Positions 1 through 64,000 of a stretch of 64,000 nucleotides of DNA are shown here, piece by piece. Made by a program: the position numbers and the translations under genes. Positions within the stretch are counted from its first letter, which is position 1. Every line of letters begins with the position of its first letter. Under the pieces are notes generated by a model. It was given only the letters and a program-made list of their open reading frames with translations, was not told the origin of the DNA and did not search any database. The DNA lies in assembly GCA_023212645.1 (NCBI GenBank), contig JALBYC010000005.1:310001-374000 (forward strand), given 5' to 3'. Source of the stretch: Farysia itapuensis. Lineage: Eukaryota > Basidiomycota > Ustilaginomycetes > Ustilaginales > Ustilaginaceae.

Positions 1-9
1 TGTACTGAC

Positions 10-862
10 CTGCAAATGACAGTGGCAGCTCGAATATGCGCTCATACAACACCAGCAAGATGCGGAAAGACCAGAGGTCCCACTTTGCATACTTGCGGAT
101 GTTGGGTCGCTGAACTTTGACAGCCACTTCGGGGCCGAGCGTGCCAGGAGGTGAGTTGGGCGGTGGCTTCAGCCTGGCTTTGTGCACTTGAGCGACCGAA
201 GCAGCTGCAACGGGGGTCTTGTCGAATTCGGCAAACACTTGCTCGGGATCAGCGCCCAGCTCGGCGGTCAGTACTTTGCGCACATCTTCGTAAGGCAGCT
301 TCTCGGCGTTGTCAAACAGCTTGGATAGCTGATGATAGGGCTTGGGCAGCACGGCAGCCTGAACTCCGATCGCTTGACCGAGTTTGATATACAGTCCTTG
401 ATTCTCTTCACAGACGTACATCAGTCGGTCGGCGCAACGCTCGTGCAAAGCGTTGATGGATTCGAGAGAGTTGCGATCAAAGTTCATCTTGTAGTCCAAT
501 GCAATCTGCAGACCGGTCCATCCAGTCAGAAGGTTGCGCTGTAGTGTCCTTGCATTTACGTATTCGTCGACCACGTAGGTGAGTCCGGCTGCTCCGATCA
601 GGAGCGCAAATCGCAAAGGCCACTTTGAGCGCGGTTTCGATCCAGCCTGTTGAGATGCATATCGAGTATGGATCGTCAAATTTGGCGTGGCTGAGGTGGC
701 ACGCGGGGTCCAGCTTGGTGCCTTTGATCGCGTGTCTAGACGGATCTGCCGACAAGGCGTGAAAGAAAAGGAGCGTGTTGCTGCTATTCTGGGTATCAGA
801 GGAGCGACAAGCTCACGGCCGCTCACGATCCGAACAGCTGATGCGGCGCTGCTCGCCCTCAT
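10..862 (-). CDS. UbiB/ABC1 family atypical kinase, Mcp2/Cqd2-like, mitochondrial (partial, first exon)
   Basis: This is the first exon of a gene that continues past the left edge. It starts at the ATG at 862 and ends at a GTCAGT splice donor whose first base is position 9, leaving phase 1. The 284 visible codons begin with an Arg/Ser-rich, acid-poor stretch of about 90 residues that looks like a mitochondrial presequence, followed by a short hydrophobic segment (LRFALLIGAAGLTYVV). Next come the hallmarks of the ABC1/ADCK/UbiB family: the KxGQ motif in YIKLGQAIG, the Ala-rich loop in AAASVAQVHKA, and the start of the N-lobe with the VAVKVQRP lysine strand. Family members are inner-membrane proteins linked to coenzyme Q and mitochondrial lipid homeostasis. 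The KxGQAIG context suggests the ADCK1/Mcp2 branch, which is inference. The catalytic lobe is outside the window. Confidence 0.85.
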
Positions 863-1947
863 AGGGGCCGTCAGCATTCTAGAGCTGAAGTCGCACTGTT
901 GTGTAGGTAACCTTGAGTAGGGAGGCAAGACTTGGCCGTTATCACTGGAACTTTTGGCCTTTCCCCCCTTACGTGACGTACTCTGTGACTGCATTTCTTG
1001 CCTCCACTTTCACGATTTTCGATTTTCTTTCGAAACTTCTATAATGTTAGATCCCAGATTGAGCCAGGGTTGCTAAATTGCTACGTGCAACGTTGCTGCC
1101 CAGCTGCATGCTACATGTCTAAAACTCTGCAAGCGGCAGGCTGAATGGCTATGAGGGGGGCTGGGCGGCGGAGCTGTGCATGATGCATGACGAGGAGAGC
1201 TAGACAAGAGAGTTGAACTTAAAGTCAAAAGCAAGCTCGAGAAAGGCACGGAACGTCGGAAGCCGCTGCTTGGCGGGGAAAGTGAACCAAAGCCAACTTG
1301 ACAGCTCATGTAGACCCAGGCGGAGTAACTCTGGTGGAGACCACCCCCCAGAATTCACGATTGACCTTTTTATTTTCGCGTCTCTTGCGGCGTGGGGGGG
1401 CGCAACAATCTCTGTCAAGGTTTCAGGTTCTGGACAGATATGCTCTCAGGATTGAGCAGGGCTGGAAATGCTCAAACAGACCTCTTGAGATAGGCAAGAG
1501 GCACATCCATACATCTCAGATCGGCATAGTTAGAACGTGTTTGGTTGCTGCTAATTGAGGTTCTGGCTCTGGGTGAGTGTGTTCTCTGGAATTTGCCGGT
1601 CTGATTCCAAAATTCTGGGCCGTTGGCGTTGGCTCGTGTCGACATCAACGACTTGGCTTTTTACCCTGATTGTGTTTCCTATCGTCTTCTTTTCGTCTCT
1701 TTCGACGCAGCAGATCGTCGTTCTCTGCTCGCGTTTGAAGAGGTCAGATTGCTCCATCTAGAGCTTGGCCACCGACGCTGCATCGCGTGCTTAATCTTTA
1801 CCTTCGCCAACCTTGTCGTGCTAGCGGGCAAACACCGGCGAACGGGAACTTCAGGCAATCTACAGAGTATTTGACAAAACCCTCCTTTGGCCAGCTTCGT
1901 CATTCAGAGGCAGCGCGGGCCACAAGCACGCCAGTACAGTCGCAGCT
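863..1947. other. Intergenic region between divergent genes
   Basis: These 1.08 kb separate the UbiB-like gene (-) from the 675-aa gene (+) and should hold both promoters. No conserved coding frame, tRNA or repeat was seen. There are two C/G homopolymer patches near 1345 and 1394. A GTGAGT at 1573-1578 followed by pyrimidine-rich sequence could be the donor of a 5'UTR intron of the downstream gene; this is unproven. Confidence 0.5.
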
Positions 1948-3975
1948 ATGTCGCGCCTATCGAGACAGGACTATCACCTCTATAACCAGCAGACGCATCC
2001 ACGATGGTCCCCGTCACCGCCTCTCAATCGCCCCCTTGCCAATATTGATTCGCGGATCGCGCCACGTGTTTCTGGTCAAGACATGCAGGCTCAACCACCT
2101 CAGATCAATCAGGCAGCCGCTGCGCCATCAGCGTCCAATCTCGAGCTGGTGCAGGCCGTCAACACCATGTCAGCCCAAGTCACCGGCCAGCTGTCCATGG
2201 TCGGTACCCAGCTCAGTAACCTCGTCTCACTCACCTCCAGGCTGATCGAAATGACCCAAAACTCACTTGCCGCCGCTGACAACTCCAGCAGAGCCAAGGC
2301 ACCGCTCACTGCCAACATTGCAGCAGATTTTGACCCACTCACCAGAGCAGACCCGAACCAAGCAGCGAGAAGCAATGGAGCCCCCGACTCTGGCTCCCTT
2401 GCTTCTGCCAATCCCACCCGGCCCGACCTCCGTACGTCAATCTACCATGTACCTTCCAACAACTATCGCAACGTCATGGATACAAGCTCGTCAAGCTTGG
2501 GCCCGCTGCGAGCCGCTTCGCCTGCTTCTCCACCATCCTTCTCTGGAATGTCTGCAGTCATGAATGGCAGAACTGCAATACAGCAACAGCCGCACGAATC
2601 TGAAGACATGCACAAGAGCCGCCTGCCCAGTCCTGTATTCCCTGACGACCCAATGGACATGTCTGCCAACATGTCAACCTCTAGCCAAGCTAACTCCAAT
2701 GCCAAGAAGAAACACCGCGGCTCCCAAAAACCAAAGGCAGTCTCAGACTCTCCCATGGGCGACTGGAAGGTCTGGCTCAACCGCAACTGGCAACCAGTGC
2801 TCGGCCACAATCCTCGCTCGATCCAGTTCCGAACGATGCAGGATGCGCGTCGAGCCCATCGCGACAGTACAAGCAGATCGATGGCCACCTTGGGACGTTT
2901 GCCGCTCAAAGAGTACCTCGAAATCAAGCCAGAGCAATATCTCAATGTTCGCAAGCTGGGCCGCAAGCTGTATCAGGAATGGCTACTTCAAGAAGTTCGA
3001 CTGGCCAAGCAACCCGAAGATCGGGTCAAAGCCGCCATCAACAAGCTCGAAGCAGAGAGCAATGAGCTTGGAGACTGCGAAGATCACTGGAAAGCCCGGC
3101 AGCTCTTGCAGCAGATTATCGACAATGCTATTGACGAAGCCAACTTGCATCGCAAGAAGGAAGCACGCTCCAGCAATGCACATCAGCTGTCATCAGATAT
3201 TCCGTTACGGTCAGCGGACACCTCTCGCATATCAGTGGCTCCCGCATCTGCCTCTGCTTCGCGAGCAACAAAGGCAACCGACAACGTGACATCGCACAAG
3301 AGGGGTGCCTCTTTGGCCAGCGTTGGTACTGGTATCAATGCTGACAAAGGTGCAAAAGCAGGCATTAGGCGCAAAGCAGATCAAGCCGACTTGGACTCTC
3401 CGACACGCTTCCGCATACCTCCCTCACAGCGAAACTCGCTCATCGCCTCCAATGAAGAAGCGTCGATGCAAGCACAGCATAGCTTGTCGTCCACAGGTAT
3501 GGATGCACGCTCGCTCACTGACTATTCGAACTATAACGAGACCGGCACACTGGGCTCTGCTGGTGGTGGTGATGTCAGTCGACAACACTCGCAACATTCG
3601 CAACACCAGCAACATCCGCACCATCAGCAGGATCACACACAAAATGCGTGGGCGAATCAGAACGCCAACGCCGCTTCGTCACTGTTTGGACCGTCCAACT
3701 ACGTCACATCAGCTCAGACAATGCCACAATCTCAGCATCAGCAGTACCAATCCCATGGTCAGCACGGCGCACACCATGCAAATTCGCAGTACATGTCGTC
3801 AGCCGCACAAGGCGGTGTGGCTGGATCGGGAATGAACCCGTCCAATCCTGGATTGCTGGACGATCAGCGACACCATTCGCAGCTCGTCAACAGTGGAAGC
3901 GTCCGTATGCAGCCACCTGGGGCAGCAGGACAGCAGCAGAATGCCTTTTTTGACTACAGACATCACCAGCCTTGA
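1948..3975 (+). CDS. Hypothetical Gln/His/Ser-rich protein, possibly nuclear (675 aa)
   Basis: I do not recognise this protein. An uninterrupted 675-codon frame starts at the ATG at 1948. Residues about 64-105 are a Gln/Leu-rich stretch that could form an amphipathic helix or coiled coil. Residues about 105-270 are disordered and Ser/Pro/Asn-rich, ending in a basic patch (KKKHRGSQKPK) that could act as a nuclear localisation signal. Residues about 272-405 are the only compositionally ordered block, starting DWKVWLNRNW, rich in Arg/Lys/Glu/Trp and apparently helical. The C-terminal third is His/Gln-rich with HSQHSQHQQHPHHQQ-type runs. This architecture (short ordered block in long low-complexity tails) is common in fungal transcriptional regulators, but no DNA-binding motif is visible and function is unassigned. 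It is followed 257 bp later by eIF3l in the same direction. Confidence 0.7.
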   Translation: MSRLSRQDYHLYNQQTHPRWSPSPPLNRPLANIDSRIAPRVSGQDMQAQPPQINQAAAAPSASNLELVQAVNTMSAQVTGQLSMVGTQLSNLVSLTSRLIEMTQNSLAAADNSSRAKAPLTANIAADFDPLTRADPNQAARSNGAPDSGSLASANPTRPDLRTSIYHVPSNNYRNVMDTSSSSLGPLRAASPASPPSFSGMSAVMNGRTAIQQQPHESEDMHKSRLPSPVFPDDPMDMSANMSTSSQANSNAKKKHRGSQKPKAVSDSPMGDWKVWLNRNWQPVLGHNPRSIQFRTMQDARRAHRDSTSRSMATLGRLPLKEYLEIKPEQYLNVRKLGRKLYQEWLLQEVRLAKQPEDRVKAAINKLEAESNELGDCEDHWKARQLLQQIIDNAIDEANLHRKKEARSSNAHQLSSDIPLRSADTSRISVAPASASASRATKATDNVTSHKRGASLASVGTGINADKGAKAGIRRKADQADLDSPTRFRIPPSQRNSLIASNEEASMQAQHSLSSTGMDARSLTDYSNYNETGTLGSAGGGDVSRQHSQHSQHQQHPHHQQDHTQNAWANQNANAASSLFGPSNYVTSAQTMPQSQHQQYQSHGQHGAHHANSQYMSSAAQGGVAGSGMNPSNPGLLDDQRHHSQLVNSGSVRMQPPGAAGQQQNAFFDYRHHQP

Positions 3976-4231
3976 TGAACACTTGCCTCTTCCCCTCGTA
4001 CCGAATCTATACCCTGTTGGTGTTGCACTCACACTGTTGGTGACTTCAGTGTTTGACTTCTGGTGTGCTAGTCGGCCGAAAGATGAGTTGAGTCGCGTCC
4101 GCTGCGGGTTTTTTGAAATCGAGAGGCAAGAAATGAGGGAGAATTTGTATTCGGAAGAAGAAAGGGTTGGAAAGCATTTCTTCTCGCAGAATTCAGCCAG
4201 GTGCACCTTCTTCACTCAACACTACTATCGT

Positions 4232-6262
4232 ATGAACATGGTCGTTGATCCTGCCCAGCAAGGTCAGCCAGACGGCCCAGAGTTTGCTCAGTACCAGCAG
4301 CAGCGCCATTTTTTCGGCGGCGATGAAGAGCTTCTCGATGAAGATGAGCTTGGAGACGACGTTGACCTCGTCGTAGCAGACTACTCTGCCCGCTCGTTTG
4401 GCGGTGAAGCAGGAGCCGAGGTGGACGATGCTCAAGCTGCCGCCCTCTCTGCTGCTTCCGCTCAAGCTGCTCAGCAAGCTCAGGCCGCCGCACTTGCTGC
4501 CGTGCCCGACCAGATCCGAAAGTATGTTGTTCTTTTCAACCAGGCAGTGCAGAACAACAACATTCAGGACATCACCAACGCCTACGAAGGAACATGGAGT
4601 CGTCTGACGGAAAAATTCTACAGCCGATCTGAGTGGCCTGAAGCCGAGACCATTGCCCCGCTCGTGGGCGATGATCAAAAGTTCCTCACCCTCTACCGCG
4701 AACTCTGGTACCGACACGTCTACTCTCGTCTCAGCCCTGACGGCGAAGACCGATTCCACAGCTACGACAACTACTGTGATTTCTTCAACTTTGTCCTCAA
4801 CTCGGACGGACCAGTCCAGCTCGAGTTGCCCGCTCAGTGGCTCTGGGACATTATTGATGAATTCATCTACCAGTTCCAGAGCTTCTCGCAGTGGCGCAAT
4901 CGTGCTTCCGATAAGACTGACGATGAGGCTGCACTGTTGCAAGATGGCGGCGTCTGGAGCAGCTATTCGGTACTCAATGTCCTCTACTCGCTCATTCAAA
5001 AGTCGCGAATCACAGAGCAGCTTACTGCGGCCAGCAAGGGACAGGATCCAGACGAAGTGGCTGGCGAGTTTGGCAGCAAGCCGCTGTACCGCATGCTGGG
5101 ATACTTTTCCATCATCGGTCTTCTGCGTGTTCACGTCCTGCTTGGTGACTACACCTTAGCGCTCAAGATGCTCGACCACATTGAGCTCAACAAGAAGTCG
5201 GGCCTGATCAACAGAGTGACTGCCTGTCACGTTACCGCCTACTACTACGTCGGCTATGCATACCTGATGCTGCGCAGGTACCCGGATTCCATCAAGTCCT
5301 TTACCCACATTCTTGTCTTCATCATGCGTCTGCGTCAGTACCATACACGCAGCTATCAGTACGATCAGATCAACAAGACCGCCGACAGGATGTATGCGCT
5401 CCTCTCGATGGCATGCGCTTTATGTCCTACCCGGCTCGACGAGAACATTCAGACCCAGATGCGCGAAAAGTACGGCGAACAGTTCAACAAGATGACCAAA
5501 GGCGGCGAGGAGGGTCTGGCTGCCTTTGAGGAACTGTTCCTGTACGCCTGCCCTAAGTTTATCACCGCCAACTCTCCCCCGTACCACGACCCCGAGGCGC
5601 TCGAGGAGTACAAGCTGTCGACGTTCCCCGACCCGGCTCAGCACCAGCTTCGCGTATTCCTGGCTGACGTCAAGACGCAATTGAGCAACTCCAATGTGCG
5701 CTCCTTCCTGCGCCTCTACACAACATTGGGCACAGACAAGCTGGCTTCGTTCCTCGAGATTGACGAGGAAGAGTTGGTGGAAATGATGATGGTCATGAAG
5801 AACTCGACACGTTCGCTCAAATGGTCTTCTGGCGGTCTGCTCGAGGGCGAAGTGGTCAACACCTCGGATCTCGACTTCGTCATTGACACCAACATGGTTC
5901 ACATTGCCGAGTCGCGTGTCGGCCGCAGATATGGCGACTGGTTCCTTCGAAACGGTACACGCATGCACGACGTCTTGACAAACTTGCAGTCCAAACCTCT
6001 GCCCATCTTGAGCAAGGAGGCACAAGAAGAAGCCGCTGCCCTTGCTGCCGCCGCTGCTGCGCGAAACAGCAGCAATGTGGCCGAAGGCGAGCGACGCGGT
6101 GTCAAGTCTACCTGGGCTTCTGCGCCCAAAGCAGGTTCCGCCGCTGCCGCCGCTTCCGCAGCCGCTCACTCCGGTGGAGGCACCGAGGCCGCTAAAAACG
6201 CCAGAGGCGCTGCAACACCAGCTGGTGCATGGGGAAGCTCCAAAACTGGCCTCACCGCCTAA
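4232..6262 (+). CDS. eIF3l: Eukaryotic translation initiation factor 3 subunit L
   Basis: The product is subunit L of the eIF3 complex, which scaffolds 40S recruitment during translation initiation in the cytoplasm. The 676-aa frame matches the family along its core: an acidic N-terminus (EELLDEDELGDDVDL), the QIRKYVVLFNQAV segment, a helical-repeat body with YYYVGYAYLMLRRYPDSIK, and a PCI-like region near FLADVKTQLSN and FLRLYTTLGTDKLASFL. It is longer than the human protein (564 aa) because of an Ala-rich N-terminal linker and an Ala/Ser/Gly-rich C-terminal tail after about residue 590. Saccharomyces cerevisiae lacks this subunit; basidiomycetes keep it. The frame is open upstream to 3893, but that part overlaps the previous gene's 3' end and is not conserved-looking. 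The ATG at 4232 has a weak context (C at -3); the ATG at 4238 (A at -3, G at +4) may be the main start. Confidence 0.93.
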   Translation: MNMVVDPAQQGQPDGPEFAQYQQQRHFFGGDEELLDEDELGDDVDLVVADYSARSFGGEAGAEVDDAQAAALSAASAQAAQQAQAAALAAVPDQIRKYVVLFNQAVQNNNIQDITNAYEGTWSRLTEKFYSRSEWPEAETIAPLVGDDQKFLTLYRELWYRHVYSRLSPDGEDRFHSYDNYCDFFNFVLNSDGPVQLELPAQWLWDIIDEFIYQFQSFSQWRNRASDKTDDEAALLQDGGVWSSYSVLNVLYSLIQKSRITEQLTAASKGQDPDEVAGEFGSKPLYRMLGYFSIIGLLRVHVLLGDYTLALKMLDHIELNKKSGLINRVTACHVTAYYYVGYAYLMLRRYPDSIKSFTHILVFIMRLRQYHTRSYQYDQINKTADRMYALLSMACALCPTRLDENIQTQMREKYGEQFNKMTKGGEEGLAAFEELFLYACPKFITANSPPYHDPEALEEYKLSTFPDPAQHQLRVFLADVKTQLSNSNVRSFLRLYTTLGTDKLASFLEIDEEELVEMMMVMKNSTRSLKWSSGGLLEGEVVNTSDLDFVIDTNMVHIAESRVGRRYGDWFLRNGTRMHDVLTNLQSKPLPILSKEAQEEAAALAAAAAARNSSNVAEGERRGVKSTWASAPKAGSAAAAASAAAHSGGGTEAAKNARGAATPAGAWGSSKTGLTA

Positions 6263-6296
6263 AGCACACATAATACTCACACACCCTAGCCAGCTT

Positions 6297-6304
6297 GTAC
6301 ATAG
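6297..6304 (+). promoter_or_regulatory. PUF-family RNA-binding motif in the eIF3l 3' UTR
   Basis: The octamer TGTACATA lies 35 bp after the eIF3l stop codon and fits the Pumilio/Puf3 consensus UGUANAUA exactly. It is on the sense strand of eIF3l. An 8-mer can occur by chance, so this is a candidate site only. Confidence 0.3.
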
Positions 6305-6397
6305 TGTAACGCCACTACCGAAAACCTCATTAGCGATGTTATTGTTCGAATAGAGATGTGCATGAGCGGGGGTATATGAGAGTGCGCGTAGGCGGAA

Positions 6398-9300
6398 TCA
6401 GATGCCGATAGCGCCTACAAAGATGACAGGTCGGTGGTCACTTCGCCCTTCGAGGAGACGCATTTCGCGATCGTCGAGTGATTTGTAGAGTAGACACTCA
6501 ATCTGGCCTCTTTTTGGGCCTAGGAGGTGTTGTTCCCGCCGGGAAGAGCGGTGGGGATGTGTGAGTTGGTCGTCGGAATCGGTGTCTGACTGTGGAGCTG
6601 AGTTGAGGTGGTGGAATGGGCGGAGTGCCGACATAGCGGGGACGAGGAAGGACGGAATGTGGGACGATATGCTGTCCATCCACGAGCTTGTCTGCGATGT
6701 TGGTGCGGATGCTTGAGATTCGCGCTGAGCGGCCGTTGCCGTGGTGGTGCTGGGCTCGGGCGGACGATCTGGCGATTCTGCGGACGCGGATCGAGGCAGC
6801 GTCGGCTTGGAAGTCACACTTGTTGATGACGAGGACGACATGCGCGGGGGAATTACAATCTGGCGCTGTGCAAGCTCGGGCGACCGCATCACAACCTGCG
6901 CTTTCGCCCCGTCAAACGCACGCTCCCGCTCCTCCAACTGACTCGGCAAATCGACCGAGCTCAGCGCTTTTGCATCCAACCCAGCCAGTCCCAACCCACG
7001 CACCTGTTTGGGCGTAGAAGATACGACTTCAGCACTTCCGTTTGCGTGCGAAGTCCACAAGCCGCCGCCAATGGTCGGAGACGCGAGATTGGAGACCGTC
7101 AGACTAGGGCTCAGTGCCTTTGCGTGCTGGCGTCGCTTCGCTGGATGCAAGAAGCGCTGCAGTAAGTGCGGAGCTTTTGATTTTTCCAGCGGATGTGCTG
7201 TAGTTTCCGCCTTGGTAGCGAGAGCGATGGGTGTCAAGACGGCTTCCCGAGTTGAGCCAGAAGAGGCTGTCTCAATCGAGGGAGAGGTATGAGCTCGTGC
7301 TGGCGGCAGCAGACCTACTGGACTTGTCTCTGAAACCTCGCCATCTACGCCAGTTCCGGCGGTAACGCGAGCCACTTCACCGCTTGCAGTAGATCCAGCG
7401 TTACGTTGCGCATGCATGTGGTGCCTGCGTTCAGCCGCGTGTCGAAGCGGCGTGATGAGGGCATTCGAGAAAACGTTGCCGACCTTGGACGACCGTCGAG
7501 CATCAGTCTGACTCGATATCTTATTCGCGTCTTCGTCGTCAGAGTCGCAATCGTCCGGATCGGCGGGGACTGTTGACCGAAAGAGCACGCGATCGCACCA
7601 TGACGGCACACGCTGCTTGGCGCTGGTATCATACGGCTGCGCCTCCAAAAAGTCAATCTGCTCGGCCGTCGCCCCCGTGAGGTGCGGGTACTTTGCATCT
7701 CTCTGCGCCTTTTCGATCTTGAACTTGGTGCGTCTGGCCGATGATTTGGTTCGCTGCAGGCCCGCGTTATCTTCCTCGGCCGATGAGGCAGTCCCTTCGA
7801 GGTTTGTTGTCGAGTCATCTGCCGGAAACATCGTTCGGTTGATGCTAGGCGATACGGGTGTTGACGGCACAACTTCAGCACAATCTTCGGCATGAATCAA
7901 CCGCGGTGAGTCAGTCCGTCCTCCTAGCCACTTCTTCACGCCTCCAACGACAGCCGTGTCTTCTAATTCGTTGGTGGGAGTCAGCTTGTCTTTGAGGTTG
8001 ACAGCGGCGGCTGTGCGGACAATGCCGAGGATCTTGAGCTTTGCCTTGATCGCCGCGCCTTGTGAGAAGAGCTTGGGACCTTGCGCAGCTGCCGTGTTTT
8101 CGTGCAGAACGCGCTGGTTCTCCAGCTCTCGCTCGCGTTCTCGGCCCGCCTCGGTCGTGGCCTGCTGTGAAAAGCGATTTTCGTGCAGGGCATACGAAGC
8201 GGCGAAGCTGCTGGAGGATCCAACCGAGTCAAACGCCGACGATGAAACCGAGAGCTGATCGTCGTCCGAGGGCTCACCTTCCAGAGAATCGGCATTGGCG
8301 GCTTTGTTCAGCTTGTACTGTGCATGACGTTCCGCTCGAGACAATTTCTTCGGGGTCAGACCCGTGACGAGAATGTCCGACTCTACATCGGAGGAGGAGA
8401 GCATGGTTTTATCTGCTTCCACCGACGCGGCAAGGGCGGTTGCACAGGTCGCGGTACATTCAGCGTCGTCGGGGTCTGTATGCGAGTCACACTCTTCCGG
8501 GATGACATTCCCAGCGAGACGACGAAGCGCTCGATCTGAAGAAACCGGCTTCAGACCAGAGCTGGGAATATCCACTGCACCCTTGGTACTCTTGCTTCTC
8601 TTGATGCGCAGCGTTTTGAGGACGTCATATTTGTAGGTGGGTGGGAAGTGAATAGGCGCTTCGGCGAATCCCTTGAAAGCGTCACCTTGGTTGAGTACTT
8701 TGCCGAGTTGGTCAAACGCCAATGCCTGATCATACTTTTTGTGCATCAGCAGCCAGTCGGCATGCTGACGCGAGATGTCGATACGAAAATTCAGATCGCC
8801 AAACCAGAAACAGTGGTCAAACTGTTCCGTGATGTCCTCGAGCTTGGATCGCGGGTCAGTGTTGGGCAGGAAAGAGTCTACCTTGAGCGCAGCTTTGATA
8901 CGCGCAACATTAGCCAGACGGAGAGCCACCTTGTCTTCATGAGCTGCCAGATGGGCGTTGACAAACAGCAACCGTGCTGGACCGAGCTTGACGCTGATGC
9001 CTACACCGCCTTTGTTTCCAAGCCGTCCAGCCAAGAGGCCTGACTTGACGTGCGAGCGCGATGCGCCTCGAACGCGGTCTTTGCAGCCCCTCCAGACATA
9101 CACGGCCATGTAACAGCCCATCATGCGTTCTTTGATCACCAGCTCGTACGGTCCGAGGCTCTTTGGCGTGCCATCCGATGTCGTCTTTTCGCTGCCGAGC
9201 ACAGCTTTCGAATGTCCTGGAGTCAGGCGTCCATCGTCAGGGCAAGGCGATGGCGATCGAGATGGAGTAGGTGGCTCGACTTGCACATCAGATCCCAGTC

Positions 9301-11119
9301 CGGATGGCGACAGCGCGGGTGAGCCAGACCGTGCCAAACTGGATAGACTATTGGACGAGCCCATGCGATGCATCGAAGGCACTGTAGGCACGGAAAGCAG
9401 TCCACCAGAAGACAACGACGTTGCCAAGCCTGTGGGCTGATCGACACTCGGCGAGGGGGAGAAGACGATGGACGAGTCAACAGCTGGCGATTGCCAGACA
9501 CCTTCGTCGCCATGGCCTCTAGAGGGGGACGCGTGCTTTCGAGCTAGATCCATGTGCTTGAGATTGAGTTTGGGTACGAGACGTTTGCGCTTGTCATGAG
9601 CAGCGAAGGATGCGCCATGGGCTAGATCGGCCGAGGAAGGAGAAGCAGCATCAGCAAACGAAGCCAAGCCATCGTGCGTGCTCTGATTGGGTGTGCCAGG
9701 CGCACTTGTACTCATCACGACACCGACGGGACTGGCAGCACGCGAAAGTTCCGGTGTGACCACCGCCGATCGAGACGATGCGTCGACCAACGACTCGCGC
9801 GACGCCATCATCTTGGAGCTGGTCGAGAGCGCTCTAGCAAGCCGAGCCCCGCCACTCAAAGCCTTGTCTTTCTTCGAAGTCTGGTTCTTGCACAGCCAAT
9901 CCTCGCACAAGTCGCTCCAGCCTTTACCACCGATGGCTGGCCATACGGCTCCAGCCAGCCTGTCTTCGTCCACTGCCGATGTTGGCGTGCCGAGACCTGC
10001 CATTTGTGATCCCCCAATGTAAGGCGAAGGAAGTGGATGACCTGCGATCGCTTGGGTCATCGGGGGAGACTGGAATGGGAAGCTGTCTTGCTCGTTAGCC
10101 TCTCTGCTTGACGATGCAGCAGCTGACGAGATCCCAGGTGTGAAGGTTCCGTCTTCGGCAGTCGATGTGGGTGAAACAGCAGATGTGGACTTGCTTTGGG
10201 CATCTTTGGTCGCCCGAGCCTTTTCTTTGGCAGACCGTGTCTTTTGCTTGCCAATGTCGCCGAGTTCACCCGCCATACCGACGCTGGTCGCAAGTCGCTT
10301 TCCATCACCCCAGGGACACTCTTGCCCCGCGATGACGAGCAGGTGGTACGGATGCGAGTCGTCGTGCGGCAAGGGCGGGATCCGATCTGCTCTCGGCGTG
10401 TCTTCCTGACCAGCTACGAACGATGTGTTGCGTTTGTCGCGCCGGTGGTCATCCGTATGTGAGCCGGACGGTGCGTGTTGTGAGTCTTGATCGTCTTCCT
10501 CGTCGCTGTTGACACTGATGTCCCATTCAGAAGGAGGAGCGACATAGTTGCCTGCTTTTCCCAGAAGGACTTCCAGATCGCCCTTGGGCAGACTATCGTG
10601 CATGTTCCATGTGATGATGCGGACTTTGATGGACGGACGCTGACGCGGTATCGGCGCGCTGGTGCTAGCAATTTGGGAAGCATCTACGCTGTCACTGTGC
10701 AACATCTCGGTTGTGGAAGCAAGAGGACGAGGGATGACAGGTATTGCGCCTCGCAACGACTTCGCGCGCTTTCTCGGCGGCGCAACAGGTGACTGATGTC
10801 CGCTACCCACTGACGACGTGCTAGCTTGAGCATTGCGACGGCTGCTGGTCTCTGAAGTGGATGAGCGAGCAGATGTACCAAGCTCTGGCTGGAGTAACGC
10901 CTGCAGTCGATCTGAAAGCGGTTGTGGCGCTGTCAAAGACATCCTGCCACAAGCCTCGCAAGCTGCCCCGCCAGACGAGCTGTGCGTGAGAATGGTGTGA
11001 GAGGGGGAATGCGATGCGGCCGTGGTGCTACGATTTTGATGAGATCTGGACAATACGACGTTGTTCTGCGTAACTCGACTTGTCCTCCCCTCTTTAGGTG
11101 TCGGTGTTTGAACTGGCAT
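6398..11119 (-). CDS. Inositol polyphosphate 5-phosphatase with very large insertions (1573 aa)
   Basis: The enzyme is expected to remove the 5-phosphate from phosphoinositides or inositol phosphates at membranes. All signature motifs of the Mg-dependent 5-phosphatase fold are visible in order: ITWNMHD (about residue 168), AGQEC (about 264), GNKGGVGISV (about 702), NAHLAAHE (about 721), FWFGDLNFRID (about 772), FPPTYKYD (about 825), PSWCDRV (about 1172) and SDHRPV close to the C-terminus (about 1561). The catalytic domain is normally about 300-350 residues. Here it spans about 1400 because Ser/Thr/Pro-rich blocks are inserted after GQEC, between FPPTYKYD and PSWCDRV, and between PSWCDRV and SDHRPV. 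No Sac1 domain is present, so it is not a synaptojanin. I start at the first ATG of the frame, 11119. The nearest yeast or human counterpart is not determined. Confidence 0.9.
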   Translation of the reverse strand: MPVQTPTPKEGRTSRVTQNNVVLSRSHQNRSTTAASHSPSHTILTHSSSGGAACEACGRMSLTAPQPLSDRLQALLQPELGTSARSSTSETSSRRNAQASTSSVGSGHQSPVAPPRKRAKSLRGAIPVIPRPLASTTEMLHSDSVDASQIASTSAPIPRQRPSIKVRIITWNMHDSLPKGDLEVLLGKAGNYVAPPSEWDISVNSDEEDDQDSQHAPSGSHTDDHRRDKRNTSFVAGQEDTPRADRIPPLPHDDSHPYHLLVIAGQECPWGDGKRLATSVGMAGELGDIGKQKTRSAKEKARATKDAQSKSTSAVSPTSTAEDGTFTPGISSAAASSSREANEQDSFPFQSPPMTQAIAGHPLPSPYIGGSQMAGLGTPTSAVDEDRLAGAVWPAIGGKGWSDLCEDWLCKNQTSKKDKALSGGARLARALSTSSKMMASRESLVDASSRSAVVTPELSRAASPVGVVMSTSAPGTPNQSTHDGLASFADAASPSSADLAHGASFAAHDKRKRLVPKLNLKHMDLARKHASPSRGHGDEGVWQSPAVDSSIVFSPSPSVDQPTGLATSLSSGGLLSVPTVPSMHRMGSSNSLSSLARSGSPALSPSGLGSDVQVEPPTPSRSPSPCPDDGRLTPGHSKAVLGSEKTTSDGTPKSLGPYELVIKERMMGCYMAVYVWRGCKDRVRGASRSHVKSGLLAGRLGNKGGVGISVKLGPARLLFVNAHLAAHEDKVALRLANVARIKAALKVDSFLPNTDPRSKLEDITEQFDHCFWFGDLNFRIDISRQHADWLLMHKKYDQALAFDQLGKVLNQGDAFKGFAEAPIHFPPTYKYDVLKTLRIKRSKSTKGAVDIPSSGLKPVSSDRALRRLAGNVIPEECDSHTDPDDAECTATCATALAASVEADKTMLSSSDVESDILVTGLTPKKLSRAERHAQYKLNKAANADSLEGEPSDDDQLSVSSSAFDSVGSSSSFAASYALHENRFSQQATTEAGRERERELENQRVLHENTAAAQGPKLFSQGAAIKAKLKILGIVRTAAAVNLKDKLTPTNELEDTAVVGGVKKWLGGRTDSPRLIHAEDCAEVVPSTPVSPSINRTMFPADDSTTNLEGTASSAEEDNAGLQRTKSSARRTKFKIEKAQRDAKYPHLTGATAEQIDFLEAQPYDTSAKQRVPSWCDRVLFRSTVPADPDDCDSDDEDANKISSQTDARRSSKVGNVFSNALITPLRHAAERRHHMHAQRNAGSTASGEVARVTAGTGVDGEVSETSPVGLLPPARAHTSPSIETASSGSTREAVLTPIALATKAETTAHPLEKSKAPHLLQRFLHPAKRRQHAKALSPSLTVSNLASPTIGGGLWTSHANGSAEVVSSTPKQVRGLGLAGLDAKALSSVDLPSQLEERERAFDGAKAQVVMRSPELAQRQIVIPPRMSSSSSTSVTSKPTLPRSASAESPDRPPEPSTTTATAAQRESQASAPTSQTSSWMDSISSHIPSFLVPAMSALRPFHHLNSAPQSDTDSDDQLTHPHRSSRREQHLLGPKRGQIECLLYKSLDDREMRLLEGRSDHRPVIFVGAIGI

Positions 11120-11612
11120 AAACAAACGTCACACAGACACCCTCTCTTGCTTGGCCCCCATCCTCGTCCAGACCCCCACCCGCTCTACTCTCACTGCAAC
11201 TCGCGAAGCTCTCATCATTTCCTCGCTTGCCCATCTGACCCGAAATGTACCCGCTTGCAGCCAGTATGAGTCGCTCCCGCTAAGCGAGCTCCTGCAAGAA
11301 CCCTGAAAATCTTTTGGGTTTCACTCACACAAACTGGATTTTTTGTTTCCATCCACAAATAGCCGACGGACCTCCGTTTCCCCATTCACTGTGATTCTGC
11401 GTTTTGTGCAAAATTGAAATGGACATAGATGTGATTCCAAAGAGGTCGCTAGAGAGAGAGACTGTGTATCTACAGGTAACCGAGCATATCAGGACAGACT
11501 TCGCCGAGCGTAGGTACATTAGGTAGTGGACATATCGAAATTGGAGAGAGAGACGTTATTGAGATAGAGACTCGGGACGGGAACTGGACTATGTACGCGT
11601 GGGCTGGCGCGA
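11120..11612. other. Intergenic region upstream of the 5-phosphatase gene
   Basis: This 493-bp stretch holds the promoter and 5'UTR of the minus-strand 5-phosphatase gene and the 3'UTR of the next minus-strand gene. It is C/T-rich on the plus strand between 11130 and 11230. No coding frame or structured element was recognised. Confidence 0.5.
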
Positions 11613-14600
11613 TTAGATGCGGAGCTGTTCGCTTTCCTTTTCGTCAAGGTCGTAGCTGAACGCGCCGCCAAAGATGCCGCCAAACAGAGGCGAATGTAAG
11701 GGTGCTTTGCAGACCGATGAGGGCAGGCCCCCTGGCACTTCTGTGGAGGTACTGTCAGAGTTGTTGATACCGCTGGACATGTTACCGTCGATTGAGGGCG
11801 GCTCTGGCAGGTCATCAGACATCTGCTGATACTCTGTTGCAGTTGACTCGTTCATATCGGAGTCAGATGTGCGAGAGAGCTTAGACTGGCCGTCTGATCT
11901 CCCTTGCAGCAAGTCTTTGCCGGCCATCGGAGAACCATTGGGACCTGGACCAGGAGAACCACGAGGAGTGGGCGTGGCATCCGTGATGCGCATTCGTGGA
12001 AGTGCCGTCGCCGGCGAGTCACTGTCGTCGTGGACTAGTGAGACAAGGCTGGATGTCTGCAACTGAGGAGTAGTGGGTAGCGGCGACCTTGAAGGTTCAC
12101 GGGCCTCGCTAATGTCTGTCGGGGTTGATCCAGTTACTTGACCGGAGGCAGACATGGCAGCTCGTCGAGCCCGTCGCTCTCGCTTTTCTCGACGTGTAAT
12201 GCGACCAGGCCCAGCACTGTTCGATGCAACGCTGCCAGTCTCGGCCTTGGAGTGGAGACCAGTGATCTGACCTAGAGACGGAAGGGTGGCCAATCTGCTT
12301 GCTGACGACGCTGGTGGAACTTCTCCACCACGCGTAGGAAACAGAACGGGCGAGATGATGAACGATCTCGTGCGCGGGCCACCTTCGCCTCCTAGAGTCA
12401 GCTCCGCTTCGCCTTCTGTATGGCTCGGGCGCAAAGGACTGATGGAAAACATCTCCGGATGTCGCACTGCATTTGAGCTGGAGCGGAAGGGCGAGCTGGT
12501 GCGTTTGTTTGCCGAAGAGCCTTGCGATCGAGTGAGTAAGTAGGTACCCAGCGGCTGCTTCTGCTGGAATGCATTTTGCGGCTGGGCAGGCGAAGCTTGC
12601 GAGTCTCGGAAAGATCCCATAGGCACTTTGTGCCATCGTGCAAAGGCGTTCAGATTGAGACCCGGAGGGGTAGCAGCGCCGGGCGTAGAGATCGAAGACC
12701 TTCTCTTGCCTCGAGTCGAGTCCCTTCTCTTGAAAGACTCAAGCTCCAAATCACTCGCCATGCCTACCACTTCGGGCGACGGCGATTTAGAAGCAGTGCC
12801 ACGCCAGAACATGTCGGCATCGACCACGTCGTCTAAATCCATAGGGTCCACTTGGACGTGTTCGGGTGACGATGGAGCAATTTCACTGAACTCGTCAAGT
12901 GCCGAGCCTGCGTCGTTTGTCGAAGAGAATCTTCGAAGACGTTTGGAGTTCAAGCCTTGCATGAGCGAGCTTCGTCGACCAGCGTTTCGCTTCTTTGCCA
13001 GACCTTTGCGTTCCAAGCTCCGCTTTCCAGAGAAGGGCGATGGCGCTTTGCTAGAGCCATCAATAACGGCGCGGTGAACCGATTTTGCTGAGGTAGGCAT
13101 GAAGCTTCCCATCGGTGGTTTGGACATGTTGCTTCCACGTTGAGCGTCGGCAGCGGTTGAGCCAGTATCTGTCGACGCCTTTCCGTTGTTGGATGCATTG
13201 CCATCGTTGATCGGTTGAACGGCGCCGGGAATCTGAACCCCCGCGACGAGGGAAGCAGCTTCTTCAATTGTGACACCGAGCGCAGCGGCGGCTGCTTTGA
13301 GTGTACCTTCGGGATCGCGGGCCAGATCCTCGGTCGAGATGGTGATCCCGACTTCGCCACTTGTGTTGATTTCATCGGTTGAATTCGGGGACTCGCGGGA
13401 TCCATTGTGGCTGGTGACCTGTTTGGTGGAAGTGACAGCATCTGGGGCATCAAACAATGGCTGATCGCCATGAGCGATAGAAGGCGATGGCAGAGCACTT
13501 GTTACGGCTGGAGACAGACGTCGAGACTGAGCCGCCATTGCGCGAGCTCTTCGTGCATTTCGACCACCATGAGGTGCAACGGAACCAACCAACAGCCTTG
13601 GGTAAGGCATGTCTTCGTCCGGCAGTTCATCTGTGGTATCGCCATCATCATCGCCGATACCAAGGGTAGGATTAGAACCAGGTAAGAGACGGTTGCCGCC
13701 GCCATCAAATTCCCAATCAGCGCTGTCGTCGTCACTGTCGCCGACGAATTCGAATTCTCCATCAGAGCCGAATACTGCCTCACCATCACCGGCGCGAGCA
13801 TATATGAGACGGCCGTCTAGATCCTCGATAACAAGGAGAGGCATGTCAGGTCTGAGCTCGACGGGATCGATGTTGACGCTGTCGGCGTCATCGCCGCCTG
13901 CAGCTTGCGTTCGACCAAGATGTGCGATAAGAGGTGCATCAAGGACGCCATCTTCAAGGTCGCTGATATCATGGTCTTCGTCAGAGTCTGTGGTGAACTC
14001 GTCATCATCGTCTTCGACATCGCCAAGGATAGCATCGAGTTCTTCGGAATCCGAGTTGGTAGAAGATTCGAAAAAGTCGGTAAATGAAGGTTCGGAAGAT
14101 GAGTTGAAGGCATCCTGCTCTTCGAAAATCTCATCATCTATGACGGGAAGCCCAAACATGCGACGTGAGTTGGGGCTGAGTGAAAGCAGTTCCTGATCGA
14201 TGTCTTGTTCGTCCGAATTGCCTGCAGCATACTGATTGCCATCGCGTTGAGCCGGTCTTATCGCAATGGAGCGAGCTCGGTGCTCGGTGTCATTTCTACT
14301 AGCCCAGTCACGTTCATCACCGTGACGCTTGCGATCGGACGAATCGCGGTGACGAGACCGAGTTTTGGAATCGCGATTTGTTGCGTCCTGAATGATGTAG
14401 CGCTCTTCTTCCTCTTCAGTGTCATCGCCAGAGAGACCGCTTCCTAGCAGGGATTCGCCATCACCAGCTTCGGCCAGCTTGCGTTCCATGTCTGTGTCAG
14501 AGTCTGAGTCAAGGCTGTCAGAGCTCTTTGCTTTGCCCTTGTCGAGTCTGCTGTTGGATGGACCAGCCTCGTCATCTTCGCTTGGAACATCAGTCAAATC

Positions 14601-15085
14601 AGAATCAGATTCGAGCTCCTCGAATCGTTCCTTGCGGACAGAAGCCTTGCGTTCGCCTCGCGTGCGTTCTTTCTTTGTGTTGGTGTTGCTCTTGACGCCC
14701 TTTTTGCCATTTTGGCCACGAGGGGACTTCCGCGTGGTCATGGCCAGGGTGGGGACAGGGAGCTTGATGCCCGGGATGTGTTTCGATGCGAGATCGTCGT
14801 CCGAGCTCTCGTCGTCGGTTGCAAAGAGCGTGCGGGGAGAACCGCTGACGCTCAGTGTTTGCCGAGAAGCTGCACGGGTTCGATGAGATGCTGGTCGGCT
14901 GTAGGGGCTGAGCCTGGTGGGAGTGGTCTGGAGCTTGGCCTGAATGCTCTTGCGATAGCTTGGCTCTGATCTGCGGGCCGAGCGTGCTAGAGAGATGGGG
15001 ACGACATTAGCACCGCTGCTGACGCCGACGTGTTATCAATCGCATCATCAAACTTACAATGGTCTGCAGTCAATTGTCGAGACAT
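11613..15085 (-). CDS. Acidic, Ser-rich nuclear-type protein, possible IFH1/CRF1-like cofactor (1133 aa, 2 exons)
   Basis: I reconstruct two exons. Exon 1 is 15085..15058 (28 nt, MSRQLTADH plus one base). The intron is 15057..14987, with GTAAGT donor and CTAG acceptor. Exon 2 is 14986..11613. The joined frame runs directly into the long frame that otherwise would start at 14741, adding 91 residues. The N-terminus is basic (RSARRSEPSYRKSIQ). Residues about 130-440 are strongly acidic with repeated SDSD/DDDDE runs and contain the ordered-looking segments PSFTDFFESSTNSDSEELD and LLVIEDLDGRLIYARAGDG. The rest is Ser/Pro-rich with basic clusters (KRLRRFSS, RREKRERRARRAA). The acidic-plus-basic layout and these segments recall the IFH1/CRF1 coactivators of ribosomal-protein genes, but that is a weak resemblance. 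Function is otherwise unassigned. Confidence 0.72.
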
Positions 15086-15900
15086 GAAGGGGGTTTGTGT
15101 GCGAGGTGGGTGAAGACGTTTCTTGCGTTGAGCAAGCGGACGCACGCTTTGGTGGTAGAGTTGAGTCAGGAATGGGCTGAAGGGTTATTCTGGTAGAAAG
15201 ATCCAAGTGTATGAGAAGAGTTTGGCAGCAGAGGTAGAGAGCGGTGAGTGTCGTTGATCATGTTCCGGGAGGGTGAGGGGAAGAAGTGGGCCAACGTGCT
15301 GCTTTCTTGATCCGTGTTTCAAGAAGAGGTGTACGTCAGATGGAGAGAGGGACTGAGAGATATGGGGGAGGCTGCTGAGGTATAGTGGAAAGGAAGAAGT
15401 TGCGCATTAATCCGCGTTGAACGCAATTGGATGGACAGCGATTTACAGCGCACTGCTCCAATGCGCTGCCCGCCTCTCTCGGCTGAGCGCTAGCTGGATT
15501 TTTTTTCCCACATCACTCTGAACTTTTTTTTTGTTTTGACCCTCGCTTCGGAGAAACGAGATTTAACACCACACATCGACACAATTGCACAATTGCACCA
15601 CCGTGCTCGGCTTCCAGACACGCCTGCTGTTCATAGCTTGTTGCGGAGAGCATCAGAAGCAGGGAAGGCCAGCGCTTAGCTCTGTCAGGCGCCAAAAGTG
15701 ATCATCACCCTCAATCTGAATGAGAAGAGGAAGGCCGTGTCGTGCGAGAGCCTGTGTGAAGGGGTTCGTGTTCCGAGTGCCGTGAAATCAAAGCCGGGAT
15801 TTTTTTTGGTCAGAGAGGCGAAATTTTCAAAAAGGTGGAAACGGCCAAAAGTGGCAGAAGGAAGACTTGTTCACCTCCATCATCCCTCGCTGTTGCAAAG
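15086..15900. other. Divergent promoter region upstream of NOG1
   Basis: This 815-bp stretch lies between the acidic-protein gene (-) and NOG1 (+) and must carry both promoters. It contains purine-rich sequence at 15220-15400 and T-runs at 15500-15535 and 15800-15808. A duplicated CACAATTG-type motif lies at about 15579-15595. The frame upstream of the NOG1 ATG is open for 22 codons but has no ATG. No gene was recognised. Confidence 0.5.
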
Positions 15901-17994
15901 ATGGCGACGCTCAAAACTCAAATAGCGCCGGTGCCCACGGCAACCGACTTCTTGGACATCGTTCTGTCCAAGACACAGCGCAAGACACCCACAGTAGTGC
16001 ACCCTGGCTGGAAAATCACCCGTATCAGGTCGTTCTACATGCGCAAGGTCATGTTCACCAAAGATGCCTTTGCAGAGAAGTTGGAAGCGATCCTCCGCGA
16101 ATTCCCCATCATGGACAACTTGCATCCCTTTGTCTCTTCTCTGCTCAATGTGCTGTATGACAAGAACCACTACAAGCTCGCACTTGGCCAGCTCAACACT
16201 GCCAAGCATCTCATCGAACAAGTGTCCAAAGACTACATTCGCCTCATCAAGTTTGGTGACAGTCTGTATCGATGCAAACAGCTCAAGCGAGCTGGTCTTG
16301 GTCGAATGGCAACCATCATGAAGCGTCAAAAGGATCCTCTGGCCTACCTCGAACAGGTTCGTCAACACATGTCGCGTTTGCCGCCCATTGACCCGAACAC
16401 GCGTACTTTGCTCATCTGTGGCTACCCCAACGTGGGCAAGTCAAGCTTTGTCAACAAAGTCAGTCGAGCCGATGTCGACGTCAAACCATATGCTTTCACC
16501 ACCAAGTCCCTCTTTGTGGGACACATGGACTACAAATATCTCCGATGGCAGGTCATTGACACCCCCGGTATCCTTGATCACCCGCTCGAGGAGATGAACA
16601 CGATCGAAATGCAGTCCATCACAGCTCTCGCCCATCTGCGCGCCGCTGTGCTCTACTTTATGGACCTTTCGGAGCAGTGTGGATACACTATCGAGGCTCA
16701 AGTGCAACTGTTCAACAGCATCAAGCCTCTGTTTGCCAACAAGCCTTGCCTTCTCGCAATCAACAAGATCGACGCCAAGAGGCTCAGTGACCTTGAGCCC
16801 GAGCGAGCCGCTTTAGTCCAGAGCATCATTGACGAGTCTGACGGCAAGATCAAGCTTACCGAGCTCAGTACCTATACCGATGAAGGCGTCATGGAAGCAC
16901 GCAACCTCGCATGTGACGTTCTGCTTGCTTCGCGTATCGAAACAAAGATGAAGGGCAGCAAAATCAACACCGTTCTCAACCGTCTGCACGTCTCTCAGCC
17001 ACAGTCACGAGACAACGTCTCAAGAGAAGCTTTCATCCCAGAGGCAGTAGCCAACGGAACCAAGAAGAAGTACGACTCAAACGATCCCGATCGCCCAAGA
17101 ACATTACGAGACGAGCAAGAGGAAAACGGAGGTGCTGGTGTTTTCAACATTGACGTCAAGCGCGATTACATGCTGGCCAATGACGACTGGAAGTATGATC
17201 ACATTCCAGAGATCTACGAGGGCAAGAACATTGCCGACTTTGTCGATCCGGATATTCTCGACAAGCTTGACGCATTAGAGCGAGAGGAGGAGAAGCTCGA
17301 AGCTGAAGGCTTCTACGGCGACAGCGGAGATGAAGAATCCATGGTCGATGAAGAGGAGGCAGCCATCCGAGCTGCTGCCGCTTCCATCCGTGAGCGTCAA
17401 CAAAAGGCCAAAATCTTGTCGCAGGACCGCAACATGATCAAGAACCAAGCACGTGTGCCCCGCAAAAATCAGACACGCACCCTCTCGCAGATGGCCGAGA
17501 GAATGCGTGAGATCGGAGTCGACCCAAGCAGTGTCACAGCACGAGCAGAGATGCTGGCTAAAGCCAAGGGTCTCACAGGCAAGCGCAAACGATCAGGCGA
17601 CGATGCTGATGACGATCAAGATGAGGAGGAGATGGATGCAGACTCCGATGATGATGCCGAAGACATGGAAGTCGAAGAGGAAGAGTCACCTGCAAAGGCC
17701 CGACGCAGCAATGTCAGCGCACGCCTGCGTTCGTCGACAACAGCTCTGACCAACAAGTCCGGTGGTCACATCAGTGCTCGAGCAGGCCCAGCACGTATCT
17801 CTGCATCCGACCGGCAAATTATGGGTCTCAAGAACTCGGCTCAGTTGGAGAAAGCGAGACAGCTGCGCGAGCTCAGCTTGCGAGCAGGCAACATGCATGC
17901 AAAAGCTGGCGAGTCGGACCGAATGATCCGCGAAACCAAGCCCAAGTGGCTCTTTGCCGGCAAGCAGGGCAAGGGCACTTCACGCTCCCGCTAA
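15901..17994 (+). CDS. NOG1: Nucleolar GTP-binding protein 1, 60S ribosome biogenesis GTPase
   Basis: NOG1 is an Obg-type GTPase of the nucleolus and nucleoplasm that binds pre-60S particles and is needed for 27S pre-rRNA processing. The 697-aa product keeps the family N-terminus ([22 protein letters not shown]). It shows the P-loop GYPNVGKSS at about residue 174, switch motif [11 protein letters not shown] at about 220, and NKIDAK at about 289. The NOGCT region after residue 400 contains [19 protein letters not shown], followed by an acidic tract ([19 protein letters not shown]) and a basic C-terminus. Yeast Nog1 is 647 aa; the extra length is in the acidic tail. The ATG at 15901 was chosen because the conserved N-terminus starts there. 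Confidence 0.96.
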
Positions 17995-18310
17995 ACCACA
18001 CCTCACTTGTATCATTTGCAATCCCCTTCTCGCATTCATGTTCATTGTTTCGACGGCAATATTCTAACTCGGTCAAAGTCGTGGCATGCGTGTGGTTCTT
18101 TTTTGTGGCTGTGAAGTGTGAACAGACCCTGCATATTTGTCGTTGCTGTTCTGCATGGCCACACTCTTTTGTTGGAGCTTGCACTCGTCGGCGAAATGAA
18201 GGTCTTCGTGCGCCGAGCTTGATGCTACGTGTTCTTATGGCCAGGCTCCTTGACCATGCCTGCTTCGTCCTTACCATCAATCCTTCACAAGTTTGTCGCT
18301 GGTCGACATC
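17995..18310. other. Intergenic region between tandem genes
   Basis: This 316-bp stretch contains the NOG1 3'UTR and the promoter of the next plus-strand gene. The frame just before the next gene is open but contains only a TTG before the ATG at 18311. No element was recognised. Confidence 0.5.
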
Positions 18311-19759
18311 ATGTCCGAAGGGCAACAGCGCCAATCGGCCTTGCCTGAACCACCTCGCATACAACTTGAGCTTACCACGTCCACAGTCTTCGAGAACGCG
18401 GAGCTCTCGCAATACTTTCCCTGGCTAGACAGGAGCGGACTTACCTTTGAGCCACAAACGCAAGAGACTCTGCCGGCAGAGCCGACGTTAGAAGTCGCAG
18501 ACTCGCAACAGCCGACGCTGTCCGACCCTGCGCGACCGGTTAATTCCCCTACTTCACAGAGCTGTGACCAAGACGGGGCAGAACTAAACCCTGCGAGCTC
18601 GCAGTCAGTGCCATCCTCGTACGAAGAGCATCAACAGGAACATTCGTCGTCGTTGCTTCTTCAACGACCGTCTTCCGACAAGTCAAAGGATCGAAGACTG
18701 GCCGAAAACGTTGTGGCACAGCTTCTGGTCCAGCCAGGTGTGGCTGAACCACAAGTCAATGCCGCAAATAGCTCCCAGCCTGACTATTCTGGAGATAGTG
18801 TGGCAATATTTGCCATCTTCGAGGACAAGAGACTGCCTGGCTACCATCTCTGCCCGAGTGGCACGTCCGCTGGACCATCAACACAGATTCGAGTGCCCAA
18901 ACAGCTCGTTGGATGGAAAGCCGTCTTAACAAGATCAGATGACGTCTGCAAGAAAGAAGGGCTTTTCACGATGCGACACAAGCGACACGCTTGGGAAGTG
19001 CGCCAGGAGTCGCTCAGGAATTGCTATGACTTTCGCTACGGAGCTGAAATTCAGGCCACGATGCATGGCAGCTATCGTCTGTTCAAGCACGAGTGGAGCA
19101 TAATTGTCAAGGGCGGAGGTCGGTACGTCTGGAAGATGAGCAAGAGTGAGCTCGCTCTGTATCGTGCCTTTGACCATCGCAAAGTTGCAGAATACAAAAA
19201 AGTGGTGCCAGGGAGCAAAACTTCAACAAACATGGCACTGTCTGATGCTGGCGTACAGATCGGTTGTCTTATCTGCCACGATCCCAATCACGAAGCTCAG
19301 GGCTCACTTGACTCAAGTCCCATGAATTGCGACCTTGTCGCTGCCAGTCTCGTCGCGGTCATTGCAGCTCGAGGCGGGGCTGATAACATCACAGCTGAGT
19401 TCGAGGCTTCCTCACATCCTCTACGTGACGTCTTTGAGAAGAAACAAAGGGAGCTTCAAGACCGAGAGGAAATGATGCAAGCAATGCCTCGGCCTGGCTT
19501 TGCTCGAGACGCGCAGGACGCTGAGTCTGTGCTGTCAGACACGACAGATGAAGACGGCCTGCCTTCGCCGGCGGCACAATCAACGCCACACCCTAACAAG
19601 ATATCGGCCAAAAGTCGACGAAGATTTACTTTCTTAGGTCGCAGTCCCCTTATGACCATTCAATCTGAGGCAGGTCCAGCGCTGAGTACTACTAAGACAA
19701 CACTGACTGCCTCGCAGCGTATCGTCAATCATTACCGCAGTAAAAGCACGTTGCACTAG
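18311..19759 (+). CDS. Hypothetical protein with a conserved-looking central domain (482 aa)
   Basis: I do not recognise this protein. It starts at the ATG at 18311. Residues about 1-155 are Glu/Gln/Ser-rich and probably disordered. Residues about 155-350 look folded, with alternating hydrophobic and aromatic strands (VAIFAIFED, LVGWKAVLTRSDD, GLFTMRHKRHAWEVRQE, YRLFKHEWSIIVKGGGRYVWKMS) and a later CLICHDPNHE segment. That run of beta-like strands resembles tubby-like/LURP-type or scramblase-like folds, but this is a guess from pattern only. The last 120 residues are Ser/Glu-rich with a coiled-coil-prone stretch (EKKQRELQDREEMMQ). It has no signal peptide and no membrane segment. The gene sits between NOG1 and PUT2 on the same strand. 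Confidence 0.65.
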   Translation: MSEGQQRQSALPEPPRIQLELTTSTVFENAELSQYFPWLDRSGLTFEPQTQETLPAEPTLEVADSQQPTLSDPARPVNSPTSQSCDQDGAELNPASSQSVPSSYEEHQQEHSSSLLLQRPSSDKSKDRRLAENVVAQLLVQPGVAEPQVNAANSSQPDYSGDSVAIFAIFEDKRLPGYHLCPSGTSAGPSTQIRVPKQLVGWKAVLTRSDDVCKKEGLFTMRHKRHAWEVRQESLRNCYDFRYGAEIQATMHGSYRLFKHEWSIIVKGGGRYVWKMSKSELALYRAFDHRKVAEYKKVVPGSKTSTNMALSDAGVQIGCLICHDPNHEAQGSLDSSPMNCDLVAASLVAVIAARGGADNITAEFEASSHPLRDVFEKKQRELQDREEMMQAMPRPGFARDAQDAESVLSDTTDEDGLPSPAAQSTPHPNKISAKSRRRFTFLGRSPLMTIQSEAGPALSTTKTTLTASQRIVNHYRSKSTLH

Positions 19760-19908
19760 CCAGTCGAATTGCAAAGACCCGCTGCTCCCTAGGGTGAATT
19801 CAGTAAATTGATAAACGGCAAATTGACCGGAGCTTTGTAGACTGAGCTAGAAATCAGAGTTTCCTGCTCGTGCACCTGACTCGCCTTCGAGGAAAATCGC
19901 GCTTTTTT

Positions 19909-19916
19909 TATATAAA
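19909..19916 (+). promoter_or_regulatory. TATA box and pyrimidine-rich initiator of PUT2
   Basis: TATATAAA lies 74 bp upstream of the PUT2 ATG and is followed by a C/T-rich tract (about 19943-19985) leading up to the start codon. This is the usual layout of a strongly expressed fungal promoter. There is no in-frame ATG between the TATA box and 19990. Confidence 0.7.
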
Positions 19917-19989
19917 GCCCACTTCGGCCGCTCGACATCCGCGTTTCCCCTCACCTCTACCCTCTCTCTTCTCTTGCGACTCCTTCACA

Positions 19990-21648
19990 ATGGCTGCTGT
20001 TCCACAGGCTCCCCAGATGGGGCTTTTCTCGCTCCCGCCCATCAAGAATGAGCCAATGCGGAACTACGAGCCCAAAAGCGAGGACCGCGTCAAGCTTCAG
20101 CAGGCCGTCGACGAGATGATCGCTGCCGGACCCTTTGACGTGCCCGTGGTCATCAACGGCGAAAAGATCAAGACTGGCAAGGTCAGCAAGCAGCCCAACC
20201 CCTCGAACCATGCCCAGACTCTGTGCAACTACCACGAGGCCGACGCTGCGCTCGTTGAGAAGGCGGTACAGGGCGCGCTAGAGGCCAAGAAGGCATGGGA
20301 AAACATGCCATGGAACGACCGTGCTGCCATCTTCCTCAAGGCAGCAGATCTGATTGCGTCCAAGTACCGCTACAAGGTTCTCGCTGCAACCATGTTGGGT
20401 CAAGGCAAGAATGTTTGGCAGGCCGAGATTGACGCCGCTGCGGAAATCTGCGACTTCTACCGCTTCAGTGCCAAGTACATCCAAGAGCTCTACTCTACGC
20501 AGCCACCCGAGTGCTCTGCCAACACATGGAATCGAACCGAGTACAGGCCCTTGGAAGGTTTCGTCCTGGCCGTGTCACCCTTCAACTTCCTTGCCATTGC
20601 TGCTGGCAACCTGATCTGCGCTCCGGCCATGGTCGGCAATGTCGTAGTCTGGAAGCCATCGCCCATGGCCATCTACTCCAACTATGTTGTTTACGAAATC
20701 CTGCGCGAAGCAGGTCTGCCCGACGGTGTCATTCAATTCGTGCCTGGACCTGCTGAGGAAATCGTAGGAGCCGCCATCAACCACCGAGAATTTGCTGGTC
20801 TACACTTTACAGGCTCGACACATGTCTTCCGACAGCTCTGGAAGCAGATCGGCAACAACCTTGACAAATACCGCGGTTACCCCCGTATTGTCGGTGAGAC
20901 TGGTGGCAAGAATTTCCACATGGTGCACAAGTCAGCCAATGTTGATGCTGCTGTCACGCAGTCCATCCGTGCCGCTTTCGAGTACCAGGGCCAGAAGTGC
21001 TCGGCTCTTTCCCGTCTTTATGTGCCCAAATCAATGTGGGCTGGCGAATTCAAGGAGAAGCTGCTCAAGCAGATTGCCGAGATCTCGGTCGGTCCCGTCC
21101 AGGAGTTCAAGCACTTCTGTGGTCCTGTTATTGCCAAGCACTCTTTCGAGAAGATCATTGGTCTCATCGAGGCTGCCAAGAAGGAAGGCGGCGAGGTGCT
21201 CTGTGGCGGTCAGGGCGATGATTCCAAAGGCTGGTATGTGCAGCCCACTGTCATCGAGACCAAGGACCCCAAGTCGGTGACCATGGTCAACGAAATCTTT
21301 GGTCCTGTCATCACTGTTTACGCTTATCCCGATGACGAGTTCGAAAAGACCTGCGAGCTGATTGACTCTACCACCGAGTACGCTCTGACTGGCTCCATCT
21401 TCTCGGCCGACCGATACGCTCTGATCAAGGCCAGCAACTTGCTGCGAAATGCTTCCGGTATGATGTACTACAACGACAAGTGCACAGGTGCTGTTGTTGG
21501 TCAGCAACCATTCGGAGGTGCGCGAGCTTCAGGCACCAACGACAAGGCTGGTTCCATTTCGATCTTCTACCGCTTTGTGTCTGCACGAACGATCAAGGAG
21601 ACGACCATTGATCCTGCCACTCACATTTACCCATCCAACCTGGAGTAA
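19990..21648 (+). CDS. PUT2: Delta-1-pyrroline-5-carboxylate dehydrogenase
   Basis: This NAD-dependent aldehyde dehydrogenase converts pyrroline-5-carboxylate / glutamate semialdehyde to glutamate, the second step of proline catabolism, in mitochondria. The 552-aa product shows the ALDH fold with the P5CDH-specific sequence FVLAVSPFNFLAIAAGNL, the general-base Glu in VGETGGKN (about residue 303) and the nucleophile Cys in YQGQKCSA (about 337). It also shows NEIFGPVITVY and the C-terminal QQPFGGARASGTNDKAG. The N-terminus from the ATG at 19990 is short and not a clear presequence. The frame is open upstream to 19870 and that extension is Arg/Ser/Pro-rich, but it has only a GTG start and overlaps the TATA box. 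The region downstream carries unusual hairpins (see the separate entries). Confidence 0.96.
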   Translation: MAAVPQAPQMGLFSLPPIKNEPMRNYEPKSEDRVKLQQAVDEMIAAGPFDVPVVINGEKIKTGKVSKQPNPSNHAQTLCNYHEADAALVEKAVQGALEAKKAWENMPWNDRAAIFLKAADLIASKYRYKVLAATMLGQGKNVWQAEIDAAAEICDFYRFSAKYIQELYSTQPPECSANTWNRTEYRPLEGFVLAVSPFNFLAIAAGNLICAPAMVGNVVVWKPSPMAIYSNYVVYEILREAGLPDGVIQFVPGPAEEIVGAAINHREFAGLHFTGSTHVFRQLWKQIGNNLDKYRGYPRIVGETGGKNFHMVHKSANVDAAVTQSIRAAFEYQGQKCSALSRLYVPKSMWAGEFKEKLLKQIAEISVGPVQEFKHFCGPVIAKHSFEKIIGLIEAAKKEGGEVLCGGQGDDSKGWYVQPTVIETKDPKSVTMVNEIFGPVITVYAYPDDEFEKTCELIDSTTEYALTGSIFSADRYALIKASNLLRNASGMMYYNDKCTGAVVGQQPFGGARASGTNDKAGSISIFYRFVSARTIKETTIDPATHIYPSNLE

Positions 21649-21729
21649 GAAGAAGTTCCGCTTCTCTATACCCGACCAGCTCCATATCCGCATCAGCATT
21701 TTCTCTCATGTACTTGTTCCATTGCGCGT

Positions 21730-21754
21730 GGGGGCCGCACTTAACACTGCCCCC
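21730..21754 (+). ncRNA. Hairpin copy 1 of a repeated 3'-region element
   Basis: A perfect 6-bp stem, GGGGGC (21730-21735) with GCCCCC (21749-21754), encloses the 13-nt loop CGCACTTAACACT. The stem is preceded by GCGCGT. It lies 82 bp after the PUT2 stop, so it probably belongs to the PUT2 3'UTR. The loop recurs in two further hairpins whose stems have a different sequence. Confidence 0.7.
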
Positions 21755-21789
21755 TTTCTTCCGTCTCGATCCTTGCACAACAAGCGCGT

Positions 21790-21812
21790 AGGGCCGCTCT
21801 TAACACTGCCCT
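21790..21812 (+). ncRNA. Hairpin copy 2 of a repeated 3'-region element
   Basis: A perfect 5-bp stem, AGGGC (21790-21794) with GCCCT (21808-21812), encloses the 13-nt loop CGCTCTTAACACT. It is preceded by GCGCGT as in copy 1. It starts 60 bp downstream of copy 1. Confidence 0.7.
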
Positions 21813-21855
21813 CTTGTTCTTTGGCCCACAATATACCTGGATTTGATGAAGCGCG

Positions 21856-21880
21856 GCGAGGCGCCGTTAACACTCCTCGC
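21856..21880 (+). ncRNA. Hairpin copy 3 of a repeated 3'-region element
   Basis: A perfect 6-bp stem, GCGAGG (21856-21861) with CCTCGC (21875-21880), encloses the 13-nt loop CGCCGTTAACACT. It is preceded by GCGCG. It starts 66 bp downstream of copy 2. Its stem has no sequence in common with copies 1 and 2 yet pairs perfectly. Confidence 0.7.
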
Positions 21881-22019
21881 ATCCCCGACCTTCCGCACGT
21901 TACTTGCATCTGCATATCTCTGTACTCGTATCTCTTTCTTCTCCTGTCAAATCTAGGACAATTTATTCCAGCTCTTCGTGTGGTGATCCCGGTAGACAGC
22001 TCTTGTGTGTCCCAGTCCA

Positions 22020-22040
22020 GATCGTGCGAGACGCACGATC
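22020..22040. other. Perfect 9-bp inverted repeat with a 3-nt loop
   Basis: GATCGTGCG and CGCACGATC flank the triloop AGA. It sits between the PUT2 hairpin array and the convergent LSM3 gene. It could be a terminator-like or RNA-stability hairpin in either 3'UTR, or a palindromic protein site. Confidence 0.55.
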
Positions 22041-22397
22041 GTCTCCCTCCACTCCTCGAGCCCCTTCCTCTTCCGGCGTGCATGTAGGCCCCTTGTCCCA
22101 TAAAAGGCTTAGAGATGGCGCAAGACTGCACATTCTTTCATTACTCAAATTCTGTCCCTCCTCTTTACTGTGCTTGCGTGCCATACCTTTTATAATGTAT
22201 AGCTCCCGGTCCTTTCCCAGGCTCGATGCCTGCATCGAGTCTATATGTTACGTATGTAGACATTACGCGAAGACATCTGCCGTACTCCTCTCGCCCAGCC
22301 AATGCCTTCCGCCTGCCTCTGCCTTCATTCCGTGACACTGTGCTTCTGGCCAATGAGCCCGTTTTCAATAATTGCAATTGAGGTTGGGAAATGTCCT

Positions 22398-22916
22398 TCA
22401 TACTCTTGATGGTGGGGATACCTAGTGTACGGGACCATTATTTGGTGTGAGCAAGTAAAAGACGGAAATGAGGGAACTTGCGAGCAACTTACCAGGATTA
22501 CACTGTCGCCACGAACAAACAGCATCTCACTCTGTCTCTTTACAAGCTGTGCAACACATGTATGATTAGCAAGACTGGAACAGTGGGCTGACAAGCGCGG
22601 AAGGACATACCCTGACGCTTTCCTTGCCAGTTTCTTCGTTCACATCTACAACGTAAATGGTTTCTTCCACATCCCCCAGAATGAGATTCATGTGACCATC
22701 ATACGCCTAATGGAACAGCAGATTGTCGTCAGTACAGTGTAGGTTGATGCAAGAGATGTGCGTACGTACATGGAGAGTGCCCCGAAGTTCGCGGTCGCCG
22801 CGTAGTTTTACATAGACACGTTCCGAGATACTGAGTCTGATGAGGTCAAATGGCTCAGCGACGCCAACTGCTGCTGGTGATGGCGACGCTGCTGAGGCTG
22901 TATTGACCTCTGCCAT
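22398..22916 (-). CDS. LSM3: U6 snRNA-associated Sm-like protein LSm3 (106 aa, 4 exons)
   Basis: LSm3 is part of the LSm1-7 ring (mRNA decapping, cytoplasm) and the LSm2-8 ring (U6 snRNA, nucleus). Four exons join cleanly: 22916..22770, 22706..22611, 22546..22493 and 22421..22398, with introns of 63, 64 and 71 bp that have GTACGT, GTATGT and GTAAGT donors. All junctions are phase 0. The product shows the Sm1 block ([29 protein letters not shown]), then [16 protein letters not shown] and the Sm2 block [12 protein letters not shown], ending VSPPSRV. The first 20 residues are an Ala/Ser-rich extension. Three introns in a 106-codon gene contrasts with the intronless neighbours. Its start is 186 bp from that of the divergent uL5m gene. 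Confidence 0.95.
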
Positions 22917-23102
22917 GATTGTGCGAGATGTCTGTGGTGGTCAGAGAGCGATGGCAGAGTTGAGCGAAACGTCAAAGTGAGAATCAAGTGACTCGTACGA
23001 TAAATTGTCACACGACCTGCAAAAGGCGTAGGAAGAAAAGAGAAAAATATCGCCGTTCGTGCTTCTCGCAACATCTTCCGTCAGCCATCTGGTTCGTCAA
23101 CG

Positions 23103-24143
23103 ATGCTGCGACACTCTGCGACGGTGGTTTCTGCGGCTCGCAGACCGACAGCATCCGCGTCGACCTCTTCCGTCGTGCGCTCCACCAGACATGCTTCGAC
23201 CAAGAGGATTGGGAAAACAAACGGGCCATTGCCCAATCAACCCCCCTCATCGAGAATGCGACTGCGTGAGTATCCCGTCGTCATTGGACCCAGACAGCTC
23301 AATCGCAATCAAGAGTTCTATCGAACTCTGTCAACCGACCTTCTCTACATGACCTACAATCCTGGACTTAATCTCAAAGACTCTACATCATCCCCCCTGG
23401 ACGACATACTCGCACGTAATTCGAAAGAGCGTGAATGGGACCCGACAAGTCCCTACTCCGTGAACAGACCTAAAAGACCATCAAAGGGTACACGTCCCAC
23501 GAAGCAGGCCGCCAAGCCTATTCATGAGGGCAAGACATTACAAGGCTTGCCACGGTTGGAGCGGATCGTGCTCACCAGCTTCTCGCGAGACGCCATTGGC
23601 AACAAAAACGCACTCGTACCACTTTTGGCGCAATTCCAGGCAATTACAGGCCTGTCTGTCAAAGGTAGCTTTGCGGATCCGGCTGTTGCTCTCATTCATG
23701 CCGCCTCGCCCCGATCGTATACCAACAGAGGCTACGTCGAGGTCATTCGCTCCAAGGGGGGAGCTGCTAAGTTCAAGTTGCGTGCCGGTATGGCGATCGG
23801 CGTCAAAGCCGTGCTTCCAGGTCCGCTTGCTCATGATTTCCTCGAAACGCTCGTCACATTTGTCCTACCGCGCTTGAGAAGCTTTACCGGTTTCACTCTG
23901 CCTCCCCCATCACAACTATTGTCATCGCCCTCGGAGCATTCGGGTGTCGTCTCCTTAGGCTTTGTCCCAGACGCTGTTCCGCTATTCCCTCAGATTGAAG
24001 TGAACCAGGATCAGTACCCAAACAGACCACTCGGTTTCCAGGTCGACTGTATCACCAATTTGCGTGGCAAGCACGCCACAAGAAACGCTCGGATCCTCCT
24101 CTCCGGCCTTGGTGTTCCCTTCGTACGACGTAATGACGTCTGA
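23103..24143 (+). CDS. MRPL7: Mitochondrial large-subunit ribosomal protein uL5m
   Basis: This is the mitochondrial homologue of bacterial L5, which binds 5S-like/central protuberance rRNA in the large subunit. The 346-aa product begins with an Arg/Ser/Ala-rich presequence (MLRHSATVVSAARRPTASAS). The L5 core is visible in the second half: GLPRLERIVLTSF, QAITGLSVKGSFADP, RGYVEVIRSKGGAAKFKLRAGMAIG split over two strands, DFLETLVTFVLPRLRSFTGF, SLGFVPDAVPLFPQIE and LLSGLGVPFVR at the C-terminus. The region before the core (residues 60-150) is a fungal mitochondrial extension. The gene is divergent from LSM3 with a 186-bp spacer. Confidence 0.9.
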   Translation: MLRHSATVVSAARRPTASASTSSVVRSTRHASTKRIGKTNGPLPNQPPSSRMRLREYPVVIGPRQLNRNQEFYRTLSTDLLYMTYNPGLNLKDSTSSPLDDILARNSKEREWDPTSPYSVNRPKRPSKGTRPTKQAAKPIHEGKTLQGLPRLERIVLTSFSRDAIGNKNALVPLLAQFQAITGLSVKGSFADPAVALIHAASPRSYTNRGYVEVIRSKGGAAKFKLRAGMAIGVKAVLPGPLAHDFLETLVTFVLPRLRSFTGFTLPPPSQLLSSPSEHSGVVSLGFVPDAVPLFPQIEVNQDQYPNRPLGFQVDCITNLRGKHATRNARILLSGLGVPFVRRNDV

Positions 24144-24231
24144 TCCGAAGGCGCCCGCACAAACTGTACTGTAGAATCGTAGTGCCGCAGCATACAATGC
24201 ATTATTGATTTCTTTCATGATTCTAATGCTT

Positions 24232-25283
24232 TCAGCTGGTGTCCATGCCGTCAGCGTTCGTGGTACGCTGTTTTGCCCAGGTTACGAAGTCGTCTATCAC
24301 CGATGGCCATGCAGCTGTACAAAAATTGCGGAATATGTCAGTAACGGGCTTGCAAAGAGGAGCGCCGCAGATGCTTACCGTCAAAGTCGTGATTGGAGAA
24401 GTGTGGATCAATCTCTTTGGTAAAGTCGAGGAACTGGGTCCATGTATCTTTGCTGATGGCGCGGTTGGAAGTTTCAGACTGCAAGAATGATTTCCACAGC
24501 TCGAGTTGAGCTGCTGTGAAAGTGCCTGAGCTGCCGTCACGAGCAAATGTAGGGGATGCGGGAATGATCAAGTCCCAAAATGCCAGTGCACTGTCCAGAG
24601 CTGTCCAAACACAAGTGCCTTAGCTCGCTGAGAAGATACAAAGGCATGTTGCAAGGCTACTTACCAAGACTCTTTTGGCCTTCTTGACGGGCAAAGCTGT
24701 AGGTGTAGTCGTAGACACGCTCGTACAGTCCCTTCCCTTTTGTGCCGGAAGCTTGACTTGCTTTTTGATCTTCGGCGACACGGTCTAGTCGAATTGCTCT
24801 GTTGTCCCGTAGCTCCTGTCGAAGCGTGTTGAGCGTGCTCTTCTGCTTCTCGAGGGTGTCGGACTGGTCGAGTGTCTTCCAGCCTTGAACATAGTCCAGG
24901 CGGGTGAAAGTGCCGATGGACGGACTTTTGAGGTAGAACGACAAGGGCAAGAAGACGACATCTTCTGGACTGATCTCGAGCGCTTCGCACATTTTCAGCG
25001 CGCCATCGATGGTGATTTGGTCCTCGTCATCATCCTTAAACTGGTCAAACAAAGCATTGAGTCGATCTCGTGACTCCTTTTCAGACTTCCGATCCTGTGT
25101 GCTGCTCTTGGATGCTGCTGAGCTGGCATTCAGTTGCGCCTGTTCGTCGGAGAAGAAAGCATTGGTAGCTGGTTCTAGCCGATATCCGTGAGCTTTGAGA
25201 ATGCGATGGGCATCCTGGGGCGTCGCATTGGTAATGTTGCGAAACGACTTTAGCGTAGCTTCCTTTTTCGCGGCTGAAGACAT
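24232..25283 (-). CDS. DCN1: Defective in cullin neddylation protein 1 (307 aa, 3 exons)
   Basis: DCN1 is the scaffold-type E3 that promotes transfer of Nedd8/Rub1 to cullins. Three exons are 25283..24665, 24600..24379 and 24314..24232; the 64-bp introns have GTAAGT and GTAAGC donors and CAG acceptors, and both are phase 1. The N-terminal UBA-like domain is visible (LKSFRNITNATPQDAHRILK, residues about 11-50). It is followed by a Ser/Lys-rich linker and the PONY domain (ALFDQFKDDDEDQITIDGALKM to GQKSLALDSALAFWDL). The C-terminal pieces are LELWKSFLQ, ISKDTWTQFLDF and AAWPSVIDDFVTWAK. The frame is open further upstream, but only with a TTG start and a hydrophobic stretch that does not belong to the family, so I start at the ATG at 25283. 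Confidence 0.93.
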
Positions 25284-25618
25284 CTCGTGTTGCTTCTTGG
25301 CAGGCGCCGATGACGTGAGCAAGAGGAGCAGCAGACCAGCGAACACCAATCCAAAGACAACGCTTAAAGACGACAGCTTCGAACAGCGTCTGGCGTCTCA
25401 GGCCAATGCAAGAAGTAAGAGGAGGCAGCGGTGATAGTCGCAGCGAACTCGACGTCATTATTTGTTTATACAATGTTAGGCCAATTCTATCAATCTTTTG
25501 GGCAATTCACGTTGCCCAATTCACATTCACATTGCCCGGTTTTCCCGTGCGGTTGGAAGATCTGTCTGATCTGTCCGCACCGGGTGACTCGTTGCTCATT
25601 TGCCTTCATACCACCAAA
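25284..25618. promoter_or_regulatory. Shared DCN1/LEU2 promoter with hairpin and Leu3-like site
   Basis: This 335-bp divergent spacer contains a perfect inverted repeat at 25500-25517 (GGGCAA, 6-nt spacer, TTGCCC), a second TTGCCC at 25532-25537, and CCGGTTTTCCCG at 25536-25547. The last matches the Leu3 recognition form CCGG-N4-CCGG at 7 of 8 fixed bases. All of it lies 70-120 bp upstream of the LEU2 ATG. Regulation by a Leu3-type factor is inference. Confidence 0.35.
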
Positions 25619-26758
25619 ATGAGCAAACATGTGTACAACGTAGTCGTGCTACCCGGTGACGGAATCGGTCCCGAAGTGGTTGAGCAAGCCACTCGGGTAC
25701 TCAACTTGATCTCGGACAAGTCGAGCGAGTTCAGCATCTCGCTCAAGTCCTATGACTTTGGCGGGTGCGCTATCGACAGCGCCGGTAAGCCTCTGCCGGA
25801 TGACACTCTCGAGGCATGCAAGAATGCCGACGCCATCCTGATGGGATCCGTTGGTGGACCCAAATGGGGTGTTGGCAAGGTACGACCGGAACAGGGTCTG
25901 CTGGCTCTTCGCAAGGAGCTGGACCTGTACGCAAACATCCGACCCTGCCTGTTCCCTTCTGAGTCCCTGCTCTCTCACTCCCCGCTCAAGCCCGAGATTG
26001 CCAGCGGAGTGTCTTTCATCGTAGTCCGAGAACTCGTCAAGGGTCTGTACTTTGGCGACCGACAAGAAGCCGACCTGGACGATCCCTCTGGCGATGGCGC
26101 TGCGTTCGACACAATGGTGTACAACAAGCACGACGTCGAGCGAATCACCAAATTGGCAGCCTACCTAGCCATGCAGACCAGTCCCCCTGCTCCACTGCAC
26201 TCGATTGACAAGGCTAATGTGCTTGCCACCTCGCGACTCTGGCGCAAAGTCGTGCAGACCACTGTCGATGAGCAATTCGCATCCCACGGCGTCACTGTCG
26301 ACCACAGTCTTGTCGACTCGGCATCCATGGTCATGGTCTCCAACCCGCGCAAGCTTAACGGTGTGATTCTGACAGAAAACATGTTTGGCGATATCCTTTC
26401 CGACGAGTCGTCGGTCATCCCAGGCGCTCTCGGTCTGCTTCCCTCGGCGTCGCTTTCAGGTCTGCCAGATGGCAAGGGCAAATGCAACGGCCTGTACGAG
26501 CCGATCCACGGTTCGGCACCCGACATTGCAGGCCAGGGTATCGCCAACCCTGTAGGAACTATCTTGTCGGCCGCCATGCTCCTTCGATACTCGCTCAACC
26601 AGCCCCTCGCTGCGCAAAAAGTCGAAGACGCCGTTCGCAAGACCCTCGACGCCCAGGATATTGGCGGTCACGGCCTTCGAACCGCCGACCTTGGCGGCTC
26701 GGCCAAAAGCAAACTAGTCGGAGACACGGTCCTCCAAGTCCTCGAGACTCTCCTCTAG
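25619..26758 (+). CDS. LEU2: 3-isopropylmalate dehydrogenase
   Basis: LEU2 catalyses the NAD-dependent oxidative decarboxylation of 3-isopropylmalate in leucine biosynthesis, in the cytosol. The 379-aa product has the complete family pattern: [13 protein letters not shown] at the N-terminus, the substrate-binding arginines in [35 protein letters not shown], the Lys in [14 protein letters not shown], metal-site aspartates in VDSASMV and [14 protein letters not shown], and the NAD site in [12 protein letters not shown]. The start at 25619 is the ATG just before that conserved N-terminus; upstream in-frame sequence belongs to the promoter. It converges with the RING ligase gene 112 bp downstream. 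Confidence 0.97.
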
Positions 26759-26870
26759 TCAACGACACATGCCACGTTCATCGTATGAATACAAACATCC
26801 CAGAAACAAAAATTACCGAGAGACAGTTGGTTGAAACAATAGCATTGAGACAAGACGAGTATGAGAGCGG

Positions 26871-28703
26871 TCAGACCTGTCGACCGCTAGATAAGAGTGG
26901 CGTATCTTCATCGTCTTGCGAGAGATGCTGTGTGAGATCGATGCTTTCGTTTGCTGCCACAGTGGCGATGCTAGTGCTTGACTGAGCTGTTGGCATTTCA
27001 GCCGGAGCAGCAGTAGTGGAAGAAGTAGCAAAGGGAAGCGTCGGTGGGATGGGCACTGTGATGTCGCGCTTGCAGATCGGACAGAGCTTCTTGACGCGAA
27101 CAAGCCAGTCATCGATCTCCTGACGGTGGAAAATATGACCGCACGGCAAAATGCGCACACGATCGCCGTCGACAAAGTCGCTCAAACAGATCGCACATTC
27201 ATCTGTGCTGAAGTACGTACGGCCGGGTGGGAGGAAGGAGGCAGGCAGGCGCGTTGAAGTGGACGGCGCAACTTTGCTAGGGCCTGCACCATTTTCGTCT
27301 TCTTCCAGTAGAGGGATGTTTTCGCCAGACATACCCGCCTCGAGATCGTCAGAGCGCACAACTTGACCGTTGGCGATCTGCTCTGCTTCCTGCGAAGTAC
27401 CGCCGTTGCCCGGCCCTGGATCAGCATCCGACCCTTCGACCTTTTCCCATGGCTGTCCATTGCTCCTCCATATGAGGCACGGCAAGCTGAGGACGACCAG
27501 TTGCGGAGCTCTCTCCTTTCTTCTCTGTCGGATCATGCGGAAGCGATGGATGATGATGGTAAAAACAGTCATGAAGCTGGGCAAAAGCAGCAACAAGATA
27601 CCCAGGTCAATCAGCGGCCACTCCCAGACGGTATCATCTTTGCCAATGACGATTTCCAGGCCGCGCGAGGTGTCTGGCTTCTTCTGATCCGAATGCTCCT
27701 TCTGCCAGTCTTTCTCGTCCTTCTCCGTGTCCTCGATCAATCTCTCGAGATCTAAGAAGCTCGGGCGAGTGACAAAAGTGGATGGAATCAAGACATCACT
27801 CGTGTCGCCAGGAGCAAACATGGTGATAAGTCGTTTGCCGCTCAGTCCTGGGTCGCCTTCTTCGTTGGGGTCCCCGTTCTTGCCGCCGTGCCAGCTGGGA
27901 TTAGACGCATCTCCAACGACAACGGCAATGGCACCTAGATCCTGCGCTACCCGCACTTTGGCGGCGAATCCGCAGCCTCCACCGCGCTCCACCAGTGCAA
28001 TCCAATTCTTCGGTGGTTTGGGCAAAGATTCGTTATACGTATGAGTCCACGTCACCGGAGTTGCGTGGTGCGACTGGTGCCCAAGTCGAGAGTATAACTG
28101 TCGATCATCTTCGTCGTACTTTGACAGGTAGTTTTGGCTGCGCCAACCGGGCCCGCCTTCATAGGGGCATGCCTGGCTTGGTAGGACGTCAGAAGTCTCG
28201 GGAAGTTTGTAAAAGTCAGAGATGGGCTGGAGGAAGCCACGTAGACCCTCATCGTTTACAACGCGGGGACCAAAGGCGGCTGCACGAGTCAAGAAGATGG
28301 CCTGCGATCGTACGACTTCCAGAGTGCTTCCGCCCCAATTGAGCCCTGCACCGGCTCCGTCTCCGATCGCGCTTTCCGCAGGCAGACCATCTATGTCTTG
28401 CATGTCATCGAATTGGTCCAAATCATAGGAGAAGTAGCTGGGGTCTGGGATCGCATAATGTAGAAAGTTGGCGACACTGCCGAAGAGCTTGTCCTTCAGA
28501 GAGAAAGCCCAGGGATTGTTTGCTTTCTGTATCGCCTGCGAGATTGAACTTGTTGGGTCCAGAGTCGGTCGCGCCTGTGACGATGAGGACGCCGACGGCG
28601 CCGCACTGACTGCGTGAACAGCCGGTACACTTGCAGCGAGCGTTAGTACGGACAAGGCAGCCAGTCGCTTAACCTTGCCATTTTGATTGCCCTTGCGCGC
28701 CAT
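26871..28703 (-). CDS. PA-TM-RING type E3 ubiquitin ligase (610 aa)
   Basis: This is a membrane-anchored RING-H2 ubiquitin ligase of the endomembrane system, comparable in layout to RNF13/GRAIL and fungal Tul1-unrelated PA-RING proteins. It starts with a signal sequence (RLAALSVLTLAASVPAVHA). A luminal protease-associated domain follows, with WIALVERGGGCGFAAKV, VRVAQDLGAIAVVVGD and LIPSTFVTRPSFLDL. The single transmembrane segment is DLGILLLLLPSFMTVFTII (about residues 365-390). The cytosolic part carries a Ser/Glu-rich linker and a C3H2C3 RING finger from CAICLSDF (about residue 503) to CPIC (about 540), with the LPCGHIFHRQEIDDW core. The first ATG is at 28703. The nearest upstream frame start is a GTG and was not used. 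Confidence 0.92.
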   Translation of the reverse strand: MARKGNQNGKVKRLAALSVLTLAASVPAVHAVSAAPSASSSSQARPTLDPTSSISQAIQKANNPWAFSLKDKLFGSVANFLHYAIPDPSYFSYDLDQFDDMQDIDGLPAESAIGDGAGAGLNWGGSTLEVVRSQAIFLTRAAAFGPRVVNDEGLRGFLQPISDFYKLPETSDVLPSQACPYEGGPGWRSQNYLSKYDEDDRQLYSRLGHQSHHATPVTWTHTYNESLPKPPKNWIALVERGGGCGFAAKVRVAQDLGAIAVVVGDASNPSWHGGKNGDPNEEGDPGLSGKRLITMFAPGDTSDVLIPSTFVTRPSFLDLERLIEDTEKDEKDWQKEHSDQKKPDTSRGLEIVIGKDDTVWEWPLIDLGILLLLLPSFMTVFTIIIHRFRMIRQRRKERAPQLVVLSLPCLIWRSNGQPWEKVEGSDADPGPGNGGTSQEAEQIANGQVVRSDDLEAGMSGENIPLLEEDENGAGPSKVAPSTSTRLPASFLPPGRTYFSTDECAICLSDFVDGDRVRILPCGHIFHRQEIDDWLVRVKKLCPICKRDITVPIPPTLPFATSSTTAAPAEMPTAQSSTSIATVAANESIDLTQHLSQDDEDTPLLSSGRQV

Positions 28704-29026
28704 CACTGGTGTAAGGAACTGGTTTCTGACCGTGAAAGATAGGGAGAAGGGTTTTAGGGTGGCGGAGTGGAGAGGAGTGGCTGCTGGCTGCTGCAGGGTG
28801 TACAGCCGTACAGGTGGAGCTCCAAAAATAAGTGCGCGAATTCGTGAATCGTAAATTCGGTTGACTCAACGTGACTTTGCACTTTGATCTTTGATATCTT
28901 TGACTGAGCCATTTTCATAACTTAACACGCCAAAGATTGCAGCATGCAACAAAAGGAGCATGCCTTCATACGCCCCGCATACATTGCACAGGCCTAATGA
29001 ATACAAGTACAAGTAGAGTCGTTACG
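28704..29026. other. Intergenic region between tandem minus-strand genes
   Basis: This 323-bp stretch holds the promoter of the PA-TM-RING gene and the 3'UTR of GPN3. It is A/T-richer than its surroundings at 28800-28930. No gene or repeat was recognised. Confidence 0.45.
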
Positions 29027-29942
29027 TTAATCAGCCATGTCACCATCTGCATCAACAAGATCCTTGGGTTCTTTGGGCTCTTCGTCCTCGCCATATTGTA
29101 CCGCGTTGTCAATATGTGACAAGATTGAGCCCACCGAGTCTTCGTCCGTAGCGTCGAGCGGCATGAATGACACCATGCTGAAGTCGTCAATCTATTATGA
29201 GCAAGTAAATTCCGTCAGCTGATGAAGGCACCATCGATGGGGTCTGTCTCTCACTTACTAGTTGGACCAGTGCTTGATTCAAAGTGTGGAATTTGGGGTT
29301 GGTTCTCGAGTTAACCTCGTCCATGAGTAGCAATGGATCTGGATCGAGATAGCGTTCCATCTCTCTCTTGCGACCCTTCTTGACTTCAGATCCGATGCCA
29401 CCCTTCTCGACCAGATCCATCTTGCTCAACAGATTGAGATGTGGCACTTCGAGGTTGATCATGGCGCTCATTGCGCTAAGCACGCCGGCGAAATACTTGG
29501 TCTTGTCGTCCATGAATTGAGACTCTAGCAGGTACGTTGCGCAGATCCGAAAGTTGTACTGTGTTGATAGAATGTTGACCAAGCGAGACATGATGGGGAA
29601 GTGTGTGTACAATTCAATTTGACCGGGACAGTCGATGATGATGTAGTCGTCGTTGTATTCGCCCATTTCGTCATCTAACCAGTCAAGATTATCCAAGAGA
29701 TACTCGAAGCAATAGATCAGTCCTCCGTTGGGGCCTAAATTCATCTCTTCCATAACATCTTCCAGCGAGATCAGTTCCTTGATGTCGATGCTTGGTTTGT
29801 ACTCGAATCGTTCGGCTGCTGGGTCCAGGTTGAACAAGTGTACGTTGCGCCCGATGGACTGGGCGTGCGCTATGAGGGCTGTGCAGAATGTCGACTTGCC
29901 CGAGCCGGCAGGTCCAGACACCAGCACAGCGTATCGTCCCAT
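29027..29942 (-). CDS. GPN3: GPN-loop GTPase 3 (282 aa, 2 exons)
   Basis: GPN3 works with GPN1 in nuclear import and assembly of RNA polymerase II. Exon 1 is 29942..29259 and exon 2 is 29191..29027, separated by a 67-bp phase-0 intron (GTAAGT ... TAG). The product shows the P-loop GPAGSGKST at residue about 10, the NLDPAAE switch segment and the diagnostic Gly-Pro-Asn loop in [18 protein letters not shown]. It also has [15 protein letters not shown] and the NLLSKMDL base-recognition motif. The exon 2 C-terminus [18 protein letters not shown] then [10 protein letters not shown] is the usual GPN3 ending. Without splicing the frame would end in a non-conserved tail, which supports the intron. 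The gene is divergent from the SRP receptor gene with a 176-bp spacer. Confidence 0.95.
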
Positions 29943-30118
29943 TGTACTTGTGACTATGCCTCCTTGCCTGTTGTCCGTGTCAAAAAGCGCAAAGAAGCTC
30001 AAAAATTCAAGCCAAAAACCCAAGTGGAGCAGGGTCGCATCGGGCGCAGATCGGGATTGAACGACGAACCACTCCCTGTCGTACATACCCGTCCTACCTT
30101 CCCTGACCACATCCACCA
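29943..30118. promoter_or_regulatory. Compact bidirectional promoter GPN3 / SRP receptor alpha
   Basis: Only 176 bp separate the two start codons, so both promoters and both 5'UTRs are packed together. No TATA box is visible in either direction. Confidence 0.6.
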
Positions 30119-32215
30119 ATGCTCGATCACTTCACCATCTTCACCAAGAACGGACTTGTTCTCTGGTCAAGGACATTCAGTCCGGCTCTGACAGGCGCCA
30201 ACTCGGCGGCTAATCCGGTCAACACGCTCATCAAACAGGCCTTCTTAGAGCAACGCACAGCCGAAGAAAAGTTTGACAAGGATGGCTACACACTACGATG
30301 GACCTTCGCCAACGAGCTCGAGCTTACTTTTGTTGTGGTCTATCAGCGTATTCTCCAGCTCTCGTATATAGATGAGCTGCTAGATACAGTCAAGTCGCTG
30401 TTTGTCGAACTTTTTGCTCCGTTCACACGCAGACTGGTGCAGTCCTCCAAAAGTGCCGTCAGCTCTGGCACAGCAAAGACAGCCGCGCTGACAGCGGACT
30501 CACGGCACGACTTCAACTCCGCGCTCAAAGAATGGGACGACATATTCGGCAAGACTTTACGAAACCTTGAAAAGCAGGCAGCCCAGAACAAACGTAAGGG
30601 CGTCCTCGGCGACAAGAAGAGTGCCGTCAACCAAGCTCAAGCTGTGGTCGACTCTGACAAAGAAGATGGTCAAGCCACACCTACATCAGTCAAGGACACA
30701 AAAGACAACTCCGACATTGCTAAGAGTGTAGAAGCTCTGAAGACTCGTCTCAAATTGGAAGCTGGTCCAGGTGGTCGAAAGGTGGTACGCGGCAAAAAGA
30801 GTTCTTCTGCCATTGCTTCTAACCCTGGGAGTGCTCCCGGAACTCCTGGATACGCTAGTGGTACCGAATCACCCGGAGGAAAGAAGACCAAGGCGGCCAA
30901 AGAGATGCGAAAGTGGGACGGATCACGAAGCGTCAGCGCGCAGAACGTCGCAGCCCTCGACTTTAGCGGAGCAAAAGGCTCAGACCAGGACCGCGACGAA
31001 GCTGCTGATCTTGAAAGCTGGGTTGACGAGAAGAGCATGGGCAAGAAGCGTTCCGACGGTGTTTACGAGATTGCAGATGTGATTGAGGACGAGGAGGATG
31101 ACGACGACGACGATGATGAGCTGTCAGAGGAAACTGGTGCTAAGTCTGGTGGCTTCCTCTCCCGATTTGGGTCAGCGTCGTCTTCTGGTGCTTCCTTCTT
31201 CTCAAGATTGACGGGTGCCAAAACGCTCACCAAAGAGGATCTGGCGCCTGCCTTGTCAGCCATGGCGTCACACTTGCAAAGCAAGAATGTCGCCTCCGAT
31301 GTCGCGCAGCGCCTCTGCAACAGTGTCGAGCGTAACCTGGTTGGCAAGAGTCTTGGCAATTTCGGCTCGGTCAAAGTCGAAGTCAAAAAGGCGCTTGAAG
31401 AGGCCATCACTCGTATTCTGACGCCAAAAAGCAGCACCGACATCCTGCTCGAGATCGCAACAAAACGACAGCGAGCGGCCACCGCATCATCACTTGCGCT
31501 CGCCTCCAGCGCCAAGGAGAAGGAGCTTGCTGCCAAGCCGGATCCCTACTCCATCTGCTTTGTCGGTGTCAATGGCGTCGGCAAATCAACAAACCTGGCC
31601 AAGGTGTGCTTTTGGCTTCTGCAAAATCGCATGAGAGTCCTCATTGCAGCATGTGACACGTTCCGAGCTGGTGCGGTCGAACAACTTCGCGTCCACGTGC
31701 GAAACTTGGGGCAGCTTCAGGTCGACGGCATTCAGCTAGAAGAGCAAAAGGGCAGGATCGAGCTGTACGAGCGGGGCTATGGTAAAGATGCCGCCGGCAT
31801 TGCCAAAGATGCTCTCACCTACGCTAAAGCTGAAGGTTTCGATGTAGTCCTGATCGACACTGCTGGTCGCATGCAAGACAACGAACCACTAATGAGGGCC
31901 CTCGCAAAGCTCGTCTCCGTTAACAGACCGGATAAGATTATCTTTGTCGGCGAGGCACTCGTCGGCAACGAGGCTGTCGACCAAATCACTAAATTTGACG
32001 GCGCTATGAAGGACTTCAGCGGCGTTAGCAACCCACGAGGACTTGACGGCAGTCTTTTGACAAAGTGGGACACGGTCGACGACAAAGTCGGCACTGCCCT
32101 CACCACCACATCCGCTACCGGTCTTCCCATCTACTTCCTTGGTACCGGTCAGACGTACACTGATCTTCGTCAGCTCAGAGTCCACCACGTCGTCAATGCT
32201 TTGCTAAAGAACTAA
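30119..32215 (+). CDS. SRP101: Signal recognition particle receptor subunit alpha
   Basis: This is the ER-membrane docking protein that accepts SRP-ribosome complexes for co-translational targeting. The 698-aa product starts with an SRX/longin domain ([33 protein letters not shown]) that binds the beta subunit. A charged, Ala/Ser/Lys-rich linker follows (residues about 140-380), with an acidic tract at about 322-332. The helical N domain comes next, then the SRP-type GTPase with [13 protein letters not shown] (about 482), [21 protein letters not shown] (about 580), [14 protein letters not shown] and [11 protein letters not shown]. It ends with the conserved [12 protein letters not shown] motif and a short tail. 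The ATG at 30119 is immediately followed by the conserved N-terminus. Confidence 0.97.
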
Positions 32216-32269
32216 CTCACACGGTTACATAATCAATACCATTTGCCATGGCTACACCAAGCTTTAGCG

Positions 32270-32893
32270 TCATATGTAGGAGGGTCCCATAGAGGGTTCT
32301 CCATGACCTCGGCGCGGGACTACGGTGCGGAAGAGACTGAAGCCTTGCACGCCTCCAACAGCATGGTGCACGGGCTTCCAGGCTGGCGTTTTACTTCTTA
32401 CAGTGTTGGCATAAGTCTTGCTAAGCCCAAACGCTCCTCTGAGGCTGACCTTTCCGTCGATGAATTGCCAAACAAGCGCTAGAGAAGGTGGCGCTGCTTG
32501 ACCTTCGTCCAGATCAATCCAAGCTGTGCTAGTCTTGACTAGACTGAGCCAGACTTGACCATGCTCAGGCGTTCGAAATGGAGGCTGGTAAAGCATTGCA
32601 CGTCCTCTGCCGAAATGGTTGTCCATTCGAGTCTGTATGTTCGACAAAACGTCATCTGCAATGTGGGCAGGTGTATAGGGGGCTATGCGTGACACACCAG
32701 CTTGCGCAGCATGTAGATTCGAGATTGTGTCGTATGTGTTCAGCAGTATGGCTTGGCTCGCTGTATCGTAAACGGACGACGTAAAAGTCACAGGTCCGAA
32801 GTTGAGCACAAACGCATCTGGAGGTGGCAGGGAAAAGCAGCAATTTGTAGCGACAAGCAGACACAAAAGCAAGAGCCTAGTGTAGGAACACAT
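32270..32893 (-). CDS. Secreted protein, candidate effector 1 (207 aa)
   Basis: I do not recognise this as a named gene. The N-terminus (MCSYTRLLLLCLLVATNCCFS) is a clear signal peptide with likely cleavage near residue 21. The mature part of about 186 residues contains no cysteine. Residues 112-158 show a pattern seen in the three neighbouring secreted proteins: a strand ending in [Y/W/F]L[S/T] (VWLSL), a variable stretch, a hydrophobic strand ending in Trp (LALVWQF), and a short final strand with Gly (VSLRGAFGL). No membrane anchor or GPI signal was seen. It converges with the SRP receptor gene (54 bp apart) and is divergent from candidate effector 2. A role in host interaction is inference from secretion, clustering and lack of recognisable homology. 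Confidence 0.75.
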   Translation of the reverse strand: MCSYTRLLLLCLLVATNCCFSLPPPDAFVLNFGPVTFTSSVYDTASQAILLNTYDTISNLHAAQAGVSRIAPYTPAHIADDVLSNIQTRMDNHFGRGRAMLYQPPFRTPEHGQVWLSLVKTSTAWIDLDEGQAAPPSLALVWQFIDGKVSLRGAFGLSKTYANTVRSKTPAWKPVHHAVGGVQGFSLFRTVVPRRGHGEPSMGPSYI

Positions 32894-33204
32894 CGTGATG
32901 GCGAAGAGTCACAAACGAAGACGCCCAAGCGTACACATAGCCACCAACTCTGCAATAACCTTTTTGTCTTCATACAAACGACTCGATACCATTGAAAGAA
33001 GGTTGGTGGGACCAGGGTAAGGGCAAGTGTTGCACTGTCGATCGTCAACAGGCTCATTGGCATAGCACAAAGGTATTCGATCCGATTGTCCTCCGTGATT
33101 TCTTCATCTCTAGGGAATGAGCTTTCAAGAAGATCTTCAATAAAATCACAGGACCAGCACAGGTATGTTTCCCTCAACACAATTCTCTGTGAAAGCCACC
33201 CAGA
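32894..33204. promoter_or_regulatory. Divergent promoter between candidate effectors 1 and 2
   Basis: This 311-bp stretch is shared by two divergent secreted-protein genes and may therefore drive joint expression. No TATA box or known regulator site could be assigned with confidence. Confidence 0.4.
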
Positions 33205-33942
33205 ATGCATTTCTCCTGTCTTTGCAGAGCTATTTGGACAAAGCTGACAATTGTTATCCTAGTGATCCTCGCTACTTATGCATATGGCGCTCTCACTCCC
33301 ATAGCCGAACAGCTCATCGGCAACTCGGAACAAGTTTTACGAACCTTGAGTAATCCAGTGCCACGTACCCTGATGGACCTCAGAAGTGAAGATGGACATC
33401 ACTTGGAGGGACTACCGACTGTCAACGTGCTGCTTGGCAAACAAGCCGAGTGGGATCTTGCTGTTGCACGTCTTGGTCAGACGCCTCTCTTGCGAACAGC
33501 TGTCCACATAGAGACAGCTCTCCAGCATTTTGGCGACTCCCGAACAATCCGGCGTGCCGTTGCAGCTTACCTGGAAAATCAACAAAGAATCTTTTATCAT
33601 CTCGGAGGTAATGTGTATCTCACGAAAGTGGGTCCTGAAACGCAGCAAGCATACACCTTTTTCACTAGAAGGACAGCCTATACGGGTAGCGGAGCGAACA
33701 GCGCCATCCTTGTATGGAGGAAAGACCACGGACTTCAGACTGACCCACAGCTGATCCTTTCTGCAGCCATGTATAGTCCAGCTTCTGTGAACCCTTTGAG
33801 CTGGACACCTCATCCTATGCTCCAATTGGGAGCTCTTGATCAATTCGTGCTAGTTCCGGGACCTCGTTCTCGAGAATTGTATCGCTTTGACGAGACACAA
33901 CAACACCGTGTGTTCGTGCCGCGAGAAAGTCTCACTTTCTAA
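33205..33942 (+). CDS. Secreted protein, candidate effector 2 (245 aa)
   Basis: I do not recognise this as a named gene. The N-terminus has a hydrophobic core (LTIVILVILATYAYG, residues about 14-28) behind a basic start, consistent with a signal peptide cleaved near 28. The mature part has no cysteine. A helical, Arg/Glu-rich region (residues about 95-128) precedes the pattern shared with the neighbours at residues 129-195: VYLTKVG, then TFFTRRTAYTG, then the Trp strand AILVWRKD, then LILSAAMYSP. The coding sequence is intact with no stop or frameshift. It is flanked by candidate effector 1 (divergent) and candidate effector 3 (same strand). Confidence 0.75.
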   Translation: MHFSCLCRAIWTKLTIVILVILATYAYGALTPIAEQLIGNSEQVLRTLSNPVPRTLMDLRSEDGHHLEGLPTVNVLLGKQAEWDLAVARLGQTPLLRTAVHIETALQHFGDSRTIRRAVAAYLENQQRIFYHLGGNVYLTKVGPETQQAYTFFTRRTAYTGSGANSAILVWRKDHGLQTDPQLILSAAMYSPASVNPLSWTPHPMLQLGALDQFVLVPGPRSRELYRFDETQQHRVFVPRESLTF

Positions 33943-34305
33943 ACATTTGGACCAGTTTAGTATACCTGGTAATGCTCTGTTCAGGCTTCCTGTTGCTGCT
34001 TATTTCTCACGATATGCACTTGGGCTAGATATATCTATTACTTTGTCGAGTACTGGTCAGCAAAGCTCCTCACGATAACAAAGCGTGATATCGAATATAC
34101 GATCTATACATGAGCAGCACACGGTACTATGAGAAAGACGCGGAAGGGTACTTGTAGAACCTTCGTCATATACATCCAGGGTTTCATCTGGAGGAGACGA
34201 TTTCCTGTTGCCACAGTCTCATGAAAGCCGACGGACTACGTCCCTCTTGAGCCAAAAAGGACGTCGAGAGTCGATTCTGCTAGTTTGCAACACACCACTA
34301 TTCAG
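33943..34305. other. Intergenic region between candidate effectors 2 and 3
   Basis: This 363-bp stretch is A/T-richer than the housekeeping part of the window. It contains no convincing gene or repeat. Confidence 0.45.
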
Positions 34306-35001
34306 ATGTCCCTGGTCAGACTCTTCCTCAGCGTCTGTACAGCAACACTTTACGCTACGGCGATGGTGCAGGCAATGAACTGGGTCTCATTGATGCCCTC
34401 TGCGCAAGAAATAGCTTCTGCTAGTCGACACATGAGCCAACCGAAGGTTTTGCCATCCACATTCATCTCAGACGTACCCAACCATGATCTTCTGTATAGC
34501 TCAAGCTATCAGACCAGCATGAGAGACATGCTTAAATCTTTCGAACGGCAGAGCAAAGCAATGGTCGGGCCATATCCTGACTTTTATCCACTGACGCTGA
34601 CTGTCAGCTCCGCTTTTCAGAGACACGGTGAAACGTTTTTCAATGCTTGGGAGACCCAGAGTATCTACCTAGCAGAGCACGATGGCGCCACTTATCTTCT
34701 AACGCCTTCCAGTCGCTACTCTTGGGTGGGCGAGCAAGCCGGTACTCGACTCATGTTTGCATGGAAGTGGAACACATATAGTCTTAACCTTGTGTGCATG
34801 TACAAGGTGACCAAAGCAGGCATTAGAAGCATGGATGCCAATCTTCCTCGCTACAAGCTCGCGGTCTTCCCGAATCAGCGTCTTCTGAAACTCGATAATC
34901 TACGAAACTTGCAGCAGCAAATTTTACAATCTGGGCTGCAACACCAAGCCGCAGATCCGCTGATTGACGTCCCTTCCTCCTCGTCCGAATCGGGCGAAGC
35001 T
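34306..35001 (+). CDS. Secreted protein, candidate effector 3 (232 aa)
   Basis: I do not recognise this as a named gene. The frame reaches back to 34285, but only with a TTG, so the first ATG at 34306 is used; it places a good signal peptide at the very N-terminus (MSLVRLFLSVCTATLYATA, cleavage near VQA at 23). The mature part has a single cysteine. Residues 111-170 carry the neighbour-shared pattern: SIYLAEHDGATYLLTP, a variable stretch, the Trp strand LMFAWKWN, then LNLVCMYKVTK. The C-terminus is Gln/Leu-rich and ends in a Ser/Glu tail. The stop codon follows the final Ala at 35001 (TGA 35002-35004). The product appears intact. Confidence 0.73.
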
Positions 35002-35301
35002 TGACCTCATCTTCTACCGAGTATCTCATAACATCTGCCGAGAGCTGTAGTGTGGCCAGCACGCTCAAATTATGCTAGTTATGTTTCTCATCTGAGTAGC
35101 TGCAGAAGCTCGACGATTCCTTTTCATGAAGTACAATTCCCGACATTGATCTGCGCCTGCTCTTTTAGGCTGTCCGAGTCTGACGTTCCTTCCGTGACTA
35201 TTGAAGCTCAATATGAGATCTGCGCCCCAATCATATGAGAGCATACATGCTGTATATAGACCGGGCTCGTTTTGGAGAAGCCGTTCCTCAGACTAGCAAA
35301 G

Positions 35302-37155
35302 ATGCGCCGCATCCTACTGAAGAGCTTTGGCCGAACCAGTTGCACTCTCGCAAGAGTGGTCATACCACTATGGCTTCTTGTTTTTCAAGTGATAGCAAGA
35401 CCCCTTGGAAGCGAGTTCGGAACTCTCGATGATGTGGTCAGAGGTGCTATGAGGTCTCATCAGGCCGCAGCTGATCAACATTTTCCTCAGCAACAACAAG
35501 AGCATTTCTGGGATCAGCTGTCACCATTGCCAGATTACGATGACCATATGCTCTCTTCCTTCTCAATCTACTCTGATCACAGCAGTATTCCAGACTTAGC
35601 ATCTACGGATATTTCTAGCGGACATGTACCCCATGATTCAAGCTCTTCAAGATCATTTTCTACGGATGACATCCGTCAATCCTCACTGCAACAAATATGG
35701 CCTAGCAGCTCCAACCAGGCCGAGCAGCAGCAGCAGATATCCGCGAGCATCGGGCATGAACGCAACCTCGTGCATCAAAATTCCATGCACGACTTTGACG
35801 CTCAAGCAGTGCACGCGCCGCCGGGAGGTTTCCTTCAACTTCTTGCATCGCAGGCGTCCAGCTTGTGGTCAAACAGTCATATCCAACCTGGAACGATCCA
35901 CTCCGAGCAGTCAATTCACAGATGGATGTTCAATACCCCTTCAGCTCCAGAACTTGCCTGGGATGGCAATGCACAACCTGGAGTAGATCCACAACTATAC
36001 ATCCATGCTTCTTCTCAAAATCATGGCCTTCCTCAATCCGACATCCCGCAAAGTTCACAGAATTTGAGGAACGTCGATTATACGGCCAACTTGCCACATG
36101 TCACGACAGACCAAAACCCGCCACGGTACAAGGATAGCGGACACACAATTGCTCAACTGATGCAAGATGACTTCGAAGCCACGCCCAATACACTTCAGAA
36201 AAGCGGACAAACGCCACGGATCACTGACACAAGGCTGACTCATTCCCTCAACGTTCCGGGGACTGTCAAGGTCATATTTGATCCATCTGTCGACCTTTTG
36301 GCGCGAGCGTGGATGGGCGACAGCCGAGCTACCTCGCTGAATTTCGCCTCGGACAGAAGCGTCGACTTTCAAGACATTGCCGATTCAGTCTGGATGCGTG
36401 GCGTGAGACATCTCCACCGAGTGATCCAGAGCAACAGAGACTTTCTCATCACGTACCACAAGAACGCGCCGTTTGAACAAGGATGGACGTATAGGACATT
36501 TGTTGTATGGGAGCAGACGAATGCTTTCCCAGACAAGTTGATTGCGAGAGGATTCTATCCGCTCAGACACCGTCAGGATCTCATTTTGCCGCCGGAAAGA
36601 TCAGCCGAATACGTGCGCGAGAATGTGCGCGTGTACATACTCGTCAGTGACAAGCCTTTGGTGCAATACAAACCACGCGAGTTTGTAAGCACTCCTGGGT
36701 CCGGCCTACCAGAATCGCAGCAAGTGCTTGCCCTGCCGGATAGATTCCGCTATGAGCCTGACCCCGAGGTCGACAAGATGGTGCAAAATTTCAACAGGAA
36801 AGCATGGACCTCCACCTCGCCAACAACTACGATACGAAGCGACATTCCTCCAGAAGCTCTAGCTCGTTTCGCCGAAAGAGGCCGAAAGCTCTGGACCAGG
36901 GTCAACAAGCTCATTCGAATCGCTTACAAGGATCGAGTCTTCTGGTTGACCCTGCACTACAAGACGACGCTGCTTCCACCCAGGGGCGGAGGCGGTTCCG
37001 GCTTCATTGTCTGGGAGTTGGATGAACCTGCGAACACGATGATTGCCAGAGGGCTGTTTCCAAGACATGTGACATCCTGGTCTGGGCTGTACTTCATGGG
37101 AGAGAACTCAGTCGAATTTCTGGACCCTCTAAGACAGATACAGCAGCCGAATTGA
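35302..37155 (+). CDS. Large secreted protein with two related C-terminal modules, candidate effector 4 (617 aa)
   Basis: I do not recognise this as a named gene. The ATG at 35302 gives a basic N-terminus and the hydrophobic stretch VVIPLWLLVFQVIA (residues about 19-32), a likely signal peptide. Residues about 40-320 are Gln/Ser/His-rich and low-complexity. Two copies of a module follow. Copy 1 (about 360-430) contains FLITYHKN, RTFVVWEQ and LIARGFYPL. Copy 2 (about 525-600) contains FWLTLHYKT, SGFIVWELDEP and MIARGLFPR. Spacing and key residues (L-[I/T], the VWE motif, the IARG[F/L][Y/F]P motif) agree between copies, so this is an internal duplication. The mature part contains no cysteine. 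The same reduced pattern occurs once in each of the three preceding secreted proteins, so the four genes probably form one divergent family. Confidence 0.75.
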   Translation: MRRILLKSFGRTSCTLARVVIPLWLLVFQVIARPLGSEFGTLDDVVRGAMRSHQAAADQHFPQQQQEHFWDQLSPLPDYDDHMLSSFSIYSDHSSIPDLASTDISSGHVPHDSSSSRSFSTDDIRQSSLQQIWPSSSNQAEQQQQISASIGHERNLVHQNSMHDFDAQAVHAPPGGFLQLLASQASSLWSNSHIQPGTIHSEQSIHRWMFNTPSAPELAWDGNAQPGVDPQLYIHASSQNHGLPQSDIPQSSQNLRNVDYTANLPHVTTDQNPPRYKDSGHTIAQLMQDDFEATPNTLQKSGQTPRITDTRLTHSLNVPGTVKVIFDPSVDLLARAWMGDSRATSLNFASDRSVDFQDIADSVWMRGVRHLHRVIQSNRDFLITYHKNAPFEQGWTYRTFVVWEQTNAFPDKLIARGFYPLRHRQDLILPPERSAEYVRENVRVYILVSDKPLVQYKPREFVSTPGSGLPESQQVLALPDRFRYEPDPEVDKMVQNFNRKAWTSTSPTTTIRSDIPPEALARFAERGRKLWTRVNKLIRIAYKDRVFWLTLHYKTTLLPPRGGGGSGFIVWELDEPANTMIARGLFPRHVTSWSGLYFMGENSVEFLDPLRQIQQPN

Positions 37156-37204
37156 TGTAGTGGTCGCCCTTAGTTTTCACAGGTATCCACTCCCACACCA
37201 TGAG

Positions 37205-37226
37205 TAACGCCGTTAACGCGTAACGC
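37205..37226 (+). promoter_or_regulatory. Triple TAACGC repeat upstream of the phosphoglycerate dehydrogenase gene
   Basis: TAACGC occurs at 37205-37210, 37214-37219 and 37221-37226, about 230 bp upstream of the start codon. The middle copy is part of the palindrome CGTTAACG. Clustered copies suggest a transcription-factor site (TAAC is a Myb-type core), but the factor is unknown. Confidence 0.35.
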
Positions 37227-37452
37227 TCGTGGTTGTTAAACATCAAACTCATTCGTATCGGCCGATTCGAATACAGAAGATCAGAAAAACCGTGTGCGAT
37301 AATCGGCGAAGGCGTGATTCACATATTGTGATTGTTCGGAATTTGTGACAGGTTGAACGTGTGCCCTGTTCGAGTCATTTTTGAGAAGAAAGTCGGATTT
37401 AGATGTAGCTTTTTGGTAGGATCATCAGTCTCTTCCTCACCATTACCTCAAC

Positions 37453-38925
37453 ATGTCTGACACTCACGGACAGGCTTTCCATCGAGCTGGCTTCTCGCCA
37501 CCCGGAAACAGTGGCTCCTTTTCTGCCATGATGGCTGCCCAGGCTGGCGGCCAACGTCTTGCGAACGGCACCTTGATTCACCCTTCGTCTTCTCCACCCA
37601 CGTCTTTCTCGCCACCGCGAGCACGATCGCAGTCCACTTCCGTGCCACTCTCAGCGCCAAGGCTTCTGACGCCGTTTGACCTCGGAGATATCCGTATCTT
37701 GCTGCTGGAGAACGTGAGTCAAGGCGCGGTCAAGATGCTTCGCGAGCAGGGCTACCAAGTCGACTTTCACAACAAGGCTTGGAGCGAGGACGAGCTGGTG
37801 GAAAAGATTGGCCAATACCACGCTATCGGCATTCGCAGCAAGACCAAACTCACAGCCAAAGTATTTCGTGCAGCGCACAAGCTGCTTGTGGTGGGTTGCT
37901 TCTGCATCGGAACCAACCAGGTTGACCTCGAAGCAGCGGCCAAGGCGGGTGTGGCTGTCTTCAACTCGCCCTTTGCCAACTCACGATCTGTTGCAGAGCT
38001 CGTGATTGGCGAGATGATCTGTCTGTCCAGACAGCTTGGCGACAGAGTGAACGAGATGCGACGAGGAACTTGGAACAAGGTGTCCAAGGGCTGCTACGAG
38101 GTTCGAGGAAAAGTGCTCGGCATTGTCGGTTACGGCCACATTGGCTCGCAGCTGTCAGTACTGGCAGAAGCTATGGGCATGCAGGTCATCTACTACGATG
38201 TGGTCCCGCTGATGCCTCTCGGCTCGGCCAAACAGGTGCCGACACTCAACGAGTTGCTGGGCAACTCCGACTTTGTTTCTTTGCACGTACCCGAGATCGC
38301 CGAGACCAAGAACATGATCCGAAAGGCGCAGATCGACGCAATGAAGAAGGGCTCGTATCTGATCAACAACGCTCGAGGCTCTGTCGTAGACATCGAAGCG
38401 CTGATCGAAGGGCTAAAGTCGGGCCACTTGGCCGGCGCAGCTGTCGATGTTTTCCCCAAGGAGCCTGCGGCTTCGGGCGAAGGCACATTTGGTAATGATG
38501 TCAACAGCTGGGCCACGGAGCTCTGTGCTCAACCCAACGTGCTCTTGACGCCCCACATTGGTGGATCAACAGAAGAAGCACAACGCATGATCGGCATCGA
38601 GGTAGCCGATGCACTCATCCGCTACACCAACTTTGGTGGCTCTGTGGGAGCAGTCAACTTCCCCGAGGTCGACCTGCGAGCGATCACGGAAGCTGACTCG
38701 CGTGTCATTAGAATCTGCTACGTGCACCAAAACCAGCCTGGTTCGCTCCGTGCCGTCAATGAAATCCTGGGCTCGTTCAACGTCGACAAGCAGCATTCCG
38801 ATTCGTTCAAAGATGTCGCCTACCTCATGGCTGATATTTCGGGCGTCACTGAATCCGATGTGCGCGAGATCTACGACCGTATCTCCAAGACTAACGCCAA
38901 CATCCTCACCCGCCTACTCTCTTAG
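37453..38925 (+). CDS. SER3: D-3-phosphoglycerate dehydrogenase (serine biosynthesis)
   Basis: This enzyme oxidises 3-phosphoglycerate to 3-phosphohydroxypyruvate with NAD, the first step of the phosphorylated serine pathway, in the cytosol. The 490-aa product begins with a Ser/Pro-rich extension of about 75 residues, as in yeast Ser3/Ser33. The substrate-binding domain follows (ILLLENVSQGAVKML, IGIRSKTKLT), then the Rossmann domain with GYGHIGSQL (about residue 226). Catalytic region motifs are NNARGSVVD (Arg, about 305) and LTPHIGGSTEEAQ (His, about 368). A C-terminal ACT domain (ICYVHQNQPGSLRAVNEIL) is the usual serine-feedback module. Length and order match the family. Confidence 0.96.
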   Translation: MSDTHGQAFHRAGFSPPGNSGSFSAMMAAQAGGQRLANGTLIHPSSSPPTSFSPPRARSQSTSVPLSAPRLLTPFDLGDIRILLLENVSQGAVKMLREQGYQVDFHNKAWSEDELVEKIGQYHAIGIRSKTKLTAKVFRAAHKLLVVGCFCIGTNQVDLEAAAKAGVAVFNSPFANSRSVAELVIGEMICLSRQLGDRVNEMRRGTWNKVSKGCYEVRGKVLGIVGYGHIGSQLSVLAEAMGMQVIYYDVVPLMPLGSAKQVPTLNELLGNSDFVSLHVPEIAETKNMIRKAQIDAMKKGSYLINNARGSVVDIEALIEGLKSGHLAGAAVDVFPKEPAASGEGTFGNDVNSWATELCAQPNVLLTPHIGGSTEEAQRMIGIEVADALIRYTNFGGSVGAVNFPEVDLRAITEADSRVIRICYVHQNQPGSLRAVNEILGSFNVDKQHSDSFKDVAYLMADISGVTESDVREIYDRISKTNANILTRLLS

Positions 38926-39206
38926 CTCCTAGCTCGTAGAATTGCGTTTTTGCAATTTAACACTATTTGTCATAGACTTTCGATTTTATTTTCACGATCT
39001 CACGCGACCAGCGTGCGTCGCTTGCCTGCATGAGCGCGCAATTGAATGCGGAGATCTGCACCCTGAGTCGTGTTCGCCGCACTACTGGCAAGTTGACCGG
39101 ATCAGCTTATCTCGCCTGTTGCCGGCCCTCCTTGCGCCGTAATGAACCCCTTCTCCTCTCCCCCCACCATTCTCCCCTCTCGAGCCCTGATTTGCCACTT
39201 GCCAAC

Positions 39207-40817
39207 ATGGGGTCTGCTGCTTCTAAGCCCGTCGCACCACCGAGTGTCACCAACGAAAAGAGCAGTTACGTAGTCGATACGTCTTCTGCACCCGCATCGG
39301 CATCTCTGTCTAGTGCGGGGACGTCGAGTCATCACGCTGCCGATCGACTGGCTCGTATCCACGCGGAGACTTTGCACCGTTCGGGACAGTGGAGTGATGC
39401 TTCACACGCTTCCGAAGCTGCCATCTCGCTTTCGGCCATCACCGAGTGGCAGGACGCAGCGTTCCAATCACCTACAGCCCAACTGGCTCAACTCACCCTG
39501 CACAATGCTGCTATCCCAGCATCGCTGCACAAACGTCAGTACGAGATAGAGACTGCCCATGTCTTCTCCCACACTCTGCCGTACGAAGTTAAGCCGGTAG
39601 TCAACCAGAAATCTTCGGGGAGATGCTGGCTTTTCGCTACGTGCAATGTCATTCGCAACTCGGCAGCCAAGGTGCTTAACATTGACGAGTTCGAACTGTC
39701 GCAGTCCTACCTCAGCTTCTGGGACAAGCTGGAAAAGTCCAACTACTTCTTAGAAAACATGATTGAGCTGGCCGATCGCCCGTTGGACGAGCGCGTGGTT
39801 GGCTTCCTCAAGACCGCCCCTACAAACGACGGTGGTCAGTGGGACATGGTCGCCAACCTGCTGGAAAAGTACGGTGTCGTGCCAAAGTCGCTCTTCCCAG
39901 AAAGCTACAACTCGAGCAATTCGTCCAAGATCAACTGGCTCGTCACGGTCAAGTTGCGCGAATACACGTTGGAATTGCGCGCCATCAAGGGTGATCTGGA
40001 GCGCAAGCTGGCCTCGCAGACATCCATGTCAGCTGAAACCAAGCGTATTGTCATTCTCAAGGCTCAACGTGCACGAAAGGAGCAACAGATGGCAGAGGTG
40101 TACCGCATCCTTGCCATTTCTCTCGGCACTCCACCGCAACCCGATACCGAGTTCACCTACAACTACCGCAACAAGGACGGCAAATTTGTGACGATCAAGG
40201 CAACGCCCAAGTCGTTCCTGCGCGACTACACGGGGGCGTTTGACCACAAGCAGCGCTGCTCTCTGATCCACGACCCGCGTCATGCAGCTGACAAGCTCAT
40301 CACGGTCGCCCGTCTCGGAAACGTCTGGGGTGCCACACCTATTCTGTACGTCAACACCGTGATCGAGGTGATGCGCGATGCGGTCGTGCAGTCGATCAAA
40401 GCAGGCCAGCCGGTCTTCTTCGGTTGCGACGTCGGCCAGTTCTCAGACACAGCATCTGGTATCATGGACCAAAATTTGTTCGGCTACGATCTGGCTTTCA
40501 ACATCTCGCTCGGTCTGTCCAAGACGGATCGTATCGACCTTGGAGAATCTTCCATGACTCACGCCATGGTCATCACTGCAGTCCACATTGAAAACGGCAA
40601 AGTCTTGCGCTACCGAGTCGAAAACTCGTGGGGTGCCGACAATGTCGGTGACAAGGGCTACATGGTCATGTCGGACGACTGGTTCAAGGAGTTCAACTAC
40701 CAGGTTGTCGTCAGCAAGCAGTTTGTGCCCAAGCATCTCTGGACCTTGTTCGCCAACGGCGTTGACAAGTCTACCATCACACTTCCACCTTACGACCCGC
40801 TCGGCGCTCTCGCTTAG
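39207..40817 (+). CDS. BLH1: Bleomycin hydrolase, C1-family cysteine aminopeptidase
   Basis: This papain-fold aminopeptidase hydrolyses bleomycin and homocysteine thiolactone and forms a hexameric, proteasome-like chamber. From the ATG at 39207 the product is 536 aa. The catalytic Cys is in SSGRCWLFA (about residue 139), the His in MTHAMVIT (about 451) and the Asn in VENSWG (about 473). Conserved blocks QSYLSFWDKLEKSNYFLE and PTNDGGQWDM are present. The N-terminus MGSAASKP fits an N-myristoylation site. An in-frame ATG at 39030 would add 59 Arg-containing residues. It has a weak context (T at -3), whereas 39207 has A at -3 and G at +4, so 39207 is the main start and the longer form is an alternative. 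The C-terminus ends in ALA. Confidence 0.95.
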   Translation: MGSAASKPVAPPSVTNEKSSYVVDTSSAPASASLSSAGTSSHHAADRLARIHAETLHRSGQWSDASHASEAAISLSAITEWQDAAFQSPTAQLAQLTLHNAAIPASLHKRQYEIETAHVFSHTLPYEVKPVVNQKSSGRCWLFATCNVIRNSAAKVLNIDEFELSQSYLSFWDKLEKSNYFLENMIELADRPLDERVVGFLKTAPTNDGGQWDMVANLLEKYGVVPKSLFPESYNSSNSSKINWLVTVKLREYTLELRAIKGDLERKLASQTSMSAETKRIVILKAQRARKEQQMAEVYRILAISLGTPPQPDTEFTYNYRNKDGKFVTIKATPKSFLRDYTGAFDHKQRCSLIHDPRHAADKLITVARLGNVWGATPILYVNTVIEVMRDAVVQSIKAGQPVFFGCDVGQFSDTASGIMDQNLFGYDLAFNISLGLSKTDRIDLGESSMTHAMVITAVHIENGKVLRYRVENSWGADNVGDKGYMVMSDDWFKEFNYQVVVSKQFVPKHLWTLFANGVDKSTITLPPYDPLGALA

Positions 40818-40884
40818 ACGAAACCCCCACTGCTGAATTGATTACTTTCTTATTGCGATATTGTGTGTGGATATGCAGGTGAGC

Positions 40885-42273
40885 TTACAGCGCGGGTGGT
40901 GGAGACGCCCACCGTCCAGTCCCATAATTGAAGCGAATGACAAGCAAGTCGAGTGCCATGCGGATACTGTCACGAAGCAAGTCAATCTTGCTTCCCGAGA
41001 CTTCTTTCCAATCCACAGCACACTCGGCTATTGGCAGCGGCAAGCGTCGTAAGTCGACCCAGTATTGCTCGTCGGATCGCGATGCATCCTTCTCACTTGC
41101 TGGACAGGCTGGTGCGACCAGGTTGGGATTGGCTTCGAGGGCGAGCTTGCTGGCCATTTGAGCGAGCATGAGAATCTCTACATCAAAGATCCAGCCATCG
41201 ATGTGTAGGTTGGGAAAGATCAGACGCGCTGTGGGGCGTGTGAGCAGCTTGAACCCGCACTGGGTGTCTTTGATTTCCGGTTGGGTGGGGATTTGCGTGT
41301 TCGTGCTTGTGATCCTGCGAAGCCGTGATGGTAGCAACGCTGATAGCGTGGGTGGACGCATGAGAAGCGAGAGGAAGAGGTGGAAGCCATGCATGAGAAA
41401 GTTCCGCAGGAAACTGCGCTTGACCACAGCATCCGACTTGACCATATGAGCTCGACTGCCCACGACAACGCCGTGTTCACCTCGACCATCGTGCGTGCCG
41501 GCCACAATGCGCGACATGGAAGTGGCCAATTTGGCAAGGTCAGCAAACTTTGTTGCTCCATCAGCATCTGCGAACAAAATCAGCGTTCCGCGAGTATGCA
41601 TAACGCCGTGTCGAACTGCACCGCCTTTGCCGCGATTGACTTCCAAGCGGATGACCCGAATCTCTGCGCCAGACGGCAACGCATTCTTCTTTGCGAACTC
41701 CAGAGCGACAGAGTGTGTGCGGTCTTTGGACCCGTCATCTACGACCAGGATCTCGTATGTGCTGAGCGGGTTCTGCAGCGCTGCTTGCACTTCGTTCTGT
41801 TGGTCTTGATGGGATGACGAGCCGTTTGCTTGTATTCGAGGTGCAAGACATCCTTGACTCTTACGCAGCTTTTCTAAGAAGCCGATGGTTTCGGCTAACA
41901 TCCCTGGCAATCGATCCACCTCATTGTACGCTGGAATCACCACGCTTAGCTGCACCCTGTCGTCAGAGTCATCTCGCACGAGGTATGGTAGTGGAAGCGG
42001 TGAGTCTGACTCGGCTGTCTGAAACGTCAATTCGCCCGGCAGAGATGACTTGGTGCCGGGTGTAAGCAGTATTAGCACCCAGTAGAGCGCTCCCGCACAC
42101 AGAGCGGCAAATGTGGTGAGTGTGATGGTGACAGTGGGGTAGAAGTGGTAAAGTGTCACTGGCACTGCTGAGACAAGGCCCCAAATGGTACCGTCCAAGA
42201 GCGAAGAGGGACCAGCCGACGCTGCTGCTGCACCTCCAGCCAGTGCAGAACCTGCACAGCATGCCGCACCCAT
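40885..42273 (-). CDS. ALG5: Dolichyl-phosphate beta-glucosyltransferase
   Basis: ALG5 makes dolichyl-phosphate-glucose from UDP-glucose at the ER membrane, the donor for the last glucose residues of the N-glycan precursor. The 462-aa product has two hydrophobic N-terminal segments (residues about 5-60; for example TFAALCAGALYWVLILL). The GT2 domain follows with LSVVIPAYNEVDRLP, EILVVDDGSKDRT, VIRLEVNRGKGGAVRHGV and ILFADADGATKF. It also has VVVGSRAHM, the DTQCGFKLLTRPTARLIF block and WIFDVEIL. The family C-terminus is present (WKEVSGSKIDLLRDSIRMA). The first ATG is at 42273; the frame upstream opens with GTG only. Insertions make it longer than the yeast enzyme (334 aa). The stop codon overlaps a GTAAGC, so an alternative spliced C-terminus is conceivable. 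Confidence 0.94.
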   Translation of the reverse strand: MGAACCAGSALAGGAAAASAGPSSLLDGTIWGLVSAVPVTLYHFYPTVTITLTTFAALCAGALYWVLILLTPGTKSSLPGELTFQTAESDSPLPLPYLVRDDSDDRVQLSVVIPAYNEVDRLPGMLAETIGFLEKLRKSQGCLAPRIQANGSSSHQDQQNEVQAALQNPLSTYEILVVDDGSKDRTHSVALEFAKKNALPSGAEIRVIRLEVNRGKGGAVRHGVMHTRGTLILFADADGATKFADLAKLATSMSRIVAGTHDGRGEHGVVVGSRAHMVKSDAVVKRSFLRNFLMHGFHLFLSLLMRPPTLSALLPSRLRRITSTNTQIPTQPEIKDTQCGFKLLTRPTARLIFPNLHIDGWIFDVEILMLAQMASKLALEANPNLVAPACPASEKDASRSDEQYWVDLRRLPLPIAECAVDWKEVSGSKIDLLRDSIRMALDLLVIRFNYGTGRWASPPPAL

Positions 42274-43028
42274 CACGCTGAATCAGCTTGCCAATGCAGT
42301 CTCGGTGGAGCTAATGCTTTGAGCTTTGGAAGAACTTGCGTGCCCAGTGTGAGTGGCCAGGCACGGTTCACTACGGAGATCCGGAGAGCGGATCTGGGTT
42401 GTGTTTCCCGATGGGGATCGGGAGTTTATTTCTTCAGCGCGATCGACGCACGCCCGGGAATTTTCCGGAATCGATTTTCACCTCACCGCTACAAGTATCT
42501 TCTTACACTCTGTATCATTGCCTCAGGGGAGGACTTCCTCAATGTTCGCTCTCGAGCTGTGACAGTCTTGGTCATCAGGCTGTCAATATGCATTGCATGC
42601 AGCCATCAACAAGACAAAGGTGTGGTAAGTCGTCTCTGCAAGCTCCCAGAGATGCTATCGACATCCAGTCACAGACGGCGTTCAAGCCTACAGGGTAGGA
42701 GCGCTGGCCCAAGACAAGACGTTGGAGGGGCACACAGTCCATCACGCCTCGAATAACGGCACAAAAGGGTAGGATGAGCCTGGGAAAGAGGACTTCCTCA
42801 GCATTGGATGCCACGTCCCCAACGCAACCGAGATCAAGCCAGGTAAGCAGGTAGATCGAACCGGTACAACTGGACCACCTGGAAAGATGGCGTCTTGACC
42901 GGTTCGCACATCTCGAGGACACCCTCGTAGCGGCTCAAGTGGAGTTGGAGTCTCTACCACCCCACAACGCGATTAAGATGGCTTCGACTACAGTTGAGGA
43001 GTCAACTTACCAGTAATATCTTGCTTAT
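42274..43028. other. ALG5 upstream region and left end of the mobile-element island
   Basis: The first part should be the ALG5 promoter. From about 42865 to 43015 a plus-strand frame is open (HLERWRLDRFAHLEDTL to STTVEESTYQ) and ends 14 bp before the MULE transposase frame; it may be a decayed upstream part of that element. No terminal inverted repeat was recognised. Confidence 0.4.
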
Positions 43029-43762
43029 ATGCAGCGCCAGTGCCACCACGAAAAGCTCTCGCACTTGTTCTATGCGTTTCCCGACGCTATCAAGCTGTTC
43101 AAGGACTCACACACTGTGTTGATCATGGACTCGACCTACAAAACGAATCAGCATCGTTTGCCGTTGTTCCATTGCGTAGGCGTCTCCTCCACCTATCAGA
43201 CCTTCTCGGCGTTCTACTGCTTTATGAAGTCAGAAACCTCCTTGGACTACGATTGGGCGCTCTCGGTGGCACGAAGATTGCTCGGCGAGCTGCCAGTCAA
43301 AGTCATCATGACTGACAACGACACGGCCTTGATGAACGCTGTGAAAGCTGTGTTTCCAGAGGCCAGCAATCTACTGTGCCGCTGGCATATTTATAAAAAC
43401 ATCGCCAAGCACTTCAAGTGCGTTGCTGGTGGCCAGTCTTTGGAGGACTGGCTCAAGGATTGGAAAGCTCTGTTGTATGTCAACACGCCAGAGCAGTTCG
43501 AGGAGGGATGGCAGCGTCTTCGAGCCACTAGCTCGCCAGGCTTTGTCTCCTACATCGAGGGTCAGTGGTTGCCCTTGAAGCAAATGTACGCCGATGGCTG
43601 GATTGACAAGCTGTCACACCTCAACCACACGGTGTCTTCAAGGGTAGAGGCAGCGCACGCCAGACTCAAGAAGTATCTGGTGGCGCCTCGATGGCAAACT
43701 TGCTCACCGTGTACCTCCACCTCAAGGAAGCAGACAGAGCAGCAATGACGCGATCACACTAA
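43029..43762 (+). pseudogene. Mutator-like element (MULE) transposase fragment
   Basis: The reading frame matches the MULE transposase domain: LFYAFPDAIKLF, VLIMDSTYKTNQHRLPL (first catalytic Asp region), VIMTDNDTALMNAVKAVFP (second Asp region), LLCRWHIYKNI (C/H-type motif) and SRVEAAHARLKKYL. After that motif the frame shifts near 43680: the continuing family-like sequence (ASMANLLTVYLHLKEADRA) lies in another frame and ends at a stop at 43760-43762. The upstream part of the transposase is missing or separated by a stop at about 43014. No terminal inverted repeats were found, so this is a truncated, inactive remnant. Confidence 0.85.
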
Positions 43763-43797
43763 AGATCAAGCAACAGCAAGACAGGTCAGCAAGAAGG

Positions 43798-44330
43798 TTG
43801 CAAGCAATCTTCTTCGACAACGTTGAAGGTGTGATCTCCATGGAGGCACTGGACATGGTCGAAGAGTCGATGAACACGATTGCGCTGAGCTATCCGACGA
43901 GGCGACCGGGTGTCAGCCATTCAACCTGTACAGGCAAGACCAGTGCAACTACAATAGGTAGTGCATTCCTCAACGTTAACAATGAAATACTACAGATCCA
44001 CAATGTCTTGTATGTGCCAATGGCAAGCGTAAATCTGTTGTCTACCTCAGTGTTAACCTATCAAGGAGCGCACATCATCCTCGAAAAAGACGGAGGGCAG
44101 AAACACTTCCCCGACGGCACTACCATCACCGGGAAGATCAACAAACGCTCAAGTCACGTCGAGACATATTCTCAGCACATTGGTCCTGCCGGTGCCCAAG
44201 CCCGCGAAATGTTGGTATGTCAGAAAGACCGACTTGAAAAAGTGAAGGAAAGGCTTCACGAGAAAGTAACACCATGCTGCTTCACGAAAAGTTTGGACAC
44301 CCTGGCAGCCCTTCTACGCTGACCGTGGCT
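43798..44330 (+). pseudogene. Ty1/copia Gag-Pol fragment (protease / pre-integrase part)
   Basis: The open frame contains the copia-type segment after the protease active site: SATTIGSAFLNVNNE, the diagnostic HNVLYVPMASVNLLS, and GAHIILEKDGG. The pre-integrase motif LLHEKFGHPGSPSTL is in a different frame around 44275-44325, showing a frameshift. The protease active-site DSG motif, integrase core and reverse transcriptase are absent. The fragment ends where Ty3/gypsy sequence begins. Confidence 0.75.
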
Positions 44331-45260
44331 ACAATCCACAAATCTCGATACAACTCCAGTCGACCCCTGTTGCCCACGTTCACGACCGACTAAAACACAT
44401 TCAAGAGATTCAGTAACTCGTCAAAGCCAACATCGCCAAGGCGTAAGCTTCGTACGTGTTTTGGTCCAACAAGCGGCGCTCTGAGGCACCTCTGTTCGAA
44501 GTTGGCGACAAAAGTTGGCTCCTACGTGTCAGGGACCGATGTTAGAGGGCTATCGCCCCCCAAGTCTGGTACCACTCTTCCGGCATAGTTCACAGCGGCT
44601 CACTACATCAAAGCCAAGCGGCAGGATACGGCAAGGGAACTGGCAGGGCAATTCCTCAACCATGTTTTTCGACATCACGGTCTCCCGTCTGACATCGTCA
44701 GCGACCGCGGCACGACTTTCACGTCCCTTTGGTGGAAAGAGTTTCTCAAACTTCTCAAAGTCACGCCCAACTTCTCCACAGCCTTCCATCCCCAGTCCGA
44801 TGGCCAAACTGAACGTCTCAATCAGAGTCTCGAGCAGCATCTCCGCACGTACTGCCATTACCTACAAAACGACTGGGCGGACCTTCTTCCCCTCGCCGAA
44901 TTTCGCCAGCCACCATTCGGCCATTGGCACCACGCCCTTCTACGCTGACCGTGGTTATAACCCACAAATCTCCATCCAGCTGCAATCGACCCCGGTCGCC
45001 CATGTTCACGACCGTCTAAAGCACATTCAGGCAATTCAGCATCTCGTCAAAAACAATATCGCCAAAGCGCAAGCTTCATATGTGTTCTGGTCCAACAAGC
45101 GGCGCTCGGAGGCACCTCCATTCGAAGTCGGCGACAAAGCTTGGCTCCTACGGCGCCATATCAACACCGTCAGACCCTGCAACAAGCTCGACAATATGTT
45201 AGAGGGCTATCGCCCCCCAAGTCTGGGACCACTCTTCCGGCATAGTTCACAGCAGCTCAC
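44309..45260 (+). mobile_element. Ty3/gypsy integrase fragments in a partial tandem repeat
   Basis: Two diverged copies of the same segment are present. Copy A (44309-44603) and copy B (44935-45260) both read from [16 protein letters not shown] sequence through FWSNKRRSEAP and VGDKAWLL to a common end near GGCATAGTTCACAGC. Between them (about 44588-44934) is the integrase core ([27 protein letters not shown] with a catalytic Asp, [14 protein letters not shown] with the catalytic Glu). Copy A has in-frame stops and lacks about 31 bp relative to B. The spacing of matching points is about 657 bp. No LTR was recognised. The element is non-functional. Confidence 0.75.
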
Positions 45261-45509
45261 ATACCGATAGCTATAAAGTCTATAGTATTCATGTACGCTA
45301 GTTGCACTCCTTTGAACTTTGACCATCTCTTTCGTCACCCCTTAGAGCGCCTGATTCTTTCGCCTTGACCTCGCCTCGATGACCTCCTCTCGCCTCCATC
45401 TTTGACATGATCGCCTGCAGCTGCCACCACCGCCCCACTAGTGCCGCTGTCTGACATTTGGGATTAAGGAACACTACTTTAGCTCAGAAAAAAAGGCGGG
45501 GGGGAGGGC

Positions 45510-48500
45510 TTAGACGCTGTTTCGGCGCGCACTGAATCCCATCTTGCGTCGACGACGGATAGCTCCGTTCTCATCCTCGTTCGGATCGCGTTCGATCCCG
45601 GACGGTAAGGTTCCGTCTTTGTCCCAACCGTTGAGCAGGTCTGCGGCTGCGTTGTAGCCCTTGGCGTGAATCTCGTCAAACTTGCCAAACGACAGGGTGC
45701 CGAACTCTTCGACCGGCATTCGCATATAGAAGCAGCCCTTGATCTTCTTGGCCTCTTCCAGCGTCTTGACTGACGAGACGTAGGTCAGTCGGCCCTGGAT
45801 GTCCGGGATGGACGGGATGTTGGCTGCGTCAGACCAGGGATTCCAACGGTTGATCAGCACCCACCATCCGGACAGCGTGTCCCCGTATGCGCGCGGACTT
45901 GTGTCATCAATCGATCCGACGTCGACCGCAAACACGGAGCGAGCACCCATGGCCAGCATGACAGTGACTGGCAGATTGTCAACATATCCTCCATCGACCA
46001 GCATGTTGCCGTCGTCTACCAGCGGCGGAATCAGGCCAGCAAGCGTCATGGACCCGCGGATGTAGCGCCATGCATAGCCCGAGGTATGCACCTCCATGCG
46101 CGACCAGGTGATGTTGGTCGTATTGCAGAAGAAAGGGATCCACATGTCTTCGATATGAGTGTCCTGGATAGCTTTGAAAATGCCGCGATTGAATTCGTGA
46201 CCAGTGGTGTACGAGACCACTGGGTACGTTAGATCCGAAGCAAAGCGCCACAAAGACGCCATGCGACCTGCAAAGCGTTTGGCCCTGCCAAAGGTGGACA
46301 CAAGCTCGGCTTCTCGCGCGTACAAGCCACCAACAAAGGATCCAATAGACGTGCCTCCAATCATGTCGATAGGAATGCTTCGCTCTTCCAACGCTCGGAT
46401 CACACCTAAATGTGCGCATCCTCTTGCACCACCACCACCGAGCACAAGTCCGATACTTTTGCCACAAAGTCGTCGCGCCAAGCGTGCAAAGTCGGATGCA
46501 TGATGAGGTCGGCCAGGCACAGCTAGCGGTGCTTTGAATTTGCGGTACCGTTGCAGCGACGTTTCGAGCTTTTGTTTCAGGTTCTTGAGTGCCTGGACCG
46601 CTTTCGGGTCAGTCTCGGAAAGCTGGCTCGAAGCAGTGTGCGAGCGCGTGATGCCGGGCATTTCGACGTGGTGATGCGCGTGAAGCCAGGGTCGGCTCTT
46701 AAGCCACTCGCGCGTCGAGCCGGGCGGTACACTTCGTTCCGGATGCAAAAGCACCAACTCCTTGCGAGCCGTCGTCTTGACGCTCATCAACAAGCGTTCA
46801 TACTCGCCAATCGTTGGATCGTCGCCAAAGCCGACCATCAAAACGCAATCTGCTTGACGTATGGACGTTTGGGACCAGGTCGATGAGACCGGGGTATCAA
46901 CGATGTAGAGGACTAGTCTGTATCTTTGCTCAAGGTCGGCGAGCCAGTTTGCCAGCTTCAATTTGCCCATGCGGCTGAACGCGTGTCGGCCAAGCACTCG
47001 CATGACGCTGCTCTGGTCCAAGAAAATGGTTGGGCCACCAATTGTGTCATCAAATGCCTGTTGAAGCTTCGCGGCAAAGTCCACAATCGGAACTTGACGC
47101 GTGACCGGGACAATGGCGACGGTCTTGAGGTTGAGATTGTTGCGTCCCAAGTCCGGTAGACCGGGAATGGGTGTGCGGAGCGCAGCGCCTTCTTGCTTGC
47201 TCCGAATCAGCTCTCGGCGAACACGACGAGCTATGATGCGCGAAATCTGTATAGTGATCGCGGGATGGCGCACCGAGATGGCGTTAAATAAGGTCGAAGG
47301 CATCTTGGCCAGTTCCGAGTCTCGTATGGCATGCAACGTCGTACGTCTCCGAGAATTGGTGATGACGTCCAGCTCGCCGACGCTGTCGCCTTGGCCGTAT
47401 TCATTATGAACTTCAATACCGTTATCGCGCTCCGTTATAGCCCGCAGACGTCCGTTGATGACAATGAAGAAACTGTCAGAAGCATCGTGCTCGCGATAGA
47501 TGACTTGACCAGCGTTGACCTGCTGCCAGTCAAGCGATGAGTCGATATGAAGAATGAGAGGCGGTAGGAGACTGAGTAGACGCTTTGAGAGTGTCAACAG
47601 CACAATTGGCCGCTTCTCCATGATGCGATCCAGAGCGTGAGCTGGAAGAAAGCCAACGTACACATCCGTCTTGGCTTTGATGTCGACGAAGGATGAGGTG
47701 TCTAGCAAGCTCGACAGGTATCCTGCAATACCTCCACGGCCAACACTGAAGATGGAGCGTTTCTCCTCCTTGGCCCGACTGGATCCATGGGCAAAGTCGG
47801 GCAGTGGCTGCTTGAACAGACGAGGTCTAGACGCCGATTGGACGTCGCTCAATCTCTCATCAATGACAGCAGATGTTTTGCGACTTAGATCAGCTGAGGC
47901 TCTTTTTGATTGAGAGCCACCGCCTGTACCGTCGAGTGCGTTGCCCACTCTCGTAGATTCGCTCGGTCGTCGCGAGGTCGATCCGCCAGATAGCACAGAG
48001 TTGTCGCGGCCACGACTTCTCCGACCCGTGGAAGTCGCATCTGAATCCTTGCGCTGAGAGCGTTTCACTTCTTCATCCAAGTGAGACGATTCTGGTCGTC
48101 GGATGGTCCGAGATGAAGCATTTGTGTCATCCTTGCTGTGCCCAGAAGTGCCATTGGATGTATTGATGCCTTCTTTAGGTTTACGTCGATGTTTTGCTGA
48201 CGATGCCGAGGAGCTGAGGTTCGGCCTCTTTCCGTCGTTTTCTTCCAGTTCATTGGCATCAGCAGACAAGAGGACATCCAGGAAGCCATCAATGACATAG
48301 AACAGGCCGGCTTTCGTCTCACCAGCCTTGACCAATGTACTGCCGGCAGGGAAGAACTTGATCTCGATCTCATTCTCAAAGTCAGAGTGATGGAAGGCCG
48401 AGGGTCCAAGTCCAGCCATGGAGCTGTTAGTGCCCGTAGCACTAGATTCTTCCTCAGCCATGGCTGCGTCTAGCATGCTGAGAGAGCTAAAGGCTGACTT

Positions 48501-50855
48501 GAAGACCGAACGTTGAAGCAAGGCGTCCTGCGCAGAGATATGTGGGCTTGCCTGGTAGCTGGCGGTGACGGGCGATGAAGGCGTTTGAGCCAAGCCAATA
48601 CTCTTGGCAATACAGTCCATAACTTCGTTCTTGATGTCGAACTGCGAAAGGCCGATGTTGGAGAAGAAACCTTCATCGTCCACTTCTGAGTCGTGAAAGC
48701 TGTCTGCGCGAAAGCGAGCTTGCTTCATTCCACCACCACCTGAATTAGCAGAAACAGGGCTGAGCACAGAGTGCTCATCGATCGGATGCGGTATGGGTCC
48801 CATGAAGGGCTCTAGCTTGGAAACAGTCCTGGGCTTGGCGCGTGGAGTTGGTTGAGCAGAGTGCAGGTCGGTTCGCCAGCCTCCCTCGCTAGGTCCGGCC
48901 ATGCTCAGCAAGTCGCCAGGACCGACCATGGTACGAGCCACTGGGGTTTTGAGGGGAGGATCCGGGTGGCCCCATGGAGTTTTGGTATCCAGCCTCGGCG
49001 GCTGGGCTTTGCCGCGTTTCGCTGCCGACTTGTCCCTTGACGGGCTCTTGTCGATTGTACTGTCTTTGCTTCCCCTCCTGCTTTGACCCTGCACAGGTGT
49101 AGTGCTGCGATTGTTGACAGTCGTCCAATCCTGGAAGTTGCGGAAGTAGTCGTCGTCCTTGTACAAGGAAGGCTCGCGCTTCATCTTTGGCTGTGGCGAG
49201 AATCTCTGGCGAAGCTTGTCCATACCACCCCTCTCGTAGAATTCTGACGGTAGAGGGTAGCAAGCAAGGTCGTTGATGGACTTTTCAGTGCGCATGACTT
49301 CTTTGGTGAGGCCAAGATATGTGTGAGCGGTGTGGAACGTGACACGCGACAGTCGGGACAGAATCACTTGAACAATGTGTGCGGCTGCGTTGGGAAACTT
49401 TTTGGTAAGACGTTTGAATGCTTCAGCAGGTATGACGGCCAGAGTAGTGTCGACTGTGGCTCTTGCGACAGTACCGGCACCTTGCCTGTGCGAGGTTTGC
49501 GCATGATGAGCATTCATGCTGCTCATTGCACTTAGAATAGAGCCAGGGGTCGCTGGTCCGCCTTCGTACGCGGAAGGAGTCCGACCAGGAAAGTAGGAGG
49601 ACGACGCAGCATTGGCCATTGAGCCCAAAGCCACAGGCGAGGCAAAGTGCGGGAACGGAGCAGTGGCCTGTGCTGGTGGCATTTGCAGGTCGGGCGCGTG
49701 GCCAAGATGTGCTGATATGTCATCGGATTCTGTGGGATCTACAATGGTGCTGGTATCGCCATCCTGAATGGTGACAGAGCCCGCGGACGAGTTAGTTCTC
49801 GACCGTGCATCTGAAGCTGCTCTGGAATTTCGAGCGGTGCTGGCGGAGGATCCGAGCCGCTCGATAGCGCCTTCGGTGGACATGGAAGCGGGTACGTTGC
49901 GCAGAGTGGCTGCGTTGAGTTGAAGCTGAGCGGCTTGGGAGGGCGGATTGAATGCAGACATGTATGGAGAGGTTGTCGCGCTGAGACTTTCTGCGCCAGG
50001 CGTGTCTCGTTTGTATCGCTGAGTGGGCGGAGGCTGGGAAAACATGGATTGATGGCCGTCGTGAGAGGCGGACCCGCGAGAATCCTGTTCTTCAAAGCCA
50101 AGCTTGATGTCTTCCGTGAAAAGGCTCAGTATGGTGAAGAGACTGCTCAGGGTGCCACCGCTCTCAACCTCATTGAGTAATTGATACCCATTGTCGTCTT
50201 CGTCTTCGATGGTGTCCATAGCGCCAACGCCGGAGGCAGCAGAGGGAAGAGGAGCATACACCTGCACATGACCATCGATTACGATATAAAACGAAAAGTC
50301 AGAGTCCAGGGAAAGGCTGTCTCCAGCTACCAGACGGCGTGTCTGCAGATGACGAGCGAGTTCGTGAAAGACGGGCTTTTCGAGAAAGCCAAAGATGCGA
50401 ATGGCCTGCAGGAAGTCGTCGAGGTAGTTGTGAAAGCTGCCGCGATCGTTGTCTCCGCCTGCAGAAGCCACGTCTGGGTTGAGATTGAAGCCTTCATCCT
50501 TTGTGAGAGGAACCTCACGCAAGCGCTCATACTTGTTGAGATGGCGGTATCGAAGCCAGACAAAGGCGCAGACGACAGAGCCAACGAAGAGTAAAGCAAG
50601 GGAAGCAAAGTTGAGCTGCAGAGTGAGACTGTAATGGAGAACAGTATAGACAGCGCTCGGGATAGTGATGGAAAAGAAGGTGACCAACACTCGCAACAGA
50701 TTGAGTGAAGCTAACACCACCCTCAGCAGTCCGTCGATGAGGGCAAGAAGCGGATTCCGCTCGTCAGCATAAGTGCCAGCGGTACTGCTAGGGACACTCG
50801 TCGCAACTACCGCGCTGACGAGTGACTCGGAGGCCTCTGCGATCTCTTCAGACAT
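45510..50855 (-). CDS. NTE1: Lysophospholipase NTE1 (neuropathy target esterase homologue)
   Basis: NTE1 is an ER-membrane serine esterase that deacylates phosphatidylcholine to glycerophosphocholine. From the first ATG at 50855 the product is 1781 aa. Hydrophobic segments lie near residues 38-105. Cyclic-nucleotide-binding-like domains follow: a split first one (residues about 170-480, interrupted by Ser/Gln-rich sequence), one near ENEIEIKFFPAGSTLVKAG and one near QVIYREHDASDSFFIV. The C-terminal patatin domain has the oxyanion loop GLVLGGGGARGCAHLG (about 1470), the nucleophile motif GTSIG (about 1498) and the catalytic Asp in DGGYVDNLPV (about 1620). The extra residues compared with yeast (1679 aa) are in low-complexity linkers. 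The upstream frame has only a TTG start. It borders the mobile-element island on its 3' side. Confidence 0.96.
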   Translation of the reverse strand: MSEEIAEASESLVSAVVATSVPSSTAGTYADERNPLLALIDGLLRVVLASLNLLRVLVTFFSITIPSAVYTVLHYSLTLQLNFASLALLFVGSVVCAFVWLRYRHLNKYERLREVPLTKDEGFNLNPDVASAGGDNDRGSFHNYLDDFLQAIRIFGFLEKPVFHELARHLQTRRLVAGDSLSLDSDFSFYIVIDGHVQVYAPLPSAASGVGAMDTIEDEDDNGYQLLNEVESGGTLSSLFTILSLFTEDIKLGFEEQDSRGSASHDGHQSMFSQPPPTQRYKRDTPGAESLSATTSPYMSAFNPPSQAAQLQLNAATLRNVPASMSTEGAIERLGSSASTARNSRAASDARSRTNSSAGSVTIQDGDTSTIVDPTESDDISAHLGHAPDLQMPPAQATAPFPHFASPVALGSMANAASSSYFPGRTPSAYEGGPATPGSILSAMSSMNAHHAQTSHRQGAGTVARATVDTTLAVIPAEAFKRLTKKFPNAAAHIVQVILSRLSRVTFHTAHTYLGLTKEVMRTEKSINDLACYPLPSEFYERGGMDKLRQRFSPQPKMKREPSLYKDDDYFRNFQDWTTVNNRSTTPVQGQSRRGSKDSTIDKSPSRDKSAAKRGKAQPPRLDTKTPWGHPDPPLKTPVARTMVGPGDLLSMAGPSEGGWRTDLHSAQPTPRAKPRTVSKLEPFMGPIPHPIDEHSVLSPVSANSGGGGMKQARFRADSFHDSEVDDEGFFSNIGLSQFDIKNEVMDCIAKSIGLAQTPSSPVTASYQASPHISAQDALLQRSVFKSAFSSLSMLDAAMAEEESSATGTNSSMAGLGPSAFHHSDFENEIEIKFFPAGSTLVKAGETKAGLFYVIDGFLDVLLSADANELEENDGKRPNLSSSASSAKHRRKPKEGINTSNGTSGHSKDDTNASSRTIRRPESSHLDEEVKRSQRKDSDATSTGRRSRGRDNSVLSGGSTSRRPSESTRVGNALDGTGGGSQSKRASADLSRKTSAVIDERLSDVQSASRPRLFKQPLPDFAHGSSRAKEEKRSIFSVGRGGIAGYLSSLLDTSSFVDIKAKTDVYVGFLPAHALDRIMEKRPIVLLTLSKRLLSLLPPLILHIDSSLDWQQVNAGQVIYREHDASDSFFIVINGRLRAITERDNGIEVHNEYGQGDSVGELDVITNSRRRTTLHAIRDSELAKMPSTLFNAISVRHPAITIQISRIIARRVRRELIRSKQEGAALRTPIPGLPDLGRNNLNLKTVAIVPVTRQVPIVDFAAKLQQAFDDTIGGPTIFLDQSSVMRVLGRHAFSRMGKLKLANWLADLEQRYRLVLYIVDTPVSSTWSQTSIRQADCVLMVGFGDDPTIGEYERLLMSVKTTARKELVLLHPERSVPPGSTREWLKSRPWLHAHHHVEMPGITRSHTASSQLSETDPKAVQALKNLKQKLETSLQRYRKFKAPLAVPGRPHHASDFARLARRLCGKSIGLVLGGGGARGCAHLGVIRALEERSIPIDMIGGTSIGSFVGGLYAREAELVSTFGRAKRFAGRMASLWRFASDLTYPVVSYTTGHEFNRGIFKAIQDTHIEDMWIPFFCNTTNITWSRMEVHTSGYAWRYIRGSMTLAGLIPPLVDDGNMLVDGGYVDNLPVTVMLAMGARSVFAVDVGSIDDTSPRAYGDTLSGWWVLINRWNPWSDAANIPSIPDIQGRLTYVSSVKTLEEAKKIKGCFYMRMPVEEFGTLSFGKFDEIHAKGYNAAADLLNGWDKDGTLPSGIERDPNEDENGAIRRRRKMGFSARRNSV

Positions 50856-52021
50856 CTCCAACGATGATGGACGGCAAGGAAGGACGCGCACGGTGGCCTT
50901 TTTTCTCGCACACAAAGAAAGAAGGGTCCAGTTGAAGCTTTATTTCAAAGAAACAGATCGGGAACGATCGGACCGATCCAAGCGCCGGCGCGCCGACTAG
51001 CTTTCGGGGGAACTGTCAGATCCATGAAATTGGCGTCTGTATGCGACGTATGCGCGTATGCGAGGTGCTTGTTTGCCGATAATCGTGCGAGCGAGGAGGA
51101 CCCAAAAGGCGGGAATCCGAAAATGTCAAAATGGGCAGAGACCTGTATCCGATCCAGGAAGACGCGCCGCGAGGATCGGCAGCGAACTTGTGGAACCTGT
51201 ACCCGTATATAGCGCGTCATGGGTCCATAATGCAAGGGGCAGAGGTTCGAGCATGACACACGTCTGACCTGTCGGTGGCTAAAGTCCAGTCACCCAGAGC
51301 ACGGGCTGAGCCTCACCTACTGCGAGCTGCAGGGTGATCGAACACACCCCTACCACAGCATTTACAGGCAGAGCGGGCTTTTTTTCTTTTCTTTTCGTTT
51401 CCAAATACAGTTACAGTTGTTACACACATGGCGTTGAGGCGGACCCTATCTCTGAAAGGGACAGTGGCATAGTGCCTGCGGAAAAGGACGAGTTAGGTTA
51501 AATTTTCAGTGAACCCTGTATTTGAGTTTGCGGCGTGCCCTCTGCTCTATCGCCTGTGGCATAGGGCGATCTGAGAGGCGAGAGCTCTAGGCTCCGTCAT
51601 CACTTCCAACGACATTTCCTTCCACCGCAATCGCGACCATCGAACGCCCATCCCTAGCACGGGGGTGTAGATACACTTACACCTGACCCTGCACTGGGTC
51701 TGTCGTGTTGCGCCTCCCCCTTGCTGATCAGACGCAGTCGTCCACTCTGCGTTTTCGACGGTACTTGCATCAATCCCGCCGCTCCAGACCCTGTTTTTGC
51801 TCCCTACCACCGTCCGACGAAACCATCATAACGACGTTGCTGCTGCACCAACAACGACCGCTTGACACTAGCCTAGATCTGTACAGCCTGTTGCACTTGT
51901 TCAACGCCCTGCTCAAACACGCACGTCTTTTTTTCTTAGAGGCAGGCTCAATCATAGACAGAAGGTAATCTCTTCTGCCTTTGCACATCATCAGCTTTGA
52001 TCTTGTGCTCGTCCTTTGTTT
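50856..52021. other. Long divergent intergenic region NTE1 / zinc-finger gene
   Basis: These 1166 bp form the longest gene-free stretch outside the mobile-element island. It includes repeated TATGCG units at about 51045-51063 (three within about 20 bp), a T/C tract at 51379-51402, and a 6-bp hairpin ATCGCC/GGCGAT at about 51550-51572. A long regulatory region and long 5'UTR are common for fungal transcription-factor genes. No coding sequence was recognised. Confidence 0.45.
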
Positions 52022-54079
52022 ATGGCGTTTGGCCTGAACTCTACTGGAGGCTTCGTTTCTTTGCTCAACGATCGTTCTCCCCAACCGATCGCGACCGACA
52101 GCTCTCTTGCGCCGCTGTCTTCTCCTCGCTCTTTGTCCTACTATCGCGAAGCCATGTCCAGTGCGTCGACCGACTTTCTATCCTCATCGACTGAATCGCT
52201 CTCACGCAGTGGCGATCGCTCTACCGCTTCAACTTCGCCCCCCACTTCCGTCGACCATTCATACGACTCACGCAGTCACAAACAACGCGAAGCCATCCGA
52301 TTGCCTCGCATCGAAGTGCCAGAAGAGTTTGGACCTGCACGACACTCTCTTCAGAGCCACAAATTTTTTCGTGGCAACCATATTTCGGCCTCGCCAAAGC
52401 CTATGAGCACGCATCCACGTGACTCTCTTCCACCTTCTGTCACCGGTACTTTTCCTCCCGGACAGTGGGATCGCGCTGGCCCTTACCTTCAACCGAGCGA
52501 CTACAGTCGTCGATCTTCAAGCAGCAGCTCAGAAAGTCTGCACCCGTTTGATCGCCCCACTCCCTACGCAGACATGTCGGGGGAGCACAATGGGCTCGCA
52601 AAGCCTTCCTCCAAGGACAGCAGCTCCAGTGCAATCACTGTTGGCGGCAAGAAACGTTATCGCTGTCAGCATCCTGGATGCGACAAGACGTTTTCCACCA
52701 GTGGCCATGCCGCCCGTCATAATCGCATCCACACTGGTCAGAAGCCTTATCGCTGCACCTTCCCCGGCTGCAAAGCTCGCTTCTCGCGACAGGACAATAG
52801 TCTGCAGCACTACCGTACCCACATCCTTCATCCAAAGGGTCGAGCTTCCCAATCCGTCCTTGCACGCGACGCCGCTGCTCAGCTCGACCTGAACCACAAC
52901 GATATGGACGCGGTGGATGCCGAAGCCGAGGCAAAAGCAGAACTCGGTCGACGCGCCCTCGAGGATGGCACCGCTATCGCTGTTGTGCACGACGTCAAAG
53001 ACCAGCACGGCCGCAAAAAGGGCGAAACAGTGGAGCGGATGGTGGGAATGCCCAGGGGCCGAAATGACTCGCTGCGTTCCGGCATACTGGAAGATGAACG
53101 GAGTTCTTCGCCCTCATCTCCTGACGACGGTCGCATTGATCGTCAGAATAGTCTACCGGGTGCTCCGCTGGAAGGAGCCCAGTTTGAACCCACGTCCGAC
53201 TACTGGACCTCGCAAATTACGCGACAAGGTCGTCTCTCACTTCCACATCCGCAAGCTGTCTACGATCCTCGGTATCAGAACCCTGCGCCCCCAGCACCCT
53301 ACGGCCGCGATGCCATGTACCCGTCTACCGCCGCTGCGCCTGGTTGGCTACAAGCACAAGCCGGCTTCATCGATCCTCGTTTCAGTTCTGCTCACTCACG
53401 ACCAGCCACCGCTTCACCATCCCGACGCGACGTGCCTGACGCCATGGGTCGAGCGACTTCCGCCATCCTGGATCCAGACCTGAGCATGGAAGGACCTAGA
53501 CCTCCCCGCGCGGACGATCGCGGCTTCGCGGTCAAGTACGAAGGCGAGGCGGTAGACGAGCCTCGAAGAAGCGTTTCGACCAGCAGCAGCCACCGAGACA
53601 GTGGACGGACGATGCCTGCCCCGCCGTCTGCACTGAGTATGCCGTCTCCTTCCGTCAACCGACCTACTTCCACACACGTTACTTCAGCGCCGGGCTCTGT
53701 GGTCGCCTCTGCACGATCCTCGCAAAGCCCCAAATCCAGTCCGACGTCGAGCGTGTACTCAGTCCCTGAAGGTATTGCCGCGTCTGCGCTCGACAAGCTC
53801 AGTGCAACAGCTGGTGCATCACCGGCCTCTTCGTCCCTCTCCACGCGTGGGCGAAGGATGGGCAACGGTGCTTCTGCGCACTCTGCGGTTGCGTATCAAC
53901 ATCCTTACAGTTCCGACCGCTCTACGAACCACAACAAGTCGCTTCCGCCCATCTCGTCAGCTCGCGACTGGAGCGATGACGCTACTGTCGATCGCAAGCC
54001 AGCATCGAATCTCCGCAGCGGCGGGCTCGACCCCAAAATCACCTTACCTCCGCTCAACCCCGTCACCCGACGGTGGTAG
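52022..54079 (+). CDS. C2H2 zinc-finger transcription factor, NRG1-like (685 aa)
   Basis: Two adjacent C2H2 fingers occupy residues about 212-266. The first is CQHPGCDKTFSTSGHAARHNRIH and the second CTFPGCKARFSRQDNSLQHYRTH, split by the usual TGQKPYR linker. The recognition-helix sequences TSGHxARHNRIHTG and RFSRQDNxLQHYRTH are typical of fungal Nrg1/Mig-type repressors. Everything else is Ser/Pro/Arg-rich and disordered, with a charged stretch after the fingers (residues about 290-350). Such factors repress carbon-, pH- or stress-regulated genes; the target here is unknown. The first ATG is at 52022; the frame before it begins with TTG. The gene is intronless and divergent from NTE1. Confidence 0.88.
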   Translation: MAFGLNSTGGFVSLLNDRSPQPIATDSSLAPLSSPRSLSYYREAMSSASTDFLSSSTESLSRSGDRSTASTSPPTSVDHSYDSRSHKQREAIRLPRIEVPEEFGPARHSLQSHKFFRGNHISASPKPMSTHPRDSLPPSVTGTFPPGQWDRAGPYLQPSDYSRRSSSSSSESLHPFDRPTPYADMSGEHNGLAKPSSKDSSSSAITVGGKKRYRCQHPGCDKTFSTSGHAARHNRIHTGQKPYRCTFPGCKARFSRQDNSLQHYRTHILHPKGRASQSVLARDAAAQLDLNHNDMDAVDAEAEAKAELGRRALEDGTAIAVVHDVKDQHGRKKGETVERMVGMPRGRNDSLRSGILEDERSSSPSSPDDGRIDRQNSLPGAPLEGAQFEPTSDYWTSQITRQGRLSLPHPQAVYDPRYQNPAPPAPYGRDAMYPSTAAAPGWLQAQAGFIDPRFSSAHSRPATASPSRRDVPDAMGRATSAILDPDLSMEGPRPPRADDRGFAVKYEGEAVDEPRRSVSTSSSHRDSGRTMPAPPSALSMPSPSVNRPTSTHVTSAPGSVVASARSSQSPKSSPTSSVYSVPEGIAASALDKLSATAGASPASSSLSTRGRRMGNGASAHSAVAYQHPYSSDRSTNHNKSLPPISSARDWSDDATVDRKPASNLRSGGLDPKITLPPLNPVTRRW

Positions 54080-54538
54080 CTGCGCTCACAGCGCTTTTCT
54101 CCCCTCAAAAGACAACTCCGCAATGAGAACAGAATCCGCCCCTCTTCTGACTCTGACCATTGCGTTGCTTGCGGATAGCAGGAGGCTGCTTTCCGCATTC
54201 TCGTCAACCATCCTTTGCTTCACCTTTGTCTCCCCATTTCGTCTTCTCGATGCGGCCATCCGAGAATCCAGTTACCCCTTTCCCTTGCTGTACTTTTCAA
54301 TCCCCTTTTCTGCTCTGGAAATCGAGACTTAGAAGTAGTTCACTTGCGTTGCTGTTGAGTTGTGTTTTGGTACTATTTTTGTGTGCGTGGAGGCTGTCAA
54401 AAAGGGATGGTGTCAGCAACGCGTGGGCGATCCGGCGATTTTACCGGAGAGAGTGTTGCTTCTCTCTTGGATGGATGTTGGCCGAGCTAGAGCCAACGTC
54501 CACGCACCACAAGCACCACCAGAAGAGACGATTCACAG
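54080..54538. other. Intergenic region before the aminotransferase gene
   Basis: These 459 bp contain the 3'UTR of the zinc-finger gene and the promoter of the next gene. A long frame is open through the end of it and into the aminotransferase, but the part before 54539 does not resemble the enzyme. No element was recognised. Confidence 0.45.
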
Positions 54539-56033
54539 ATGGCTTCAATTCAGGTGGACAAAGTGCGCACGCTATTCCCAGCACTGGCACAGGCTGATGG
54601 AGCAGCGAAGCCGTACAGTGAGTAGCAGAGCTGTGCAGAGCATCGTTTCGGGGCTCATGACTGATGAATGTGGTGCAGTCTTTGCGGAGAACGCCGGTGG
54701 TTCGCAGGTGCTCGCATCTGTTGCCGATGCGATATCGTCGTACTTGGTGTCGACCAACGTGCAGATGGCCAACTACTCGCTAGCGAAACGAGCCGAAGAA
54801 CGGGTCGCCATGGGGACGAATGCAGCTGCTGTACTCCTTGGGGCGCAGACTTCGCAAGAAGTGTTGATTGGGCAGTCGGCGACTCAACTGACATTCAGTC
54901 TGAGTCTCATGTTGGAGCGCCGCGTGCTTGCTGATCGTGCAGCGGGGGCTTCTGCAGAAACGTGGCAGCAAGGGGACGAGTTTATCGTGGCCGACGCCGA
55001 TCATGAAACCAACCGAGGAGCGTGGATCAACTTGGCCAAGCGTCTTGGTCTCGTCGTCAAGCCATGGCCTGTAACACAGATTGACAGCACACGCCCCAAC
55101 CCATACGCCGTGACACTAGACCCAGAGGTATTGGCCAAGATCGTGACGCCCAAGACCAAGCTGGTGGCGTTTACAGCATGTTCCAATCTGCTCGGCGCCT
55201 TCACTGATATCGCTGGTGCGGTGCAGGTGATTCGCAAGCAGGCACCACACGCCTTGATCTGCGTCGACTGTGTAGCGTTTGCACCGCATCGTCGACTGGA
55301 GCCGGTAAAGTGGGGGGTGGACGTCGCCTTTTTCAGCCTATACAAGACGTTTGGCGCCCACGTTGGCGCCATGTACGTTGCCCCACACGTCACTCGAGAC
55401 CAACTCGCACCGCTGAACCACTTTTTCCTGCAGGGCAAACCAGATGCAGGCATGTACCCTTATCAGAGCAGTTCGGTGCAGTACGAGCTCAACCACTCCA
55501 TCGCGCCCGTCGCGGACTACTTTGTCAGCCTCGCCGGTGGTTCAGTACAGGCTATTGACTGGAACCACGTCATGGGAAGACCTGGTACCTACGCCGGTGA
55601 AAGCCTGGCCAAAGTACCGCGCGAGCACGTCGACCAAGCCCTCACCGGCGCGTTCAGCGCAATCGCCACGCACGAGCAGCAGATTCTGGACGTACTCATC
55701 CCGTACTTGCTGAGCAAGTACGATGTAGGTGTGCGTATTGTTGGTCCAGAGTCGAGCTCAAGCGCAATTCGCGCCCCGACTGTCAGCTTCTGCATGGTCG
55801 ACCCAACTTCCAACACGCCCATCGAGAATGCTTGTGCCCGCATTCATGCCCTCCTCGTCGAATCTGGCGAAATAGGCGCCCAACAGGGCCACATGTATGC
55901 TCACGCCCTCATCTCCACCCTCCACCTCGACCTCACCGACGGCGTCATCCGTCTCAGCTTCGTACACTACAACTCCCTCGACGAAGTCAAACGCTGCACA
56001 ACCCTCCTCGACTCCTGCCTTTCCACCTTCTAG
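54539..56033 (+). CDS. Class V aminotransferase, cysteine desulfurase-like family (477 aa, 2 exons)
   Basis: This is a PLP-dependent fold-type I enzyme. Exon 1 is 54539..54617 and exon 2 is 54679..56033, with a 61-bp phase-1 intron (GTGAGT ... GTGCAG). The junction restores the family N-terminus (AAKPYIFAENAGGSQVL), where the unspliced frame does not. The product shows QSATQLTFSLSL, DADHETNRGAW, the PLP-binding Asp region in CVDCVAFAPHR, and the Schiff-base Lys in FFSLYKTFGAHVG (about residue 249). The C-terminus has IRLSFVHYNSLDEVKR. No cysteine corresponding to the active-site Cys loop of NifS/SufS proteins was identified, so it may act as an aminotransferase or lyase rather than a desulfurase. 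The substrate is unknown. No targeting signal is visible. Confidence 0.85.
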
Positions 56034-56125
56034 CCCCCGCCCCTCCCCGCCAACCTTCCTACGGGCGCAAGTGTAAAAATTAATCAATGCATTGTTCGAG
56101 TGTCGGTCTAGTTAACCAGAATGCG

Positions 56126-56142
56126 GTGTGTGTGTGTGTGTG
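56126..56142. repeat. GT microsatellite
   Basis: About eight GT dinucleotides lie between the convergent aminotransferase and KCH genes, 19 bp from the KCH stop codon. Confidence 0.85.
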
Positions 56143-56160
56143 GCGCACCGCCGCGTGGTT

Positions 56161-58332
56161 CTAGTATTTGTGCGTGCTGGAGGAGTGCTGGGTATGTGCA
56201 TGTGTCTGGGCGTGTGTGTAATGCTGTTGCTGCTGTTGGTGCTGGTGGTATTCGGCGGCGTCTTGTGCTGCGTAGTAGTCGTCCAATTCTTGCTGCGTCC
56301 ATTGACGGTCGTGATGGTAGTGGTGTGCCGGTTCTGTTTCGGCGTACTGCTGTTCGTAGCTGTAATTTGCGTGCTGCCCGTCGTTATCGTAGCCGTGGTG
56401 GTAGGTTGGTTGTTGACCATCGTGCGCGTGTCCTACTTGCTGTTGGTCGGGGTAGTAATGCTGGTCGTGCTGATCGGGCCAGTGTTCCTGCTGCTGCTGC
56501 TGGTGGTGGTGTTGGGTATCCTGGGGGGCACTGTAGTCGGTCATCATGTAGCTGTGTCGGCGATCGGCATTGACGACGGGCGAGTGGGACGAGGAATGCA
56601 GATACGCATCGTACAGGTCTTCGTAGTCTCCACCACCGCCAGCGCTCGGGTCGGGACTCGGTTGCTGCCCGCCCGCGTCTGGCGCATAGCGCGCACTACC
56701 ATGGTCGTCGACTTTCAAATGACGCTCACCCTCGTCGTACTGTGGCGCAGAGTCTGCGTGCTGGTGGTAGTACTCGTGTTGCTGGTCTGCGTATTGTTGC
56801 GATGGTGCGGACGCTTCAGCGACGTAAGCACGCTCGTGTTGGCTGGAATCTTGGCCGTGCTGACCGCGAACACGCTGTGCCTGCTGATACGGTGAGTTGT
56901 GAGCCGATCCCGGGCCGGCGATTTCGTAAGGCGGCGTGGGCGAAGGATATCGCTGCGAGTTGAACGAGGGCCGGTGCTGCATACCCGTTCGTGGCTCGAG
57001 CAACGACCGTTCACTACCGTTCTGTTGCGCATAGAGATCCTGAACATGTCCGCTTGACCCTGCGGCAACACGCTGAGCGTACAGCATGGGAGATGTGCCA
57101 ATGGGACCCATGTTGTCCATCAACATCTCCATCCGATCGCGGTCCGCCTCCCCTTCGCCGCCCGCATGACCTGCGTTGGAAACGAGGTGTGCCGAACTGC
57201 CGTAGTCGGTCTTGTCATAGCCCAAAGACGTAGCAGACGGGTTGTGTGCACCGTAAAACTGCGCTGGCCCCAGACCTGGAGACGTGTAGCCCGGCTGCGC
57301 GCCAAGATAGCCAGCAGGAGCTGTCGAGCTGCCAATGCTGGTGGAACGCTGCATAGCGCCGCCATTGAGCTTCTCTTCCCGTAGCAGCAGGTCGACGTCC
57401 ATCTTGGGTAGCGTCGGTTGGGGCATGGCACGCCCCACCACGTTGCCCCTCTTGTCCATGAGATGCGAAAAGTCACCGGCTGCTTCCTTGCGCGTGATTT
57501 CGGCAACTTTGGCAAGCCGTTGCTTCTTCTTGCGATGCACAAGCTCCGTGACACGCTTGTCGATCTTGTGACAGCAGTACTCTTTGAGATTGCCCTTGAT
57601 GTAGCAAAGCAAAGGAATGTACATCAGAGCGGCAATGATGAGCAAGATAACACTGCCTGCAAAGACGGCGACGGTGAAGAGCTGGGAAATAATCATGACG
57701 CCAGTCATGATGTTGCCCTCATAGTAGTCGTAAGGATTCGTGCTCCATTTGGCAAATGATCCAAGACCGTACAGCGTGAAGAAGTTGATAATCTGTCTTG
57801 GCCCGTCTGCAACGAGAAGCCGCTTCCAGCCCTTGAAGGTGAAGAAGATGAAGAAAGCCAACTCATCTTTCTTCTTTTTGCTGTCATTGATCTGGCTGAA
57901 GAAGCAAAAGTGGTCGTAGCTGCGTAGTGAGTAGTAATTGTTGGCCATGACGTTGGTGTACGCGTAACTAATGTCACGACTTTTAACAATGGCGCGAGAT
58001 TTGTGTGCTTCGTAGGCGAGAAGTAGGAAGGAGAAGATGATGCAGCCTGTAAAGATCCAGCGGCCATAGGAGATGGGCACGCGAAAGTTGTTATCAGGGT
58101 CGTTCTGGACCTTGTCGTACAGACTGCCGCTGAAATGGCCAAAGGCAAGTAGGGTGATAGCTGTGTAGATGTCGGCAACGTATACTGCAAACGACTTTAT
58201 GACCATGAGAAAGAGGAACGTGTATTTGATCTGCTGGAACCAGCCGCTGTCTCGAAAGTCGCGCACATCGATAAAGTCAAACTTGTGATCTGGCACCTCC
58301 TCGCGCTTCCAGTGCGCCGAACCACAGCACAT
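56161..58332 (-). CDS. KCH-family fungal potassium channel protein (723 aa)
   Basis: The N-terminal 300 residues match the fungal Kch1/Kch2 (Prm6) family of plasma-membrane proteins that mediate low-affinity potassium uptake and activate calcium influx during mating or ER-stress responses. Visible features are the start MCCGSAHWKREEVPDHKFDF cut to its key HKFDFIDV motif, then FLMVIKSFAVYVADIYTAI, GRWIFTGCIIFSFLLLAYE, YNHFCFF-like YDHFCFFSQI, and two further hydrophobic segments (IIFF-type INFFTLYGLG; VAVFAGSVILLIIAALMYI). The CYIKGNLKEYCCHKIDKR segment is basic and Cys-rich and likely cytosolic. The remaining 420 residues are a low-complexity Gln/His/Tyr-rich tail that is longer than in yeast. 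The ATG at 58332 starts directly with the conserved part. The opposite strand of the tail is open by chance. Confidence 0.88.
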   Translation of the reverse strand: MCCGSAHWKREEVPDHKFDFIDVRDFRDSGWFQQIKYTFLFLMVIKSFAVYVADIYTAITLLAFGHFSGSLYDKVQNDPDNNFRVPISYGRWIFTGCIIFSFLLLAYEAHKSRAIVKSRDISYAYTNVMANNYYSLRSYDHFCFFSQINDSKKKKDELAFFIFFTFKGWKRLLVADGPRQIINFFTLYGLGSFAKWSTNPYDYYEGNIMTGVMIISQLFTVAVFAGSVILLIIAALMYIPLLCYIKGNLKEYCCHKIDKRVTELVHRKKKQRLAKVAEITRKEAAGDFSHLMDKRGNVVGRAMPQPTLPKMDVDLLLREEKLNGGAMQRSTSIGSSTAPAGYLGAQPGYTSPGLGPAQFYGAHNPSATSLGYDKTDYGSSAHLVSNAGHAGGEGEADRDRMEMLMDNMGPIGTSPMLYAQRVAAGSSGHVQDLYAQQNGSERSLLEPRTGMQHRPSFNSQRYPSPTPPYEIAGPGSAHNSPYQQAQRVRGQHGQDSSQHERAYVAEASAPSQQYADQQHEYYHQHADSAPQYDEGERHLKVDDHGSARYAPDAGGQQPSPDPSAGGGGDYEDLYDAYLHSSSHSPVVNADRRHSYMMTDYSAPQDTQHHHQQQQQEHWPDQHDQHYYPDQQQVGHAHDGQQPTYHHGYDNDGQHANYSYEQQYAETEPAHHYHHDRQWTQQELDDYYAAQDAAEYHQHQQQQQHYTHAQTHAHTQHSSSTHKY

Positions 58333-58823
58333 GTCGACCTGAGCTCAAGCCGAGCGAAAATTTGGTGAAGTATGAGGAGTTGGGAAGCTTAGATAGAGCA
58401 AGACTTCATGGTTCCTTGGTGCAAAAGGAGTGTGATGGTGGGAGGGCGACAGCTAGCGAGAACCACGTGAGGTGGATGTGTGGGTGCGTGTGTTTGAGTG
58501 TTATTTAGCGTGCTGTCGCTCGGCGTTGTTCGGCGTGTTGGTGTCACCTTTTTTTTCCTGGCAACAGCCAGCCATGCTCACACGGCCGAGAAAGCTGGAG
58601 CTGCAGGATCTCGCACGATCGAGATAAAATTGGAAAAGCCGGTTCACGCGTCATTCCGATAGCCGACAGCCAGGGCAGAACCCGCATCCACTGCTCCCAC
58701 GCCTGGAATGGGCGTGAATGCACCGGTTGGCCCGGAGGAAGATTGTGCCATATCTCTACGTTGCCTTTCTCTTTCCCCACCGTCTGTCAGACATCTTGTG
58801 CCCCGTCCCCGCCTCACGTCAAA
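58333..58823. other. Divergent promoter region KCH channel / PMP47-type carrier
   Basis: This 491-bp spacer holds both promoters. It contains a T-run at 58551-58558. The frame preceding the carrier ATG is open but lacks an ATG. Nothing else was recognised. Confidence 0.45.
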
Positions 58824-59819
58824 ATGGCCGAAGAACCTTTGACGCCGTTTGGGAATGCGCTGGCAGGTGCACTTGGCGGTGTATTCTCCAATGCCGTCAT
58901 CTATCCGCTCGACACGGTCAAGACCCGCATCCAGGCAGGACAGGGCGGTGCAACGGCCAAGAGCAAGGAGGTCAAGGTCAAGGAGCTCGTCACCGTACCC
59001 CAGCATGCCGGTCTGCTCAAGGGCATGATGCACATCATCCGCAGTAAAGAGGGGCCCAAGGGTCTGTACAAGGGGTTCGGCGCCAGCATGGTCAATACTT
59101 TTTCCACGCAATTTGCTTACTTCTACTGGTATTCGGTCGTACGTACGCTCTACATAAACCGACTGGCCAAGAAGACGACGACTGGCATTGCTATCCTCAA
59201 TACAGCCACTGAGCTGCTGTTGGGTGCTATTGCCGGTGCATTGGCACAGATCTTTACCATTCCCGTCAGTGTGATTGCAACCCGTCAGCAGATTGGCTCC
59301 TCTGACGCTGTCAAGGAGGGGGACCCGCCTGCCGACGAAAGCTTCCTCGGCGTCGCCAAAGACATTCTGAAAGAGGATGGTGTCACAGGTCTCTGGCGTG
59401 GCCTCAAGCCATCGCTTGTGCTCACCGTCAATCCGGCAATCACTTACGGTGTCTTTGAACGAGTCAAGACCTTGATCTTGGCTGCCTCGATCGACGGCAA
59501 AATGACGCCAGGCAAATCATTCCTGGTGGGCGCACTGTCCAAGACACTGGCAACGGTTGTCACATTCCCCTACATCCTCAGCAAGATCCGTCTGCAGGCC
59601 CGAAACACACGCTACAAGGGCGCAATCGACTGCCTATCACAAATCTTCCGCGAGAAGGGCATTGCCGGTTGGTACCAAGGCATGCAGGCCCAGATCACCA
59701 AAGCTGTCCTCGCCCAGGCCCTGCTCTTCTTCTTCCGCGACTACTTTGAGGTATGGACCCGACAGATTTTGCAGGTTGCCAAGAAGCGGCAGGTTGTTGC
59801 AGCCATTTCCAAGGCTTGA
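58824..59819 (+). CDS. ANT1: Peroxisomal adenine-nucleotide carrier, PMP47/Ant1 type (331 aa)
   Basis: This is a member of the mitochondrial carrier superfamily with three repeats. The signatures are YPLDTVKTRIQ (residues about 27-37), the degenerate IPVSVIATRQQ (about 148-158) and FPYILSKIRLQ (about 250-260). Related G-x-x-G-LYKGF / GLWRGL / GWYQGM elements follow each one. The combination VSVIATRQQ, LVLTVNPAITYGVFE and TFPYILSKIRLQ is typical of the peroxisomal SLC25A17/PMP47/Ant1 group, which imports ATP for fatty-acid activation. The protein ends in SKA, a weak PTS1-like tripeptide that such membrane proteins do not need. The start at 58824 (AAAATGG context) precedes the first repeat directly. 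Confidence 0.9.
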   Translation: MAEEPLTPFGNALAGALGGVFSNAVIYPLDTVKTRIQAGQGGATAKSKEVKVKELVTVPQHAGLLKGMMHIIRSKEGPKGLYKGFGASMVNTFSTQFAYFYWYSVVRTLYINRLAKKTTTGIAILNTATELLLGAIAGALAQIFTIPVSVIATRQQIGSSDAVKEGDPPADESFLGVAKDILKEDGVTGLWRGLKPSLVLTVNPAITYGVFERVKTLILAASIDGKMTPGKSFLVGALSKTLATVVTFPYILSKIRLQARNTRYKGAIDCLSQIFREKGIAGWYQGMQAQITKAVLAQALLFFFRDYFEVWTRQILQVAKKRQVVAAISKA

Positions 59820-60029
59820 GTGTACTAGACGATCCATTTTGTGAGCTATTTTCACGGTTTCAATTTCCAGCATTTTTCTTCTTTTTTTTGGTTTCAACTC
59901 ACTCGCAGCGAGAAGGAATTTGTGGAGATTTTTGCTGAGCTGAAACTGGAGCATGGACCCTTTTTTGCGCTTTAGCACTCACATCAAGTCGTCCAGCATG
60001 GCAGAGACGCACTGAGCGAATTGTCAAAG

Positions 60030-62471
60030 ATGCGAGACGCGAGACAAGCACTGCGACTTCTACGCCAGACATCCGCTACTACCTCGCGGCGCGAGCTGTA
60101 TTCGGCTACAACGCAGCGCGAGATATACCTGGCTACAACGCAGCGACTTGTCACTACTCGTCGCTACGTCCAGGTACGGTCGTACTTCACAAGGCTTGTA
60201 CAGACACAGACATTTCCAAATGTTCTACGTCCAAGTAGCAGCTTATCAACACTCGGCTTGAATCGCGGTATCCATGCTTCGGTGTACCGACAGAAGGACC
60301 ATCGCAAACCAGAGGTAGAGCCGCCAAAGCAACAGGATGCGGACACGACCACGTCAGATACCAAGTCAGAGCCCGACAAGGCAGAGACAGGCCACGAACT
60401 GTCAACGGCAGGTCGTGCCTACCAGCACTTTGCCAACTACCCTCGCTCTCTTCAGCGTCTGGCAATGAAAGCCATCCCAGCTCCACAAAACCAGCCGCCT
60501 CAAACAACGCCCAACCACGAAGTCCACGACCACAGAGCACGTCCGTCCAAAGAAGACCTGCTACGTCTTGCCAAGGGATTCTGGACACGCTTGCGCATCC
60601 GGTTCAAGTGGTTCACCATCCGAGGGTTCCGACGCTTCAATGCTGATGATATCAGTGCCTTCTTCACTTTGGGCACCTTCACCACCCTCATCTTTATCGT
60701 AGCCGGAACGACGACCTTTGTTTCGCTCGTGTTTGCGGCCCTCAACGCACTCAATCTGCAAGAATGGATTGCGCGCAAGATTGCCGACTACCTTACAGCT
60801 GAAACGGGGGTCACTGTTGTATTCGAGAGCGCAATCGTGCCCAAGTGGAAAGAAAGCAAGATCAGCTTCAAGAATGTCTTTATCTCCCGTAGAGTGCACG
60901 GTGACGTCGACTCACTGCTGCAGGAGCGCAGACAGAAGACCAAGGCTGGGACGATGGAGGGATCAAAGAAGGTTCGGCGTCGTACTGCCGTCACCGCTGG
61001 CGACGGCATGGCCTGGGAAGGCACGCATCACGACGAGATTGAAGAAATTGCACCGCCAATGAGCGACGAAGCGCGGGGCGAAGACTTGATTGAAGACGAC
61101 ACCGTCAACACCAACTATACCATGTTTGACCTGCAAGTCGACTCGATCGACGTCACGCTCAGTCTGCACCGCTGGTTCGACGGCAAAGGCCTGATTGAAG
61201 ATGCGGTGGTGCGAGGTGTGCGCGGCATCGTCGACCGACGCAACGTGTTTTGGGACCCCAACAAACCTTACGATCCCAAAGCCGCACGACGCGAGCCATC
61301 CCAGGGCGACTTTGAACTCGAGTCTTTGCAGGTCGAAGACTTCCTGGTCACGTGTTACCAGCCCAATGGGTTCCGACCATTCAACTTTAGCGTGTTCAAC
61401 GCCAATATATCCAAGCTGCGCAAACAGTGGCTATTCTACGACCTACTCAGTGCCGACTCTATCACAGGACAGGTGGATGGGTGTCTGTTCAGTCTGCATA
61501 AACCACAGAGCATCACCCGCACGGTGGAACAGGACCGGGAACGGAGCGTGTCAAAGTGGAAGACAATGTCACGTCTGCGCATCGACAGTGTCAACTTTGA
61601 CCACATTCAGAGCCAGTCCGACTTGACTGGACCCATCTCGTGGATCTTGTCGGGCAAGTTTGACGTTGTAGCCGACATCAAATTCCCCCGCGACCTGGAT
61701 GAAGAGGCGGACATCAATACGATCATCAGCGAAGTGCTGGACAATCTGAGTGCAGCCTTGTCTGGCGAACCACATCGAGATGCAGAAGACCGAGGACCTA
61801 TTCCAGGACAGCATCGACTCAGCGGGCCAGCCATCGAGGCACCTGTCTCCGCCGTCGGACCCACGGCTGAACGTGTACGCAAAGAAAACGAAGAAGCAAA
61901 ACGCTCGGGCAGAGAGCTCAAATTGCGCGACGAGGATGCCGACAAGAGCGTTGCAGAAGACATCAAGCCCTTTATTCCACCTCCTGCGGTGGTCATGGAC
62001 ATGGACGTACGCTTCAAGGACATCAAGGCGGCCGTTCCGCTGTTTACCAAGGACATTAGCTACAGCACCAACGCGTTTGTGCGACCGATTGTCGCCTTTA
62101 TGAACGCCAACAAGACGCTCATTCCCATTCGTTGTCGGATCGTCATGGATCTGAGCGAGTTTGACGGATCGATGGATCTGGCGCAGACCGGCTTATTGCC
62201 AGTGGTGAGCGACAAGATCTACGAAGCGTTGGCCAACCACGTTGCATCCCAGAACGCTTCTCACAAGCGTCTCAAGAATGTCAGTCTGTGGTCGCTGCAG
62301 ATCTCAGCGAACGCGGCACTCAATCTGGTGACACTTCTGCGTGATTCTCTTTCGCGAAACACGTCTACAACAGCTTCAGTGCACCACCATACAGGACCTG
62401 CTAGAGCGAATGATGCCGGGCCCGACGTGGATGCCGGCGCTGCGTCTGCGGTGACGGGTGCTGCGTCATTG
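60030..62471 (+). CDS. MDM31: Mitochondrial distribution and morphology protein MDM31
   Basis: This inner-mitochondrial-membrane protein is needed for normal mitochondrial shape, mtDNA inheritance and cardiolipin/phospholipid homeostasis. From the ATG at 60030 it is 814 aa. The N-terminus is strongly Arg/Thr-rich without acidic residues for the first stretch and contains two imperfect repeats (SATTQREIYLATTQR), a plausible presequence. The family core is evident: IRFKWFTIRGFRRFNADDI, hydrophobic FTLGTFTTLIFIVAGTTTF, IARKIADYLTAETGVTVVFE, MFDLQVDSIDVTLSLHRWFDG, DFLVTCYQPNGFRPFNFS, and near the C-terminus VVMDMDVRFKDIKAAVPLF and IPIRCRIVMDLSEFDGS. The frame upstream of 60030 has only a TTG. The 62472-62474 triplet is the stop codon. 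Confidence 0.93.
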
Positions 62472-62643
62472 TGATCCGGCGAGTAATATGCAATGCTCGC
62501 GTTCGAGACACTCGACTGTTTGCTCCATACCTCCATCGAGAGATATTTGCACCTTGCTTGTCGCTACCTTTGTCTACCGCCGTCTGCTACATCATGTCGA
62601 GCAAAGAAAGAGCTGTTCAAGTCGAGAACAATCGCCGTGCTAA

Positions 62644-64000
62644 AGAAAACTCCATTTCGAGACGTTCTTTGAGGGCTATGAGGACCATATCGCCGGTATC
62701 CCGGGTAATCTTTCTAAAAAGTATGCTCCTGGTACCCTAAGAAACAGGGATCGAGCGGAACGCCTCTTGCGTAAATTCCTGGATCTGTTCTGCCAACGAG
62801 CCAACACTCGAACGCCAGAGGAGTATCTGGGCATCGGCAACGACGTCCTCTTGCCGAAAGAGTTCTGGATAGCCTACACGCGGCTCTGCCCAATGTCGGT
62901 GGAGCAGACCACCCGTCTTGATCGGCTCGAAGGACTGCCAAGCGAAGCGACAGCTCAGCGCTTTCTCAGTCTGAAAACTGCGTTGGCTCGCCTCGCGGAC
63001 AGCTGGATCGTGTACACGAAGATCTCCAAGAAGAAGGTCGAAACAGAGATCCGACAGCAGTGCGAAACACTGCTGGTCCATCATCTGTCCAAGTCGCTCG
63101 ACATGCCGGAGCCCGTTCGTCTGGAAGCGGCTTCATTCGACAACATCTTGGATGTTCTCACGCAAGGTGTCTATGGCATCAAAGCATCGCGATACAAGAC
63201 ATCGCGCGACCGTGATCAGCTCGCCCTGCTGATCACGCTCTGTGCATCAATCGCGACCCGACCAGGCGAAATCGCTGTCGCTGCCGGGTACGAAGTCGTC
63301 AACGAGGGACTCCAATGGCGAGATCTGGAGTTCTCTCTTCACCTACTGCCTGAGGGTGAAGTAATCATCCAGCTCGACATTACTGTCCGTAACCTGAAGG
63401 ATATGCGCTCCGATTCACATAGCTACAGGATCCAGCCTGTTGACGAAGATGAGAGGGTACCGTTCTGCGCTGACGCAGTGCGTCTCGCCTTTTCGCTTGC
63501 GATCGAGGACGACGTCTTCGATCAGCAGAATGTCGACCTGAAAAGGTACAAGGATCTCGCATCTTCGGCCCTGTACCCAACCGGAACAGGCCCGAAAGTC
63601 TCCGGGATAAAGCTCTCGATACGTTCTTCGAAGCGTTACGACATGGTCATCCGCAAGCATGCCCAGGTCGATGGAGAGTGGGTGCTTGCTGCCAGTCAAG
63701 GCGCAAGCCTCTACGAGTACTCTGATAAGCTGCACAACATAGCTCAGCGTCTTGGATACGAGAGATTTACGTTTCAGGCCATACGAAGAGGCATTGCCAC
63801 CGCTCTGAACGATACGACGGTGACGTCTGAAGATGCCCGTCGGGCCATCGGCCACAGGCCCGGCTCCCACATGTGGGAGAAACACTACGTCGCAAAGAGA
63901 CAGCAGGTCGATATGCAAGGCCTATATCGGCACGGGGAGCAGCGACGCGATCTGATCAAAGAACGCGGGCTCACCAAGCTCAATCTCGTACCTCTTACCA
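62644..64000 (+). CDS. Tyrosine recombinase of Crypton/Starship-captain (DUF3435-like) type, partial
   Basis: One frame is open from the stop at 62641-62643 to the window edge (452 codons) and is not interrupted. The N-terminal part (KKYAPGTLRNRDRAERLLRKF) resembles the SAM-like DNA-binding domain of tyrosine recombinases. Catalytic landmarks are in order: Arg in SIATRPGEIA (codon at 63259), Arg pair in FTFQAIRRGIATAL (63784-63789), His in AIGHRPGS (63853) and the nucleophile Tyr in WEKHY (63886). The roughly 175-residue gap between the first and second Arg boxes is typical of the fungal DUF3435 group. No ATG lies in this frame near its start. An ATG at 62594 opens a Lys/Arg-rich frame that would join this one with a one-base shift in the A-rich run 62642-62649. 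The gene may therefore be frameshifted, spliced or start elsewhere. The C-terminus is outside the window. Confidence 0.82.

Follow-up and report, generated by a model that had tools for sequence, protein, structure and literature searches.

Three repeats behind PUT2

The stretch of Farysia itapuensis DNA considered here (64,000 nucleotides, the window in what follows) raises the question of why three short sequences that share one constant segment and differ in their stems should stand in a row after the stop codon of a gene of proline breakdown, and of what might read them. The gene is PUT2, the product of which scored 770.6 bits against the equivalog model TIGR01236 (cut-off 613.6) and also matched PF00171, and whose closest relatives stand at 94% for the nearest, 85% for Thecaphora frezii and 78% for Violaceomyces palustris, so that the lineage is smut-like. 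The frame is listed from a GTG, the real start possibly lying further in, and ends with a TAA at 21646-21648. The copies lie downstream of PUT2 and short of a convergent gene on the minus strand, the end of which is near 22400. Their positions and parts, in which S1 and S2 are the two predicted stems and L1 and L3 the loops, are as follows.

19870..21648, plus strand: PUT2, delta-1-pyrroline-5-carboxylate (glutamate semialdehyde) dehydrogenase, from TIGR01236, PF00171 and named relatives
21723..21754, plus strand: predicted pseudoknot copy PUT2-1, +75..+106 from the PUT2 stop; S1 TGCG/CGCA, L1 CGT, S2 GGGGGC/GCCCCC, L3 CTTAACACT
21783..21812, plus strand: predicted pseudoknot copy PUT2-2, +135..+164 from the PUT2 stop; S1 AGCG/CGCT, L1 CGT, S2 AGGGC/GCCCT, L3 CTTAACACT
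21850..21880, plus strand: predicted pseudoknot copy PUT2-3, +202..+232 from the PUT2 stop; S1 GCG/CGC (outer A and C unpaired), L1 CG, S2 GCGAGG/CCTCGC, L3 GTTAACACT
22401..22916, minus strand: short convergent gene with an intron, its exons by eye of LSm/Sm type, perhaps LSm3

The original prediction had seen three tandem hairpins, each with a complementary stem around a loop of 13 nt, preceded by GCGCG and placed 80-230 bp after the PUT2 stop. All three stems with the 13-nt spacing (segments 21736-21748, 21795-21807 and 21862-21874) and the upstream GCGCG were found on the plus strand, and the claim that the window holds no further copy was borne out by exact matching and by a descriptor allowing up to two loop mismatches with CG required, each of which returned these same three. 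The placement was right as well, except that the copies, which span +75..+232, begin further upstream than had been supposed, because the bases that open the "loop" have their partners there. A 199-aa open frame (21488-22087, plus strand), in a reading frame other than that of PUT2, overlaps the last part of the gene and crosses all three copies. A coding reading was rejected because the copies are spaced by 59 and 67, which puts them out of a common frame; stops are rare here because the region is poor in G, and the open frame probably owes its existence to a strand with little G and many pyrimidines.

Fold of the element

Taken as simple hairpins on the sense strand the copies were no more stable than shuffled sequences (z 0.24, -0.18 and -0.12), the whole PUT2 3' region compared with its shuffles was likewise without energy signal (z 0.29), and a hairpin leaves unexplained both the constant GCG upstream and the constant CGC that opens the loop. 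In the PUT2 copies these two are complementary, and the base that precedes the GCG changes together with the loop base that follows the CGC (T-A in copy 1, A-T in copy 2), though not in copy 3. The hairpin model was therefore given up, and each copy, 29-32 nt long, is most likely better described as a compact pseudoknot of the H type, in which the order is S1 (4 bp), L1 (CG plus 0-2 nt), S2 (5-6 bp), S1', L3 (9 nt, VUUAACACY) and S2', with S2 and S1' abutting without a base between them. The stems and the constant loop sequence of the original prediction thus stand, but its open 13-nt loop gives way to the more likely pseudoknot, and the GCGCG before each copy, which is present as described, is now read as a pairing strand plus loop L1.

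What was found by sequence and covariation is a pair of crossing helices, both paired, with a short L1 and a longer L3, as in an H-type pseudoknot. From what is generally known of groove-spanning lengths in such folds, L1 should be able to span the 5-6 bp of deep groove and L3 should be ample to cross 4 bp. A rough energy count, with assumed values for the stack energies and the pseudoknot penalty, placed the knot below the best nested fold in all six copies, namely the three of PUT2 and three more that are described below (knot/nested: -16.2/-10.8, -11.2/-6.0, -11.7/-8.7, -11.0/-8.1, -8.8/-7.2 and -6.7/-3.4 kcal/mol). Since a covariance model cannot represent a pseudoknot, searches were made with patterns and a descriptor script. 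The architecture alone (loop-blind, Watson-Crick pairs, S1 of at least 3) occurs in the window at eight places on the plus strand, three of which are the PUT2 copies, and at two on the minus strand.

A second site at PUT1

Relaxed patterns run over the genome (up to three mismatches) listed C53:274196-274219 and C53:274143-274167, both on the minus strand and both directly downstream of PUT1, the sole proline dehydrogenase gene from the family search with PF01619 (152.8 bits for its open frame). Between them PUT1 and PUT2 carry out both steps of proline breakdown, and here they lie on different contigs. A third PUT1 copy came from the list of CG-N9..12-VTTAACAC places. As the model had been drawn from PUT2 alone before PUT1 was found, PUT1 is a test of the pseudoknot and not a fit to it. 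The copies, on the minus strand of the PUT1 locus (L032), are these.

L032 1384-1354, minus strand (sense to PUT1): predicted pseudoknot copy PUT1-1, +39..+69 after the PUT1 stop
L032 1332-1302, minus strand (sense to PUT1): predicted pseudoknot copy PUT1-2, +91..+121 after the PUT1 stop
L032 1198-1170, minus strand (sense to PUT1): predicted pseudoknot copy PUT1-3, +225..+253 after the PUT1 stop

Divided into the parts given above, the first two read GGCA CG GTGCCT TGCC ATTAACACC AGGCAC and GGCA CGGC CGCCT TGCC ATTAACACC AGGCG, with perfect stems in which the GCG/CGC of PUT2 is replaced by GCA/TGC. The third, AGGC CG GTCAA GCCT CTTAACACT TTGAC, has new sequence in both helices, both of them perfectly paired. 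With the PUT2 3' region as query, a search at the DNA level returned nothing but that region itself.

All six copies, three at each gene, are sense-oriented and 3' of the stop. A CATAAA at 22099 downstream of the PUT2 copies and an AATAAA 97 nt past the third PUT1 copy are compatible with the copies lying inside both mRNAs, and the copy region is presumably transcribed. A 3'UTR element of PUT2, which had been proposed as plausible, continues to be the best reading of the sequence, and PUT1 carries a triple element of the same kind. Beyond PUT1, and with the same orientation, comes a myo-inositol oxygenase gene (L032:3-803, minus strand; PF05153, 282.1 bits), so that PUT1-3 also lies upstream of that gene.

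Covariation and conservation

Covariation over the six copies was counted on sequences trimmed to equal length, MAFFT having misplaced PUT1-3 when given the full copies. From the PUT2 copies alone the covariation of S2 is suggestive: 17 of 18 stem cells pair and three pairs are changed on both sides, a result reached by 11-27 of 500 shuffles, depending on the measure. When S1 is added 28 of the 30 cells are paired, and 3 to 13 of 500 shuffles reach as much. Over the six copies 53 of 54 pair cells are paired, every one of them Watson-Crick, with changes on both sides in eight of the nine pairs and 22 compensatory cells; on each of five measures none of 500 shuffles does as well, where it is to be borne in mind that the shuffles ignore kinship and that PUT1-1 and PUT1-2 are close. 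Sliding the partners against each other lowers the pairing of the six copies to 33-53%. The compensatory stem changes, which extend to the PUT1 copies, uphold the earlier view that the structure is kept and not the sequence of the stems.

Invariant over all six copies are the CG of L1, the TTAACAC of L3 (UUAACAC in RNA) and the second pair of S1 (G-C). The 20-nt flanks, unlike these constant loops, are near chance, agreeing at 2-10 of 20 positions among the 15 copy pairs (mean 5.4 on either side), the value of 10 being reached only upstream of PUT1-1 and PUT1-2. It is nearly certain, in our judgement, that the copies represent a real and selected structural element, in one species so far.

The lack of any G-U among the 53 pairs is somewhat unusual for RNA, and exclusively Watson-Crick pairing is what DNA would need. 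An element acting at the level of DNA, either a cruciform or a transcription-factor site common to both loci, has therefore to be weighed. In yeast the use of proline is controlled by the DNA-binding activator Put3, and the Put3 pattern, CGGN10CCG, was not found in the PUT2 3' region. A site in double-stranded DNA has no need of stems that change in step, crossing helices do not make a cruciform, and the uniform sense orientation 3' of the stop also argues against a DNA element, which we consider very unlikely.

Occurrence in the genome and chance controls

In the 13.7-Mb assembly CGCNSTTAACACT is matched exactly at three positions, every one of them in the PUT2 3' region. With up to one mismatch and any two middle bases CGCNNTTAACACT was found at 112 places, as against 255 for the reversed control, and other loop-word patterns were not enriched over their reversed forms either (71 vs 141; 78 vs 127; 63 vs 265; 9 vs 24). 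The loop word is no genome-wide repeat, and because loop words are not enriched the case is built on pairing and not on counts of words. That TTAACAC words should be rarer than the reversed patterns (112 vs 255 and 63 vs 265) is likely a matter of composition. Stems measure 6, 5 and 6 bp in the PUT2 copies and at most 2 bp at all of the 27 other places among the 30 inspected out of 112.

Restricting the pattern to the form with the invariant G-C pair left nine places in the assembly (24 in the reversed control). Six of these are the PUT copies, and of the three that remain, two are unable to form S1, judged by their letters. The third, G000:C18:106992-107013, has CG and TTAACAC and could form S1 if one G-U is admitted, but the last base of its L3 is G. 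In the list of CG-N9..12-VTTAACAC places, 63 rows long, eight rows fall at PUT1 or PUT2 and 55 elsewhere (52 separate places); by eye none is found less than 5 kb from P5C reductase, ornithine aminotransferase or any of 15 amino-acid permease places. Among the places judged, those with G-C as the second pair of S1, it appears that PUT1 and PUT2 alone carry the element.

A simulation with the neighbour frequencies of the window produced 424 loop words and no full descriptor in 40 million strand-bases, with which the genome, at about 27.4 million strand-bases, may be compared. In pieces of the organism's own genome (351,389 bases including the window) the descriptor with loop mismatches allowed matched the six copies only, and a looser scan (up to three loop mismatches, S2 of at least 4, CG optional) added two weak extras with three mismatches each, one antisense near PUT2 and one within the PUT1 coding frame. 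Scans of prokaryote and viral loci gave, among the matches listed, 154 motif matches (127 + 27), a single one of which had a stem of at least 5; this match, in Devosia sp. (L179), has the whole descriptor including S1, with four of its seven S2 pairs G-U. When loop mismatches were allowed the prokaryote loci (910,398 bases) yielded three more descriptor matches (one with one mismatch and two with two), and the viral loci (206,575 bases) yielded none. The prokaryote matches are taken as chance.

These controls bear on whether the copies could have arisen by chance, by recent tandem duplication or as a mobile mini-element without function. In favour of such an origin, PUT1-1 and PUT1-2 are close copies, both preceded by ATACCC. 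Against it stand the simulation and the divergence of the stems with compensation, and a mobile element would be expected to be scattered, whereas the judged exact and near forms sit at two genes of one pathway. The probability of such an origin seems to us negligible.

A putative signal for joint control

The sense position after the stop, the sharp limits, the free stems and the rigid loops favour an RNA that is read as a shape together with a UUAACAC strand, and since the judged copies mark only the two genes of proline breakdown the reader would be specific to the pathway. Because proteins are the usual readers of 3'UTR elements in eukaryotes, a protein is rated highest as the reader. The PUT1 and PUT2 proteins themselves would be among the candidates, bacterial PutA being a regulator of its own genes. 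Both mRNAs would then carry compact H-type pseudoknots in their putative 3'UTRs, L1 spanning the deep groove of S2 and L3 (V-UUAACAC-Y) lying along S1 as the part that is read, and with three copies per mRNA the site may be multivalent. A single trans-acting factor, for which an RNA-binding protein is the likeliest candidate, would recognise the knot and control the stability or the translation of the PUT1 and PUT2 mRNAs jointly, with the consequence that both steps of the pathway would rise and fall together. Whether a selected RNA element in both 3'UTRs does serve one such factor in the co-control of the two mRNAs is, as we see it, evenly balanced. An RNA regulon is marked by one element that recurs on several functionally related mRNAs, and PUT1 and PUT2, with three predicted copies each, would answer that description.

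This amounts to sequence evidence for a pathway-specific layer of RNA control in a fungus, and it points to an undescribed RNA signal that may control both genes of proline breakdown together. A 30-nt bait of which there are six natural variants would bring its own controls to a search for the binder, and if the binder is a protein the result would be a structured-RNA regulon with a clear output, namely proline as a source of nitrogen and carbon.

Relation to known RNAs

Rfam release 15 (4227 models) gave no match at gathering thresholds in the window or in L032, the model of the TPP riboswitch included. The best sub-threshold match in 19000-24000, L20_leader over 21641-21768 (26.1 bits vs 58.7, E 0.053), is taken as chance, and the element meets the thresholds of no described family tested. 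No such element was found in the main texts of the open-licence literature searched. The words proline, pyrroline, pseudoknot and Ustilag are absent from the text of one survey (PMC8216456), and in another (PMC5640933) proline, pyrroline and Ustilag are absent and pseudoknot occurs twice, for the HDV ribozyme.

Stable knots in tandem within a 3'UTR could also act without any specific reader, as a mechanical block that halts a 5'-3' or a 3'-5' exonuclease and stabilises the mRNAs or a 3'UTR fragment, and the predicted advantage of the knot over nested folds in six of six copies would suit such a role. A block leaves unexplained, however, why PUT1 and PUT2 should be the genes marked and why seven loop bases should be invariant, and PUT1-3 is weak for the purpose at -6.7 kcal/mol. 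The exonuclease-resistant RNA of flaviviruses is a three-way junction that forms a ring about the 5' end; that ring fold is absent here, the element having two helices and no Rfam match. A mechanical block is accordingly improbable in our view. In arrangement the element resembles the upstream pseudoknot domain of tobamoviruses, in which three H-type pseudoknots also stand in a row in a 3'UTR, but those knots are viral and directly stacked, whereas the PUT knots are 21-103 nt apart and belong to two cellular mRNAs.

Each knot might instead act as a small aptamer whose ligand is proline, P5C or some other metabolite of the pathway, in other words as a eukaryotic riboswitch, the tandem triple giving a steeper response and binding locking the knot so that the 3'UTR is protected or exposed. 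The restriction of the element, among the places judged, to the two catabolic genes of one pathway would fit a sensor, as would the combination of variable stems with rigid loops, and among the known aptamer folds are small H-type pseudoknots whose third loop is invariant. The preQ1-I and SAM-II riboswitches, like the element, have two short coaxial helices, a short L1 and a longer constant L3, but they are bacterial 5'UTR elements with other constant bases. For an amino-acid aptamer a length of 29-32 nt would be short, and nothing was recognised as an expression platform. The portion of PMC8216456 consulted names a single class of eukaryotic riboswitch, TPP, and in it two fungal 3'UTR candidates on amino-acid or folate genes bound none of the ligands tried. 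We regard a metabolite sensor as somewhat unlikely, and its specific form, in which the knots are proline or P5C aptamers, three to a gene on both genes of the sensed pathway, and so constitute a eukaryotic amino-acid riboswitch class other than TPP, as more doubtful again. Were the binder a metabolite, it would bear on whether eukaryotes have riboswitches beyond TPP.

If the element is a signal read by a protein, as is preferred here, it would by role stand closest to structured 3'UTR regulatory elements, its predicted fold being that of an H-type pseudoknot. Gao, Jones and Rivas (2021; PMC8216456, in the portion consulted) describe 3'UTR structures of GLY1 in the Saccharomycetaceae and of MET13 in the Debaryomycetaceae/Metschnikowiaceae, which are likewise structured RNAs on fungal genes of small-molecule metabolism known by their compensatory changes. 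They differ from the PUT element in that GLY1 is a multi-stem junction and MET13 one short hairpin, both from comparison across species, whereas the PUT element is a predicted pseudoknot that each of the two genes of a pathway carries in triplicate, and it is known so far from a single species. An element of smut fungi would have escaped that survey, as the five query genomes given there are ascomycetes. Closer in lineage is the Khd4 regulon of Ustilago maydis, in which, according to the part of PMC10688622 consulted, AUACCC is a 3'UTR decay motif of membrane-trafficking mRNAs. There co-controlled smut mRNAs are marked by a 3'UTR element, as the PUT mRNAs would be, but the Khd4 motif is short and linear, unlike the PUT element, and no pseudoknot is described in that part, the word being absent from the text. 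ATACCC occurs 15 times in the window, both strands counted, and once after PUT2 (21668-21673, plus strand); after PUT1 it occurs twice, immediately ahead of PUT1-1 and of PUT1-2 (1390-1385 and 1338-1333 on the minus strand of L032).
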